Position numbers and translations under genes: made by a program. Below the pieces are notes generated by a model. It was not told where the DNA came from. It made no database searches and saw nothing but the letters and a program-made list of their open reading frames with translations. 64,000 bases of DNA, from positions 62,001 through 126,000 of the forward strand of contig JAFGRW010000115.1 of assembly GCA_016934935.1 (NCBI GenBank). Direction: 5' to 3'. Origin of the DNA: Spirochaetota bacterium. GTDB lineage: Bacteria > Spirochaetota > UBA4802 > JAFGJZ01. This document shows positions 1 to 64,000 of this stretch, in pieces (position 1 is the first letter of the stretch; every line of letters begins with the position of its first letter).

Positions 1-923
1 TTTACTGCTTCTGTATAAGTCATTCTTTCGAACTTCGAAGAGACAATTTTCTCAAGATTTTTTATAAGCCCCGGCTTTATCCTCTTATCAAAAAAATCCA
101 TATCCTTGGGGCATTCATCCAGAACCGATAAAATAATATGTTTTAAGAAATCTTCAGCAAGATCCATATTGTCATTAATGTCATTAAAAGCAGCTTCGGG
201 CTCAACCATCCAGAATTCCGCGAGATGCCGCGATGTATTTGAATTCTCGGCTCTGAAGGTAGGGCCAAAGGTATAGATCCGGTCAAGAGCTGTAGCAAAA
301 AGTTCTCCTTCTAACTGTCCGCTTACCGTTAAAGATGCCTTCTTGCCGAAAAAATCATCCCCATAGTCTTTATTCTGTTTAAGGGGGTCAAGGGTTGTTA
401 CATGAAAAAGTTCACCTGCTCCTTCACAATCGTTAGCTGTAATTATTGGTGTGTTTACATAAAGAAACTCACGTTGCTGAAAAAAAGAGTGTACGGCATG
501 GGCAAGGCTGTTTCGAACCCTGAATACAGCGCCGAAGGTATTCGTACGAGGGCGTAAATGCGCAATCTCTCTTAAAAATTCAAACGAGTGCCGTTTTTTC
601 TGCAAGGGATAAGCAGATGCATCAGTTAATCCGTAAATTTCTGCTTCTTCGGCATTTAGTTCGACTCTCTGCCCAGCGGCCGGTGATTCGACAAGAGTGC
701 CCGTAACACTTAATGAGGATCCGGTTGTTAATTCAGCAAGCTGCTTATATGCTTCTATTTTTGGTTCAACTACCACCTGTAATGATTCTATATCCGAGCC
801 GTCATTTATCTCTATAAAAATCAGATCCTTTACCTTGCGGCAGGTACGCACCCATCCCTTGACAGTTATACTTGAACCGGTTTCTACAATTGACAAGACA
901 TGCTTTATTCTTTCCCTTTTCAC
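1..923 (-). CDS. asnS: asparaginyl-tRNA synthetase, 3' end beyond window
   Basis: Minus-strand open frame from GTG (921-923) with AGGAG upstream: [43 protein letters not shown]...[22 protein letters not shown], i.e. OB anticodon-binding fold plus class II aaRS motif 2. Confidence 0.93.
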
Positions 924-1309
924 AAATATCTCCTTTTGGCCGCGGTTGTAACAAACCGCGTATTATTCTGCGGCAGGGGCCAATATTCAGCAATTCTTTT
1001 TTATGTAGAGACAACTGACATCAAAACAATACTGTTGCTTTAAAACCACTGATTCGGCATGACATACCTTATTTTCCTGGCAGAAAAGCCGCCCGAAGCG
1101 ATATCGCTGATCGTATAGTCGGCATACGGAACATTGTCGCATCGATATCCACGTCATCGCAGGCAGTATTAAAAATTCCTCGAAGGTGAAAATATTGACC
1201 AAAAAGATATGGAGACGACGCACAAAATCTGTCCTTCACCATTTGTAAATTTTTTTCAGTTTGACAATAACAGATTATTCACGTACATTAAGCTATAAAC
1301 GAAATCAAA

Positions 1310-2143
1310 GCATATAATGACATTGTCGCCAAATATATACTTGGGCGCGAAGAAACAAAGGATATCTTGTTGTCCTTCGTCAACGCCGTTTTTGAAGATT
1401 CGGATTACGAATAGATCAAAGAGATTGAAATACTTAATCCCTATAATATTCAGGAGTATCAGACAGATAAACTGTCTGTACTTGATCTGAAAGCAAAAGA
1501 CGAAAAAGAGCGTACCATAAATATTGAGATCCAGATAAGAGGTGACAGAAACTTCGCGCACAGGTCGCTGTATTACTGGTCAAAGCTGTACGGTAATCAG
1601 CTTAAAAGCGCGGACAAGTTTGATATGCTAAAGCCGGTTATCTGTATAAATCTGGTAAATTTCGTATTGGAAGAGAATTATCCCAAAGCTCATAACTGCT
1701 ATCTGCTCGCAAACAAGGATAATCCTGAATTAATACTGACAGACCATTTGATGATCCACTTTCTTGAACTGCCCAAAGTCACCGATTTTCCAGGGCAAAC
1801 GAGGCTTGATCGGTGGATGAACTGGTTCAAAAATGAAGGCTCTGAGGAGGAAACAATGAACACAGTAATAAAAGACGAACCCATACTTGCAAAAGCCCAT
1901 AATGAGTACACAAAATTTACAGCCGACGACAGACTTCGTATGATGGCCATAAGTCATGAGATGGCAGAACGCGACCGTGAAAACAGCCTTTACGAAGCCG
2001 AACGCAAAGGTAGAGAAGAAGGACGAGAAGAAGGTATAATTGAATCCGTCACGAACATGCTGAAAGAAGGTATTGATACCCGAATGATTGCCCGTATCAG
2101 CGGTTTGTCTGTTGAAGAAATAGAGAAGATAAAGGCAGGATAA
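1310..2143 (+). pseudogene. Rpn/PD-(D/E)XK nuclease family transposase-like protein, disrupted by in-frame TAG
   Basis: Frame NDIVAKYILGREETKDILLSFVNAVFEDSDYE*IKEIEILNPYNIQEYQTDKLSVLDLKAKDEKERTINIEIQIRGDRNFAHRSLYYWSKLYGNQL... is one continuous family-like reading frame with TAG at 1412-1414; no convincing ATG start upstream; C-terminal GREEGREEGIIE tail typical of the family. Confidence 0.8.
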
Positions 2144-2259
2144 CAGCCACTCTGGCCAGTTTCATCGAGCAGTATTCAGACCTTTTAGATTCTTATTTTT
2201 TTACACTATAATACAAGTTTCTTATTCTTTGAACTTTTCTCAAAGAATGTTTATCGAAG

Positions 2260-2291
2260 AAAAACACGCACCAAAAGGCACGTGTTTTTTA
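2260..2291 (-). terminator. Rho-independent terminator of the oxidoreductase operon (also T-rich on the other strand)
   Basis: AAAACACGCACCAAAAGGCACGTGTTTTTT stem-loop just downstream of the 2321 stop. Confidence 0.7.
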
Positions 2292-2320
2292 TATTATTAA
2301 TGCTTTTTAAAATTTTAAAA

Positions 2321-3721
2321 TTAATCGTTCTTGTTTTGCAAATACTCATGCATGGATGCTGCAGCCGTACGTCCGGCTCCCATTGCCGTAATAACAGTTG
2401 CAGCTCCTGTTACGATATCTCCACCCGCAAAAACTCCAGGCATTGTGGTCATTCCCTTCTCATCCACTTTGATTGTTCCCCACTTTGTTGTCTCGATAAG
2501 GGGAGAAGTCATTGCAATAAGAGGATTCGGTGTAGAGCCTATCGAAACGACACAGACATCTGCCTCTATAATAAAGTTGGAGCCCTCTTTAAGCACAGGG
2601 CGGCGGCGGCCCGATTCATCCGGCTCACCAAGCTCCATTTTTACACACTCTATTTTCTGAAGAAATCCCGCTTCGTCACCATGATAGGCCACCGGATTGG
2701 TAAGAGCCATTAACTGAATACCCTCTTCAAGTGCATGCCGTATCTCTTCAAGACGCGCCGGCATCTCTTCCTGTGTACGCCGGTATATCAGATACACGTT
2801 TTCGCTTCCAAGCCGCAGGGCAGTCCGCGCGACATCAAGTGCCACGTTTCCGCCGCCTATTACCGCGCAGTTTTTTCCATATTTAACAGGTGTATCATAC
2901 TCAGGATAGCGATGTGCCTTCATCAGATTAACACGGGTTAAAAATTCATTAGCTGAATAGACATTATTAAGGTTTTCACCCGGCAGTTTCATAAACTGGG
3001 GCAATCCGGCACCTGATCCGACAAATACGGCCTTATAGCCTTCCGCCATAAGCTCATCTATGGTAAACGATCGCCCGGTCAACACGTTTGTCACCAGCTT
3101 TACACCAGTCTGAACAAGTGAACGAATCTCGACATCAACGATATCTTTTGGTAAACGGAATTCTGGAATGCCGTACACAAGCACTCCGCCTGCCTTGTGA
3201 AACGCCTCGAAAATTGTCACATCATAACCGTATTTACCAAGATCAGCAGCACAGGCTATACCGGCCGGGCCGGACCCGATAACCGCGACTTTTGTCTTTC
3301 CGCTGACCTTTACCGGTTCACCTTTAAGGGCCTCGCGTCTTCGATCAAGATCACGATCCGCAACAAAACGTTCAAGACTTCCTATCGATACTGCATCGCC
3401 TTTTTTATTAAGAACACATTTAGCCTGACATTGACTCTCCTGAGGACAAACCCTTCCGGTTACACAGGGCAGAATATCCGCTTCGTAAATCTTATTAACA
3501 GCTTTATCAAATTCACGTTTCTGGATATGTCCAATAAACGACCTGATATCTATCGAAACAGGGCACCCTTCTATACAAGGCGCGTTTTTACACTGAAGAC
3601 AACGGTTAGCCTCAAGAACCGCCTCCTCCTCTGTATAGCCGCATGGAACTTCAAGAAAATTTTTCTTTCGCTCTTCCGCCGGCTGTTCTTTCATATGTAT
3701 TGCTTTAAAACGATCACTCAT
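2321..3721 (-). CDS. gltA: NADPH-dependent glutamate synthase small-subunit-like / NfnB (SudA)-like flavoprotein
   Basis: MSDRFKAIHMKEQPAEERKKNFLEVPCGYTEEEAVLEANRCLQCKNAPCIEGCPVSIDIRSFI; two GxGxxG/A nucleotide-binding motifs (VIGSGPAGIACA, VIGGGNVALDVA); start reassigned from 3763 to 3721. Confidence 0.9.
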   Translation of the reverse strand: MSDRFKAIHMKEQPAEERKKNFLEVPCGYTEEEAVLEANRCLQCKNAPCIEGCPVSIDIRSFIGHIQKREFDKAVNKIYEADILPCVTGRVCPQESQCQAKCVLNKKGDAVSIGSLERFVADRDLDRRREALKGEPVKVSGKTKVAVIGSGPAGIACAADLGKYGYDVTIFEAFHKAGGVLVYGIPEFRLPKDIVDVEIRSLVQTGVKLVTNVLTGRSFTIDELMAEGYKAVFVGSGAGLPQFMKLPGENLNNVYSANEFLTRVNLMKAHRYPEYDTPVKYGKNCAVIGGGNVALDVARTALRLGSENVYLIYRRTQEEMPARLEEIRHALEEGIQLMALTNPVAYHGDEAGFLQKIECVKMELGEPDESGRRRPVLKEGSNFIIEADVCVVSIGSTPNPLIAMTSPLIETTKWGTIKVDEKGMTTMPGVFAGGDIVTGAATVITAMGAGRTAAASMHEYLQNKND

Positions 3722-4547
3722 TATCTTCTCCCTGGTATTCATCAAGCATGTCTTTCTCTTCACTCTTGTACATCCCCAAACGCTGCATCAGCTCTTCAAA
3801 ATCGACCTTATGCGCGTCAAATTCCGGGCCATCCATGCATGTAAACTTGGTCTCGCCCCCAACAGTAACACGGCAGGCTCCGCACATTCCCATTCCGCAA
3901 ACCATAAGCGAATTAAGACTTACAGTTGTTGCAATTCCATGAGGGCGGGTAACATCGGCAACGGCCTTCATCATGATTGGAGGACCGATTGCTATTACAC
4001 GATCGATAGGCTTCTTGTCTTCAATCATCTGCTTAAGAACATCGGTAACAAAACCTTTATGACCAACCGACCCGTCATTGGTGGTAATTATCATCTCGTC
4101 TGAAACAGCCTTAAGCTTGTCATCCCAGAAGAGAAAATCTTTGCCTCTGTATCCGATTATCGAAGTAACGTGAACTCCATTTTCGTGAAACTTTCGTGCG
4201 ATTGGGTAAACCGGCGCGACACCGATACCGCCGCCGATCATGACTATATGCTTTTCACCTTCTATCTCTGTCGGGTTTCCCTGAGGCCCCAGAACGGCAT
4301 GGAAAGAGTCTCCAGCCGCAAAGTCGGCAATCTTGTGAGTTCCCTTGCCCATTTTTTGAAATACAATCGAAACCGACTCCTCTTCACGGTCAAAATCGGC
4401 AATTGTTAACGGAATCCTTTCGCTCTTTTCACACGCGACAACGATAAGGAACTGTCCCGGTTCAGCATTTTTGGATATCATTGGCGCCTTGATTCTTGCG
4501 TACTCAATCTGGGGCGCAAGAGAATACTTTTCAATTATTTTATACAT
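3714..4547 (-). CDS. sulfide/dihydroorotate dehydrogenase-like FAD/NAD-binding protein (NfnA/SudB-like)
   Basis: MYKIIEKYSLAPQIEYARIKAPMISKNAEPGQFLIV...GIGVAPVYPIARKF...SLNSLMVCGMGMCGACRVTVGGETKFTCMDGPEFDAHKVDF; PyrK-like [2Fe-2S] Cys motif; overlaps downstream partner gene. Confidence 0.92.
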   Translation of the reverse strand: MYKIIEKYSLAPQIEYARIKAPMISKNAEPGQFLIVVACEKSERIPLTIADFDREEESVSIVFQKMGKGTHKIADFAAGDSFHAVLGPQGNPTEIEGEKHIVMIGGGIGVAPVYPIARKFHENGVHVTSIIGYRGKDFLFWDDKLKAVSDEMIITTNDGSVGHKGFVTDVLKQMIEDKKPIDRVIAIGPPIMMKAVADVTRPHGIATTVSLNSLMVCGMGMCGACRVTVGGETKFTCMDGPEFDAHKVDFEELMQRLGMYKSEEKDMLDEYQGEDNE

Positions 4548-4872
4548 CGTTTATTTCCTGTTTTATTTTTTCGTCAGACAACAACCCTGTGCCGGTAACT
4601 ACGGCTTTATGTTTATGCGTCGGCGTAACACGACAACTTACCGCGCGAATAGTACTCGCGATATAATAGCCCAGAAGATGTTTATCTGTGTTTTCAGAGT
4701 TAAATTTTCACACGTTTTACGCAACCCTTTTTTTATCATGGAACAGCCTCCGCATATCATCTTTTTGCATGCAATTCTTTCGAATTATTGTGCAAAATTA
4801 CAATATCAGCAGAATATCGGCATGTACAGTTTTCGCAGCCGGTTTTAACCACATTTCAAAAAAAATTTCATA

Positions 4873-4895
4873 AAAAAGCCCAACTAGGCTTTTTT
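4873..4895. terminator. symmetric hairpin terminator-like element upstream of the SudB-like gene
   Basis: AAAAAAGCC-CAACTA-GGCTTTTTT. Confidence 0.55.
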
Positions 4896-5032
4896 CACTT
4901 GTTTTTTTCTATTATCGCGATATATTAATATTAGTTGATGCAATTTATGATTTTTTTTAACAACTTGATATACTTTCTTAATGAACTATTATAAAATCAT
5001 AATTTTTATGCTTTTGACTCATGGAGGTCACA

Positions 5033-6886
5033 ATGAAAAGAATAAGTTTACTAATAACAACTCTCATATTATCAGCAGCAATGCTTTTTAATGTCAGCTG
5101 CGGCGAAGGCAGTGGTTCAGCATCTTCCAAAACCGGCGAGCCGCAACCTTCTCCCTCCTCAAGTGCAGAGGATGATTCTGTTAAAGAACCCGCAAAGGGG
5201 TCTGATGTAACAACATCAACTCCAACCGATGCATCATCTTCGTCTGTTATCACCGAAGAGACTGTTGTCGAGGAGATAAACACAATAGTCGAAACCGAGG
5301 AATCAACGTCAGATGAAGAAACAACTGAATATAACGAAACAGCGTCTGAAGAGTCAGACAATGGAACCGGAGAGATTGCATCGGACAATACCGGAGAAAG
5401 TGATTCATCAACTGACGGAGCTCCTACCGAAACCGAACTTACCTCTGGTTCCGATACATTAGCAGAGTCTGACCCGGAAAATACCGATTCAACAGAATCA
5501 GACATAGCCGTTAATGATTCGGATGGCACAACCAATTCTGAAGCAGATGAGAGTGACGGGACTGATATTCCTGAAATTCCTGCAGTTGCCGAAACCCCTG
5601 CTCCAGCGCCATCAGCCGAAGAAATACTTGACGAAGAACTGCCTCTGATTGCAGCTGATGACGATGAACCCGTTACTGATGATACATCAATTACTGATGA
5701 AGCCGGGATCGTTCTGGAAGACGCGCAGGTAGTTGCCGAACCATCGGAAGGCAGCGAATGGTTTACCGTACCCGACCAACCGCTTGACAACCCTGAATAC
5801 GCTGCACTTGCAGAAGAGCTGGAACAGCTTGTAGAGAGAGCTGAACAGATAATCAAACTGATTGATAAAATGCCTAACGAGAAGGCTCGCCAGGCACAGA
5901 TAAAACGACTCGAAGATATCGAGCAGGCAATTGCAAGCATCCGGAATCAGATAGGTTACAGTGATGTTCAAAGCGGAATATACACCGCAAGCGCCAATCA
6001 GCAGCTTGACCTTACCGTTTCGGGAATAACCGAACCGGGCTACTACAGCCTGAGTGTTGTTGCAAAAAACGTTTTTGGCACTTTACCAGACAACTACGGC
6101 TACTTTAACCTCTCTGTTTCTGATAACAGCGGTTCTGCCGCAGGAAATATACTTGTACCAGCTTCAGATAAAACTTATCAGAAAGGCTCCGCGCTTGTTT
6201 ATCTTAATCCAGGCACCAATAATCTGAAATTGAAATGGACCAATGACTATTATATCGAGGGTTCTTACGATGCTAATATCCAGATAAAAAGCATAATGCT
6301 CAACAGAACTTCAGCAAGTGATCGTGCTCAACTCGCACCGTACAAAGATGACCTTACACGTTCGGCTTTACAGTATACTTCTTCATCTGATGGTGTATTC
6401 TGGACCAGGGACGGGGCGCTTATCTATCAATCAGGCAACTCAATCAGCTTCAACTATCCAATGCTCGATAAGGGTCGATACCAGATCGTAATCTGGGCAA
6501 GAAATCATGGCGAAATCAAATCAAAACCTCAATTCAAGAGATTTGAATTTGACGTCTATGCCTCAACCGGCGAAAGCGAACTTGTCTCTGTAAATGCTCA
6601 TCATAAAAACTTCAAAGCCGGCAAGGGCAGCATGGATATTTCGGGTGGTGACACAACTATCGAGATCACCTGGATCAATGACGGTCCCGAAGATGTAGTA
6701 CTTGAGCTCAAACAGATAGAACTTAAAAGAATCGGCGATTATCAGGGTTCGGCTCTTTCGGCCTACCTTTTAGGAACCGGCTCCGGCAACCGTCTGCTGA
6801 TCATAATATTACTTATATTTTTCACCTCTATTGGAATTACTCTTTCAATCTATCATAAGCGCCAATGCATAAGAGTACGTAAATAA
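5033..6886 (+). CDS. large acidic Ser/Thr/Glu-rich lipoprotein with C-terminal transmembrane segment
   Basis: RBS ATGGAGGTCACA then MKRISLLITTLILSAAMLFNVSCGEG (lipobox); ~200 aa low-complexity S/T/E/D region; C-terminal LLIIILLIFFTSIGITLSIYHKRQCIRVRK. Confidence 0.8.
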   Translation: MKRISLLITTLILSAAMLFNVSCGEGSGSASSKTGEPQPSPSSSAEDDSVKEPAKGSDVTTSTPTDASSSSVITEETVVEEINTIVETEESTSDEETTEYNETASEESDNGTGEIASDNTGESDSSTDGAPTETELTSGSDTLAESDPENTDSTESDIAVNDSDGTTNSEADESDGTDIPEIPAVAETPAPAPSAEEILDEELPLIAADDDEPVTDDTSITDEAGIVLEDAQVVAEPSEGSEWFTVPDQPLDNPEYAALAEELEQLVERAEQIIKLIDKMPNEKARQAQIKRLEDIEQAIASIRNQIGYSDVQSGIYTASANQQLDLTVSGITEPGYYSLSVVAKNVFGTLPDNYGYFNLSVSDNSGSAAGNILVPASDKTYQKGSALVYLNPGTNNLKLKWTNDYYIEGSYDANIQIKSIMLNRTSASDRAQLAPYKDDLTRSALQYTSSSDGVFWTRDGALIYQSGNSISFNYPMLDKGRYQIVIWARNHGEIKSKPQFKRFEFDVYASTGESELVSVNAHHKNFKAGKGSMDISGGDTTIEITWINDGPEDVVLELKQIELKRIGDYQGSALSAYLLGTGSGNRLLIIILLIFFTSIGITLSIYHKRQCIRVRK

Positions 6887-7253
6887 TCTTCTTCCACGGC
6901 AACAGGGAGCATCCCCTGTTGCCGCCCCCTCAAGATAGTTACTTTATAACTGATTCATACTATTCTCTATTTGTTGCTCTTCGATAATAATTCAATCTAT
7001 TAGATCATTTATTTATTGATTGATTCCCGTTTAAGATCTTAAAAATTTTTTTACAAGCTTAATATTATGTTTGCAAATAAACTTCGAACAGTTGATAATT
7101 TTAAATCAACAATTACTTGTTGTTGTTCAGTCAGCTGAAAAACAGTCATAATTTTCATACTTGTTGGTAAATAATTAATACCGTAATTCAACTTTGCAAT
7201 AACAAATCCGTTATATTAATAACGTAGATAATCATCTTAAAACAGGATTACCA

Positions 7254-7940
7254 ATGTTTCAGGAAATTACAATAAAGACAAACAGGATTCGTGTTCTGAA
7301 TATTATGAATTTTACAAAAAAAAATTTTGCAGAACTTGCGAAAAATTACCTGACTTCACCTCCCCATGTTTTTAAGAAAGACCGTAAAATTCTTAAAATT
7401 TTTACTGATACTGAACTCGAAACAATTAACAACTTTAAGGCATTAAAGAAACAGATAGAGTGGATATCCGGACGTATCTGTATAAAAACCGCAGCCTCTG
7501 AAATTCTGCATATCGATCCTGCAAGAATAACCATATCGTACGAGAAAGAAGGTGCCCCGTTTATTGATCTATTTCCTGAAATTTCATTTTCAATATCTCA
7601 TTCCGGTAATTTCGCCGCATGTGCTATTAACACCGAAACGAAATCTCCAGTAGGTCTTGATATAGAAAAACTGCAGCCAATGGAATACCCGGGTATTTCA
7701 AACATAACCGATGTCTCTTTTACAGATAAAGAAAAAGAGACCATAACAGACAGCGGCTCTCTTTTTACGATATGGACAATTAAAGAGGCATACCTTAAAT
7801 ACTGCCGTACCGGTTTTCATGACACTATTAAAAACGTGGAGTATCTTAATAATTCCATCATGTATAAAAATCAGGTTGTTAATATTAATCACCACACACA
7901 ATATATTGATGATTCACATATTTTCTCACTGGTGTTTTAA
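7254..7940 (+). CDS. 4'-phosphopantetheinyl transferase (Sfp-type)
   Basis: FSISHSGNFAACAIN...PVGLDIEKLQP...FTIWTIKEAYLKYCRTGF: PPTase motifs including WxxKEAxxK. Confidence 0.87.
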   Translation: MFQEITIKTNRIRVLNIMNFTKKNFAELAKNYLTSPPHVFKKDRKILKIFTDTELETINNFKALKKQIEWISGRICIKTAASEILHIDPARITISYEKEGAPFIDLFPEISFSISHSGNFAACAINTETKSPVGLDIEKLQPMEYPGISNITDVSFTDKEKETITDSGSLFTIWTIKEAYLKYCRTGFHDTIKNVEYLNNSIMYKNQVVNINHHTQYIDDSHIFSLVF

Positions 7941-7994
7941 TAGAGAACTTCGAAAAACCGCTCATAAATATCGCTTTTATCAGGATTCCAAAAT

Positions 7995-9383
7995 ATGGAT
8001 AATCAAAAAATAATCAGCAGCCCTTCGCACAGTCTGGAATCATATCCTGGTCACCGCACAAGACTTCTGTCAAGCGGCACTCCCGGAAAAGGTCCCGTCC
8101 TCTATTGGATGGAACGCGAGCAGAGAATACGTGACAACCATACCCTTGAAGCAGCTCAAAGCCACGCCATGTTACATAATAGAAATCTGGAAATAATCTT
8201 TGTTGTTCATAATTACGGAACCGAACAGCAGGAACGGCACTACAGATTCGTCTTACAGGGAATACTTGAAACAATAGATGAAGCCAGCCGTTACGGGCTG
8301 CCCTTTTCAGTAATCGTTGGCGATCCCGTTAAGGAAGTAATCAATATTTGTAATACAAAAAAATGTTTTGCTCTATTTACGGATCTTAATCCGCTAAGAC
8401 ATATAAGCGAAGCTAAAAAACTGATTTGCAAAGAACTTTCGATACCCGTTTTTGAAACCGATGCCCGGAACATTATACCCTGTTTCGCTGTCAGCCCCAA
8501 GCAGGAGTACTCGGCCCATACATTAAGACTGAAACATAACAGACTTATTGATGACTACCACGGCCCCCTGCCAAAAATCAAAAAAACGGAGCTTTCAAAA
8601 CCCAATCAGTATCCGGATATTAAAAAAATCCTGAAAGATCTGCATCTGGACTCAAAGGGAAATATGGATCACCCTTTTATCCCGGGAGCCAAAGAGGCAA
8701 AAAGAATGTTAAAACTTTTTTTAACAAAGAAGATCCGTAACTACGCCGCTCTCGACCGTGACCCCAACCTTGATGTAATTTCGAACCTTTCCCCGTACAT
8801 ACACTTTGGCCAGATAGGTACTCACCGTATTTTGAGCGAACTGATCAAAACAGAAATAAGCGATGACAACAGCGAAAAGTTTTACGACCAGCTGGTAATA
8901 AGACGTGAACTCAGCGAGAATTTTGTTTTCTATAATAATAACTATGACAATTACAACGGCATTCCCGACTGGGGCAAACGCACACTATTGGCGCACAGAA
9001 TGGATCCCCGCGATTATAACTACCGTTTTGAACAATTCGAAGCCGCGGCTACCCACGACGAGCTCTGGAACGCGGCTCAAAAACAGATGATTACAACCAG
9101 CAAGATGCACTGCTACCTGAGAATGTACTGGGCTAAAAAAATTCTGGAGTGGAGTGCTTCACCTGAAGAGGCCTTTAATACAGCAATAACCCTTAACGAC
9201 CGCTACTCACTGGACGGTGAAGACCCCAACGGCTATGCCGGTGTTGCCTGGAGCATCGGCGGCCTGCACGACCGCCCCTGGTCCGAACGCCCTGTTTTCG
9301 GCTATGTGCGCTTCATGAACCTGGCCGGCTGCAAACGCAAGTTTAATGTGGATCAGTTTGTGAAACGGTTTACTCAGTCATAA
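7995..9383 (+). CDS. phr: deoxyribodipyrimidine photolyase, class II-like
   Basis: C-terminal MHCYLRMYWAKKILEWS...DGEDPNGYAGVAWSIGGLHDRPWSERPVFGYVRFMNLAGCKRKF signature of class II CPD photolyases. Confidence 0.92.
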   Translation: MDNQKIISSPSHSLESYPGHRTRLLSSGTPGKGPVLYWMEREQRIRDNHTLEAAQSHAMLHNRNLEIIFVVHNYGTEQQERHYRFVLQGILETIDEASRYGLPFSVIVGDPVKEVINICNTKKCFALFTDLNPLRHISEAKKLICKELSIPVFETDARNIIPCFAVSPKQEYSAHTLRLKHNRLIDDYHGPLPKIKKTELSKPNQYPDIKKILKDLHLDSKGNMDHPFIPGAKEAKRMLKLFLTKKIRNYAALDRDPNLDVISNLSPYIHFGQIGTHRILSELIKTEISDDNSEKFYDQLVIRRELSENFVFYNNNYDNYNGIPDWGKRTLLAHRMDPRDYNYRFEQFEAAATHDELWNAAQKQMITTSKMHCYLRMYWAKKILEWSASPEEAFNTAITLNDRYSLDGEDPNGYAGVAWSIGGLHDRPWSERPVFGYVRFMNLAGCKRKFNVDQFVKRFTQS

Positions 9384-9468
9384 AAAATTTTTGAATTAAC
9401 CAGGCAAATCCCTTCCATATCTTTATACAAAAGAACACACATCATTGCCCTGCAACCATTTTCCATAA

Positions 9469-10067
9469 TCAGTCAGTAATTTCAACTATTACAGAATTTT
9501 CGTAATCAACACTAATCTCGATATTATCAGGAGAATTGATTACAGCCTTTAAGGCAAAATCGGCAAAACGGTTGTCTTCATCGTAAACCGTATACAGGCC
9601 ATCGGTATATTTGGAAACATAAGCAATGCCGTAGTAATCTGCTCCATAGCCGATAACATCACACTCCTGAGGCAAGCCCCAATAGCTGATTTTTTCACCA
9701 CTCTCAAATTCAAATTCAATCATGAAAGAACTGTAGTCTGATTTCCCCCAACTGGAACCATCGTCACCTGACCAACCGTAAAAATAACTTATAATTAACT
9801 GACTCTCCTCTCTGCTCGCTATACCATTTTCGTCAACAGCTGTATCTTCATATGAAATTCTTAAGCCCATTTCTCCAAAATCTTCAGAATCGGGTCTGTA
9901 TTTAACTGCATTAATTTTTACAATAACTGAATTTACCGTTTCATTTTCAACTATTAAAGTAAAATCCTTAGAATATGGTTCTCCAATTTCTGTACATTCA
10001 TCTGCATCCTTAAAACACGATACTGCTAACAAAACAAGTAGCAATGCGTATATCTTTTAATCATCAT
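9469..10067 (-). CDS. small lipoprotein, copy 2; out of frame near the N-terminus (single A missing in A4 run, plus-strand 10055-10058)
   Basis: ATGATGATTAAAAGATATACG... with SD TAGGAG; adding one A gives MMIKKIYALLLVLLAVSCFKD; C-terminal half nearly identical to the 10270-10875 paralogue. ORF track begins at a TTG (10044). Confidence 0.65.
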
Positions 10068-10077
10068 TTAACTACTC

Positions 10078-10140
10078 CTAATACATCTTTTTTATTGCTT
10101 GCTTGTCAAGATCAGAAATGATATAGTTATCGATAAACTC
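10078..10140 (-). pseudogene. C-terminal remnant of a second astacin-like protease
   Basis: FIDNYIISDLDKQAIKKMY* aligns with PIKNYTISTRDKEAIKKMY* at the end of the 10886-12244 protease; stop abuts the lipoprotein RBS in the same way. Confidence 0.75.
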
Positions 10141-10225
10141 AAATTTTCGAAAATATTTTTTAGATACTATATATATATTAATATCATTATTACATGTATA
10201 ACAGTACATTCTGAAATAATAAAAC

Positions 10226-10259
10226 AGTCAAGATACTAGAAACATCCTGACTGTTTTGT
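10226..10259 (-). terminator. stem-loop terminator after lipoprotein copy 1
   Basis: ACAGTCAAGATACTAGAAACATCCTGACTGTTTTGT; homologous to 12449-12478. Confidence 0.6.
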
Positions 10260-10269
10260 CGGACTGGCA

Positions 10270-10875
10270 TCAATCAGTAATTTCAAATATTACAGAATTT
10301 TCGTAATCAACACTGATCTCGATATCATCAGGAGAATTGATTACAGCCTTTAAGGCAAAATTGGCAAAACGGTTATCTTCATCGTAAACCGTATACAGGC
10401 CATCGGTATCCTTTGATACCCAGGCAATGCCGTAGTAATCTGCTCCATAGCCGATAACATCACACTCCTGAGGCAAGCCCCAATAGCTGATTTTTTTACC
10501 ACTCTCAAATTCAAATTCAAACATGAAAGAACTTAAGCGATTTGTCTTATCCCACATAGTTTTATAAATACCATAAGGACCCCATCCAAAAAAGTATTCA
10601 ATAGTCAATTGATTTGATCCACCACTATCAATAACGGCTTCATCTATTTCCCAGTCTGCTTGTCCAAACCTAACCACCTTCTCAGGATCATCCTCATACG
10701 ATCTCAGATATTCCAAGTTTTTAATTGACATGTCAACAGAATCAACTGAATTATTGGTTACAGTTAATATAAATTCTTTCCAAACAACTTCAGGATGCCC
10801 AGGTGGAAGATCATCATTATTACAACAAGAAGCTAATAAAGCGAGCAACATTAAACAACCAATTCTATATATCAT
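10270..10875 (-). CDS. small lipoprotein, copy 1, partner of the astacin-like protease
   Basis: MIYRIGCLMLLALLASCCNNDD lipobox; RBS TAGGAGG includes the stop codon of the upstream protease. Confidence 0.8.
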   Translation of the reverse strand: MIYRIGCLMLLALLASCCNNDDLPPGHPEVVWKEFILTVTNNSVDSVDMSIKNLEYLRSYEDDPEKVVRFGQADWEIDEAVIDSGGSNQLTIEYFFGWGPYGIYKTMWDKTNRLSSFMFEFEFESGKKISYWGLPQECDVIGYGADYYGIAWVSKDTDGLYTVYDEDNRFANFALKAVINSPDDIEISVDYENSVIFEITD

Positions 10876-10885
10876 TTTCAGCCTC

Positions 10886-12356
10886 CTAATACATCTTTTT
10901 TATTGCTTCTTTATCTCTGGTAGAAATTGTATAATTTTTAATTGGATCTCCTTTTTTCATACCCTGCCGATTTTTTGTAACAAGAGCTCCATTATAGTGC
11001 ATGATTGAAAGATAATCGTAAGATGTCGGTGTATACGAGTATGTTTTACTGCGTTTTACATAAACCCAGTAAGGTATACCCCATTTCTTCTTTTTTACCC
11101 ATGTATAGTATTTTTTGGTCTTATCGAATTCTTTGGTATTACTGTTTTTACCATACTGTTTATAGAAATCCGCAACATCAATATATTCATCCCTGTCCCA
11201 TCTCTGATGCTCATGTCTTAACCCAAGAGTGTGTCCCAGTTCATGACGCGGAACCCTGTGAAACCAATTATTATTTTCATTAATTAAACCCGAATCCAGA
11301 TACAGTGTACTTTTTCCAAAAGCTCGCCCAACTGTGGCGCGACCATAAACATTATCCAGATTTTTTTCGGCCATCAAAACATAACTTTTGAATCCAAAAG
11401 ACGCCAGAAAATCATTTAAAGTCGAACTTTTATAATAACTAAAAGAAATTTTATTTCCTGAGGCACTTCGCCAATCACTCATTGCATCTTTTAGCTCTTG
11501 TTTGAGTTCGTCACTTATACGGCCCCACCTGTAATTAACCTTGCCCTTTGACCAGAAACTTGTACCCCTCGTATAATGTCCTCTGCTTGTACCCTGATCT
11601 TCAAAATCATCTTCACCGCCAATTACATCAGAGCAACCCATAATATCTTCTACAACCTTATCCAGATCTTCTCCACGGGCAAAAGCGTTCAGTATCTCTA
11701 CCTGAATCATGCCGCTAATCGTTGAAGGGTCTACACAGATATCCTCATCAAGAACCAGAATGTCATCTTCTCTAGTTACAAAATCCAGTGACTCCGCGTC
11801 TGTAGAGTCAGGAGTTAACAGATTAAATGATTTTGTTTGTTCGGCCAAAAGCTCTTCAAGCTCATCTTCAAGACTAACGATTTGCTCAGTTTCTTCACCA
11901 CCGGTGCTTCTTGTGATGCGTTTGCGTTTAAGCATTGTCAGGTCATCGGGCAACATTGATTCGATTCTTTCAATTGAATACGGTTCACCTTCAGTTAACG
12001 CGCTTCTCTTTTGTTCAGAATCAATTTCGATGTCATATTTTTCAAGTAAATCAAAGGTGTTGGAAACTGCAGAAAAAACCTGAACTACCTGTTTTTGAAA
12101 CGTTCTTCCGCCATTGGTTTTAGGTTGGTATTTTTCTATCTCGCCAATAAGCTCTTGAATCGATGGTTCATTATCCATTTTGTGATCATCTTTTAAAATA
12201 TCGGCTTCAACAGAATCACACCCGACTAGTAGCGGTAAAAGCAAAAATAATACTAATACCGACTGAACGACTGAACGACTGAACGACTGAACGACTGAAC
12301 GACTGAACGACTGAACGACTGAACGACTGAACGACTGAACGACTGAAATTCATCAT
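10886..12356 (-). CDS. astacin-like (M12A) zinc metalloprotease lipoprotein, currently frameshifted by an octanucleotide repeat in the signal-peptide region
   Basis: HELGHTLGLRHEHQRWDRDEY (HExxHxxGxxHE) and Met-turn SIMHYNG; ATG at 12356 with SD GAAGGGG; hydrophobic VLVLFLLLPLLVGC is in a different frame as assembled. ORF track starts at an unsupported TTG (12244). Confidence 0.85.
12261..12347. repeat. octanucleotide tandem repeat (GACTGAAC)10 plus 7 nt
   Basis: Ten perfect units 12261-12340 plus GACTGAA, counted directly. Confidence 0.98.
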
Positions 12357-12448
12357 TTTCTACCCCTTCAAAAATTATTTTAATATTTGAATATCATATA
12401 TACTAATATCATTATGTCAAGTATAACAGCACATTACACAAAAAAGAA

Positions 12449-12478
12449 CAGTCAGGACACAAAACGCATCCTGACTTT
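12449..12478 (-). terminator. stem-loop terminator upstream of the protease promoter
   Basis: CAGTCAGGACACAAAACGCATCCTGACTTTATT (AGTCAGGA/TCCTGACT stem). Confidence 0.6.
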
Positions 12479-12546
12479 ATTGATCTGATTTTGCCAGCAT
12501 TAAGCAACAGTTCAGTTTGAAGCACCATGATATCCTTATAAATTGA

Positions 12547-13425
12547 TTACATTTTCTTTCTGTACACTTCCACGTTGCTTCCATTGTTTACAGTTATCAA
12601 TTGCCCGCTATTTTCAATAAACACTTTAGACATAAACGATACACCATCGATCCTGATTACTTCAGATTTCATTGATTCAAAATTATCCGAAGTTGAAACC
12701 AGAAGAATTCCACTTTCACTATTTTCTGAGGGCGGTATCAGCACTGCAACTTCCAGATTATTATCTACATACTGAATTGATGCCATACAGCTTTGATAAT
12801 CAGAGATAAACGGACACTGCTCAACTGAAATCACCGCCCTGGTTTCCCAGTTATTGCCATTGTTCTTTGAATAAACAATATTCCCTTTAGTATCAATAAG
12901 ATAGATCTCATTTTCTTTATTGCTTTTTATGGCCAGAATTTTCGAACAGTCGGGTCTGTTAACAGAATTCCAGCTTATACCGCCATCTTTGGTATTATAG
13001 ACTTCACTTTTTTTCGTTACAACATATCCCTCTTTTTCTGATGAAAAGCTAACAAGCATAATTTTGTCACTTAATATTGTTGGCAAAATTGACCAGGTTT
13101 TACCCTTGTCGTTTGAAATACCAACAGTTCCACCATTTCCGGCATGTACAAATGTACCATCAGGCATCACATCAATCGCGTACCTGCAAACTGTTTCGTT
13201 AACACCCTTTTTCCAGCTTTTTCCGCCATCTGCCGAATAGTGAGTCGCGCCCCCATAACCGGCACTGAATGCCTCTGTTTCCGAAACAAATGCTACGTTT
13301 GTCTGTGCAGAATCTATATCAGAAGAAACGCATTTCTCCCAATTTGATTTTGTTCCACAACCTAGATGTAAAGCCAATAAAAACATTGCAATAATTGCAA
13401 ATACTGCACCTGTAATCTTTTTCAT
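12547..13425 (-). CDS. BNR/Ycf48-like beta-propeller lipoprotein
   Basis: MKKITGAVFAIIAMFLLALHLGCGTKSNWEKC; repeated SADGGKSWKK, SNDKGKTWSI, TKDGGISWNS, SKNNGNNWET blades. Confidence 0.8.
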   Translation of the reverse strand: MKKITGAVFAIIAMFLLALHLGCGTKSNWEKCVSSDIDSAQTNVAFVSETEAFSAGYGGATHYSADGGKSWKKGVNETVCRYAIDVMPDGTFVHAGNGGTVGISNDKGKTWSILPTILSDKIMLVSFSSEKEGYVVTKKSEVYNTKDGGISWNSVNRPDCSKILAIKSNKENEIYLIDTKGNIVYSKNNGNNWETRAVISVEQCPFISDYQSCMASIQYVDNNLEVAVLIPPSENSESGILLVSTSDNFESMKSEVIRIDGVSFMSKVFIENSGQLITVNNGSNVEVYRKKM

Positions 13426-13591
13426 TTTATCCCCCTGATTCCAATTTTTAAACTACAATACACGATTTTAAAAAAATATGGAATAGAGGATTGTCAGTTA
13501 ATCCTGGATTATTTACAACAGGCGCTGTTATTTTTCATTATATTCAGTTTTAATATACAGATATGTTGTAAACCGGATAAGAAATCAGGTT

Positions 13592-14487
13592 TTAATTGTT
13601 AAAAACAGAATATTTTCCCCGGTATTCAGATGGAGAGAGTTCCGTCTGAGCACGGAAAATTTTATTGAAATAAGACAGATCATTGAACCCAACCCTGTAA
13701 ACGATATCATTTACAGGCAGAGTAGTATCGCGAAGCATGTACATCGCAATATTAATCCTGAGTCGATTCAAATACTCAATTATTGTATATCCTGATGCCT
13801 TCTGAAATCTTTTTGAAAGTGTTGTCCTGTCGATACAAAACTTATCTGTTATCTCGTTTATTGTTATTTTTTCTTTATAGTTAGTATATAAATATGCTAT
13901 AATATTGTTTATCTCTTCATCTTTTGTAACTGACTTATCCATTTTCAGTGGATCAAGTCTGTTTATATAATTTAATAATTCCAGAAAATATGATCTGGCT
14001 CTGCATGGCCAATAATCATCAACGGGATCATCAAGTATTTCAGTTATTGATAACAACAGATCCCTGATTCGACTTTCACTACTTGGTCCAAGTAAAACAA
14101 CAGACCGCCTGTTCAACTCTTCGGTAAAAAGCTTTAGGCAAAAAAGGTCAATACGTTCGGTGTTAGTATATTCACTGCTTATATTGTTCAGTACATCTAT
14201 TGTTAATCTGCTATTTATTATATCCGGCTTAAAAATAACACTGCACGCTCTTAGTTTATCCGAATTCACAGCTGTGATTTTCTCTTTTTCGGTTAAGCAC
14301 AATAGAGCCGGAGAAAGAAATGGAATAACTCGTCCATTTACACTGATTGAACCATTACCTTTCTGAAAAAATATCAAACGATAATAGTCATTAATGCCAT
14401 GATTTAACAGCAAATTACTGTTTTTTCAACAAACAGATAAAGCTCGTAATCGCATAATACCTTTTCACTGGTTGTAGAAAATTTCAT
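13592..14487 (-). CDS. AraC family transcriptional regulator; N-terminus out of frame (A6 run, plus-strand 14421-14426)
   Basis: C-terminal HTH: ITINEITDKFCIDRTTLSKRFQKASGYTIIEYLNRLRINIAMYMLRDTTLPVNDIVYRVGFNDLSYFNKIFRAQTELSPSEYR; ATG at 14487 leads into stop, one extra A joins MKFSTTSEKVLCDYELYLFVEKNSNLLLNHGINDYYRL. Confidence 0.85.
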
Positions 14488-14615
14488 AAAACACCTGCTT
14501 TAATCGTCAGTTACAGTTTATCATGTGTAAAAATAATAGTTCAGAATAATATACTTATTCTCACACCTGACAAACATTATTGATTTTCAATTCTGCAACC
14601 TTATCAAAATTAATT

Positions 14616-16445
14616 TCAATCAGTTTTTTTATCACTCCGTTCATCAATAATCTCATCCGGTATATCGGTAATAAGTTTAACCAGCTCGTTAAAGATAAAG
14701 TCAACATCCATTACGGCCTTTACATTACCGCTCTTGTCTTTAATCGGAACAGCCGCGGTAATTATCAGACGCTTTGTATATTTTGAAAAAAACAGATCTG
14801 AATAGTAGGCTTCACCTTTTTCAAGAACTTCGCAAAACCAGACATGATTTTTAAAATCTTTATTCATCAGATTTCGAAACAGAGCTTTTTCGCCATGCTG
14901 TGTGTGAACCTGTGTCAAACGGTATCCATCAGTATTGGTAACCGCCAGCATCTGTATGGATCCCTCTTTTTTAACAATTTTTTCAAGAAAATCTTCCAGT
15001 TTCGAAACCTCAAGTGATTCAACCTCAGGTGCTGTTGCAATTTTTTCTGCAATTTTTTTGCCAATCGCGATTGCTTCATTTCGAGCGCTGTCAAACTCTG
15101 ACTCAAACAGAGACGGAATAAAATGGCGGGCCTGTATCAACAGCTCATCCGGAGATATACTGGTTGTACGTCCCTGTTCATACTGCTGCATCACCCAGTT
15201 ATTAATATGTTTTATCCCCGGATGACGTTTAGAAACCTGTTCGCGTTCTCCGGCAACAATTGCCGGTATATTTTCATTAAGCCATTGTGCAATACCGGCT
15301 AATCCCGATTTGTCCGTTACCATCACTCTTATTGGTCGATTTAAAAGAGCATCGGTATCAAATATATTATAAATTTCCTGATTTTTTAAAATACCATCCG
15401 CGTGAATACCGGCACGTGTTGTATTAAAGTCTGCTCCGACAAACGGGTAATTTGCCGGTATTTCGGCCTTAACTGTCTGCTCAAAATAGCGTGCAATCTC
15501 GGTAATAACTCTTGTATCAATCGAATCATCACCAGTCAGGCTCATATATTCAATGACAGCCGCTTCAAGCGGAGGATTTCCGGTTCGCTCTCCATACCCA
15601 AGCAGAGACGCGTTTACCGAAGCACAACCGTAAAGCCAGGCTGTAGCCGCGTTAACGTGCACTTTGTGAAAATCATTATGCCCATGCCACTCCAGCCATT
15701 CCGCCGGGTACCCCAGTTTGGAATGAAAAGCATCAACCATCTTAGGAACACTCCTTGGTAAAACAGCACCTGGGAAAGTAACACCATAACCCATTGTGTC
15801 ACAGAGCCTTATCTTAACCGGCATCTTTGCCTCTTCGGCAATACGTAACAGCTTTTCTGCAAAAGGCAGGCAAAACCCGTAAATATCTGCCCTGGTTATA
15901 TCTTCAAAATGACAACGCGGAACTATTCCATGCTCAATGGACGTCTGGACTATCTCAAGATAGTCATTCATCGTTTTTTCACGCGTACGCTTCAATTTTA
16001 AAAAAATGTGATAGTCCGAGACAGACGTAAGTATACCAGTTTCCTTAAGATTAAAAGATTTTACCAAAGCAAAATCTTTCTTATCAGCACGAATCCAGCT
16101 TGTTACTTCTGGAAACTGGTATCCTTTCTCAAGACAAAGCTCTACAGCCTGCCTGTCTCTGTCACTGTATATAAAAAATTCAGACTGTCTTATAAGCCCT
16201 TTTTGCCCACCCAGTTTATGCAGCAATGTAAAAATATCAGCAATCTGTCCGGGTGTGTATGGAGGTCTGGACTGCTGACCATCACGAAAGGTCGTATCTG
16301 TAATCCAAAGTTCTTTTGGAGGAGACGGGAAAACAGTAGAAGAATCGAACAAAATACGAGGAATTTTGGTAAAAGGGAACTGTTCCCGGTAAAGTGCAGG
16401 TTCATCCGGTTCAACTAATGAGTAACTACTAATTGATTTTAGCAT
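14616..16445 (-). CDS. HMGL-like DRE-TIM metallolyase (isopropylmalate/homocitrate synthase-like) with C-terminal Cache/PDC-like sensory domain
   Basis: ITDTTFRDGQQSRPPYT, LEWHGHNDFHK, GYGERTGNPPLEA; C-terminal EVLEKGEAYYSDLFFSKYTKRLIITAAVPIKDKSGNVKAVMDVDFIF. Confidence 0.8.
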   Translation of the reverse strand: MLKSISSYSLVEPDEPALYREQFPFTKIPRILFDSSTVFPSPPKELWITDTTFRDGQQSRPPYTPGQIADIFTLLHKLGGQKGLIRQSEFFIYSDRDRQAVELCLEKGYQFPEVTSWIRADKKDFALVKSFNLKETGILTSVSDYHIFLKLKRTREKTMNDYLEIVQTSIEHGIVPRCHFEDITRADIYGFCLPFAEKLLRIAEEAKMPVKIRLCDTMGYGVTFPGAVLPRSVPKMVDAFHSKLGYPAEWLEWHGHNDFHKVHVNAATAWLYGCASVNASLLGYGERTGNPPLEAAVIEYMSLTGDDSIDTRVITEIARYFEQTVKAEIPANYPFVGADFNTTRAGIHADGILKNQEIYNIFDTDALLNRPIRVMVTDKSGLAGIAQWLNENIPAIVAGEREQVSKRHPGIKHINNWVMQQYEQGRTTSISPDELLIQARHFIPSLFESEFDSARNEAIAIGKKIAEKIATAPEVESLEVSKLEDFLEKIVKKEGSIQMLAVTNTDGYRLTQVHTQHGEKALFRNLMNKDFKNHVWFCEVLEKGEAYYSDLFFSKYTKRLIITAAVPIKDKSGNVKAVMDVDFIFNELVKLITDIPDEIIDERSDKKTD

Positions 16446-16794
16446 TTTGCCCTCCTTAGGACATCATATTGACAATATCATGCCTTTTTTGTTAATTAAT
16501 TGTACAGCAATTTTTGTATTTTACCATTTCAATATTGTAAAATATCTTAATTCCCTTTTTATATGCTTTTTCTCACATATTTCACTTTTTTTATGATATT
16601 TATGTAATTCGCTCGACATTAATACATGTCACATCTATGTTGTCTTAAATGCAAAAGTATTATGCATGTCAGTAGCTTAAAATTATCCCGCTTTCCTCTC
16701 CCAGTTCAAGTTCTTCGGGCAAAAGGCATGTCAATTTGAAAGTCTACAAGCATATCTTTATTGTATTTAATTTATTTATTATGGAGTTCTAATA

Positions 16795-16995
16795 ATGGAA
16801 CAAGGAACTGTAAAATGGTTCAACGAGAGCAAAGGTTTTGGATTTATTCAAAAAGACAACGGTAACGATATTTTCGTTCACCACACAGGTATTAATGCCG
16901 AAGGCTTCAAGACACTGGAAGAAGGCGCACGCGTTGAGTTTCGTGTAGAAAACAGCGAAAAAGGCGAAAGAGCCACTTCTGTTACACAGCTGTAA
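16795..16995 (+). CDS. csp: cold shock protein, CspA family
   Basis: [33 protein letters not shown]. Confidence 0.96.
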
Positions 16996-17027
16996 TTAAA
17001 ACTGAATAGTTTAATCATAGACAGCAC

Positions 17028-17054
17028 AAACCGGCGTTTACGCCGGTTTTTTTT
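17028..17054 (+). terminator. Rho-independent terminator of csp
   Basis: AAACCGGCGTTTACGCCGGTTTTTTTT. Confidence 0.9.
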
Positions 17055-17157
17055 GTATTAAAATTGCAAAAAAAACCAGCTTGATAAGAATGTCACTATT
17101 CCTATCTATTATTAACTTGATCAAATTTTATTTATGATTAACTGCACAAAGGGAACT

Positions 17158-17619
17158 ATGAATACGACTATAGAAAGAAAAGAAGACATTTCAGAAAGAG
17201 TGCAAAACGCTCTTGAACATTACGACCAAGGATACTCCTGTTCGCAATCAATTGTACTCGCTTTTTCAGACCTCTTTGATCTTGACCACAAACATGCAAC
17301 CCTGATCTCTTCAGGTTTCGGAGGAGGAATGGGGCGTTTACGCCGCACCTGCGGGGCATTAACCGGCGCTTACATGATTCTGGGTTTAAAATTCGGAAAT
17401 CATTCACCTGACGATAACGATTCAAAACTTGACGGTTACCGTGCAGTACGAAAACTGACAGAACAATTCGAGGCTATTCACTCTACCAGCGTTTGTAAAG
17501 AGCTTCTTGCAAACCACTCCCAAAACCAGAACGACCCGGCCAAAAGACACCATAAGCATATTTGCCGCAAAGCGATAGAGGACACGGCCCGGATACTTGA
17601 AAGTTTAATTACAGAGTAG
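17158..17619 (+). CDS. C_GCAxxG_C_C family redox-type protein
   Basis: GYSCSQSIVLAF...GFGGGMGRLRRTCGALTGAYMILGLKFG...CKELL...HKHICRKAI. Confidence 0.85.
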   Translation: MNTTIERKEDISERVQNALEHYDQGYSCSQSIVLAFSDLFDLDHKHATLISSGFGGGMGRLRRTCGALTGAYMILGLKFGNHSPDDNDSKLDGYRAVRKLTEQFEAIHSTSVCKELLANHSQNQNDPAKRHHKHICRKAIEDTARILESLITE

Positions 17620-17676
17620 CACTAATAACTTAGTTGATTATTATCAAAAACTATTAATAAAGCTCGGGCATTTCAT

Positions 17677-18363
17677 ATGAAGAACAGAAACCATGCATTG
17701 ATACTTGCCGGCGGGTCGGGACATCGTGCAGGATGCGATATCCCGAAACAGATGATCCCGATTAATGATATTCCATTAATAATACATACTTTACGTAAAT
17801 TCGAAAACTGCAATGAGATTGATACAATAACTGTCGTTTCTCACCATAGTTATATTGACGATATCTATAAATTATGCCTAAAACACGATATTTCAAAAAT
17901 TATAAAATGTATTATGGGTGGAAACACCCGGCAAGAATCTTCATATTTGGGTGTTAAAGCCCTCGATGCCCGCTGTGACGACGTTGTTATTATTCACGAT
18001 GCTGCTAGACCATATTTAAACGAATCAATAATAAAATTTGCCATCAACGAAGCACGCGAGCACCATGCAGCTTCGGCAGTTATTTCTGTAACCGACACAG
18101 TCTATATTGCCCATAACGGATCCATAGTGTCTGTGCCTGATCGAAAAACAGTGTATAATGCCCAAACACCTCAATCTTTTAGTTATCAAACCATTGTTGA
18201 AGCCCACAAAAAGGCATTGGATGACAAAATAAGTGATGCAACTGACGATATTATTCTGGCTTTGAATACAGGAATAAAGCCTGTTTTATTCGAAGGAGAC
18301 GTTACCAACAAAAAAATAACAACGAAGGAAGATTTGGAAGAAGCACAACGGCTGCTTTTTTAA
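17677..18363 (+). CDS. ispD: 2-C-methyl-D-erythritol 4-phosphate cytidylyltransferase
   Basis: ALILAGGSGHRAGCDIPKQMIPINDIPLIIHTLRKF...VIIHDAARPYL...TPQSFSYQTI...ATDDI. Confidence 0.9.
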   Translation: MKNRNHALILAGGSGHRAGCDIPKQMIPINDIPLIIHTLRKFENCNEIDTITVVSHHSYIDDIYKLCLKHDISKIIKCIMGGNTRQESSYLGVKALDARCDDVVIIHDAARPYLNESIIKFAINEAREHHAASAVISVTDTVYIAHNGSIVSVPDRKTVYNAQTPQSFSYQTIVEAHKKALDDKISDATDDIILALNTGIKPVLFEGDVTNKKITTKEDLEEAQRLLF

Positions 18364-18770
18364 AGGGGTAAATCATCTTTGTTTTTAAACTCGTTTAAGT
18401 TGTAAAAGAGGGACTGCTTACTTTTACTGTGCTGTTTATTCTCTTCACTTATTTCACGATACTCGTCATTAAATATTTTTACAAAAGTATCTATTCTTTC
18501 CTGTTTATCCTGAAACTGGATTGCCACCTCGCGTCCTTCAACTCGAACAACAACACCCTTTAAAAGCATTTTCCGGCTTTTGAAGGGAAAGAGTATTCTA
18601 ATCTCGTCTTTTTTATACAACACAGAATCTCTCAAGAAACACATGCCACCTGCACTCACGTTTAAAACCTCTACGGTAAAAACATTATCATCGTTGGCCA
18701 GCTTATACTGCACAAAAAAAGCTTCCGTACTGATTCTGTCTGTATCACGCTTATCAAAAGCTCGAGACAT
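18360..18770 (-). CDS. PilZ domain protein
   Basis: KRDTDRISTEAFFVQYKL...NVSAGGMCFLRDS...KDEIRILFPF. Confidence 0.75.
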   Translation of the reverse strand: MSRAFDKRDTDRISTEAFFVQYKLANDDNVFTVEVLNVSAGGMCFLRDSVLYKKDEIRILFPFKSRKMLLKGVVVRVEGREVAIQFQDKQERIDTFVKIFNDEYREISEENKQHSKSKQSLFYNLNEFKNKDDLPL

Positions 18771-18771
18771 C

Positions 18772-19230
18772 TTAACCTCTATTTATCAAAGCAATCTCAT
18801 TGCAACAATCAACCCGCGGACAATTTACGCAATCTTTCCATATTTTCTCAGGAAAATAATTTTTATCGATTAATTCAAAATTCAATTTGCTGAAAAATTC
18901 CGGAACATAAGTCAAAGCAAAAATTCGTGATTGCGGCTGCCGTTCCCTAAGCTGAGTTACGACATGGTTCACTAAGGCACTTCCGATTCCTGATCTGGCA
19001 TACTCTTCTGCTACAACAAGTGAACGTATTTCAAAAAGATTGTTATCGTAATCATGATAAGATACAACCCCGGCTGCTTTTTCATTATCACGGGCAATAA
19101 AAAAAGCGCTCAGCTCAGCCATAATATCTTCACGTGATCGCTCAAGAACAATTCCCTTTTTAACATAAGGCTCTAAAAGTTTTAAAATATCGCCTATATC
19201 GGACTCTTTGATTTTATCTATATTTACCAT
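18772..19230 (-). CDS. GNAT N-acetyltransferase (ArgA/N-acetylglutamate synthase-like)
   Basis: IRSLVVAEEYARSGIGSALVNHVVTQLRERQ...LTYVPEFFSKLNFELIDKNYFPEKIWKDC. Confidence 0.85.
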   Translation of the reverse strand: MVNIDKIKESDIGDILKLLEPYVKKGIVLERSREDIMAELSAFFIARDNEKAAGVVSYHDYDNNLFEIRSLVVAEEYARSGIGSALVNHVVTQLRERQPQSRIFALTYVPEFFSKLNFELIDKNYFPEKIWKDCVNCPRVDCCNEIALINRG

Positions 19231-19240
19231 TCATTATTAA

Positions 19241-19879
19241 TCAGCGTTTTAAGATCAAAGCACTATGAAACAGCTTATTGTCCCTGTAATAATTGATCCT
19301 GTTCAGACTCAATTCGGCTTCTCTTCGGTTTTTGTAAGGCCCCGCATAAATTCTAAAAAAGCCTTCCTGTCTCGCAAGAATTACAGTATGTCCTTTTCCA
19401 CTTAAATAATCCGCTATCTCCTGAGATTGATTTGCAGAAAACTTATTACCTATACGAATAACAAACGGATACTCCTCTTTCGGAAAAGAGGTTATTGCTG
19501 ATTTAGTATCGGAATTCTTACCAGCAAGACTCTCGGCTTCGGTAGCAGGCAGATCCTCTGTAGAACCTTCACTTTCATTATTGCCAACCATATCCGTAAC
19601 TTTATCTCCTATGTCACTCATAGCCTGACGCGTCATAGGATCAACTATTTCTTTTTCCGACCCACCGCTAAACTTGATACCTACAACCAGGCCGGATGTA
19701 AATGAAATAATACATAGAGAAAGAACCAAAACCAAAAACCTTGTTGCCCTGTTTTTTTTTCGGATCCCCTCTTTTTCATAACTTCTTGCCATTCTTGAAA
19801 AATATTCCGGATCTCTGGAGATAAAATCAGGTATATTAGGCTGTTGCGCATTACCGGAATAAAAATCTATGTTTTGCAT
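19241..19879 (-). CDS. SPOR-domain membrane protein
   Basis: Single TM FLVLVLSLCIISFTSGLVVGIKF; C-terminal FVIRIGNKFSANQSQEIADYLSGKGHTVILARQEGFFRIYAGPYKNRREAELSL; start moved to MQNIDF. Confidence 0.75.
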   Translation of the reverse strand: MQNIDFYSGNAQQPNIPDFISRDPEYFSRMARSYEKEGIRKKNRATRFLVLVLSLCIISFTSGLVVGIKFSGGSEKEIVDPMTRQAMSDIGDKVTDMVGNNESEGSTEDLPATEAESLAGKNSDTKSAITSFPKEEYPFVIRIGNKFSANQSQEIADYLSGKGHTVILARQEGFFRIYAGPYKNRREAELSLNRINYYRDNKLFHSALILKR

Positions 19880-20034
19880 ACAAATCACCTGTTTAAGCAA
19901 AAGTAAGCTCATCGTTAACGCTAAAATGAGACATATACTTATATTTTCGGTATATGATGAAAAACAGTTAGATTTTTTTATTTTGTCATCAACAAAAAGA
20001 ACGGTCAATGGCGTTAAATCCGGACAATACCCTA

Positions 20035-20766
20035 TTATTTATCCTTATCAAAATATTTTTTCAGTTTTTTTATCTCTATTGGCCTTAAATCCCTGAACAT
20101 GCCTCTATGCAGATTACCCAGAACAAGAGGCCCCAGCGAAATTCTAATAAGTCTTTTGACCTTGTAATCAAACTTTTTGAATGAGACTCTTATTTGCCGC
20201 TTTTTCCCCTCAGAAATGGTCATATATACCGAATGTTTCTGTTCACTTATATATTCAATGGAACATGGACCGGTTTTGAACTCCCGTAATCGAAGCCCTT
20301 TCTCAATTTTAGCCTTATCTTCCTCTTCCAAAGAGCGATCGAGAGAAACGATATACTTCTTCTTACATTCACTTGAAGGATGCATCAATGCTTGCGCCAA
20401 AAATCCGTCATTTGTAAGAAGTAAAAGCCCTTCTGTATCTTTGTCAAGCCTGCCAACAGGGAAAACACCGGCCTTCCAGTATTTATCATGAATCAAATCG
20501 ACAATTGTAGGCCTTCCCAGAGGGTCACCAACACTGGTAATATAACCTTTCGGCTTGTTTAGCATAACATAATAGAGAACACCGGATTGCACAACAGGTT
20601 CACCCCTGTATGTTACAAGATCATTTTCAGGATCCACCTTACATGCAAGAGTCACAGGCTCGCCATTAACCCTTACATCCCCTGCTTCAATAAATTTTTC
20701 AACCTTTCGACGTGAACCCAGCCCGCAACAGGCTAAAAATCTGTTTAAACGCATTTTTTCAGCCAT
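20035..20766 (-). CDS. rluB: 23S rRNA pseudouridine synthase, RluB/RsuA family
   Basis: MRLNRFLACCGLGSRRKVEKFIEAGDVRVNG S4 domain; PVGRLDKDTEGLLLLTNDG. Confidence 0.9.
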   Translation of the reverse strand: MAEKMRLNRFLACCGLGSRRKVEKFIEAGDVRVNGEPVTLACKVDPENDLVTYRGEPVVQSGVLYYVMLNKPKGYITSVGDPLGRPTIVDLIHDKYWKAGVFPVGRLDKDTEGLLLLTNDGFLAQALMHPSSECKKKYIVSLDRSLEEEDKAKIEKGLRLREFKTGPCSIEYISEQKHSVYMTISEGKKRQIRVSFKKFDYKVKRLIRISLGPLVLGNLHRGMFRDLRPIEIKKLKKYFDKDK

Positions 20767-20769
20767 CAG

Positions 20770-21474
20770 TTATATTTCCGTGTCATATGATTCCGGCTTC
20801 TCTTCGTCATCAGTTTCACTTGAAATTTTCTTGAATCTGTATTTATAGTCCTCTGTCTCTTTTTCTATCAATATTTCTACTCCCCTCTGTACTAGAGTCA
20901 GATCGTTACCAAAAGTAGCTCCATCCGAAAAAATTATCAGATTTTTATCCATATCAAGAGAATATTCACCTTTCTTTACAACACCGCCGCGCGAAGATCT
21001 ATATTTTTTGTCCTCATACAAAATTAAAGAATGGCTGGTAAAGTTACCTGAAGATGTAACACTCCACCATTTGCCGGTAAGCTCCTTAACAATTCTTTCT
21101 ATATTTTCCTGAGCAACCTGTTTTTGGTAATCTTCAATTGAAAAACCATCACCCTCTTTTAAAATCCTTATATTAGAACCGAAAGTCCATCCAACAATAC
21201 CTGAAGATAGCTGAACGTAATACCAGTAATCCTTAATACGCGCAATTCGGGACTCTTCAGCCGATTTCATTATAATTTTTACAGTATCACCCTTCATAAG
21301 ATAATCTGTACGGCTCGAATGTATCTGCGGCTGAAATCTCACTGCAGAATAATCATTAAGAGCTACCGCAAACACTTCTTTGGTTTCAATATCCTCATCG
21401 ATGGTTGAATCACTCTTATCCGCCGCACAAGCTGTTAGCAACATAATCAACCACAAAAACATACTTCTTTTCAT
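20770..21474 (-). CDS. SH3-like domain lipoprotein
   Basis: MKRSMFLWLIMLLTACAADKS; DYWYYVQLSSGIVGWTFGSNIRIL. Confidence 0.75.
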   Translation of the reverse strand: MKRSMFLWLIMLLTACAADKSDSTIDEDIETKEVFAVALNDYSAVRFQPQIHSSRTDYLMKGDTVKIIMKSAEESRIARIKDYWYYVQLSSGIVGWTFGSNIRILKEGDGFSIEDYQKQVAQENIERIVKELTGKWWSVTSSGNFTSHSLILYEDKKYRSSRGGVVKKGEYSLDMDKNLIIFSDGATFGNDLTLVQRGVEILIEKETEDYKYRFKKISSETDDEEKPESYDTEI

Positions 21475-21922
21475 TACTTACTCCCATAAATATGCTACAT
21501 TTTAACTGCAAATACCTGATTTAAAACAATTGTTTTGACTTTCATATTGGTCAACATAAATTTGGAACTCAACAGCGCTCTTAATAATACTGTACTAATT
21601 ATTCGATTTTATTATTAATCCGGCAATATTTTATTTAGAAATTTGACAATTTGCAAATCCGGATCTTTATTGCTTCTAACTGCCAATTACCAAATTTTAA
21701 TCATCTATAGTTGACATCATAATATTACAAAATTATTTTGTTCAAAAGCCAAATTTATGCCGATTATATAATAATTGATGCTTTTTTATATATAAATATT
21801 ATATTTTTGATGCATGATAACGGTATTAATTACAAATTACCGCTTTTTATGTCCTAACAAACGATTATGACATTACTGCATAAGAAATTATCAGATAAAT
21901 GCTATGGAAACCAGGTTATATA

Positions 21923-23827
21923 ATGGCAAAAAAATACAATATTTCGATAGGTTTTAAACTTATTACTCTGATGTCCCTCTTGATTACTCTATCACTTGGG
22001 GGAATAATATATTTTGCCACCTACTATTTTCGCGATGATAACGAAAAAAGAGCTGAAGAGGTCACCCTGGATCGTGCTGAATTGATCGCCTTGCAAATCA
22101 GAACCGACTTTAAATCAATAATTGAAAACAGCACTCTACTTCTTGAAAAATCGCTACTACTCAAGACAAAAACCGAAATTTCAGATACAGATCTTCTCTT
22201 CATTGCCCAACTAGCTGATGAAAACTCACCAGCTATTACACAACAGTTATTAAACGACACAGCTCTACTTACGATGGACGCAACAATGGTTTCTCCAGAC
22301 TCTATTGTAAGCGCTGAAATTGATGCAATAAAGGGCGGATTTAACACTGAGACAAAAGTATTCAACGGATCCTTATATTTTAAACGCCCTGTAATAGGTA
22401 TAATTACACCCCATGTAACTGAAGAACCAGGCAGAGCATCTTCCATACTTCTGATATTCATATCAATGAACAGATTTCTTGAGGCAGTCAAAACACAGAC
22501 CATTTACCAAAGTTTTATTGTTAACGGCACAGGTGAGCTTATTGCACACCATGACCCTGAACTTGTAACGGCAAAAGCCAACTTCATGAATATGCCTCTT
22601 GTGAGCACCATGATCGAGAGTACCATAGATTTTGGCAAAAAGGCTTTTAAAGATGAAGAAGGCAACAGTTTTATAGGATCGTTTAAAAAGACAGGTTTTT
22701 CTGACATAGGAGTCGTAACTTATGTGGATGAGTCAACTGCTTTTGCCGCAGTCAAAAATCTTCAGGAAAGAAATATTTTACTAACCATTATTGTTATAAA
22801 TATCGCCATTATCTTTCTTTTTATATTCTCAAGAACTCTGACAAAACCCGTTAAAGCCTTATCAGCTGCGGCAAACAAGATTAAAAACGGAGAGTTTGAT
22901 ATTCAGCTCAAACCGACAACACGCGATGAAATTGGTTACCTGACAGAATCATTTGGTGAAATGGCTCTTGGGCTTTCAGAACGTGAAAAACTGAAAAACG
23001 CACTGGGCAAATTTGCCAACCCCGAGATAGCAGAACAGGCACTTAAAGGAGAAATACAGCTTGGTGGAGAAAGAAAACACGCGGCAATTTTCTTTTCAGA
23101 CATAAGAAATTTTACCTCGATATCCGAAAAACTTGAACCGGAAGAGGTAGTTGAATTTTTAAATGAATACATGAGTCTTATGGTTAACTGTGTTAACAAG
23201 ACACACGGCATGGTTGATAAGTTTATTGGCGACGCCATTATGGCTCTTTGGGGCGTACCTTTCTCTCATGGCAACGACCTACAAAACTCCATCGACTGCG
23301 CCCTTTTAATGAGAAATGAGCTTATTAAATTCAATAAAAACCGCGGTGGGGATAAAAAACCAATAATCAAAATTGGTTGCGGCATAAACGTTGGTCCCAT
23401 GGTAGCAGGTCAAATAGGTTCCGATGAAAAAATGGAGTACACCGTTATCGGAGACACCGTTAACCTGGCTTCGCGAATCGAATCTCTTAACAAACCTTTT
23501 GGAACTGATATTTTAATTTCTGAAGATGCTTATACTATGGTAAAAGACCGTTATTTAACTGTACCTATGCGGCAAATACTGGTAAAGGGAAAAGAAAAAG
23601 CTCAACAGATTTATGCCGTACTATCACATAAAGACGATCCGAATGGCATTAAATCAATTGAAGAGTTACGAAATGTTCTTGATATCACCGAAGTTCAAAT
23701 ATCAGACTCTGATTTCCCTGTCGAGAATGAACAGAAATTTGAAATACTGAACAACAACCATAAAGATTCAAAAAGTCACGAAAAACTATTTAATAAGAAA
23801 GATGTGCTCTATGAAATCCTTGATTAA
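21923..23827 (+). CDS. membrane class III adenylate/guanylate cyclase with extracytoplasmic sensor and HAMP
   Basis: HAMP SRTLTKPVKALSAAANKIKNGEFDIQLKPTTRDEIGYLTESF; catalytic AAIFFSDIRNFTSISEKLEPEEVVEFLNEYMSLM...DKFIGDAIMALWG...YTVIGDTVNLASRIES. Confidence 0.92.
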   Translation: MAKKYNISIGFKLITLMSLLITLSLGGIIYFATYYFRDDNEKRAEEVTLDRAELIALQIRTDFKSIIENSTLLLEKSLLLKTKTEISDTDLLFIAQLADENSPAITQQLLNDTALLTMDATMVSPDSIVSAEIDAIKGGFNTETKVFNGSLYFKRPVIGIITPHVTEEPGRASSILLIFISMNRFLEAVKTQTIYQSFIVNGTGELIAHHDPELVTAKANFMNMPLVSTMIESTIDFGKKAFKDEEGNSFIGSFKKTGFSDIGVVTYVDESTAFAAVKNLQERNILLTIIVINIAIIFLFIFSRTLTKPVKALSAAANKIKNGEFDIQLKPTTRDEIGYLTESFGEMALGLSEREKLKNALGKFANPEIAEQALKGEIQLGGERKHAAIFFSDIRNFTSISEKLEPEEVVEFLNEYMSLMVNCVNKTHGMVDKFIGDAIMALWGVPFSHGNDLQNSIDCALLMRNELIKFNKNRGGDKKPIIKIGCGINVGPMVAGQIGSDEKMEYTVIGDTVNLASRIESLNKPFGTDILISEDAYTMVKDRYLTVPMRQILVKGKEKAQQIYAVLSHKDDPNGIKSIEELRNVLDITEVQISDSDFPVENEQKFEILNNNHKDSKSHEKLFNKKDVLYEILD

Positions 23828-25892
23828 AGAATACACATTACCTTTTTTTAACCTTATAGCAATAATAATTGCCGCTTTTTTGCTGTATTTAAACTACACA
23901 TATACTTTGACACACTCGTCGACCGTTCAGATTGGCACGATTATATTCAAACAAAAAATTGCGGAAAGAAGATATTCCCAACAGGTTATCTGGGAAGGAA
24001 TTACCAATAACTCGCCAATATATAACTTCGACGCCATTCGCACCGACAAGGGAGCTCTTGCCGTAATTGAACTGGATAACGGAACATCTATCCAGCTCGA
24101 AGAAGAAACAATGATAATAATTCAACAATCTGATCTTGGCCTGGATATAGATTTCGAGAATGGATCAATTAACGCACAAAAAAGTGATGATGATTCTTCA
24201 CTTAACATTCGTTCAGGCGATACAGTAGTAGCTGTTAACGACGGAAGCCTCAATGTTAATAAAAATGCCGATACACGGGATCTTAACCTTAACGTTTCAT
24301 CAGGCACCGCGGCCTTAAATTCAGGTGGCAAAATATCGCAAATTGACAGCACAAAGATTGTAAATATTTCCTCTGGTGAAGCCAAAATCGGAGATAAACA
24401 GATTATTTTACAATCACCGGCGCCTGCAAAAACATTCATCACTGCAAGTCCTCTGGATATTAATTTCAATTGGACAAGTTCCAAAGAATCAACTTCAAAT
24501 TTGCAAATTTCAAAAGATAAAAACTTCAATAACATAATGTATACCGTGCCTTCTGCAACAGGTAAAGCGACAGCCAGACTTGAAAATGGCACATATTACT
24601 GGCGAGTTACACTTAACGGAACAAACAGTGAAACACGCCGAATCTCGGTTATTAGAGAGACTACTCCTGTTATATTAAGACCTTTAAACGGACAAAGTTT
24701 TAACTATACCAAAAAACCTCCTGTTATCATTTTTAAATGGAATGGTGCCGACACGGCCACTCAATACACGGTAGAGATTGCCAGAATGGAATCGATGAAT
24801 ACTTTACATAAAAGCATAAATAGTCTTGAATCCTTTATTTCGGTTTCTGATCTTCAGCCCGGTAAATATTACTGCCGTTTGAAAGCACGTTACGCACTTG
24901 CTGACCGCAAACACGAACTGTTGAGCCCTGTTATTTCATTTACTGTTAATCAAAAGTCCCAACTTGACGCACCTAAACTTTTATCACCAGTTAATACCTT
25001 AGTTAATGCCAACAAAAAACCCACTGTTTTTAATTGGCAACCGGTTGGCGGAGCCGGTAAATATAAAATTGCTATTTCCGGCTCTGCAGGACCTCTTTTT
25101 TCTGCTATAACAACATCAAATTACTTTGCTTATAATACTCTTCTTGATCCAGGTGACTATACATGGAGTGTTACCGCTATGGATACCGATGGAGCTGAAT
25201 CCCAGCTCAATAACTCGGCAAAATTTACTGTATCTTCAACTGGAAAGATAACAACAATATCACCATCTTCATCAAGTCGATTTAAAACAGGTGAGGCCGT
25301 CAATCTGACATGGAGAGACGAAAACAACGGAAACAACTATCTTGTCATAATTTCAAAAAACTCTCTTTTTGCGACAACTTACAGAGAACGAAAGGTTTCT
25401 TCAAGATTTACAACTTTTTCTGATCTTGAATCTGGTAACTATTACTGGAAAGTCTATCTGCTTAACGATGACGATCGCCGTCTTATCGCCAGCAACTCTG
25501 ATTCTTTCAGTATATACGGAAACGTAGTTCGTCCTATTCCTGTTTCACCCATAAATACAAAGTTTCCACACGACACATCGTCTATCTCTTTGCGATGGAA
25601 ACCAGTTCCAGACGCGACTCATTACGAGATTGAAATATATCAAGAATCATCACTAATATCAAAATTATTAAAAAGGGCGACAACAGCTTCAACCTCTTAT
25701 TCACTTAACATTGCATCTTACGCACCGGGCAGTTATTCATGGAAAGTCAGATCTATCCAAAAAAGCGGCTCTGTTATTGTCACCAGCAGTGATTTTTCAA
25801 AAGAGGTTTTCACAAAAGAATCATTAAAAGAGCCGAAAAAGAAAGAGTATAAAATAGAGATTCTTAATCCGTCAAAAATATATATAGAATAA
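23811..25892 (+). CDS. FecR-domain / multi-FN3-like surface or periplasmic protein
   Basis: FecR-like DAIRTDKGALAVIELDNGTSIQLEEETMIII; repeated FNWTSSKES, FKWNGADTATQYTVEIA, FNWQPVGGAGKYKIAIS, LRWKPVPDATHYEIEI; overlaps cyclase stop. Confidence 0.8.
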   Translation: MKSLIKEYTLPFFNLIAIIIAAFLLYLNYTYTLTHSSTVQIGTIIFKQKIAERRYSQQVIWEGITNNSPIYNFDAIRTDKGALAVIELDNGTSIQLEEETMIIIQQSDLGLDIDFENGSINAQKSDDDSSLNIRSGDTVVAVNDGSLNVNKNADTRDLNLNVSSGTAALNSGGKISQIDSTKIVNISSGEAKIGDKQIILQSPAPAKTFITASPLDINFNWTSSKESTSNLQISKDKNFNNIMYTVPSATGKATARLENGTYYWRVTLNGTNSETRRISVIRETTPVILRPLNGQSFNYTKKPPVIIFKWNGADTATQYTVEIARMESMNTLHKSINSLESFISVSDLQPGKYYCRLKARYALADRKHELLSPVISFTVNQKSQLDAPKLLSPVNTLVNANKKPTVFNWQPVGGAGKYKIAISGSAGPLFSAITTSNYFAYNTLLDPGDYTWSVTAMDTDGAESQLNNSAKFTVSSTGKITTISPSSSSRFKTGEAVNLTWRDENNGNNYLVIISKNSLFATTYRERKVSSRFTTFSDLESGNYYWKVYLLNDDDRRLIASNSDSFSIYGNVVRPIPVSPINTKFPHDTSSISLRWKPVPDATHYEIEIYQESSLISKLLKRATTASTSYSLNIASYAPGSYSWKVRSIQKSGSVIVTSSDFSKEVFTKESLKEPKKKEYKIEILNPSKIYIE

Positions 25893-25930
25893 GGGATTGC
25901 CTTACAATCAGCTGACATTGGATATTAATA

Positions 25931-26779
25931 ATGAATTATAATAGAAGACATATTATACTACGGTTAATAAAACTGCCAAGACAGGTATTTTTTATGCTGC
26001 TTTTGGGGTTTATCTATTTATCCAATAATTCTATACTGTTATCTAAGCCCAAAATCGAAAAAACTCCACGTATTGAATGGCGGGCCATTTCAGCTGCATC
26101 CAGATACAGGGTACAAATAACCAAAAGCGGTTCTACAATTATTGACACAAAAACAGCTTCCAATTTCATATCCGCACCGTTGCATCATGGTGTATATAAA
26201 TTTAAAATAACCGCATACAACCAAAAAGGCGAAACAATTGGTGAATCCGGCTGGGAACCGCTAATAATTCAAAGCTGGAGTCTTGTAAGCAAACAGTACT
26301 ATTATGTTGGTGTCGGTGTTGGGTTTGAGTACATAACCCCCAGTTGGAACAAGATAAACGAAAATGGCAATAGTTGGAACATCTATGGAGGTTACGATTT
26401 ACCCATTCAAAGCATACAGCTCGAAGCAATACTTGATTATCAATCTTTCTCTCCTATTTATAAGGAAGATAAGGTTAGCACCGAAATAGATATGTACTCC
26501 CTTAACTGTGGAGTGTTCTATTTTTCACGTCTTTCTGATCTTTTTACTGCAGGGGTCAGGTTATCACCCGGATTATCATATACAACCATATCAATAGAAG
26601 ATACTGAAGAAACTAAAGAATATAATTCTATAGGTTTATCAGTTATTCTTGGTATTGGCTTAAGATTCAATATGAGCTACGGATTTATTGAACACGGGGT
26701 TGAATATAAACAGACATTCCTGAATGGGAACGATTTCATGTCAGTCCGCCCCTATTTAAGAGGCGGAGCCCGTTTTTAA
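25931..26779 (+). CDS. FN3-like N-domain plus predicted outer-membrane beta-barrel
   Basis: IEWRAISAASRYRVQITKSG...; alternating C-terminal strands ending RPYLRGGARF. Confidence 0.65.
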   Translation: MNYNRRHIILRLIKLPRQVFFMLLLGFIYLSNNSILLSKPKIEKTPRIEWRAISAASRYRVQITKSGSTIIDTKTASNFISAPLHHGVYKFKITAYNQKGETIGESGWEPLIIQSWSLVSKQYYYVGVGVGFEYITPSWNKINENGNSWNIYGGYDLPIQSIQLEAILDYQSFSPIYKEDKVSTEIDMYSLNCGVFYFSRLSDLFTAGVRLSPGLSYTTISIEDTEETKEYNSIGLSVILGIGLRFNMSYGFIEHGVEYKQTFLNGNDFMSVRPYLRGGARF

Positions 26780-26902
26780 CCTGTTATAGTACACAAATGC
26801 TTGTATTGTGATGGGGAACTTCGAAAAATTACCATTTTCAGAACGGCTATGCTGTCAAAAGCCTAATTAAAGATAATTTTTCACTCAAGCCTAAGAAACC
26901 GT

Positions 26903-26938
26903 GTAAAAAAAGCACTTTTAGGGTAGTGCTATTTTTAC
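26903..26938. terminator. bidirectional terminator between convergent genes
   Basis: GTAAAAAAAGCACTTTTAGGGTAGTGCTATTTTTAC. Confidence 0.75.
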
Positions 26939-26978
26939 GTTTTATTAAAGGTCTTTTTCGTAAATACCTTTAATAAAC

Positions 26979-29612
26979 TTAATTGGTAGAGTTTCCCAAT
27001 GTTTTTTGAACCTGCAGTTTAACTGCATCAAAAAGTTCTTCAATTTTATCGGGGTTCTTACCGCCAGCCTGAGCCATCTCTTTTCGTCCGCCTCCACCGC
27101 CGCCGGCTATTGGCGCGCATTGTTTGATTATTGCGCCACAATCGACCCCTGCTTCTACCGCTTCTTTAGAAGCCGCACATAACATCATCACTTTCCCGTG
27201 AGTTTCAGACGCTAAGAACACAATACTGTTATTGAGTTTTTGTCTGATTCGGTCAGCTGCTTCCCTTAGCACTTCATTATCTGCATTATCAAACTTGTGA
27301 AAAACGCAAATTGTTTTTTCTATGCTAATACCTTTTTCAATTATTTGATCCACTAACGAGGCAATATCAGCTTTTTTTAGAGACGCAATCTCTTTGCGTA
27401 ATCGATTATTCTCTTCAATTATTGAAGCGACCTTGTCTGTTACATTGATCTCATTTGTACCAGTCAACTCTATAACCTTGTTCTTAATCGCATCAATAGA
27501 ATTAAACCTGTCCAAAACTCCCTTCAAGGTAACTCCTTCGATACGTCTGGTACCGGCTCCCGGCGATGACTCCTTCAATATCTTGAATATTCCAATCTCC
27601 CCTGTTCGATTAACATGAGTTCCTCCGCAAAGCTCAAGACTGAAATCTCCCGAAGCCACTACCCTGACTGTTGCACCGTATTTCTCACCAAACTCTGCCA
27701 TCGCTCCAAGTTCAAGTGCCTCTTTAATAGGCATTTCAGAGGTTTTAACTTCCAGATTCTCCCAAATCTTGCGATTTACAAGACTTTCAACATCTCTGAT
27801 TTCTGATTCAGTCATCGCTTCAAAATGCGTGAAGTCAAATCGCATACGTTCCGGTTCAACGATTGATCCGGATTGTTTAACATGATCACCGAGCACTTTT
27901 CTTAAAGCAGCCTGCAGAAGGTGTGTCACCGTATGGTTCGCCTTAATTAGCGAACGCCTGATCTGATCAATCTGAGCTGTAACCTTATCATTAATCGAAC
28001 AGCTGCCCGATAAAATCTTTACATGATGAATTATTACGCCATTACTCTTTTGAGTATCCATTACTTCGGCTTTAAAAGAGGTATTTTCGACATGCCCTTG
28101 ATCACCAACCTGGCCACCCGACTCGCCGTAAAATGGAGTTTTATCAAGAACAATATAGCCTTCCATGCCTTCTGATAATACTTCTCTCAATTCACTTCCG
28201 GCGGCCAATGCACAAATTTTTGATTCTGTACGATAATCACTATAACCGGTAAAAACAGATTCTTGAACTCCGTTGCAAATTTCACTTACCAGCTTTTCGT
28301 AAGATCCGTCCGCTGATTTCCAACTATCCTTTCCGCGTTGTCTCTGTTTCTCCATCTCTTTTGAGAAGGCATCCATATCCACAGTAACACCCTCTTCAAG
28401 AGCAATTTCTGTTGTCATTTCCACAGGAAAACCAAATGTATCATATAACTGGAATGCGTCCTCTCCTGACAATATCGATCCGGTTTTTTTTGCTTCAACT
28501 ATAAGCTGCTCAATTCTTAAAATTCCATTTTCAAGGGTTTCCAGAAAACGTTTCTCTTCACCTTCAAGAACCTTTTTAATATTCACGGAAGCGTTGACAA
28601 TTTCAGGGTAAAACTCTCCAAAAATCTCGACAATTACATCCACCATCTTGTAAATAAATGGTTCATCAACACCCAAAGTTCTGGCAAAGCGCAATGCACG
28701 ACGCAAAATTCTCCTTAGCACATATCCACGACCCTCGTTAGAGGGATAGGCGCCATCAGCCATTGCAAAAGTCAAAGCTCGCGCATGTTCGACAATTACA
28801 TTAACAGCAACAGCTTTTTTCCCCTTATACTCAACACCAAGATTACCGCAAACAAACTCTATCATTCGTGTGAATTCATCAGTTTCATAAATAGATGATA
28901 CATTTTGAGTAATAGTTGCTAATCGCTCCAGCCCCATACCGGTATCAATTCCGGTTTGCGGTAATGGCGTCTGGTTCCCGTCCGTATCCTGGTGAAATTG
29001 ATTAAAGACCAGATTCCAGTACTCCATAAATCTTTCACAATCACAACCAGGTTTGCAATCTTTATCACCACATCCATTTTCCACGCCCTTATCAATATAA
29101 AGCTCCGAACATGGCCCACAAGCTCCTGAATCTCCAGCCGGTCCCCAAAAATTGTCCTCTTTACCAAGACGAACAATTCTTTCAGCCGGTATTCCAACAT
29201 TTTTATTCCAAATATCAAAAGCTTCATCATCATCCAGATAAACCGACACCCAAATTTTTTCCGGATCAAGTTTCAATACCTTAACCGAATACTCCCAGGC
29301 CATTTCGATAGCTTCTTTTTTAAAATAATCACCGAAAGAAAAGTTACCCAACATTTCAAAAAATGTGCAATGTCTTTTAGTTCTTCCCACGTTTTCCAAA
29401 TCACTTGTACGAAGACATTTTTGAACAGATGCGGCTCTTTTATAATCGGTTTTGACAATCCCGGCAAACATTGGTTTAAATTGAACCATACCGGCCGTCG
29501 TAAATAAAAGCGTTGGGTCATCCTTGGGTATAAGCGGACTTGAGTGAATTTGTCGATGACCTTTAGATACAAAATATTCAATAAAAGAAGCTCTTAACTC
29601 TTTAACAAGCAC
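26979..29612 (-). CDS. alaS: alanyl-tRNA synthetase
   Basis: RASFIEYFVSKGHRQIHSSPLIPKDDPTLLFTTAGMVQFKPMF...CGGTHVNRTGEIG...GGGGGGRKEMAQAGGK. Confidence 0.98.
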   Translation of the reverse strand: MLVKELRASFIEYFVSKGHRQIHSSPLIPKDDPTLLFTTAGMVQFKPMFAGIVKTDYKRAASVQKCLRTSDLENVGRTKRHCTFFEMLGNFSFGDYFKKEAIEMAWEYSVKVLKLDPEKIWVSVYLDDDEAFDIWNKNVGIPAERIVRLGKEDNFWGPAGDSGACGPCSELYIDKGVENGCGDKDCKPGCDCERFMEYWNLVFNQFHQDTDGNQTPLPQTGIDTGMGLERLATITQNVSSIYETDEFTRMIEFVCGNLGVEYKGKKAVAVNVIVEHARALTFAMADGAYPSNEGRGYVLRRILRRALRFARTLGVDEPFIYKMVDVIVEIFGEFYPEIVNASVNIKKVLEGEEKRFLETLENGILRIEQLIVEAKKTGSILSGEDAFQLYDTFGFPVEMTTEIALEEGVTVDMDAFSKEMEKQRQRGKDSWKSADGSYEKLVSEICNGVQESVFTGYSDYRTESKICALAAGSELREVLSEGMEGYIVLDKTPFYGESGGQVGDQGHVENTSFKAEVMDTQKSNGVIIHHVKILSGSCSINDKVTAQIDQIRRSLIKANHTVTHLLQAALRKVLGDHVKQSGSIVEPERMRFDFTHFEAMTESEIRDVESLVNRKIWENLEVKTSEMPIKEALELGAMAEFGEKYGATVRVVASGDFSLELCGGTHVNRTGEIGIFKILKESSPGAGTRRIEGVTLKGVLDRFNSIDAIKNKVIELTGTNEINVTDKVASIIEENNRLRKEIASLKKADIASLVDQIIEKGISIEKTICVFHKFDNADNEVLREAADRIRQKLNNSIVFLASETHGKVMMLCAASKEAVEAGVDCGAIIKQCAPIAGGGGGGRKEMAQAGGKNPDKIEELFDAVKLQVQKTLGNSTN

Positions 29613-29617
29613 AATGA

Positions 29618-30256
29618 TTACCTCATATTGTTTTCAAAAGTATATCCGGAATTTTTCATTTTTCCCAAAACAGCAAAAATATCAGAACTCGAAAATCCCC
29701 GGCTATTTAAAGCGTAAACCAGTTTTGCATAGCAATTCTTTTTCCCACTGATTGACTCATATTTTTTACAAGCAAATTCATAAAGCGCGTCAATATTATC
29801 AAACAAAAGGCTCTCTTCCCTAATAACTCGCTCTATAGTTACTTTATCTACACCAGTTTGTTTCAATTTATTTTCAGCATACTTTCTGCCAACAACTTTT
29901 CTTTTAAGCATATTGTTCAAATACCGCTTAGCATATGCTTCATCATCAATATAATTCATTTTTTTTAAAAACACTAAAGCATCTTTAATCGCCTCATTTG
30001 AAAACTCTTTTTTTTTCAAATATACACGAATCTGGCTTTCAGTGTGCGGATTGGCAATATAGCGCAATGCTTTATCACGGCACAAATGTTTTTCAGATTT
30101 TTTTTTAAGCTCCAGAATTTCAGCTTCATCAAGGCTGTCTCCAACAGAATATTTTGATGAGTATTCTATGGTTACAGGAAGAGGTATGGACAGTCCGGAT
30201 TCAAACAAGATCCGTATACTGTTACCAGAAAAAGATATCCGCGCAATACGATCCAT
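29618..30256 (-). CDS. recX: regulatory protein RecX
   Basis: AESQIRVYLKKKEFSNEAIKDALVFLKKMNYIDDEAYAKRYLNNMLKRKVVGRKYAENKLKQTGV-like three-helix repeats (RYIANPHTESQIRVYLKKKEF...). Confidence 0.85.
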   Translation of the reverse strand: MDRIARISFSGNSIRILFESGLSIPLPVTIEYSSKYSVGDSLDEAEILELKKKSEKHLCRDKALRYIANPHTESQIRVYLKKKEFSNEAIKDALVFLKKMNYIDDEAYAKRYLNNMLKRKVVGRKYAENKLKQTGVDKVTIERVIREESLLFDNIDALYEFACKKYESISGKKNCYAKLVYALNSRGFSSSDIFAVLGKMKNSGYTFENNMR

Positions 30257-30262
30257 TTACTG

Positions 30263-31006
30263 CTATTTTACACGGAAATCCTGAATAATTTGAATTACAA
30301 AGCTGATAAGGGCGGACATTACATAGAGGAAAAGAAGACTAAACACAATAAATAACATATATTTGCGAAAAGCAAAAAGCAGGCTTGCCAAAACTATAAT
30401 AAAAACTGCAAGTTTAATTCCATGAAGCTTTGCCAGCAGGACAGCCTGCGGTTTAGAAAAACTCATTGTAGATATCATTAAAAGTGCGATAATTACAAAA
30501 GCTGGAACAAAAATATAAAGATAATCAGTAACGCAAATAGCTGTATCAGAGAAAACCGAAGCATTAGCACTGATCGGAACAAGAGCTATAGCAATTCCAG
30601 CAATCGGTGAAGGTAATCCGCAAAAATGTTTCGAATCATGTGAAACATTAAATCGTGCCAAACGATAAGCTCCACAGACAGGGAAAAGAGTAGCCAGAAA
30701 AGCGCCCGCAGGAATAGAATTATAGTTTAATGTAATCACCATATCACAGAAATAGGCACTATATGCCAAATACCCAGGCGCAACACCAAAAGTAATACAA
30801 TCGGCTAATGAGTCCAGCTCAGCACCTATACGGCTTTCGACTTTCAAAAACCGGGCAACCTGACCGTCAAAACCATCAAAAAGAGCCGCGAAAAGTATAA
30901 GAAAGCCTGAAAGCACAAACTGCCCCTTGGAAGCATACACAATCGATAAAAACCCAAAAACCAGATTTCCCATCGTTAAAGTATTAGGTATCCAGGCTAA
31001 ATTCAT
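30263..31006 (-). CDS. pssA: CDP-diacylglycerol--serine O-phosphatidyltransferase
   Basis: PNTLTMGNLVFGFLSIVYA...FAALFDGFDGQVARFLKVESRIGAELDSLADCITFGVAPG (DGxxAR..GxxxDxxxD motif). Confidence 0.93.
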   Translation of the reverse strand: MNLAWIPNTLTMGNLVFGFLSIVYASKGQFVLSGFLILFAALFDGFDGQVARFLKVESRIGAELDSLADCITFGVAPGYLAYSAYFCDMVITLNYNSIPAGAFLATLFPVCGAYRLARFNVSHDSKHFCGLPSPIAGIAIALVPISANASVFSDTAICVTDYLYIFVPAFVIIALLMISTMSFSKPQAVLLAKLHGIKLAVFIIVLASLLFAFRKYMLFIVFSLLFLYVMSALISFVIQIIQDFRVK

Positions 31007-31111
31007 GTAGAGCTCCCAATATTAAAATTTCAGGTTATAATTCCAAAAGAATTTGTAGCTTTTGATTTGGTAATCTTTCATTGATTTATAAATCAATTTT
31101 ATAATAAAAAA

Positions 31112-31196
31112 TGCCGCGAGAGGGATTTGAACCCTCACAGGCGAATGCCCACCAGACCCTGAACCTGGCGCGTCTACCAATTCCGCCATCGCGGCA
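31112..31196 (-). tRNA. tRNA-Leu (anticodon CAG)
   Basis: TGCCGCGATGGCGGAATTGGTAGACGCGCCAGGTTCAGGGTCTGGTGGGCATTCGCCTGTGAGGGTTCAAATCCCTCTCGCGGCA; folds with long variable arm. Confidence 0.96.
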
Positions 31197-31256
31197 ACAA
31201 TAATTTTATAACTATAGATTTATCATATTTTATGTCAAGATGTTTACCAATTCAAA

Positions 31257-33947
31257 TCAACCGTTATAAACTGATAACTCCTCAATTACATACTGACTTT
31301 CCCGGCCTCCCAGATGAAGTGTAACCTCGTCACCGATTTTTTTACCGCGCAAAGTAACCGCAACATCTGACCGATACGATAAGATACCCTTTTCGAAGTC
31401 CACATCCCATGGTCCAAGAATAGTAATAACCATGGATTGATTATCATCCTTGTTCATCAGCGTAACGACAGAACCGATTGTCACGACATCTTTATCAGCT
31501 TTGGCCGGATCGATTATTTCTGCCACTTTTAGCTCTGAATCAAGTTTTGAAATGGACTTTTTAATTATTGACTGTTGTTCAAGTAGAGCGTTATAGTCAA
31601 CATTCTCTCGCAAGTCTCCCGATACATCGACAGTACTTGCCAGCCCTTTTTGAATCTGAACCATCTCAACATTTCGCATATGGTTCAGTTCTTTTTTCTT
31701 ACGCTCTAATCCTGCTGCTGTAACAAAGATCTTTTCTTCTTCGCTTTCTTCAATAACTGCCGAACCCGATCTTTCAGCATTAAAATCAGGAAATTTTTCC
31801 CTGATTACTTCTTCAAACTTGTCCATTTCACTTTCGTCAATATGTTCGGTATTAGCTGCTATATCGTACAACTTGCCCAGGAACTGTTCTTCGTTTTCTG
31901 ATACTATTTCATGTAACAATTCAAGGTCGTTTTCGAATAAAATTTCATACGCCATATTTTTAAGGCGATTACCTTTAGTCTCGGATTTATCAATTGAATT
32001 ATAAACCCTAAAAAGAGATAGCACAAGACCCGCTTTTGAATAGTCAAGCCACTCGTATATCCAGCTTTTCAAAAGAATATTTCTGGCTACCCACAGGAAG
32101 ACTTCAGGATTCTCTTTTGACGCAGCCGTAATTCTTTCAATAAAATCATTAATAGTACCATACTCTTTTTCTATAATTAGCAAATTAAATATGTATTTGT
32201 GAATTCTGACAGGTATCTCAAATAAAATTTTGCTGACAATGCTTACCCAATTTTCACGATGTTCCCTGATAAGATTTACAAAATCCTTTTTATTATCATA
32301 GGAAGATATCTTCATGCAAATTATTGGTAAATCGTCCGATTCTTCAATGTATGAAACTACCTGTTTTTTAATACTGCCCAAATCTGATTTTTCTTTACTG
32401 AATTTCTCCAAGTCAGATAAAATAAAGTATGCCAATATCAGTTTTGTCGCGGATTTACTAGATGCGGCACTGGAAAAATAGTCTATGAAATACACTACCT
32501 GTTCAGAACCTTCGTTTACATCAACATTATTAACAAACTCGTGCGCTATATCAAGGCGTCCGCTAAAAGAATCCGCGTTAGAAAACTTTTTCAAAAGTTC
32601 ATCAGCATACGAAATCGGATTTTCACGTAAAACAAGCTGATCCTTTTTATTTGGAGCAAAACCTATTGATGGATCTTTCTTAATAAGACCGCGTACCTTT
32701 GTCCACCATCTTGACCAGTTTTTAACACTTACATAAACCGGTATTAAATCCCTTTTCAGTTCGGGAACACTTACCGTATCATCATTTGATTTTAGAATAA
32801 TTTTGATAAACTCGATAACATCATCTTTAAAAAGCTTTTGCATCTTTTCAGGTTCCAGATGCTGTCTTACATAAAGATGATCATTATTGAGCGCCAATAA
32901 GGACTGCAGAGCCATGTTTACCGACATACGATGATCTTCTTTACCCTCAAAATTGATAATAACATTTTCATCATCAATTGATACTATTTGACCTAGCCCC
33001 CAGGTTCGATGAAAAACATAAGTATCTGAATCGAAAATAATATTATTTTCGAAAGCTTTAATTGCTGCCACTACTGGAGTATTTGTATTATCAAGATTCG
33101 ATAATTTGACAAACCGATTTAACTGGGAATGATCTTTGTATACAGTTTTATATAACGAAATCAATGCATGACGCAAATCGTTGTCTTTTGGCGCATAATT
33201 GAGTGTTTTTTTAAGATAGTTTATTGCTGTTTCCGGGTCTACATTTTTGTATTTTTCATAAAGAGCTTTTAATAAAGCTACCGACACATCTTTTCGCTGA
33301 AGGTCTGCAAGCATTCTGTCAATCCGGTCAAAATATGATACATCATCCCAGCATTTATCTACGATTTTTGGCCAAACCTCATTGATTCCTTTTACATCAC
33401 TATTTTTAATATAACCCTCAAGCGCCAATTTCAAATAGTGAACACTTTTGGCCTGATCCTCTTCTTCAAGAGTTTGAGATAATTTTCGCGCTATATCCGC
33501 GTCAAACCTGTTAATTTTTATTAACTCTTCCCAAACCGGAACAGCCTCTTTACGTCTTTTTAATTTTTCCAGACTCATCGCAAGAGCTTTCAAAGCAGTG
33601 CTGTTTTCGCCATATTCCAAAACCTTGTCTGCTAAATGCTCCACAACAGCCCATTTTTGCAGATCCGAAAAAGTTTTAATTAAACTAATAAGATTATTCT
33701 TTCCATCAATTATATTACAATGAAAAGCTATCAATCCGCTGATATAAAGAGAAGTCACCGATGACGGGTTTTCATCAAGATTATTATCACATGCATCATA
33801 TATTTCTTTAGTCGCATTACCCTGCACACATTCATTAAAAAAAGATTCCAAATTCTTAAAACGGGAAATGCCAACACTTGATGCCCCCATTCTACCGAAA
33901 GACTCCTCTTTTAATAGAGACTCCAAACGATCAATAAATTGCTGCAT
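31257..33947 (-). CDS. greA: GreA-type transcription elongation factor with ~730 aa N-terminal helical/TPR-like extension
   Basis: C-terminal VTAAGLERKKKELNHMRNVEMVQIQKGLASTVDVSGDLRENVDYNALLEQQ...VTIGSVVTL...SYRSDVAVTLRGKKIGDEVTL. Confidence 0.88.
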   Translation of the reverse strand: MQQFIDRLESLLKEESFGRMGASSVGISRFKNLESFFNECVQGNATKEIYDACDNNLDENPSSVTSLYISGLIAFHCNIIDGKNNLISLIKTFSDLQKWAVVEHLADKVLEYGENSTALKALAMSLEKLKRRKEAVPVWEELIKINRFDADIARKLSQTLEEEDQAKSVHYLKLALEGYIKNSDVKGINEVWPKIVDKCWDDVSYFDRIDRMLADLQRKDVSVALLKALYEKYKNVDPETAINYLKKTLNYAPKDNDLRHALISLYKTVYKDHSQLNRFVKLSNLDNTNTPVVAAIKAFENNIIFDSDTYVFHRTWGLGQIVSIDDENVIINFEGKEDHRMSVNMALQSLLALNNDHLYVRQHLEPEKMQKLFKDDVIEFIKIILKSNDDTVSVPELKRDLIPVYVSVKNWSRWWTKVRGLIKKDPSIGFAPNKKDQLVLRENPISYADELLKKFSNADSFSGRLDIAHEFVNNVDVNEGSEQVVYFIDYFSSAASSKSATKLILAYFILSDLEKFSKEKSDLGSIKKQVVSYIEESDDLPIICMKISSYDNKKDFVNLIREHRENWVSIVSKILFEIPVRIHKYIFNLLIIEKEYGTINDFIERITAASKENPEVFLWVARNILLKSWIYEWLDYSKAGLVLSLFRVYNSIDKSETKGNRLKNMAYEILFENDLELLHEIVSENEEQFLGKLYDIAANTEHIDESEMDKFEEVIREKFPDFNAERSGSAVIEESEEEKIFVTAAGLERKKKELNHMRNVEMVQIQKGLASTVDVSGDLRENVDYNALLEQQSIIKKSISKLDSELKVAEIIDPAKADKDVVTIGSVVTLMNKDDNQSMVITILGPWDVDFEKGILSYRSDVAVTLRGKKIGDEVTLHLGGRESQYVIEELSVYNG

Positions 33948-33979
33948 TATTTCCCTCCCATGATTGTCTATTAATAACG

Positions 33980-34010
33980 AAAGTATCCGCCTTGTGCGGG
34001 CGGATACTTT
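33980..34010 (-). terminator. hairpin downstream of the flaA pair
   Basis: AAAGTATCCGCC-TTGTGCG-GGCGGATACTTT, 12-bp perfect stem. Confidence 0.7.
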
Positions 34011-34044
34011 ATATGGTACTTCAGTTAAGTATCACCAACTTTTT

Positions 34045-34848
34045 TTATTCTGTACCGCCGGCAGGAGCAGGTTTCGTCTCTCTTGTTCCTTTGGAACTTT
34101 CGAAAGAATCCTCCAGGCCTGAACCGTCAAAATTAACCTCGTAAGTCTGAGTAAGCACCTTTAGTTGATCAAAAAAGAAAAATACATTAGTTACACGTTC
34201 TCTTGGATCTGATCTTAAAACAAATTTTTCAAGTGTCAATGTTTTAGTCGAAGGATACGAATCAACTGCCTGAGGGATAAACTCAGGAATTTCTACAGAC
34301 ATCGGCCTCCAACCAACAAAACCGACTTCACCGAACTTCAATATATGAGTGCTACCCTCATAATCTTTTACCCAGCACTCAAGATAATATTTGTTACCGC
34401 GTCCATGAACCCAAATTGAAAGACCGCGAGCACGTCCTGGTAAATTTATCGGCTCAGGAGGTGTCATCTTCACTGTATTATGTCCTGGATATTTAAATCT
34501 AAAATTTACTCCAAGAACCTTATCTTTCTTGGTTCCTTTGTTATCAGCCTGCCACTCCTGAGGCTTCATATCAGAAGGAGCTCCATCCACAATTTTTATT
34601 TCAAGAACCGGAACAGGATTCTTTTTGGCCTTTTCATCACCTCCGCCTTTTGTATATGGCTTAGGTTCTGTTTCTACAACCCAGGTTGGAGAAGACTCAA
34701 AATCTTCAACAACAAGAGCCTTAATCTCGTCTATCGATATATCCGGTGGAACATTGGTTATTAGCTGAGAATAAACAGTAGTAACCAGCAATCCAAAGAT
34801 AGAAAGAGATAATATAAACATAATAATCTTAAAATAACGCCGTTTCAT
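34045..34848 (-). CDS. flaA: flagellar filament outer layer protein FlaA-like
   Basis: VEDFESSPTWVVE...RARGLSIWVHGRGNKYYLECWVKDYEGSTHILKFGEVGFVGWRPMSVEIPEFIPQ...LKVLTQTYEVNFDGSGLEDSF. Confidence 0.88.
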   Translation of the reverse strand: MKRRYFKIIMFILSLSIFGLLVTTVYSQLITNVPPDISIDEIKALVVEDFESSPTWVVETEPKPYTKGGGDEKAKKNPVPVLEIKIVDGAPSDMKPQEWQADNKGTKKDKVLGVNFRFKYPGHNTVKMTPPEPINLPGRARGLSIWVHGRGNKYYLECWVKDYEGSTHILKFGEVGFVGWRPMSVEIPEFIPQAVDSYPSTKTLTLEKFVLRSDPRERVTNVFFFFDQLKVLTQTYEVNFDGSGLEDSFESSKGTRETKPAPAGGTE

Positions 34849-34919
34849 TTTTCCTCCATTTATAGCTACAGAGCTACATTTCATTTTCATTACAAGATGA
34901 AGGGCCTGCGGCCCCTATC

Positions 34920-35681
34920 TTACCAGTTATCCTTAATATCAGGATCTCCTGTAAACTCTGAAAGATCTGTAACTATACGAAAGTTATCCATATAAAAGTA
35001 AAAAGTTCCAGGTACCTCAAATTTATCACTTTCAACAAAGAAAGATACAAAATGAAGATTTTTATCCATCATGGCGTACTTGGCAGATTGCGGAAGCCAT
35101 CCAGGTACAATTACACTCATCTCTTTCCAGCCCCAGAAATCAAGACGTCCGACTTTTATCTTATGAATCTTGCCACGGTAGTCCCGAAGCTTGATATAAA
35201 GTGTATGTCTAAACTTACGGCCTAAAACCCAGACCCGTACTTCTTTTGCTTTTCCACGGACAATATATTCGTTCGGCGGAAAAACTTCAACGCGGTCAAA
35301 ACCTCTATCCGCAAAATATGTTTTCGCACCTAACACATACTCATCTTTATGCGTAACACCGTTTTCATCGGTAAGCTCGATCTTAACATCTTCAACTGTA
35401 CCGTCTTCATTAACTTTATTAGGTTTTCCCGGCATTTTACGAATCTTTGTATCTCCAAGGGGACAGGTCGAAACAGCACGCCAATCCTCTGAGTCTTCAA
35501 AGTCATTCATCCAATCAACAACAAGGCCGTCGAGTTTTTTACGTTCACCGCCCCGCGCTGCCGGTGCAGCATCATCGCCTGCCGCATCCTGTGCAATCAG
35601 GCCTATATTAAAATCCCCGGCAAGGACGAACAAAAAACCTGCGAGGATAGTTACCAATAAAGTCTTTACCTCCCTTTTCAT
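34920..35681 (-). CDS. flaA: flagellar filament outer layer protein FlaA-like (second paralogue)
   Basis: MNDFEDSEDWRAVSTCP...AKEVRVWVLGRKFRHTLYIKLRDYRGKIHKIKVGRLDFWGWKEMSVIVPGWLPQ...YFYMDNFRIVTDLSEF. Confidence 0.88.
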   Translation of the reverse strand: MKREVKTLLVTILAGFLFVLAGDFNIGLIAQDAAGDDAAPAARGGERKKLDGLVVDWMNDFEDSEDWRAVSTCPLGDTKIRKMPGKPNKVNEDGTVEDVKIELTDENGVTHKDEYVLGAKTYFADRGFDRVEVFPPNEYIVRGKAKEVRVWVLGRKFRHTLYIKLRDYRGKIHKIKVGRLDFWGWKEMSVIVPGWLPQSAKYAMMDKNLHFVSFFVESDKFEVPGTFYFYMDNFRIVTDLSEFTGDPDIKDNW

Positions 35682-36063
35682 CCTATCAACTCCTTTGACA
35701 ATATGATTTAAACTGATATAAATTCAGAAGACAACAGTACATCAATATAGTTATCTTTGTTCATAATCGGCATATTAATACGAAAAATAAACTCAAAACA
35801 CTGTTTTATATAGTTTGATACAAAAAAAATGACGGGAGTAGAGTTAAAACATAATACATCCAAACCCGGCAAAAATTAAGAACATATAAATCAATGCCAT
35901 ATTAAGACTGCCGCATGAACAAAAAAGCTTTAGTTTAAAATATATATGTGATACGCGCAATGTCAAGTATTAATCCCGATCGGACGGTATATCATTAACT
36001 TATATTAGCACAAGGAGCGGTATGCACCAACAAAAGCAATAATACGACATAATTACAAAACAA

Positions 36064-36090
36064 AACAGAGAGACACCTGGCCTCTCTGTT
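36064..36090 (-). terminator. terminator after the 36115 gene
   Basis: AACAGAGAG/CTCTCTGTT stem; minus strand continues TTGTTTTG. Confidence 0.7.
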
Positions 36091-36114
36091 ATCACTAAAG
36101 AAAATGGTTGGTTA

Positions 36115-36714
36115 TTAAGCGTCTTTAGCAAGTGTTCCGTAAAGTTCACCCATAAATCCAAGACCGATACTAGTTGCAAAAAGCATACATGCTACCATCA
36201 CCAAGCCACCAAGAGCCGCGCTGATTTTGCTGAATATTGTAACAAGAATTCCTACAACAATCCATACAACAACCTGCAATACGATCATGCCGAAAAAAAT
36301 TGTCCATTTTTTTCCATAAGTAATATTGTTACTCTTCTTGATTGCATCCAAAGGAGTATACTCTTTATCGGCAACAAGAATCAGAGCAAGCATCCAAGCT
36401 ATCATGATAACATAACCAGGTATGATCATAAATATAAAACCTGCTAAAACGCCCATATAAACAAGTCCCATAGTTAAAAAGATCTCACCCATGTTTTTTC
36501 GATATTTAGCATCAAATATTTCTGTAAAAGAAATCTCTTCGTCCCTGGCCATTTTAGCCGGAATGCCAAACCATAAACCGATAGTTGTACCAACATTCAA
36601 ATAGGGAACCAAAAAAGTTATAAAATACAATAAAACATTCACTACAAGTGGACCAACATACTTGATCCCTTTCTTAATACTGTTTTGAACCAAAGAACCT
36701 ACAGTTAATTCCAT
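36115..36714 (-). CDS. multi-pass membrane protein (DUF4013-like)
   Basis: Several hydrophobic helices; NNITYGKKWTIFFGMIVLQVVVWIVVGILVTIF. Confidence 0.6.
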   Translation of the reverse strand: MELTVGSLVQNSIKKGIKYVGPLVVNVLLYFITFLVPYLNVGTTIGLWFGIPAKMARDEEISFTEIFDAKYRKNMGEIFLTMGLVYMGVLAGFIFMIIPGYVIMIAWMLALILVADKEYTPLDAIKKSNNITYGKKWTIFFGMIVLQVVVWIVVGILVTIFSKISAALGGLVMVACMLFATSIGLGFMGELYGTLAKDA

Positions 36715-36908
36715 TGCGCTCTCTCCTTAATTTTTATTTGTTATAAAATAACAGGGATAAATTTAAAAGTAAAGTTTTTTTCAATATAATTCGGGTAATT
36801 AGCGGTAATTTTTTGTCCATGAAGAGTAGCATTTAAATTTGAAATTAAACAGAACAAAGCATCTTAATTATCACACCAAAAAAATTCATCATATAACTAC
36901 AATATTAC

Positions 36909-37526
36909 TTAACCCTTGCGATATATTCTAAACAATCCCGCCAACTTTCCCAATATAACCAGTTCTTTAGGAACTATCGGCTCATAGTTTTCATTTGCCG
37001 GCAAAAGCCTGATAGTACCATCTTTTTTACTAAAGGTTTTTAAAGTTGCTTCATCCCCGATCAGAGCGGCAATAATTTCACCATTAATAGCAGTCTCCTG
37101 TTTACGGATAACTGCAATATCTCCATCAAAAATACCCTCATCTATCATACTGTCTCCCCGCACACGAAGCCCAAAAAACTGCCCTGAACTGAAAGCGGGA
37201 CCTGGTAAACTAAGATAATCTTCTATATTCTCTTCTGCCAAAAGCGGAGCACCCGCTGCTATTGTACCCAAAAGAGGTATTCGTATTGTATTATCATCAT
37301 ACTGAAGCTCACATTCAGTGAGCAACTCGATAGCTCTGGATTTATTTTGTGTACAACGAAGATATCCTTTTTTCTCTATAGCTTTCAAATGATCATAAGC
37401 ACCCTTAACTGAGATTTCAAAGCGATTACCAATTTCCCTGATAGTCGGAGGAAAGCCAGAACCCGAAATAATTTCTTTAATAAAATCAAAGATCTCTCTT
37501 TGACGATCCGTAAGGTCTTTACTCAT
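36909..37526 (-). CDS. lexA: LexA repressor
   Basis: LTDRQREIFDFIKEIISGSGFPPTIREIGNRF; AAGAPLLAEEN cleavage region; VRGDSMIDEGIFDGD catalytic Ser. Confidence 0.96.
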   Translation of the reverse strand: MSKDLTDRQREIFDFIKEIISGSGFPPTIREIGNRFEISVKGAYDHLKAIEKKGYLRCTQNKSRAIELLTECELQYDDNTIRIPLLGTIAAGAPLLAEENIEDYLSLPGPAFSSGQFFGLRVRGDSMIDEGIFDGDIAVIRKQETAINGEIIAALIGDEATLKTFSKKDGTIRLLPANENYEPIVPKELVILGKLAGLFRIYRKG

Positions 37527-37546
37527 AAATCCTCCTTTTTACACTA

Positions 37547-37579
37547 CATACGTATAGCAAACATGAGTATAGATGTCAA
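37547..37579 (-). promoter_or_regulatory. lexA promoter with two overlapping direct-repeat operator-like sites
   Basis: Minus strand TTGACA-17 nt-TATACG; CTATACTCATG and CTATACGTATG spaced 15 bp start to start. Confidence 0.6.
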
Positions 37580-37780
37580 GCAAAAAGAGAATATAAGCGA
37601 TGTGTCATTATGATGGCATGGAATTTTAAATTTTTTTGTCTATAAACGCTTGATTCGCTAACTAAATTTAGCACATACACACGAAATCTTACTAGTGGCC
37701 ATATTTGCTTTACAAATAGTTTTTGTTTATACAAAATGTCTTATATTTGCTCATTTATATATTTTAATTCCGGAGAAAAA

Positions 37781-38605
37781 ATGGTTAAAAACATTTCTGA
37801 AGCATACACTCTTCTCCAGATAAAGCCCGGTGCAACAAATGACGAAATAGCAAAAGCATTTAAAAAAATGGCGATGCTTTATCATCCCGATAAAAATCGC
37901 GACAAGCCTGAGTGGGCCAATAGCAAAATGGCGGCTATTAACAGCGCTTACAATTTTATACTCGGATCACGTTTTGCAACTTCTGAAGAATCTGTAAAGA
38001 AAGAGCCCCCTCCTAAAACAAAACCCACAGATTATTTCGCGCAAAAAATACTACGGGAACAGTTAATCAAATCCTTTGTAAAAGTAAGAGAGGGTACCAA
38101 AGAACACTTATACCGCTACTACCAATTTCAACTGTACAATATTGCACGTCGCGATAATGTTATGAATAGATCAACTTTTAAGGACATAGTTAACCGTATA
38201 AAAAAGTCTTATCATACTGTTCAATCTCTGAGTAACAATACTAAAGACGAGGAACTCATTTCACATTTTAACGTGTTCAACAGAATGATCTTTAACTTTT
38301 ACAAAGCGTCGGAATGCCTTAATATTCTTGATTCTTATAAAAATGTACTCGAAGTTGAAGCATACAACCAGTATCATATAGGTGATAAATATCTGCATGC
38401 GGCCGAAATTGAAGTTTTTTATAACCGTCACAACAGGGGCAAATTCTTTCAAGGTGAATGTGTAGAGAACGCAATGAACGCTAAATTGATTTTTTTACAA
38501 ACTCTCAGAGCCTTTCCAAAATCAACATGGGCAGTCGAAACAGAAATCAAGCTGGAATTTACAGAATCTCTTTTAGCATACATAAATCTTTTTTTTAACG
38601 AATAG
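37781..38605 (+). CDS. J-domain protein with non-standard C-terminal region
   Basis: EAYTLLQIKPGATNDEIAKAFKKMAMLYHPDKNRDKPEWANSKMAAINSAYNFI (HPD motif). Confidence 0.85.
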   Translation: MVKNISEAYTLLQIKPGATNDEIAKAFKKMAMLYHPDKNRDKPEWANSKMAAINSAYNFILGSRFATSEESVKKEPPPKTKPTDYFAQKILREQLIKSFVKVREGTKEHLYRYYQFQLYNIARRDNVMNRSTFKDIVNRIKKSYHTVQSLSNNTKDEELISHFNVFNRMIFNFYKASECLNILDSYKNVLEVEAYNQYHIGDKYLHAAEIEVFYNRHNRGKFFQGECVENAMNAKLIFLQTLRAFPKSTWAVETEIKLEFTESLLAYINLFFNE

Positions 38606-38658
38606 TCTATAACACAGAAAAATTATTTGAAACCATAATCAACGACTCTCTGTAATTA

Positions 38659-38706
38659 AAAAGATAAATAAAAAAGGAGCCAAAGCTCCTTTTTTATTTA
38701 TCTTTT
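38659..38706. terminator. bidirectional terminator between convergent genes
   Basis: Perfect 22-bp inverted repeat AAAAGATAAATAAAAAAGGAGC-CAAA-GCTCCTTTTTTATTTATCTTTT. Confidence 0.9.
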
Positions 38707-38722
38707 ACAGTTTAGCTGTTAT

Positions 38723-40807
38723 TTACTCAACACACCACTCGACTCTGTCTTTCTTGTCAACATCTTCATTCCAGTACTCATCATCCCAATCTATTTCCCA
38801 TCTCTGCTGAATGTCCCAAAGATGGCTCCAGCATCGATAATATTCAAGAGTCTCATTTGTACTGCCTGAATCCTGTTTTCCATAAGCACCATAGTTCCTG
38901 GTCACCGTCTCTTTAGTAACAACACCGGAAGACTCTTCATAAACGATACGGTAGTTTAAATTTGCAATATCTTCCGTACGGTTAAAACAGTTGTGTTCGG
39001 TTAAAACGTCTCCACTAAAGGTCTTGTTAAATATATATTTGATGCTGTTATCCGAAATGGTATCCCACTGCCCATCCGATCCGGGAGTATCGTACTCTGT
39101 CTCTTTAATAAAACGGTTCTGGTCATCCAACTCAATAAAAGAGTAAGCGCAAATTATATAATCTTCATCGGTAAAATCAGGATTAGCATCCGCAATCATA
39201 AGCTCACCATACACTTTTCCATTACCGGCTGCTGTTCCACCACCAAGCTCACCCGAAACATCTATTGTACCGGTCAGTTCTTTGTCAATAGTTCCGTTAA
39301 TAATAACATCACCATCGTTATAGCTGTTAAACTCGAATACAATATTGATAGTATTATCATAGGTAGCGACAAGAATCTTGGCATTTCCACCCAATTTTCC
39401 ATTAAGGATTACCGATGCTTTTTTTAATTCAACATTCTTAATGATATCCTTAACTTTCTCTGTCATATTCTCGATAAATTCCTGTTCGTCTTCACCCATG
39501 TCAACTATATCTTCAATTGGATCACCTTCATGGTCGAACTTTCCGCCAGCATAGATAAAATATCCACCATCAACAACGTTAGCCGTTACCTCAAAATCAA
39601 ACTTGAAGCTTTTATAAGCAACCGCAGGTCTCTGATACCTTGTCATGGACGCTGTTAAATCACCGTTATAAACAAATTCCTCGTATATTGCACGCGCTTC
39701 ATCTTTATCAAAATAGTCAATTCGTTTAATTGCGCCGTTATCCTCATACTCAAACTCTCGCCAAAAGCGCAACTTCTCTTTATCGGAAGCCTTGTATTTG
39801 GTCTCGCTAACCAGTTTGCCCTGGTCATAAGCATAGACATAATGAGCTCTCTCTTTCTTGGCCGCATTGTCCCAGTAATATGTGGAGCTTTTTAAAGTTC
39901 CATCCTCATTGTAACTGTTCTTGGTCAAACCGAAATTTGTGTCAGTTCCGTAACCCAAATACTTGATCTTCTTATCGGGTTTTCCGTCACTATTGTTTTC
40001 ATAGAGATAATAATATTCTTGATTGTCTTCCAGCTGATACACCAGGGTATTTCCGGCTCCATCAGTAAAATCAACAGGTTTTCGACCATCATAGGTATAC
40101 GTATATGGTCCATCGACATACTCATTAGTCTCGACAAGCTGCATTTTATCATCAAATTTTTCAGTATAATCGCTACCAAAACTATAATCGTTTCCACTTA
40201 TCGAAACATCGTAGGTTTTATCTATCTCGTCATCACTGGTAAACCACTTTTCGTCTTCACCGGGATCATTATATACAACACACTCTTTAAGAGTATCCTG
40301 ATCATAATTGTACAGTTTGTAATAATCAATTTTATCATCATATGTAAACCATTGATTATCAGATCCCTTTTCTGAGGCAAAAACTTCAAGTTTACGTTTG
40401 TTATTACAATCGTTGGAAGAATTTACATAAGATTTTACAGTATAGTCAGAATTATAAAAAATCTTTCTTTTTCCTCCAAAGCGGGGAAGTGAAAAATCTA
40501 CTGTAATAGAATCCCGTTTCCCTTTTTTATACGCGTACGCCCTGATATGGGTAAAAAAATCGATCGTAAGTTCAGTACCTTCGATAGCAGTATTGCTGTC
40601 TTTCGGATCAGATCCGTCAAGAGTGTACTTAATTGTTGCACCCTTTGTATCCGAAGAAAGTACAACGTCATAATTTGTGTTCCTGTAAAGGGTAAAATTA
40701 GGCGCGTCAACCTTATCTGTTAGCTCGTCATCAAAACAACTATCACAACCGGCAAGCATACCAAAGCCCAATATGGCAATTAGAAAATATTTAACTATTC
40801 TGGTCAT
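38723..40807 (-). CDS. lipoprotein with chitobiase-like C-terminal (CHB_HEX_C-type) domain and RHS/YD-like repeats
   Basis: MTRIVKYFLIAILGFGMLAGCDSC; GATIKYTLDGSDPKDSNTAIEG; repeated YAYDQGKLVSETKY, FEYEDNGAIKRIDYF. Confidence 0.7.
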   Translation of the reverse strand: MTRIVKYFLIAILGFGMLAGCDSCFDDELTDKVDAPNFTLYRNTNYDVVLSSDTKGATIKYTLDGSDPKDSNTAIEGTELTIDFFTHIRAYAYKKGKRDSITVDFSLPRFGGKRKIFYNSDYTVKSYVNSSNDCNNKRKLEVFASEKGSDNQWFTYDDKIDYYKLYNYDQDTLKECVVYNDPGEDEKWFTSDDEIDKTYDVSISGNDYSFGSDYTEKFDDKMQLVETNEYVDGPYTYTYDGRKPVDFTDGAGNTLVYQLEDNQEYYYLYENNSDGKPDKKIKYLGYGTDTNFGLTKNSYNEDGTLKSSTYYWDNAAKKERAHYVYAYDQGKLVSETKYKASDKEKLRFWREFEYEDNGAIKRIDYFDKDEARAIYEEFVYNGDLTASMTRYQRPAVAYKSFKFDFEVTANVVDGGYFIYAGGKFDHEGDPIEDIVDMGEDEQEFIENMTEKVKDIIKNVELKKASVILNGKLGGNAKILVATYDNTINIVFEFNSYNDGDVIINGTIDKELTGTIDVSGELGGGTAAGNGKVYGELMIADANPDFTDEDYIICAYSFIELDDQNRFIKETEYDTPGSDGQWDTISDNSIKYIFNKTFSGDVLTEHNCFNRTEDIANLNYRIVYEESSGVVTKETVTRNYGAYGKQDSGSTNETLEYYRCWSHLWDIQQRWEIDWDDEYWNEDVDKKDRVEWCVE

Positions 40808-41296
40808 AACCCCTCCAAACCATTAGAAGTCACAAGAACTTCTGTTTTATTATTAAATCTGAATAATCGGCAAGAGAACTCAATGAAAACCTCAACTAAA
40901 TACAGCACTATCTTGGAACTTACGAGAAATTTCTATCAAAACAGAACAAAAGCGCGTGACCGTTTTAAAAATCGAAATTTATCAAAGTTCCTTTGCGGCA
41001 AAAAACATAGAAGATTGGAAAAAACTTACAAAACCTTTGGTTCTTTAAACAGAAAGTTTATTCGTATAATATGAAACCACTTATTTGTAATACAGATAAA
41101 CTTATTAAACATGTTTTAATAATACAAGTTCTCGACCGTTTGTCAACTCAAAATAGATTAATATTCCATATTTAAGATAAAATACCAAGTCCGCCTGTGC
41201 GGACTATTGACATCTATTGATAACAAATCTTAATCAATACAACTCATGACAATAATAAAAAATCAGCCTACTTAACAACAAAAGACATACAGTACT

Positions 41297-42868
41297 CTAT
41301 TTACTCACCTTATCAATGAATGAAATCTCAACACGACGATTACGTTGTCGCCCCTCTTCGGTACTGTTTGTATCAATATTTTTTGAGGTGCCGTAACCAT
41401 TAGTCTTTATACGTTCACGAGGTATACCATTACGTTCAAGATACTTCGCAACAGATTCGGCTCGCTCAAGAGACAACCTGATATTAAAATCTTCCGTTCC
41501 CACATTGTCGGTATGACCGTCTATCACCACTATTTTATACGGGTTATCACGCATGTATTTTACAAGCTGTTCAAGAAATTTATATGAAGATGGGCGGATA
41601 TATGCGGAACCCGTATCAAATCTAAGATCATGTGCCACAAGTTTTCCAGTCTCAGGCATTTTTACCACAGGTTCTTTGATTTCTGGCTCTTTAACAGGTT
41701 CGTATTTAACAGCATCTTTCCATAATTTATTAGCTTTATAGATTGAAGTTCTGTCAGCATTCTTGTGTGTTACGAAAAACTGCGACTCTTTTATATCATA
41801 ATAGGGTGGAGCAACCTCGTTTCTGTAACTGTTTATAGAAACAACATTGCGATTTATTGCTATAGAAGGTGTTGAACCCAGATTCAACACACCTGAGTAA
41901 ATATCAAAACCGCCTAATCCCGGCCTTCCGTTTGAAGACACAAAGACCAGATCGCTCTCACCTGTAGCAAAGACAGACGCCTCGTCTGAAATTGTATTTG
42001 CCCCTTCTACAGATTTTGGTTTACTCCATCCTGTTCTTGTTTTTTTTGAATAGTATACATCAAGACCGGAGCTGCCCTTTCTGCTGCTAACAAACAAAAT
42101 TTCAGAAGATCCTTTAATAAAACATGGATACGAGTTAAGATCGCCTTCATTCAGCTCTTTACTTTCAGTCCAGTCTTTCCAACCTCTTTCAAAACTACTT
42201 TCTTTTATTACAGCCTTGCTTCCTTTACGAAAAGAGGCCAAAACTGATTTTCCGTTTGAACTTATAGAAATATTAATTATATTACCATAATCAGTATTTT
42301 TTGGCAGAATTAAGCGGCCAGCGGGTTTTGCATCAAATAAAGATCTAAGCATAACCGTCTTTAAACGCCGATTATAAGTTATTAGTGCCGTTTTTGATTT
42401 GTCCACACCTAATACTTCTTCCTCATCAGATACAATATCAAGTCCTAGAAGCTCTCCTTTTGTCTCCAGAGCTCTTTTGTACATTCGTCGCCGGTCATTT
42501 AATAGTTTTCTTTCCTCTTTACTATGCTTGTATTTATTGATATATTTTCTTAATGCATTATCAGCTTTATCATATTGCGATGATGAAGCAAGAGCAATTA
42601 TTCGACAATACTCTATCTCCTGATCACTGTTTTTCGCAAGGTGAATATCTGCTTCCTTTACTGCATCATCAAATTTTTCTATTGACATAAGAAAAAGAAT
42701 AAGGTTTTTACGGTGTTCAGGAACAGATGGTTCTTTTCTTATTTTTTTTCTTAAAATTTCTGTGTCAGCTTCGTAAGATTTTATATCATGGCCAGGAACT
42801 TCATATATCCCCGCCTCAAGCGGAAAAACCAGTAATAATAATAAAAGGCCTGTTATCCTTAAAAACAT
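41297..42868 (-). CDS. OmpA-family protein with TPR-like N-terminus and PD40/WD40-like repeats
   Basis: C-terminal LRFDTGSAYIRPSSYKFLEQLVKYMRDNPYKIVVIDGHTDNVGTEDFNIRLSLERAESVAKYLERNGIPRERIKTNGYG. Confidence 0.9.
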   Translation of the reverse strand: MFLRITGLLLLLLVFPLEAGIYEVPGHDIKSYEADTEILRKKIRKEPSVPEHRKNLILFLMSIEKFDDAVKEADIHLAKNSDQEIEYCRIIALASSSQYDKADNALRKYINKYKHSKEERKLLNDRRRMYKRALETKGELLGLDIVSDEEEVLGVDKSKTALITYNRRLKTVMLRSLFDAKPAGRLILPKNTDYGNIINISISSNGKSVLASFRKGSKAVIKESSFERGWKDWTESKELNEGDLNSYPCFIKGSSEILFVSSRKGSSGLDVYYSKKTRTGWSKPKSVEGANTISDEASVFATGESDLVFVSSNGRPGLGGFDIYSGVLNLGSTPSIAINRNVVSINSYRNEVAPPYYDIKESQFFVTHKNADRTSIYKANKLWKDAVKYEPVKEPEIKEPVVKMPETGKLVAHDLRFDTGSAYIRPSSYKFLEQLVKYMRDNPYKIVVIDGHTDNVGTEDFNIRLSLERAESVAKYLERNGIPRERIKTNGYGTSKNIDTNSTEEGRQRNRRVEISFIDKVSK

Positions 42869-45090
42869 AATTCCATCCCCATCCAGAAGAAAACCGGAAG
42901 ATTATATACCTCTCTATGCGAACGGTTTTTATAATCAGCAATTTGATTTTCTCTATTTAAATAAATATTCCATATTTCTGCATAAAATCTTAAACCATCA
43001 GAAGCGTAGTAGTTTACCTTAGCATCAAGCCGGTGATGCATGCTGTAACGGGCATCATTTTCCTTGCCATAGAGTGTTTGTGTTCCCAGACCCTCTATTT
43101 CACGTGAGCCGGTTACCTCAGTATAGGGCAAAGAACTATAAGCATTAAAAAGCAGAGCCGGCACCCAGCGGCCAAAACGCGCATCCGCCATTAACCTTAG
43201 TATATGCGACTGATTATACTCCGAATTAATTTCTTTGGCGTTATCTCCGAATAACTCCACATAACGATTATCATTTTCGAGATTTCTTGTTGAAGATTGA
43301 AAAGTATAAGCTACTGTCGCGTTATATCGACGCAAAAAATTTCTATTGGCTCCCAATTCCAGACCGTATGTATAGCCATCATCTTCAAGCGCGAATTTAT
43401 GCAATTGCGCCGCTTTCCGATAAGAGTCATCATTAACAGTTACTATGGAACCGCCAGGAAAAAGGTTCTGGTGGGTGGTAAAGAAAAATTCGGCTTGCAG
43501 CCTGGTTTTAAGCAAATCATAACTGATTACACCTAATGAATATGTTTCGGTAATTGTGTTTTTTAATTGGGCAGGTGTAACCATCTCCGGATTCTCGGAA
43601 TCGGCATCAACAGCACCCAGATAATAGATCATGTCTGGATGAGCGATGAATCGACCGGCTTTTATATAAACAGAAGTAGTCCGATAAGCATTAAAACCCA
43701 ATTCCGCCTGATATCCGAAATCACTGTTATTCTGAACTTCAAATTTATCGTAATTAACTCCGGCTAAAAGCCAGACTCTATCAATTCTGGCCGAAAAATC
43801 TGCAAAAAAACGAAGACCATAACCATCAATTGCAAACTCAGTAGATTCTGTTTCAGCCTCTGAAGACAGGATATCAGGCGTAGCCAAGCCCTCCATCGAA
43901 ATATTGCTGACAACTCCATTGGAATAGGAGGTATACTCGTATCCACCGGATACCGCAAAAGAGCCAATACCCGCCGATAATGACTGATAAACCCGGTATT
44001 CAACCGGATCAAAAACAATCGATGCACCGTTTTCGACATCTATATCAAGCTCCCGGTTAATCTGATATCGGGAAAGCGAAGTTTCCAGATAAAAAACCCT
44101 GTTTATTCGATAATCCCATTGAAGTGCAAAAAGGCTGTACCCGCTTTCTGATAATGCGTCATCCCATTTAAATGTCTCACCAGCCCCATTCGCTATGAAC
44201 CTGAATCGATGTGAGTCATTCAAAACATAAGTTGTTTTCAGGTAATAATCCTGAAGAAAATAATTATTGTCCTCTACATCAAGAAGAACATCGCTAGTAG
44301 ACCGCCTTCCAACCGCGACTACCGACCATCGAGGATCGATCACCCCCATGACAGCAACAGTTGGAAGAATGGGAAGAATCCCGTCCAGAATGACCTTGCC
44401 TCTTATTCCGTTTTGAGACGGTTCGGTGGTCCTTATATCGATAACATTACCTGAACTGTCTCCCATTCTTACCGGCGCATCTCCCTTATAGAGCACAACC
44501 TGGTCTATTGCCGGGTCACTAATAGCCGAGATAACCGGTGCGAATGATAATGCAAAGTGATATGGATTATTAATCGGAATACCGTCAATATAGTATTTAT
44601 TTAAAAGAGGGTTTGTGCTACGAATAATGGGAACCGAAGCCAATGAATATCCCCCTCCAACACCGGGAATCGTTTGAAGCAGATGCATGCTATCACCTAT
44701 GCCACGCATAGGATATCTTGTTATCTGTTCATTACTAATGCGGTAACGTGTATCAAAAAGCGGAGGGACTTCATTAATTTCAACCGGATCAGCACTGTTT
44801 TGCTTTTTACTTATTTCAAAAACTGCACGAAAATTACTCTTAACACGTATTCCAAAACGATGATGTCCCCAGGTAGCGTTGGACAAATGAAGATAATAAT
44901 CTCCCGGTTCTACATTTTCAAAAACGAATGATCCGTCTGAAGCTGTTTCTGCTGTATAAAAATTATTATCCAGCCCAACAACCAAACCCGCAACAGGACG
45001 GCCGGCTGTATCTGTCACCTTACCCGAAACCGTACCTGCCGTCAACGTGCCACATGTGAAAATAAAAATAATAACAATAAAATATCTCAT
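42859..45090 (-). CDS. TonB-dependent receptor with carboxypeptidase-regulatory-like N-domain
   Basis: GTVSGKVTDTAGRPVAGLVVGLDNNFYTAETASDGSFVFENVEPGDYYLHLS; plug NPLLNKYYIDGIPINNPYHF. Confidence 0.88.
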   Translation of the reverse strand: MRYFIVIIFIFTCGTLTAGTVSGKVTDTAGRPVAGLVVGLDNNFYTAETASDGSFVFENVEPGDYYLHLSNATWGHHRFGIRVKSNFRAVFEISKKQNSADPVEINEVPPLFDTRYRISNEQITRYPMRGIGDSMHLLQTIPGVGGGYSLASVPIIRSTNPLLNKYYIDGIPINNPYHFALSFAPVISAISDPAIDQVVLYKGDAPVRMGDSSGNVIDIRTTEPSQNGIRGKVILDGILPILPTVAVMGVIDPRWSVVAVGRRSTSDVLLDVEDNNYFLQDYYLKTTYVLNDSHRFRFIANGAGETFKWDDALSESGYSLFALQWDYRINRVFYLETSLSRYQINRELDIDVENGASIVFDPVEYRVYQSLSAGIGSFAVSGGYEYTSYSNGVVSNISMEGLATPDILSSEAETESTEFAIDGYGLRFFADFSARIDRVWLLAGVNYDKFEVQNNSDFGYQAELGFNAYRTTSVYIKAGRFIAHPDMIYYLGAVDADSENPEMVTPAQLKNTITETYSLGVISYDLLKTRLQAEFFFTTHQNLFPGGSIVTVNDDSYRKAAQLHKFALEDDGYTYGLELGANRNFLRRYNATVAYTFQSSTRNLENDNRYVELFGDNAKEINSEYNQSHILRLMADARFGRWVPALLFNAYSSLPYTEVTGSREIEGLGTQTLYGKENDARYSMHHRLDAKVNYYASDGLRFYAEIWNIYLNRENQIADYKNRSHREVYNLPVFFWMGMELCF

Positions 45091-45094
45091 TTTA

Positions 45095-45538
45095 TTAATT
45101 CCTGAAAACAACTTTAAGTATAAAATCACACTCCCGGGGTTCTTCTTTATGCTCAACAGGCCTAAATTTTGAAGATCTTATAACCGATTCAAGGTATCCG
45201 TCCAAACCGGCACCCGCATATTTGACAATTGAATAATTGATAACTCGTCCATTTTTATCCACTGTTACGCGTACAAGAGACGCCCCGATCACCGGAGAAT
45301 GCCTTTCAACTGGTTTAAAATCAATATTCGACAAGGTAACAACTGCCGGTTTATTAAGCTCTATATTTAAGGAGAAGTGTTCTTTCTTAAGTTTGTGCGA
45401 ATAGTACAGATTACTATATTCATAATTCAAAACTTCGGTTTCGCCAGACACATTATCCCGTGTCTGATAAAAAGATGAACCACATGAAAAAAACAGCATA
45501 AAAAGCATAAAATTAAAAATATTTTTCAGTGTCATCAT
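45095..45538 (-). CDS. TonB C-terminal-domain-like lipoprotein
   Basis: MLFFSCGSSFYQ lipobox; PVIGASLVRVTVDKNGRVINYSIVKYAGAGLDGYLESVIRSSKFRPVEH. Confidence 0.75.
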   Translation of the reverse strand: MMTLKNIFNFMLFMLFFSCGSSFYQTRDNVSGETEVLNYEYSNLYYSHKLKKEHFSLNIELNKPAVVTLSNIDFKPVERHSPVIGASLVRVTVDKNGRVINYSIVKYAGAGLDGYLESVIRSSKFRPVEHKEEPRECDFILKVVFRN

Positions 45539-45551
45539 CCGCGTCCTCTTT

Positions 45552-46376
45552 TTAACGGTTATATTTAAAATTATAGCGCTGATACATAACAGCAAGTCCG
45601 GCATAAAAACCCGTATGCCTAATACCGCACTCTACCCAACCATCATCGGCTTTCGCGTCATGAGAAATCTGATCAATTGACCCGCGTACTATTGCAAGCA
45701 TTGTAACATTATACGGCTCATAATGAACACCAGCCCCAAAAGTTGCTCCCGCGGCTATTGATTTGCTTCGTTCAAAATCTGATGTCATATCTGATTCAAG
45801 ATCGGTAAAACGGTAGTTACCAAGATAAGCATTCACATACAAAGCGGGTTCAAAATCAAAGCGGGGGAAAAAAGTGTAAAAGCCTGTAAGGCCAACCGTA
45901 AAACCATGCCCTTTAAGTTTCGTATCCAGATAATCGCTCGAATACGAAAAATAACGGTAACCAATATAGGGATATGTGAAAGATGAATTCCCCAGATCAG
46001 AAAGTCTTAATCCTGCTCTAACATCGAGTGTATTGATTTTATAAGAAATAGTCTCGTCTCGGAAATATTCGGAATATTCTATTTTCTGATTATCGACCGA
46101 AGTGGAGTAGAATCTTGCATCTGCCATCAATAATCCATGGAAATATCCGGCTTCAAGAGAATAATCCATCAACGACGTGATATCGGACTCTGTAGAAGCG
46201 TCAACACTGCCTTTTGGTTCATAATCATAAAGAACCCGATTACCGGGAGAGAGCCCAATTGGAGAAAAACTGCCCAGCACGTAACCGCCACGCTGCATAT
46301 CGCAAAACGCGGAGACAGAGCCTAACAGGATAATTAAACCCGGTAAAATCACGAAACGAAGCAGATTTAAATACAT
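45552..46376 (-). CDS. predicted outer-membrane beta-barrel protein
   Basis: Signal peptide MYLNLLRFVILPGLIILLGSVSAFC; alternating aromatic strands. Confidence 0.6.
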   Translation of the reverse strand: MYLNLLRFVILPGLIILLGSVSAFCDMQRGGYVLGSFSPIGLSPGNRVLYDYEPKGSVDASTESDITSLMDYSLEAGYFHGLLMADARFYSTSVDNQKIEYSEYFRDETISYKINTLDVRAGLRLSDLGNSSFTYPYIGYRYFSYSSDYLDTKLKGHGFTVGLTGFYTFFPRFDFEPALYVNAYLGNYRFTDLESDMTSDFERSKSIAAGATFGAGVHYEPYNVTMLAIVRGSIDQISHDAKADDGWVECGIRHTGFYAGLAVMYQRYNFKYNR

Positions 46377-46579
46377 TTTCTGACTCCTATTTAACAGTTC
46401 TCTCATAAAAAGTGTAAAAACCATTTTGTCAATCAGATTATGATTTATCTGGTTTGCGAGCAATAAACAACCAGAAGTATATTATTATAGACGTAAAAAC
46501 CTATATTATTTACCTTGACACCATAATCAGTTTTTCGAAAATGTTCACTGCTTTTTATCCTTGAAAATGAAGAAGATTA

Positions 46580-47077
46580 ATGAATAAAAATATAATCTCA
46601 ATAATAGTTGCTATGGCCATATTAATTCCGGCTCTTATAGCATCATATATAACATTTACAAACATTCGGGACGAAATAAGACTGAACCTGTTTGGTAAAA
46701 TTTCCACTGCCGATGTCACGTCACACAGAATGAGGCCTGTTACCGCCGACAAAATAGTGTACGAGCTTACATACAACTTCACTATAGACGGGAATGAATT
46801 TTCCATGTCAAAAAACAGTGAAGACCAAAACTGGGCTTCCCTGCCAAAAAAACAGTGGGAAAACGCAAAAGAGACTGGCAAGGTTGATATACTTTATTTG
46901 CCATCAATGCCGTCAATTAACCACCCCGTCTTCTCGGATAGTTCATTCTTCTATGAAACTGGCGTAACCCTGATTGTTTTACTTGTAATTGCAATAGGTT
47001 GCGGTTTTTCCATTAATCACCAATTGAAAATCATTAACGCGAAACATCAGAAAAATAAAGACCAGCAATCCCTTTAA
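46580..47077 (+). CDS. DUF3592-like two-TM protein
   Basis: TM segments at both ends; KVDILYLPSMPSINHP. Confidence 0.6.
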   Translation: MNKNIISIIVAMAILIPALIASYITFTNIRDEIRLNLFGKISTADVTSHRMRPVTADKIVYELTYNFTIDGNEFSMSKNSEDQNWASLPKKQWENAKETGKVDILYLPSMPSINHPVFSDSSFFYETGVTLIVLLVIAIGCGFSINHQLKIINAKHQKNKDQQSL

Positions 47078-47669
47078 TATTTTTTACTGAAACAATCTTT
47101 TGACACATGTCGACCATAGCGTTAACGAGATGAACCTCCGTAAAACGACTTATGTCTGTTATACTAAGCAGCTCCTCTTTCACGGCACCTTCTTCAATAA
47201 GTCTTGAAATTGCAGTCCCCCGCAGCATGCACGTTTTTGGAGTAACATAAGCACCTGTTTCTTTTTCAACAAAAACAAGATTGGATGATGAAGCATCACT
47301 TATAATACCGTTAACCGTAATTATTATATCATCACAGTCTTTTCTCATTTGCATTAATCCATTTATTATACTGCGATCACAATATTTATAACGATAAGAG
47401 ATGTCCGGACACTCAACAACCCTTAGCGAATTTACGGGTTTTATATGATATGGCTCAAAATTCACCGAAATCACTTCCACATCGTAAACAACACGGACTT
47501 TATACATTCCGTTTGTTTTTTGATCAACATTAATATGTTCACTCAAGTCTATTGGATTACAAGCTTTAAAGAGCTCACGCCTGGCCGAATTAAAGCGTCT
47601 GTTGTGATAATCCATATTATACAGGATCCCGTTATCCAACCTGATTGCTTCAGAAAGAAGACATTGCAT
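47034..47669 (-). CDS. aminotransferase class IV (aminodeoxychorismate lyase-like)
   Basis: MRKDCDDIIITVNGIISDASSSNLVFVEKETGAYVTPKTCMLRGTAISRLIEEG. Confidence 0.8.
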   Translation of the reverse strand: MQCLLSEAIRLDNGILYNMDYHNRRFNSARRELFKACNPIDLSEHINVDQKTNGMYKVRVVYDVEVISVNFEPYHIKPVNSLRVVECPDISYRYKYCDRSIINGLMQMRKDCDDIIITVNGIISDASSSNLVFVEKETGAYVTPKTCMLRGTAISRLIEEGAVKEELLSITDISRFTEVHLVNAMVDMCQKIVSVKNIKGIAGLYFSDVSR

Positions 47670-47773
47670 TTCTTAACTCCGTTTCTTGATTACCTGGAAA
47701 TTCGATAAATTTCGATGTTCCAGAGAGTAATATCATTTTGGTGATAATGTCAATTATCACAAGTTCCTTGTTT

Positions 47774-48754
47774 TCAAACATAAATCTTGTCAATCAACTC
47801 TTTATATTCGGAATCGGCATCACTATATATAGTTACTCCACCGCCACTTTTATATATATAACCCCTATCTGTTTTTTCAATATACCTAATCAAAACAGCT
47901 GAATCAAAACAACTGCCATCGTAAAACCCTGCTATGCCCGTATAAAACCCGCGCTCATGGTCTTCCACTTCTTGAATTATCTGTACCGTTTTTTTCTTGG
48001 GGGCACCTGTAACGGAACCGGCCGGCAGTAGTTGTTGTAAAATCGATCCTAGACTGCCATGCCAGTTTTCCCCTATGACTCCGCTGATACGCGAGCTTGT
48101 CTGATAAAGAGCTCCGTTTCTTGAGATTATTTTTTGTATATAACGGTATTGGTCTACCTGAACATCATCCGCCACTCTTGAAAGATCATTTCTTAGAAGA
48201 TCGACAATTGTAATATGCTCAGCCTCTTCCTTTTGATCATTAATCAGAATAGATTCCGCGTCTCTTATTGACGCGTCTATCGTACCTTTCATGGGATATG
48301 TAATAATCCTGCCATCCCTGATTTTAATAAAACATTCGGGAGAAAAACAGACAAACCTTTCCGGAAACAATATCCGATATGAAGCTTGTGAGTTATTATA
48401 TATATCATACAAATTACCATTTAAATTTATGTCAGAGGAAAAAGTCAGATTCACCAGATAGGTACAGCCATCATATTGATATTGCTGAACCTTATCAAAT
48501 GCACTTTGATATCTATTATAAGGTGGAGGTTTAAAGTTTGTAATAATTGCATTATTACCATGACTGTTGATTTTGTTACCACAAAAGCTGAAAACTATCG
48601 GACACACCTCTTTATTATCAAGCGGAAACAGATATCCATAATCGGCAAATGCCGAAATCAGACAGAAGAAGGGAATACGCGATACGGCCAGATTGTTTAT
48701 GGCATCAAACAGCGCCGGGCATCTATAATAATAAGTATCTTTTTCAACAATCAT
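47774..48754 (-). CDS. pabB: aminodeoxychorismate synthase component I
   Basis: FVCFSPECFIKIRDGRIITYPMKGTIDAS...IVDLLRNDLSRVADDVQVDQY...LLPAGSVTGAPKKKTVQIIQEVEDHERGFYTGIAGFYDG. Confidence 0.92.
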   Translation of the reverse strand: MIVEKDTYYYRCPALFDAINNLAVSRIPFFCLISAFADYGYLFPLDNKEVCPIVFSFCGNKINSHGNNAIITNFKPPPYNRYQSAFDKVQQYQYDGCTYLVNLTFSSDINLNGNLYDIYNNSQASYRILFPERFVCFSPECFIKIRDGRIITYPMKGTIDASIRDAESILINDQKEEAEHITIVDLLRNDLSRVADDVQVDQYRYIQKIISRNGALYQTSSRISGVIGENWHGSLGSILQQLLPAGSVTGAPKKKTVQIIQEVEDHERGFYTGIAGFYDGSCFDSAVLIRYIEKTDRGYIYKSGGGVTIYSDADSEYKELIDKIYV

Positions 48755-48771
48755 AATCCAGAAGATAAGAC

Positions 48772-50082
48772 TCAGCTTATTTGGACAGGAGCATACGACG
48801 AAATATGCATATCCACTATACCCTCTATATGCTTTGGAGGTATTGCAAGGAGCGTCTCGACAACATCCGGATGAAGTTGACGGCCCGAGACTTCACGTAT
48901 AATGTTATAGGCGTACTCCGCACTCCTCTGGGGATGGTAGGCGCGCGCTGAAGTCACTGCGTCGTATGTATCGGCAACAGCTATCACATGTGATAAAAAA
49001 GGTATTTCATCTTTTGCAAGCTTCATTGGATATCCGTTACCATCATACCGTTCATGATGGCAGGCAGCAATAAACGCAATTTCCCGTAATGCTGCCGAAT
49101 ATCCAATAATCTCGAAGGTTTTGGTTGTATGAGCACGAACTATCGCCCACTCCTCTTCTGTTAACGAATCCTGTTTGTTAAGAATCTCTATTGGTATGGT
49201 TACCTTGCCCGCGTCATGCAAAAGTCCCGCGATTTCGACCTTGAGAAGATCTTCATGAGGCATCCCCATTTTTTCACACAATATCTTGGCTAAAACCGAA
49301 ACCCTGGTAGAATGGCCCCGCGTATATTCGTTTTTTGAATCTATTACATCGGCAAATAGTTTCAAAATATAATAGAGACTCTCTATATTTGAGGATTGCC
49401 AGAAATTTTTATCGCTATCATGAAAAGGCACATCAACATATTTTTTCTTTAAAGCTGCAAAGTCCCGATGCGGTTTTTCTGATATCGATACATGCGAATC
49501 ATGAATAAGTTCAAGAACGATGTCCACTAATTCAGGATTAAAATGAGTTCCACGCTGTTCGGTAATAATTCGTACAGCCTCCTCTTTTTGACGGGGATCC
49601 CTGTCGGCACGAGGCGTCTGTATCGAATCAAACATATCGAGTATACTTAAAATCTGGACAGGTAAAGGAATTTCAGCCTCTTTTAACCCGTCAGGGTAGC
49701 CGCTTCCGTCCCACCACTCATGATGCCACCTGACCCAGGAGGCCAGAGAGGTCATCCCCGGAAGTGAAGCAATTATTCGACTTCCAGTGACTGTGTGGTT
49801 TTTAACCTGGCTGTACTCGTCATCGGTTAATCGTTCTCTTTTATGCAGCAGGTCAGCAGAAACCGTAATTTTACCAATATCATGTAAAAGCGCCGCGAAA
49901 TAGAGCTTTTGTATTGTATCAGCGTCCAGACCCATCTTTTCGGCTACAAAGACAGCTCCTTCCGCGACACGCACCGCATGCTGATGCGTTTCGTAATCTT
50001 CAAGGTCAAACTCTATAATGGTGCCCATTGATTCCAGAATCTCATTTAAAAGCAGAGAATTATCATAGCTCTTTTTTAACAT
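48772..50082 (-). CDS. tandem HD-GYP domain protein (two domains)
   Basis: Two copies of HDxGK...HHE...DGxGYP: AALLHDIGKITVS...WHHEWWDGSGYPDGL and AGLLHDAGKVTIP...CHHERYDGNGYPMKL. Confidence 0.9.
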   Translation of the reverse strand: MLKKSYDNSLLLNEILESMGTIIEFDLEDYETHQHAVRVAEGAVFVAEKMGLDADTIQKLYFAALLHDIGKITVSADLLHKRERLTDDEYSQVKNHTVTGSRIIASLPGMTSLASWVRWHHEWWDGSGYPDGLKEAEIPLPVQILSILDMFDSIQTPRADRDPRQKEEAVRIITEQRGTHFNPELVDIVLELIHDSHVSISEKPHRDFAALKKKYVDVPFHDSDKNFWQSSNIESLYYILKLFADVIDSKNEYTRGHSTRVSVLAKILCEKMGMPHEDLLKVEIAGLLHDAGKVTIPIEILNKQDSLTEEEWAIVRAHTTKTFEIIGYSAALREIAFIAACHHERYDGNGYPMKLAKDEIPFLSHVIAVADTYDAVTSARAYHPQRSAEYAYNIIREVSGRQLHPDVVETLLAIPPKHIEGIVDMHISSYAPVQIS

Positions 50083-50477
50083 ATCGGCACCCAAATTGTT
50101 TATGACCCTTATTTTCAAGAATTCAAATATATACCCGTAGTTAACTTTGTCAAGAAAAGCCTGTATAACGTGACAAAAAGCTTTTAACATCATGTTATGT
50201 TTAAAACAATTGATTTTCCTGGCGAACCCCGGGCTTTAACGATTTATAGATGAATTTTATTCTAACAAACCAGGCAGAGCCTTAACACCAGGTCTGTAAG
50301 TGGACTTAGTACTTAAGTTTTAGTTATAATTGATACGGAACAGAAACATATACCTCTTAACAGCTTTACATCTCTTGTACAAAATATAAAAATAAGTTAT
50401 ATTTTTCAAAATCAGGTGAGATCCATAACGATTATTCCGTAACTTTGATCTCGATTCAGGACAAAGGAGACAGTCTC

Positions 50478-52370
50478 ATGAAAAGAACACGATCCATTTT
50501 TTTACTACTATTAACATTTATGTTAATATTTACCGGATGCATACCAAGACAGGAGCAGCAAAATATCCCGGACAGAGCAAAATACAAAAATGCCGATTTA
50601 CCGATAGAAGAGCGGATAAATGATCTGTTCAGCTATATGACCCTCGAAGAGAAGGTCGCGCAGATGGCACAGGTTGCAAATTACGCGGCCTCACCTTCGG
50701 ATGTTACAGATAAAGGTCTGGGCTCTATTCTTAGCGGAGGCAGTGATGGGCCATATTCCGGATTTAAACCGGAGAACTGGCTCGAATTCTGTAACGAGTA
50801 CCAGAAAGCAGCGCTTGAATCCCGCCTGGGAATCCCAATACTGTACGGAATTGATGCGGTTCACGGACACGCAAAGGCTGTCGGGGCAACGGTTTTTCCT
50901 CACAACATCGGTCTTGGAGCAGCAAACGATCCCGGGCTTATGGAGAAAATTGGCCGGATAACCGCTGTAGAGGTATCGGCTTCCGGCATAAACTGGAACT
51001 TCTCGCCATGTGTGGCTGTTGCTCGTGATATTCGCTGGGGACGCACCTATGAGAGCTTCGGCGAAACACCGGACATTGTCTCGCCCCTGGGAGCAGCCTA
51101 TATCAGAGGATTGCAGGCTGGCGGACTTGGCAAACGCGATTCTGTGGCAGCATGCGTGAAACACTACTTTGGAGACGGCGCGGCCGAATGGGGAACGGGT
51201 ATTGACGGCGGAATCGATCAGGGGGACTCTAAAGCAACCGATGAAGAGATGAGGACGATTCATTTAGCACCATACATAGAAGCAGTAAAACAGAACCCGG
51301 CAACAATCATGATATCTTTTTCCGGAATCCGTGGAGAGGAGATGCATGGGAACAAAAAATGGATTGATATACTGCGTAACGAACTTGGTTTTGACGGTCT
51401 TATTGTTTCAGACTGGGCCGGCCACAAACAACTGAACGGTTCAAATATTCTGGCACAGAGCATCAATGCGGGAATAGACATGATAATGATCCCGGACACT
51501 TTTGATTCTTTTATTTTAGAAGTCAGCCAAAATGTCAGGGATGGAATAATTAGTGAAGAGCGCATAAACGAAGCTGTACGCCGCATTCTAAAACTGAAAT
51601 TTGAAATGGGTCTTTTCGAAAATCCACTCGCAGACGGCACACTATTGTCATCTGTTGGAACGGATGAATCCATGAAGACAGCGCGTGAAGCCGTAAGAAA
51701 AAGTCTAGTACTGCTTAAGAATAATAAAAACGCGCTTCCTCTATCTGAAGATGATCCGGTTGCAGTGATTGGAACAAAATCCAAAGACATGGGGGTTATG
51801 TGCGGAGGATGGACTGTTTACTGGGGTGGATACAGCATGCATGAAAAATTACGCGGCTGGCTGGATGACAACTCTCAGAAGATAAAAGCACAGAACATGT
51901 TTGTAAAAGGGACTACTATTCTTGACTCATTGACAGAACGTCTTGGTGAAGATAAAATCAGTTATTCAGATAACGGTGAAAATACAGGCCCGGCAAAAAA
52001 GTCAATCGTTGTAATCGGTGAAGTTCCCTATGTTGAATTTACGGGGGACAGTAACGATCTTGGAATATCAGAAGAAGATGTTGCCCGCGTGAAAAACGCT
52101 CGCAGCAAGGGGACGCAGGTGATTGCCGTTATTATCAGTGGACGGCCGCTTATAATAACCGAAATTGAGCCCTACTGCGATGCAATTGTAGCGGCATGGC
52201 TGCCCGGCTCGATGGCCGGCCCGGGCATCACAGATGCACTGTATGGCGACCATGATTTTACAGGAAAACTTTCTTTCACATGGCCTCGCAGCATGAAGGA
52301 TATTCCTTTCAAAGAGAGCACCAAAGGCATGTACCCAAGAGGATATGGTCTTCAGATGAAAAGCGAATAG
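50478..52370 (+). CDS. glycoside hydrolase family 3 beta-glucosidase, lipoprotein
   Basis: MKRTRSIFLLLLTFMLIFTGCIPRQ; ILYGIDAVHGHAKAVGATVFPHNIGLGA; GFDGLIVSDWAGHKQLN nucleophile motif. Confidence 0.94.
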   Translation: MKRTRSIFLLLLTFMLIFTGCIPRQEQQNIPDRAKYKNADLPIEERINDLFSYMTLEEKVAQMAQVANYAASPSDVTDKGLGSILSGGSDGPYSGFKPENWLEFCNEYQKAALESRLGIPILYGIDAVHGHAKAVGATVFPHNIGLGAANDPGLMEKIGRITAVEVSASGINWNFSPCVAVARDIRWGRTYESFGETPDIVSPLGAAYIRGLQAGGLGKRDSVAACVKHYFGDGAAEWGTGIDGGIDQGDSKATDEEMRTIHLAPYIEAVKQNPATIMISFSGIRGEEMHGNKKWIDILRNELGFDGLIVSDWAGHKQLNGSNILAQSINAGIDMIMIPDTFDSFILEVSQNVRDGIISEERINEAVRRILKLKFEMGLFENPLADGTLLSSVGTDESMKTAREAVRKSLVLLKNNKNALPLSEDDPVAVIGTKSKDMGVMCGGWTVYWGGYSMHEKLRGWLDDNSQKIKAQNMFVKGTTILDSLTERLGEDKISYSDNGENTGPAKKSIVVIGEVPYVEFTGDSNDLGISEEDVARVKNARSKGTQVIAVIISGRPLIITEIEPYCDAIVAAWLPGSMAGPGITDALYGDHDFTGKLSFTWPRSMKDIPFKESTKGMYPRGYGLQMKSE

Positions 52371-52379
52371 CAAGCTTCC

Positions 52380-52407
52380 AGAGACGGACACCCGTTTGCC
52401 CGTCTCT
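52380..52407 (+). terminator. terminator-like hairpin after the GH3 gene
   Basis: AGAGACGG...CCGTCTCTGTTTCGTT. Confidence 0.7.
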
Positions 52408-52471
52408 GTTTCGTTATTTATCCGTTTTATGCACTACTACCCGTAATCATTGTTAATGATATACGCAAAAA

Positions 52472-52660
52472 CTACTCACCGCTGATTTTTGCTATAAGCC
52501 CATTAACTTTTGCAAGTTCCTTTTCAAGAGTCTCTTTATAGACGAAAAGCTCTGCAAGCTGATCTTCAGGACTCATAACAGAGTCTGAGCAGCATTTTTT
52601 TTGATCATCTCCGCCGCAGCACTCATGATCTGCACTGCTGTTTTCTCCACAACATGACAT
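52472..52660 (-). CDS. small Cys-rich protein with C-terminal coiled-coil
   Basis: RBS GGGAGGTCAAT ATG; MSCCGENSSADHECCGGDDQKKCCSDSVMSPEDQLAELFVYKETLEKELAKVNGLIAKISGE. Confidence 0.75.
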   Translation of the reverse strand: MSCCGENSSADHECCGGDDQKKCCSDSVMSPEDQLAELFVYKETLEKELAKVNGLIAKISGE

Positions 52661-52787
52661 ATTGACCTCCCGGGTTATTTATGTTTACCAAATACTTTTG
52701 AATTTGATATTTTACTGAATTATAACTTTTTACCATACTAACCAGTAATATCACAAAATCAATAATATTACAATTCCAACATTAATA

Positions 52788-52811
52788 AAAGCTCAAAGCT
52801 CAAAGCTCAAA
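52788..52811. repeat. short heptanucleotide tandem repeat (AAAGCTC)x3
   Basis: Counted directly. Confidence 0.9.
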
Positions 52812-53037
52812 AAATTATTTAGTAGACAACGCTAAAGCAATTATAGTATATTCAGCATGAATTAGTTCAAACTGAATCTTTTTCATGACCTATACCGTCT
52901 AAAATGTTGTTATAGGTTTTTTATGTTACCTGTTTATTTATCAGAGACATTCAACCTATCTTGTAAACTTTATTTCCAATCGATTTAATTTTCTTATGCT
53001 GACTTTATGTCTCTGCTTTTCATTTTATGGAGGCAAT

Positions 53038-54018
53038 ATGCGTGAAGTGCATTTTATTGAAGAGTTGATTGATACCCTGAAAAAAGAAGATACTGTCTTT
53101 ATTCAGCCTCACAATTATCCTGATCATGACGGTGTCGCCAGCGCCTTTGGCCTGCAAAGCCTTTTCAAATTCTTCGATATTAAATCACATCTTGTATACG
53201 AAGGAGAAATTCAGAGAGATTCATTGAGGCAGATGATAGACAGCCTTGATATAGAGATACACCATATCAGCGAATACAACATGAACGAGCAACACAAGAT
53301 TGTCGTTGTGGACGGATGCAAAGAAAATAAAAATGTCACTGACCTGATCGGCGATGAAATTGCTGTTATTGACCACCATCTTGTAAAATCTCCCGAAGAT
53401 GTTCCCTTAAGCGATATCAGACCCGATTATGGTGCATGCGCTTCGATAATAAGCTCATACTATGATCTTCTTAATATCGACATTCCACAAAAAAGTGCCA
53501 CCGCCCTTATTATAGGCATAGTAATGGACACCGCTCTTCTTACCCGAGGCACATCAGAACAGGATGTGAGCTCATATTCCAATCTTTACAGCAAGGCAGA
53601 TATGCGGCTTGTAAATTCAATTCTAAGGAACTACATACAAATCAAGGATCTTCATTTTTACAAGGAAGCCATAAACAATGTTCAAATCAAAAACGAAGTG
53701 GCTTATTGTCACTTTCCAAACGGCTGCAATCAGAACCTTTTGGGAATATTGGGTGACTTTTTTTTATCATTGCAGGAGATAGATTTTGTAATACTGAGTG
53801 CCAACAACGGTGGATTGATAAATTTTTCACTTAGAAACGAACGCGATGACTGGAACGCCGCGGCGTTAATACAGGAAGTACTAAAAGGAATAGGCTTTGG
53901 AGGTGGTCACGCCGATATGGCAGGCGGAATTATTCCCGACAACCGCAATTTTAACGAAAGTAAAATTAAAAAATTATTCTACTCTTTACTATTTGGTACA
54001 ACAACGGATAACAGGTAA
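53038..54018 (+). CDS. DHH/DHHA1 family phosphoesterase
   Basis: IQPHNYPDHDGVASAFGLQSLF; AVIDHHLVK; GIGFGGGHADMAGGII. Confidence 0.92.
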   Translation: MREVHFIEELIDTLKKEDTVFIQPHNYPDHDGVASAFGLQSLFKFFDIKSHLVYEGEIQRDSLRQMIDSLDIEIHHISEYNMNEQHKIVVVDGCKENKNVTDLIGDEIAVIDHHLVKSPEDVPLSDIRPDYGACASIISSYYDLLNIDIPQKSATALIIGIVMDTALLTRGTSEQDVSSYSNLYSKADMRLVNSILRNYIQIKDLHFYKEAINNVQIKNEVAYCHFPNGCNQNLLGILGDFFLSLQEIDFVILSANNGGLINFSLRNERDDWNAAALIQEVLKGIGFGGGHADMAGGIIPDNRNFNESKIKKLFYSLLFGTTTDNR

Positions 54019-54023
54019 ATATC

Positions 54024-55238
54024 ATGGTCAATATACTTTCGGTAATAGCTTTTTTTTGCATTACAATATTATTTATTCAGCTTGTTTACGCCCTTATTAA
54101 AATTAAAGGATTTCAGAAAGTGCTTTTTGGCGGTATTGCCATTTGCATGATCTGGTGGCTTGCTTGCTGCCTAATCGGATACGGATCAAGCAAATTGACT
54201 ACAGTATGGTTCTGTTTTAAAGCTTCAGTTCCATCTTTTACTTTTCTTCACTGCTTCATGCTTCATTTTGTTCTGATATTTACAAATAGCAGACGCAACT
54301 GGATAATTTTGGCCGTTATTTATCTTCCTTCAATAATATTTACCTATTTTGGTGTAACTTCTGAATTTGTTTACAGTGCGTTTTCCAAAATAGGCTATTT
54401 CTGGACCGGTAGTCCAAGCGGAAGCATTCTGACCATTCTTTTTTCTGTGCAATACCTTTCATATTATATAATTTCCATAACACTTCTTATAATATTCGCA
54501 AATAGAACTCAAAGTCACCGATTATCAAAAATTTCGGTTATTCTTGCTGCTTCACTTTTTACTACTATTCTTTTTTTTAATATCGAGCCGTTTTTGTTAC
54601 CTCTTGTCAGCAATTACAAAAGTCTTATGATCTCACCAAACGCAGCAATAATCTGGGTTACAGGTGTCTGGTATGCCATCATTCACTATAAACTGTTCAG
54701 CTACTCCGCTAACTCGCTGCTAGAAACAATTCTTCAGAATGTCGAGTTTGCCCTGTTTGTGAGTAACAGTGATGGTCTGATTATTAGAAAAAACAGTACA
54801 GCCGAAACACTTACAAAATACAATAATAGACCTATCATCAATCTGAAGGAACTTATACCTGTGGAAGAATTTAGCGGTAATAACAAAACAAGGCACTGCA
54901 AATACCTTTTGAGACAAAACGGAAAACCCGTTCTGGTTAAGCTATCCGAAAACCCTGTTTGTGATAACTATGGAGACCTTACAATGACAGCTGCTACCGG
55001 ATTGATCGAGGGCCTTACCCTTTTTCATGAAGTTTACAACCTGACTAAAAGAGAGATGGAAGTCGCCGCGTGCCTTATGAACGGTATGACCGCGCCCCAA
55101 ATCTCAAAAAAATATGGAACCGCAATTAATACAATTAAAAGTCAGATGAGTTCTCTGTACTCAAAAACCGGAGTAAACTCTAAAATTGAACTGATAAGGA
55201 AAATGGAAGACTCTTCGGTTATTCAAAAACCCAGCTGA
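54024..55238 (+). CDS. membrane-anchored LuxR-type transcriptional regulator (7TM-type N-terminus)
   Basis: Seven or so N-terminal TM helices; C-terminal NLTKREMEVAACLMNGMTAPQISKKYGTAINTIKSQMSSLYSKTGVNSKIEL. Confidence 0.85.
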   Translation: MVNILSVIAFFCITILFIQLVYALIKIKGFQKVLFGGIAICMIWWLACCLIGYGSSKLTTVWFCFKASVPSFTFLHCFMLHFVLIFTNSRRNWIILAVIYLPSIIFTYFGVTSEFVYSAFSKIGYFWTGSPSGSILTILFSVQYLSYYIISITLLIIFANRTQSHRLSKISVILAASLFTTILFFNIEPFLLPLVSNYKSLMISPNAAIIWVTGVWYAIIHYKLFSYSANSLLETILQNVEFALFVSNSDGLIIRKNSTAETLTKYNNRPIINLKELIPVEEFSGNNKTRHCKYLLRQNGKPVLVKLSENPVCDNYGDLTMTAATGLIEGLTLFHEVYNLTKREMEVAACLMNGMTAPQISKKYGTAINTIKSQMSSLYSKTGVNSKIELIRKMEDSSVIQKPS

Positions 55239-56665
55239 AAACCGGCACTTACCCTCGGGTTGCCTTCGAAATCGGAATCAAGAGAGCTGAAAAACGTAGT
55301 GGTACTTTCACTATATATCTCGCGATTATAAAATTCATAAGAACTTTTTGCAAATGCAAGATGCAATAATTCTACTATTTTAAGCCCGCCCATAGCCAGC
55401 AAAGCCCTCTTTTGATTATCCTTCGAATCTTCGGTAAAAGCGAAATATAGCGCAGCCGACTGCGCTGTGTAATAGCTCCATCCGGCGATCCGGTCACCAC
55501 GATAAAAATGGCCGCCCCCGGGAATAATAAGCGAATGAACATAAGGAGCCAGCGGATTCGAAAATCCCGGTGGAAGCACCGATTCACGCTGATACTGGAT
55601 TGCCAGATGATCAAGATACGAGACTGTAAAAGTGATTGGAATCATCGCCCATAAAAACTGCTGCCGTTTATAAACTTTATCCGGTTTATCCGGATCCTGT
55701 ATCCATGGGAAAAAATTACCGCTGAATTTTGTTGCCACCGGAGCATATAAAAGTGCTGTAAGGTACAAACCTGATGTATAAACCATATTCAAAGATGAGG
55801 GTTTTGGATTTTCAAAACCCATATAACCTGTATTTAGATACGATCCGTAACCCGGCAAGAGAATGTTTCCAAGGGGATTAACTACGACGAGTGACTCCAT
55901 ATACTGTTTAACAGGTTCACTTCTTCTAGAGTAATTATAAGCAGCCCCGTAACGCCTGTCTATATTGTCAGCTATTATACCGCTGTTCCACTTTTCAAGA
56001 TCATCTGTATCCGGGAAAATATTCAGCACTCCGGATGAAGAAAGAGTGCTTTTTGACTTAACAAAGGATTCGTATCTTCCGGCCGTAACAACTGTAAAAT
56101 ATTCACCCGATACAGTTTTGCAGGTCTGACCTTCCCGAATCCCACTATATGTTCCAGCGCTTATTAAAAATAATCCGCTACCCTTTTGAACAGAGGCATA
56201 GTAAACCGGAAACTTTGAATAGTACGAAAGCAGCTCTCTTAAAAGAAGATACGGAACATTCTGAAGTATGCGGCTTTCGACACGAATCTTCAGATTATGT
56301 TTTTTTAAGGCATCATCATGAGCTTCTATGGCAATTTCACCATGAGAAAGGGCTCCGGTCTGATAAATAGAAAATAATATGGTAAACTGCGCACCGGCCT
56401 GACGCGAAATATCGAAATACCTGCCGGGAATAGTATCACTTAACTCTATGGAAGAAGCCGCCTTGATAAGCTCGTTTGTTTCGACGATTTGCATGCTGCC
56501 AAGATCTTCAATAGCCATACGCACTATTTTTTCTGTCTCAAGAACGAGAGCATTAACCGATTCAGAACCCGACTGTACAGAATAGAGCGCCGCTCGGGGA
56601 ACAGCAAAAATTACATCGGTAAATAAGAAAAGAAAAATTGAAATTATAATCGCGATTTTTCTCAT
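55223..56665 (-). CDS. exported protein with GGGHFYRG-type C-terminal membrane domain
   Basis: Signal MRKIAIIISIFLFLFTDVIFA; SLIIPGGGHFYRGDRIAGWSYYTAQSAALYFA. Confidence 0.65.
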   Translation of the reverse strand: MRKIAIIISIFLFLFTDVIFAVPRAALYSVQSGSESVNALVLETEKIVRMAIEDLGSMQIVETNELIKAASSIELSDTIPGRYFDISRQAGAQFTILFSIYQTGALSHGEIAIEAHDDALKKHNLKIRVESRILQNVPYLLLRELLSYYSKFPVYYASVQKGSGLFLISAGTYSGIREGQTCKTVSGEYFTVVTAGRYESFVKSKSTLSSSGVLNIFPDTDDLEKWNSGIIADNIDRRYGAAYNYSRRSEPVKQYMESLVVVNPLGNILLPGYGSYLNTGYMGFENPKPSSLNMVYTSGLYLTALLYAPVATKFSGNFFPWIQDPDKPDKVYKRQQFLWAMIPITFTVSYLDHLAIQYQRESVLPPGFSNPLAPYVHSLIIPGGGHFYRGDRIAGWSYYTAQSAALYFAFTEDSKDNQKRALLAMGGLKIVELLHLAFAKSSYEFYNREIYSESTTTFFSSLDSDFEGNPRVSAGFQLGF

Positions 56666-58164
56666 AAGCTCTTCTCCACTGAAACCCCCGCAATCAGCTT
56701 TCCGTTAGGATCCTCCGCGACAAGGGGAACAATGGAAAAATCACTTTGAACTGTTTTTCCATTTTTAATGTTAAACCCCAATGAATTACAATGATATATC
56801 TCAAAAGCACGCACCAGAAGAGCAGCTCCGGCCGCGACGTATCCATATTTTTTATCTGACGAAGATTGCGAGTAGGAAGTGCCGTCATAAGTCTCTTTAT
56901 CCAGAAGATAATAGAGAGAGGTAAAAAGAAGCATGTTGTCCAGATGGAAATAGAGATAACCCCAAGCGCGATATCCTTTATAAAAATGACCGCCTCCGCT
57001 TCCCAATATGGAAAAATAGAGGGCGGTATATTCACTGCCCATATAGGGATCAACAGGATTATATGCCGCGGCGCTGTTTGCCGCCCGTGACCCGGCTGCG
57101 TCGGCGTACATTGAAGCACCAGCTGCGGCAAAATAATAGATTCCAAAGTAAAAAGAGCTCTTTTGAAAATGGCTGATGTCCTTTTTTTCATCGCGTAGAA
57201 CCGAAGGCCTGTCTATTAGCCCCTGGGCTCCTATATAAATATAAGGCGCGTTATTTATCGTCCAAAGCCCAAGCCCCGTAAAATCGGATGAAGCATAATA
57301 GGCGGCGGGAGAGGCAACTGGCGAAAGAACAGAAATAACCGGTGTCGCCAGAGCAGTAATAAGAGTCTCTTCTAAAGATGGGGGGCGGAATACTATTTCG
57401 GTTTTTCTTCCATAATAAAACTCCCGCAAAAATTCGGAGTCTCCGTCAAATGATCTTAGAATGAAGTAGTTTCCGTCTTCGATAAAATTTTTAAACGCAA
57501 GTTTGCCCTGATTTACGTTTAAGTGCCCGGCTTTTTCGTAAAGAACAATATTCCCGGAATTATCAATTACACGAAAAAGATCATAACTGTTTTTCCTAAC
57601 TTTAAATTCATTATAGTTCAAGGCTCCGTTTCTTATCTGAACACGAACCGGATATTTATACTCGCTGTAAAGAGCAGCCATAAATCGCCCTGTATGCTCT
57701 TCCATGCAGTAGCTTAATTCACGTGAAGAATAGGAAACATTTTTTAACGGAACAACAACCCGGTAACGCGCGAAGATATTACCGTTAAACGGAACATCAT
57801 AAGAAACAGCATATAAATTGATGAGTATTGAATTACCTCTGTCGCTTATAGATCCTCTTACAACAACATCAATGCCTGCCGTTTTCATAAACCGCATAAG
57901 AGCCGACTCTTCCAGCAGATTGCTATCCTTAAGTTGCTGCATCAAAGAATCAGACTTTACTATATCAAAATCTCCACCAATTCGTACTATATTATTAAAA
58001 TGTGTCTCAAAAAATTCTGCCATTATTAAGGAGCGTTGGGTATCAGTCGAAAGACCAGTAGAAACAATCATGGGAGCGGCGGTAATGCGTATATTAAAAA
58101 TAACAATAATCACGGAAACCATTAAAAGCGTCCGATTTTGTATTATTCTTTTTGAGAAAATCAC
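56662..58164 (-). CDS. exported protein, distant paralogue of the 55223 gene
   Basis: SILGSGGGHFYKGYRAWGYLYFHLDNMLLF; same order of domains, stop/start overlap with downstream gene. Confidence 0.65.
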   Translation of the reverse strand: MIFSKRIIQNRTLLMVSVIIVIFNIRITAAPMIVSTGLSTDTQRSLIMAEFFETHFNNIVRIGGDFDIVKSDSLMQQLKDSNLLEESALMRFMKTAGIDVVVRGSISDRGNSILINLYAVSYDVPFNGNIFARYRVVVPLKNVSYSSRELSYCMEEHTGRFMAALYSEYKYPVRVQIRNGALNYNEFKVRKNSYDLFRVIDNSGNIVLYEKAGHLNVNQGKLAFKNFIEDGNYFILRSFDGDSEFLREFYYGRKTEIVFRPPSLEETLITALATPVISVLSPVASPAAYYASSDFTGLGLWTINNAPYIYIGAQGLIDRPSVLRDEKKDISHFQKSSFYFGIYYFAAAGASMYADAAGSRAANSAAAYNPVDPYMGSEYTALYFSILGSGGGHFYKGYRAWGYLYFHLDNMLLFTSLYYLLDKETYDGTSYSQSSSDKKYGYVAAGAALLVRAFEIYHCNSLGFNIKNGKTVQSDFSIVPLVAEDPNGKLIAGVSVEKSL

Positions 58165-58368
58165 AATAACTCACATCCGTTTAACAAATTTGCTACATAA
58201 AATGTTCTTCTTAACCACATACCATTACCGCAACACAAGAGACAATACTTTTTTATTATGTAATAGCATCCGCTATTTTGTTGTCGTTAATACTGTTAAC
58301 CCTTATATTACTATCTTAAGGGTCTTTTATAAATCATGACCTGATTAGAAATACAACAGGATTTATCT

Positions 58369-59901
58369 ATGGCGAATGATGTAACTATTCTTATAGTAGA
58401 AGATGACGAGTTAACATCTGTTGATCTGCAGACCAAGCTTAACAAGCTGGGATATCTGGACGTGATCCGTGCTAGCGATTCGGTTTCGGCCATAACGACT
58501 ATACGACAGAATAAGCCAAACCTGATAATAATGGATGTTCAGCTTAAAGGAAACACAGACGGAATCGAAACCGCGTCGTATATCTTTGACGAATTCAACA
58601 TTCCTGTTATCTTTCTTACCGCTTATAGCGATACAGAAATTCAAAGAAAGGCGCGTATCAGCCGCCCTTATGCGTATATAGTAAAACCTCTGGACATACG
58701 GATTCTTGAATCATCTATCGAATCGGCTCTTTACCGGCACAGCATAGAACAGGAAAACCAGGCGCTGCAAAACCTTAGACGCGCTGCCGAACAGGCTAAC
58801 CACTCTAAATCAATTTTTCTTGCCAACATGAGCCACGAACTGCGCACTCCACTTAATTCGATACTCGGATTTTCAAAACTTATGAAAATGGGTTATGACC
58901 CAGACGAATATCACGATCATCTTGACAGAATCATTTCAAGCGGCGACCATCTGCTGAATCTTATCAACGAAATTCTTGATTATATGAAAATTCACGCGGG
59001 AAAGGCAAAACTTAATCTTCAGTGCATAAACCCCGAACCGGTTATTAACGAATGTCTTAAATCTGTCAGTTATTGTGCTAATGAAAAAAATATAGAGATC
59101 AAATGCAATATAGCCGACTTTCCGATAACCGTTTTTGCCGACAAACGAAGATTAAAGCAGATAGTACTTAATTTGCTGACAAATGCCGCCAAGTTTACCC
59201 CATCGGGTGGAGAGATAAATATCAGGCTCTATGAAAAAGAGGGTCAATGTTGTATTGAAGTTCAGGATAACGGCCCCGGCATTGCTGCTGAAGATCAATC
59301 GCTAATATTTGAACAGTTCGAACAGATTTCCAAAGATTCATCCTGCGAAGATACCGGAAGCGGTTTAGGTCTTGCCATAACACGGATACTGGTCGAATTA
59401 CACGGTGGAATCATAGAGATTGAGAGCAGCCCGGGCATGGGTTCTCTTTTCAGGGTGATTCTTGCAGCGCTGCACCAGATTCAGCCAGTTGCAGAACAGG
59501 TTCCGTCTCAGGACAACTGCATGTTTATACCGTTAAAAGGAACTCTGCTTGTTGTAGAAGACAACAGCGGCAACAGGGATTTCTTGACAAAATACTTTGA
59601 AAAATCCGGACAGGATGTAATAGCTGTAAAAGACGGCTATGAATGTCTTGAGCTTTTTGAAAACGGCAACACAAAAAACATTGTACTGATTTTAATGGAT
59701 CTTAGAATGAGAGGACTGAGCGGAATTGATACCGTACAGGAACTTGGGCTTCGCAATATTAACATTCCTGTTATCGCGGTAAGCGCGTTTCTGGATGAAG
59801 ACCTTGAAAATAGTTTCGCCAAAAGCAGGTTCGCAGCATCGGTACAAAAACCGATCAATATAACCGAGCTGAACAGCAAGATTAAGGCAATTTTTGATTA
59901 A
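58369..59901 (+). CDS. hybrid histidine kinase REC-HisKA-HATPase-REC
   Basis: LIIMDVQLKGNTDGIE; FLANMSHELRTPLNSILGFSKLM; DNGPGIAAEDQSLIFEQFEQ, GSGLGLAI; ILMDLRMRGLSGIDTV. Confidence 0.95.
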   Translation: MANDVTILIVEDDELTSVDLQTKLNKLGYLDVIRASDSVSAITTIRQNKPNLIIMDVQLKGNTDGIETASYIFDEFNIPVIFLTAYSDTEIQRKARISRPYAYIVKPLDIRILESSIESALYRHSIEQENQALQNLRRAAEQANHSKSIFLANMSHELRTPLNSILGFSKLMKMGYDPDEYHDHLDRIISSGDHLLNLINEILDYMKIHAGKAKLNLQCINPEPVINECLKSVSYCANEKNIEIKCNIADFPITVFADKRRLKQIVLNLLTNAAKFTPSGGEINIRLYEKEGQCCIEVQDNGPGIAAEDQSLIFEQFEQISKDSSCEDTGSGLGLAITRILVELHGGIIEIESSPGMGSLFRVILAALHQIQPVAEQVPSQDNCMFIPLKGTLLVVEDNSGNRDFLTKYFEKSGQDVIAVKDGYECLELFENGNTKNIVLILMDLRMRGLSGIDTVQELGLRNINIPVIAVSAFLDEDLENSFAKSRFAASVQKPINITELNSKIKAIFD

Positions 59902-60481
59902 TCTTTGCTTAATATCTTATCCGGACATTCCTAATTTTTCACACCTTTGCCTGATAAATAGAGCATCGGCAGCCTTTAAAAATCAATATTACCAACTGAA
60001 ACTTACATGAAATTTCTTTAAAGCAGTTTTCCTGAGCAACGCCATTTTCAAAAAACTGTATTTTTCGAATTTCTCTACTGATAATTTCTCACAACTGCAC
60101 TGCAAGCAGTTGCACAATTCGTGTTTTTCCTGAAAAAAAACTTTGCCAACTTTTTTCTGTAACTCACTGTCTTTTTTTTCACCTGAACTATCCATACCGT
60201 TTTAAGATACGAACCTGATTGATAGTGAAAATCCATGAGCCGCCATTTTAAGGAATGGTAAATATTTATCAAAAAAGAGTTGAATTAATTCAGTAATTCT
60301 ATATCTCATAAACACATTAAGCACTTAAACCTTATTTGCGGTAATAATCAAACTGTTTGGAATGTTTTCTAAACAAAATTGTTAAAAGTTTTGCAAAGCT
60401 CTGCGGAGCAGTATTCAAAACCATTTCCGCAAAATTTAACTTTTTAGAAGCACTATTTTTGACAACCAAGGAGAATTAAAA

Positions 60482-61387
60482 ATGAAAAAATTATTATCAC
60501 TGCTTTTGGCCGTTTCACTTCTTTTAACCTTTGCAGCCTGTGACGATGAAGAAGAGGCTCCGGATAGAGGTACCGATCCGTTTAACTATTTTATTGATTA
60601 TCAGTCAAACTCTGGTTCCAAATTTTCATCACCTTTAATAAACAACTCATCCGACTGCAAATACCTGAAAGTCACAACTTTTGATAATCCTGCTAACGCT
60701 TACAGTACATACAGAAATGTGTCTAAAATTGTTTTTAAACATGCCGGTTTCGATGATAAAACCTTTACTTATAACAGTGACGGACTGCTGACAGAGTACA
60801 AGATTGACAGAAATACAACAAAATTCACATTCAGTGATGACTCCAGTTTTGAGTTTACCGGTGGTAACGGAAGCTATAACGACAACAACATGATTGCTTC
60901 TCTTAATTTTGACAGCAATAGCGAATCAAACAGCTACACATATGACAGTGATAACCGCCTTACTAAACAAACTGTTAATAATGATACTAATGATTTAGTT
61001 TACGAGTACACCTATAATGATGATTATCTGGAAGAATATACTTTTACCCTTGACGGTGCTGTTAATACAAAAAAAGTTTTTGTTTTTGAACGTGAAGGTG
61101 ATCGCAGGCCAATAAAATGTACAATTACAGAAAGTGGAGGCACCTCTACCATCGATTATGAGTATAATGATGAAGGCTATGTAGCCAAAGCAACGCTTAC
61201 AGGAACTGACCTTGAGCAGACTGAAGAGTACACCTGGAGCGAAAACGGTTTTCTTGACAAAGTCGTTTACAAAGACAAGAAAGCCGGCACAACCATTACT
61301 TATGATTACGAATACAGCAAAGGCATTCTGCTAAGCATTAAAAAAGACGGAAGCGACTACAAAACTTATGAGATTACCGAGCGCTAA
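60482..61387 (+). CDS. lipoprotein with YD/RHS-like repeats
   Basis: MKKLLSLLLAVSLLLTFAACDDEEE; repeats YTYDSDNRLTKQTV, YEYTYNDDYLEEYTF, YEYNDEGYVAKATL. Confidence 0.75.
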   Translation: MKKLLSLLLAVSLLLTFAACDDEEEAPDRGTDPFNYFIDYQSNSGSKFSSPLINNSSDCKYLKVTTFDNPANAYSTYRNVSKIVFKHAGFDDKTFTYNSDGLLTEYKIDRNTTKFTFSDDSSFEFTGGNGSYNDNNMIASLNFDSNSESNSYTYDSDNRLTKQTVNNDTNDLVYEYTYNDDYLEEYTFTLDGAVNTKKVFVFEREGDRRPIKCTITESGGTSTIDYEYNDEGYVAKATLTGTDLEQTEEYTWSENGFLDKVVYKDKKAGTTITYDYEYSKGILLSIKKDGSDYKTYEITER

Positions 61388-61411
61388 TAATTTGAATTTT
61401 TAGTAAACCCT

Positions 61412-61439
61412 AAAGCGCCGCTATTAGCGGTGCTTTTTT
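61412..61439. terminator. terminator between convergent genes
   Basis: AAAGCGCCGCTATTAGCGGTGCTTTTTT. Confidence 0.8.
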
Positions 61440-61466
61440 ATTTTGACAATGTAAGAACCATTCTTT

Positions 61467-63626
61467 TTAAAATTGTTTAAACCCCTCATCCGAAAGAATC
61501 TCTTCTATATCTTTATTATTGTTATTATCTTTATCGCTACCATCTTTTTCTGTTTTACCGGTCTTTGTCTTCGGAGTCTTCTTTTCGCTTAACCGGTTTA
61601 CGGAAAGTTTAATGTCATTACCGGAGCTTCTGAAACCGGTTTGTCTGTTATCATTAATCTTGAATTTCTGCATCATTGAGAGAAGCTCCTGTGCCTGGCT
61701 TGACATCTCTTCTGATGCCGAGGCAGTCTCTTCGACAAGACCGGCATTTTGCTGTGTCATATTATCAAGCTCTGTCACGGCCATATTAATCTGCCCGATA
61801 CCCTGTTTCTGCTCATCAGAAGCCGCAGCAATTTCGGATACGGTCTTTGTTACCGACTCTATCGAATTGATTATCTGTTTAATAAGATCACCACTCTGGT
61901 TTGCAAGAGACGTTCCGGTCTCGACCTTGTTTACTGTCTCTTTAATCAGGGTGCTTATCTCTTTTGCTGCATTACCAGATCGCTGAGCCAGGTTACGAAC
62001 CTCTCCAGCGACAACTGCAAAACCACGCCCCTGCTCACCGGCACGCGCGGCCTCGACCGCGGCATTAAGAGCCAAAAGATTTGTCTGAAACGCGATCTCG
62101 TCAATTACTGTGATAATCTCTTCAATTTTTTTACTGGAAGCGTTTACCTCGTTAATTGCTTCAACCGCTTTTGCAATCACCTCACCGCCTTTCCCGGCTG
62201 TTACTGAAGTCTCCTGTGTTAGCTTATTCGCGCTTCGCGAGCTTTCGGCGTTCTGATTAATGGTTGCGGTTGCCTGTTCTATTGTTGATGCTATCTCTTC
62301 AAGCGATGATGCCTGCTCGGATGTCCGCTGAGACAGGTTTTCATTGCCGGCCGATATCTCCTGTACAGCCCGTACAAGATTTTCCGAAGCGTAAATAATA
62401 TTGCCTATTGTTTTGTCCAGATCCTGCGACATATCGTCCATTGCGCGGGCAAGATCGCCTATCTCGTCACCGCGACTCAAGTACACTTTATTCATCTGTT
62501 GCGTGAAATTTCCCCTGGATACTATTTCCGCGAAGTTAATGCCATATTTTAAAGGTGTGGATATTGAACGCGAAAAAAAGATTGTTATCACTATGGCTGC
62601 AGCTGCCACAATCAGCGAAATAATAGATATAATAACAACAAGATTATTTACAGGTTCAAGAATCTCAGCTTCGGTTACCTCGGCGATAATTGCCCAGTCA
62701 AAATCGGACTTAAAGACTTCCGCAATTCCGACAGAAGAGAAGACCGTATAGGCGTCAACATTGTGATAGTTTTTAACAATTTCCATTCCTTCCTGTTTCT
62801 TCAGAGCCTTTTCGGCAGCTGCTGTTTTAACCTCCCGTTTCAGCATTGTATCTTCCGGATCCAGTTTAGAGTCACTCCGCATCAGATGATCCTGCCCCAC
62901 GCAGTAAACCTCACCGGTTTTGCCCATCCCATGGGCGTCTCCAACCAGTTCGTTTATCTCTTCATTATTAACCTGCAAAACAATTACTCCGACCCTATTG
63001 CCATCTACAATTATCGGCGCGCCGCTAAACATAGCGGGTTCTCCACCACGAGGTGCGTAAGAAGATAAATCCACAACTACAGGCTCATCGCTGTTACGAG
63101 CCAGATCCCAGACCCGTGACAATTGCGACTCCCTGTATTCGCCATATTTTAAATTTGTACCAAGATCACTGTTTTTTTCATGGCTGTACATTACGTGACC
63201 ATGTGGATAACATACGATAAAAACATCATAGTATCCAAATATATCTACATATTTTGCCAACTGGGTATCAACTTCACTATAAATATCACTATAAGAACGG
63301 GTTAAACCAGCCCCTGCTCCGGACATATCAAAATTCTGATCTGCCTTAATATTCATCTCGTTGTGATAGCGCACAAGCGCGAAAATTGACTCGGCAACAT
63401 CACGGCTTTGTGAGATAACCAGTGTCTGGTTTTTCATCTCGGCAAAATATTTCTTTAATTCGTTGTGTTTTTCCGCGTGAATTGCATCCAGTTTATTGAA
63501 GGCCTCATTAGAGAGAGCCCGGGATGATTGAATCACGGCAGCCACGGTGATAACAAATGCCGTTGCAATAATTATTGCACCGGTAATAGTAATCAGTTTT
63601 GTTCCAAGTTTCATTTTTTTAAACAT
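61467..63626 (-). CDS. methyl-accepting chemotaxis protein with Cache-type sensor
   Basis: [50 protein letters not shown]; two TMs flanking an extracytoplasmic domain; HAMP. Confidence 0.96.
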
Positions 63627-64000
63627 AACAGTCTCCGTTTAAAGATATTCCCGGTCACACTCAAACAGACCATATAAAGTTTGGTTTAGTTCAGTTTTAA
63701 CAAGGAGTAGTAATTGATAAACAGTTCTGATGGTGTACAAAGAGCCGCGAAACCCGTTTCAAGGACGGACCAGGTGATAAAATCACCCGCTGTGTAATAA
63801 TAAGAGCAAAGAAAGAAAGAATCAACTTTTATTAAAAAGGTAGATTGTGAAAACGCGGATTTTGTATCAATATTCCGGGGCTTGATTCACGAATATGTAT
63901 TGTACAAATTCGTTTGAATTGATTGATAATGATTAACGTGATGTCCGGCAAGGTTTCTTTTTATATTTATCATCTTTTTCCCAATTTGCAGGATTGTTTA

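Follow-up and report, generated by a model that had tools for sequence, protein, structure and literature searches.

A candidate phase-variable astacin-family lipoprotein of an uncultured spirochaete, with an octanucleotide array in its signal-peptide coding region

The window, by which we mean the whole stretch of DNA that was analysed (64,000 nucleotides of one Spirochaetota contig), carries on its minus strand a 487-codon open frame for an astacin-family metalloprotease lipoprotein (10886..12349). The frame has no in-frame start before a TTG within the signal peptide, and the body of the protease extends for 452 codons without a stop or frameshift. A preliminary description of the locus, made from the sequence alone, had placed the end of the frame at 10886 and had assigned the product to the astacins. 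The end lies exactly there, and the assignment was upheld by a match to Pfam PF01400 (Astacin; 3.3e-14, 53.4 bits versus a cut-off of 22.5) and by a model of the catalytic half, which superimposed on crayfish astacin (1ast) with a Z score of 18.1 and an rmsd of 2.5 Å over 171 aligned residues. The zinc motif HExxHxxGxxHE and the R-x-DRD that follows it are complete (HELGHTLGLRHEHQRWDRDEY), the SxMHY Met-turn is present as SIMHY, and both are conserved among relatives. The lipobox cysteine is conserved in 11 of 11 aligned members. The approximately 220 residues preceding the catalytic domain are probably a lipoprotein N-terminus and a prodomain, the latter role being taken from other astacins. 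Judging from these features, the protein would be lipidated, exported to the envelope and proteolytically active.

Expression signals precede the protease on the same strand. A sigma-70-type promoter, TTGACA and TATGAT separated by 16 bases, lies at 12393..12420; it was called on 11 of 12 consensus matches only and ranks in the top two of the region. Between this promoter and the upstream gene, a BNR/Ycf48-like repeat lipoprotein (12547-13425, minus strand; MKKITGAVFAIIAMFLLALHLGCGTK), is an intrinsic-terminator-like stem with a T-tract (12450..12476, minus strand) that sets the two apart. Reading along the minus strand, the SD-like GAAGGGG is followed by TAGAAA, by ATGATGAATTTCAGTC with the ATG start codon (12354..12356) and a second ATG directly after it, by ten GTTCAGTC units and finally by GGTATTAGTATTATTTTTGCTTTTACCGCTACTAGTCGGGTGT. 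The perfect octanucleotide array spans 12260..12347 on the minus strand, with 88 bp in period. Tandem Repeats Finder reported these 88 bp as 11.0 copies of period 8 at 100% match because 7 bases on the 5' side and 1 base on the 3' side also fit the period. Strictly, the array consists of ten complete units, not 11, as counted in one draft assembly (138 contigs, 89% complete, 3.75 Mb). The signal peptide continues directly with its hydrophobic core and lipobox (12216..12259, minus strand), which read VLVLFLLLPLLVGC in the protease frame.

The preliminary description had reported the SD-like sequence, the ATG and the ten units, had considered the gene OFF at its present count and in frame at 2 mod 3 units (8 or 11), had found the repeat free of stops in every minus-strand frame, and had recognised a lipoprotein h-region and lipobox in the protease frame. 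All of this held. None of the eight codons that the repeat can present (GTT, TTC, TCA, CAG, AGT, GTC, TCG and CGT) is a stop or an ATG, GTG or TTG start, so the repeat can only shift the frame. The 8-bp unit is not a multiple of three and lies between the ATG and the protease body, and the unit count modulo 3 therefore sets the frame. When the region was translated with 5 to 15 units, the ten-unit form closed after 46 aa; only 5, 8, 11 and 14 units gave full-length products (476, 484, 492 and 500 aa), and the remaining counts tested (6 to 15) gave products of 23 to 54 aa. By inspection, an n-region, a hydrophobic core and a lipobox cysteine are present in VLVLFLLLPLLVGC at counts of 2 mod 3. 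A form with two units would encode MMNFSRSVVQSVLVLFLLLPLLVGC, a lipoprotein signal peptide of textbook length. This was probably the ancestral signal peptide, with the array growing inside the n-region, since n-regions tolerate added residues.

First-order Markov simulations (20 x 64 kb) produced no array of at least three copies longer than 16 bp, versus 88 bp in the window, which rules out a chance origin of the array. For comparison, more than two octanucleotide units is the threshold at which contingency repeats have been called in H. influenzae (PMC2651432). Across ~693 kb sampled of the 3.75-Mb genome (18%, with the window itself counted in), there was no other frame-shifting array of at least four units. 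The next longest were a 9-bp repeat of 4.3 copies and a 7-bp repeat of 3.4 copies. The former (L059, 3672-3710) keeps the frame and gives a membrane-protein-like ORF an N-terminal run of KIC repeats, where length rather than frame would vary; the latter (AAAGCTC, window 52788-52811) is intergenic, ~185 bp 5' of a DHH-type phosphoesterase-like ORF. A repeat-rich genomic background was ruled out for the sampled 18% and for ~184 kb of a second genome, G143, described below. The unit pair GTTCAGTCGTTCAGTC has no second occurrence anywhere in the window genome. Three consecutive GTTCAGTC units are missing from all 45 other genomes of the order, which rules out a mobile or shared element. The sole match in the viral collection (L224, ~6635-6671) is a short run of about four CGACTGAA units at an unrelated-looking place, immediately ahead of a terminator-like hairpin, and no link to an astacin was seen there.

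Astacin relatives fall into short and long forms. A first direct search of genome contigs with the single protease protein gave no match. Within the same order, the astacins are short (~220-270 aa), most with lipobox-like N-termini, and they carry no repeat. Long-form relatives are scattered across Spirochaetota (G348, G143, G084, G352, G451, G537, G456, G404, G414 and others), and one is also carried by a Treponema MAG (L125). Where the N-terminus is covered, long-form relatives besides those in G143 show ordinary, repeat-free lipoprotein signal peptides. The repeats are therefore additions rather than an ancestral peptide motif, and the different repeat in G143 likewise rules out a conserved motif. 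A poly-G10 tract upstream of the astacin gene in G348 (L124, 3543-3552) recalls the poly-G tracts of Treponema; it was set aside as a switch since it lies roughly 140 bp 5' of the apparent -35. Relatives that are broken or reduced to remnants were found in G001, G382, G508, G319 and Treponema L125. In G001, of the same genus as the window genome, a degraded C-terminal remnant (L021, 7837-8046) lies at the syntenic position, flanked by a photolyase and by a PhoH-like gene whose end it overlaps. The Treponema gene (L125, 3785-5275) has one in-frame stop in the prodomain and is otherwise intact.

A second case of repeat-bearing genes was found in G143, which belongs to another class of Spirochaetota. 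This genome has two astacin paralogs whose reading frames carry an (AG)n tract at their 5' ends, and these are the only tracts of at least seven AG units in the entire genome. No other non-triplet array (at least three units and 14 bp) was present in the ~184 kb sampled. In L094 (C105), the order is AAGGAGGGGTAT, ATG, AAAAAGTTCATCACAAAATTAAGTTCTCTCTATA and (AG)10, with a strong SD before the ATG, and the frame closes after 43 aa; nine AG units would instead yield a 530-aa lipoprotein. Its paralog L095 (C126) differs in repeat length, with (AG)9 in frame with a 602-codon ORF. The contig begins just 5' of the L095 tract and the start codon is beyond its end, so that an ON state is suggested by the identity of the remaining preceding bases with those of L094. 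Since the two paralogs show a dN/dS of 0.37 overall (0.23-0.37 by region), the out-of-frame copy seems still to evolve as a protein rather than to drift freely. We read the pair as two members of a putative switchable family, one in frame and one out of frame, within a single genome.

From tract to lipobox, the G143 paralogs are near-identical (dS 0.14), whereas their catalytic domains share only 38% identity, which suggests that the 5' end was recombined or converted. Between the window and G143, both the repeat unit and the distance from tract to lipobox differ, and the switch was therefore probably recruited more than once. The catalytic-domain tree was largely unresolved and is silent on whether the window and G143 genes shared a repeat-bearing ancestor.

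Downstream of the window protease lies a gene for a small beta-rich lipoprotein (10270..10875, minus strand), a conserved partner that begins 10 bases beyond the stop of the protease and has its own AGGAGG. A terminator-like inverted repeat 3' of it (10221..10257, minus strand) is the probable end of a two-gene unit. Given the 10-base gap and this terminator-like repeat, both genes are probably on one transcript. The lipoprotein, probably co-expressed with the protease as its partner, could be translated from its AGGAGG even in the protease OFF state. A small lipoprotein gene directly follows nearly all long-form astacins where the sequence continues; in G084, none was seen downstream on the same strand. 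These partners diverge fast between lineages. The predicted structure of the window partner is beta-rich, although the model is poor (pLDDT 47). The partner may be an inhibitor of the protease resembling the potempins discussed below, an idea drawn from the gene layout; fast divergence would fit co-evolving inhibitors of that kind.

The window also contains a remnant of a second astacin C-terminus (10078..10209, minus strand; 28 aa, 50% identical, E=9e-5) that ends in DKQAIKKMY, followed by a second copy of the lipoprotein gene (9469..10044, minus strand; 60% identical) in which the opening codons (ATGATGATTAAAAG...) and the rest of the gene are in different frames. Together, the remnant and this copy resemble a duplicated protease-lipoprotein pair that has decayed. 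The same layout recurs in G143 C126, where a 49-aa stub, sharing 86% identity with the astacin of C105, precedes a lipoprotein 81% identical to the C105 partner, and Treponema L125 has a 13-aa astacin stub near its second lipoprotein. Because of these three layouts, stub and partner gene seem to move or duplicate together.

We consider the window locus to be a translational phase-variation (contingency) locus operated by slipped-strand mispairing, with a probability of roughly 0.8. Slippage in the array would alter the number of units. One third of lengths, those of 2 mod 3 units, would place the signal peptide and the lipid-anchored astacin body in frame with the ATG, and the other two thirds would stop after a short peptide. 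From this arrangement we infer slippage in living cells, ON/OFF production of the protease and its export as an envelope lipoprotein. The repeat exceeds chance, its non-triplet unit stands before the body, and the gene on its far side is intact. The architecture of a contingency locus, as the preliminary description had named it, is thus supported by the frame arithmetic and by the in-frame and out-of-frame paralogs of G143. It is these paralogs, with another repeat in the equivalent functional position and one copy in frame, the other out, that make a contingency locus much more likely than a repeat arisen by chance or decaying. That a single protease family carries different repeats at equivalent positions points to selection for phase variation.

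The strongest competing explanation is that the repeat expanded by accident and left a pseudogene that is permanently out of frame and decaying. Several relatives are pseudogenes or remnants, so the family is prone to loss and the OFF copy could be on its way out; the lone C-terminal remnant at the syntenic place in the same genus and the frameshift at the start of the neighbouring second lipoprotein copy are in keeping with such decay. However, the protease body is free of stops and frameshifts, every catalytic motif is kept, and the promoter and SD are intact. Decay of the window gene would also leave unexplained the independent (AG)9/(AG)10 pair of G143, which is under purifying selection. 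We therefore regard a pseudogene as unlikely.

Less probable still is an error in the unit number, in which case the true count would be fixed and in frame (e.g., 8 or 11) and the gene constitutively on. Drafts such as this 138-contig assembly can miscount repeats, but 88 bp fits within common short reads and all units are identical. Furthermore, an error would alter only the present state and not the capacity to shift, and G143 holds two tract lengths in one genome. Production of the protease at any unit number, through the internal TTG at 12244 (in the right frame within the h-region) or ribosomal frameshifting in the repeat, is very improbable, since that TTG has no SD before it and would give MLLPLLVGC with no charged n-region and a halved hydrophobic core, the repeat has no start codon in any frame, and no slippery heptamer was seen by inspection.

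The phase-variation reading can be extended, tentatively, to the gene pair as a whole. Long-form astacin and lipoprotein might constitute a spirochaete module of protease and cognate inhibitor, in which the protease is phase-variable, the partner is translatable from its own SD, and extra partners are orphan cassettes, each behind the C-terminal stub of another astacin (window 10078-10209, G143 C126 and Treponema L125). On balance we doubt that the module holds in this complete form. If it did, the recruitment of repeats in two classes would amount to repeated selection for on/off control, for example in kin competition or against host or phage exposure. A switch made of coding repeats that differ between two classes suggests that protease phase variation was selected more than once. 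The finding points at an uncharacterised protease-lipoprotein module in uncultured spirochaetes.

Most known frame-shifting contingency repeats come from host-restricted pathogens. One close parallel is Neisseria opa, in which CTCTT repeats in the leader-peptide coding region set the frame (PMC3745409). As in the window, the repeat lies inside the signal-peptide coding region and the frame of an envelope protein depends on how many units are present, but opa has a pentanucleotide, an outer-membrane adhesin and a human-restricted host, in contrast to an octanucleotide, a lipoprotein protease and an uncultured spirochaete. NalP of N. meningitidis is likewise a cell-surface protease switched by a coding repeat, a poly-C tract; about half of isolates are ON and gene loss is also common (PMC3723659). 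However, NalP is a subtilisin-type autotransporter with a homopolymer and is not homologous to astacin. Repeat-driven phase variation in a spirochaete is represented by Treponema pallidum tpr and tp0126, where poly-G in promoters regulates transcription of outer-membrane proteins (PMC7864442), whereas the window has a coding octanucleotide acting on translation. Octanucleotide repeats are predicted mediators of phase variation in Haemophilus influenzae, including tracts at the hmw genes (PMC2651432); those tracts lie upstream, in promoters, and belong to another gene class and phylum.

For the gene pair, the nearest likeness is in Tannerella forsythia, where the available part of the source describes potempins as small inhibitory lipoproteins adjoining secreted KLIKK proteases (PMC7296668). 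There too, a secreted metalloprotease gene is paired with a fast-evolving small lipoprotein gene. The likeness is one of layout: the potempin gene precedes the protease, and that part of the source describes no phase-variation repeat (PMC7296668). In the literature searched we found no description of a phase-variable astacin, an absence that is weak evidence. The switching mechanism is already known from opa and nalP. What appears new, within the material searched, is its occurrence in this protease family and this lineage, with different repeats serving in two classes.
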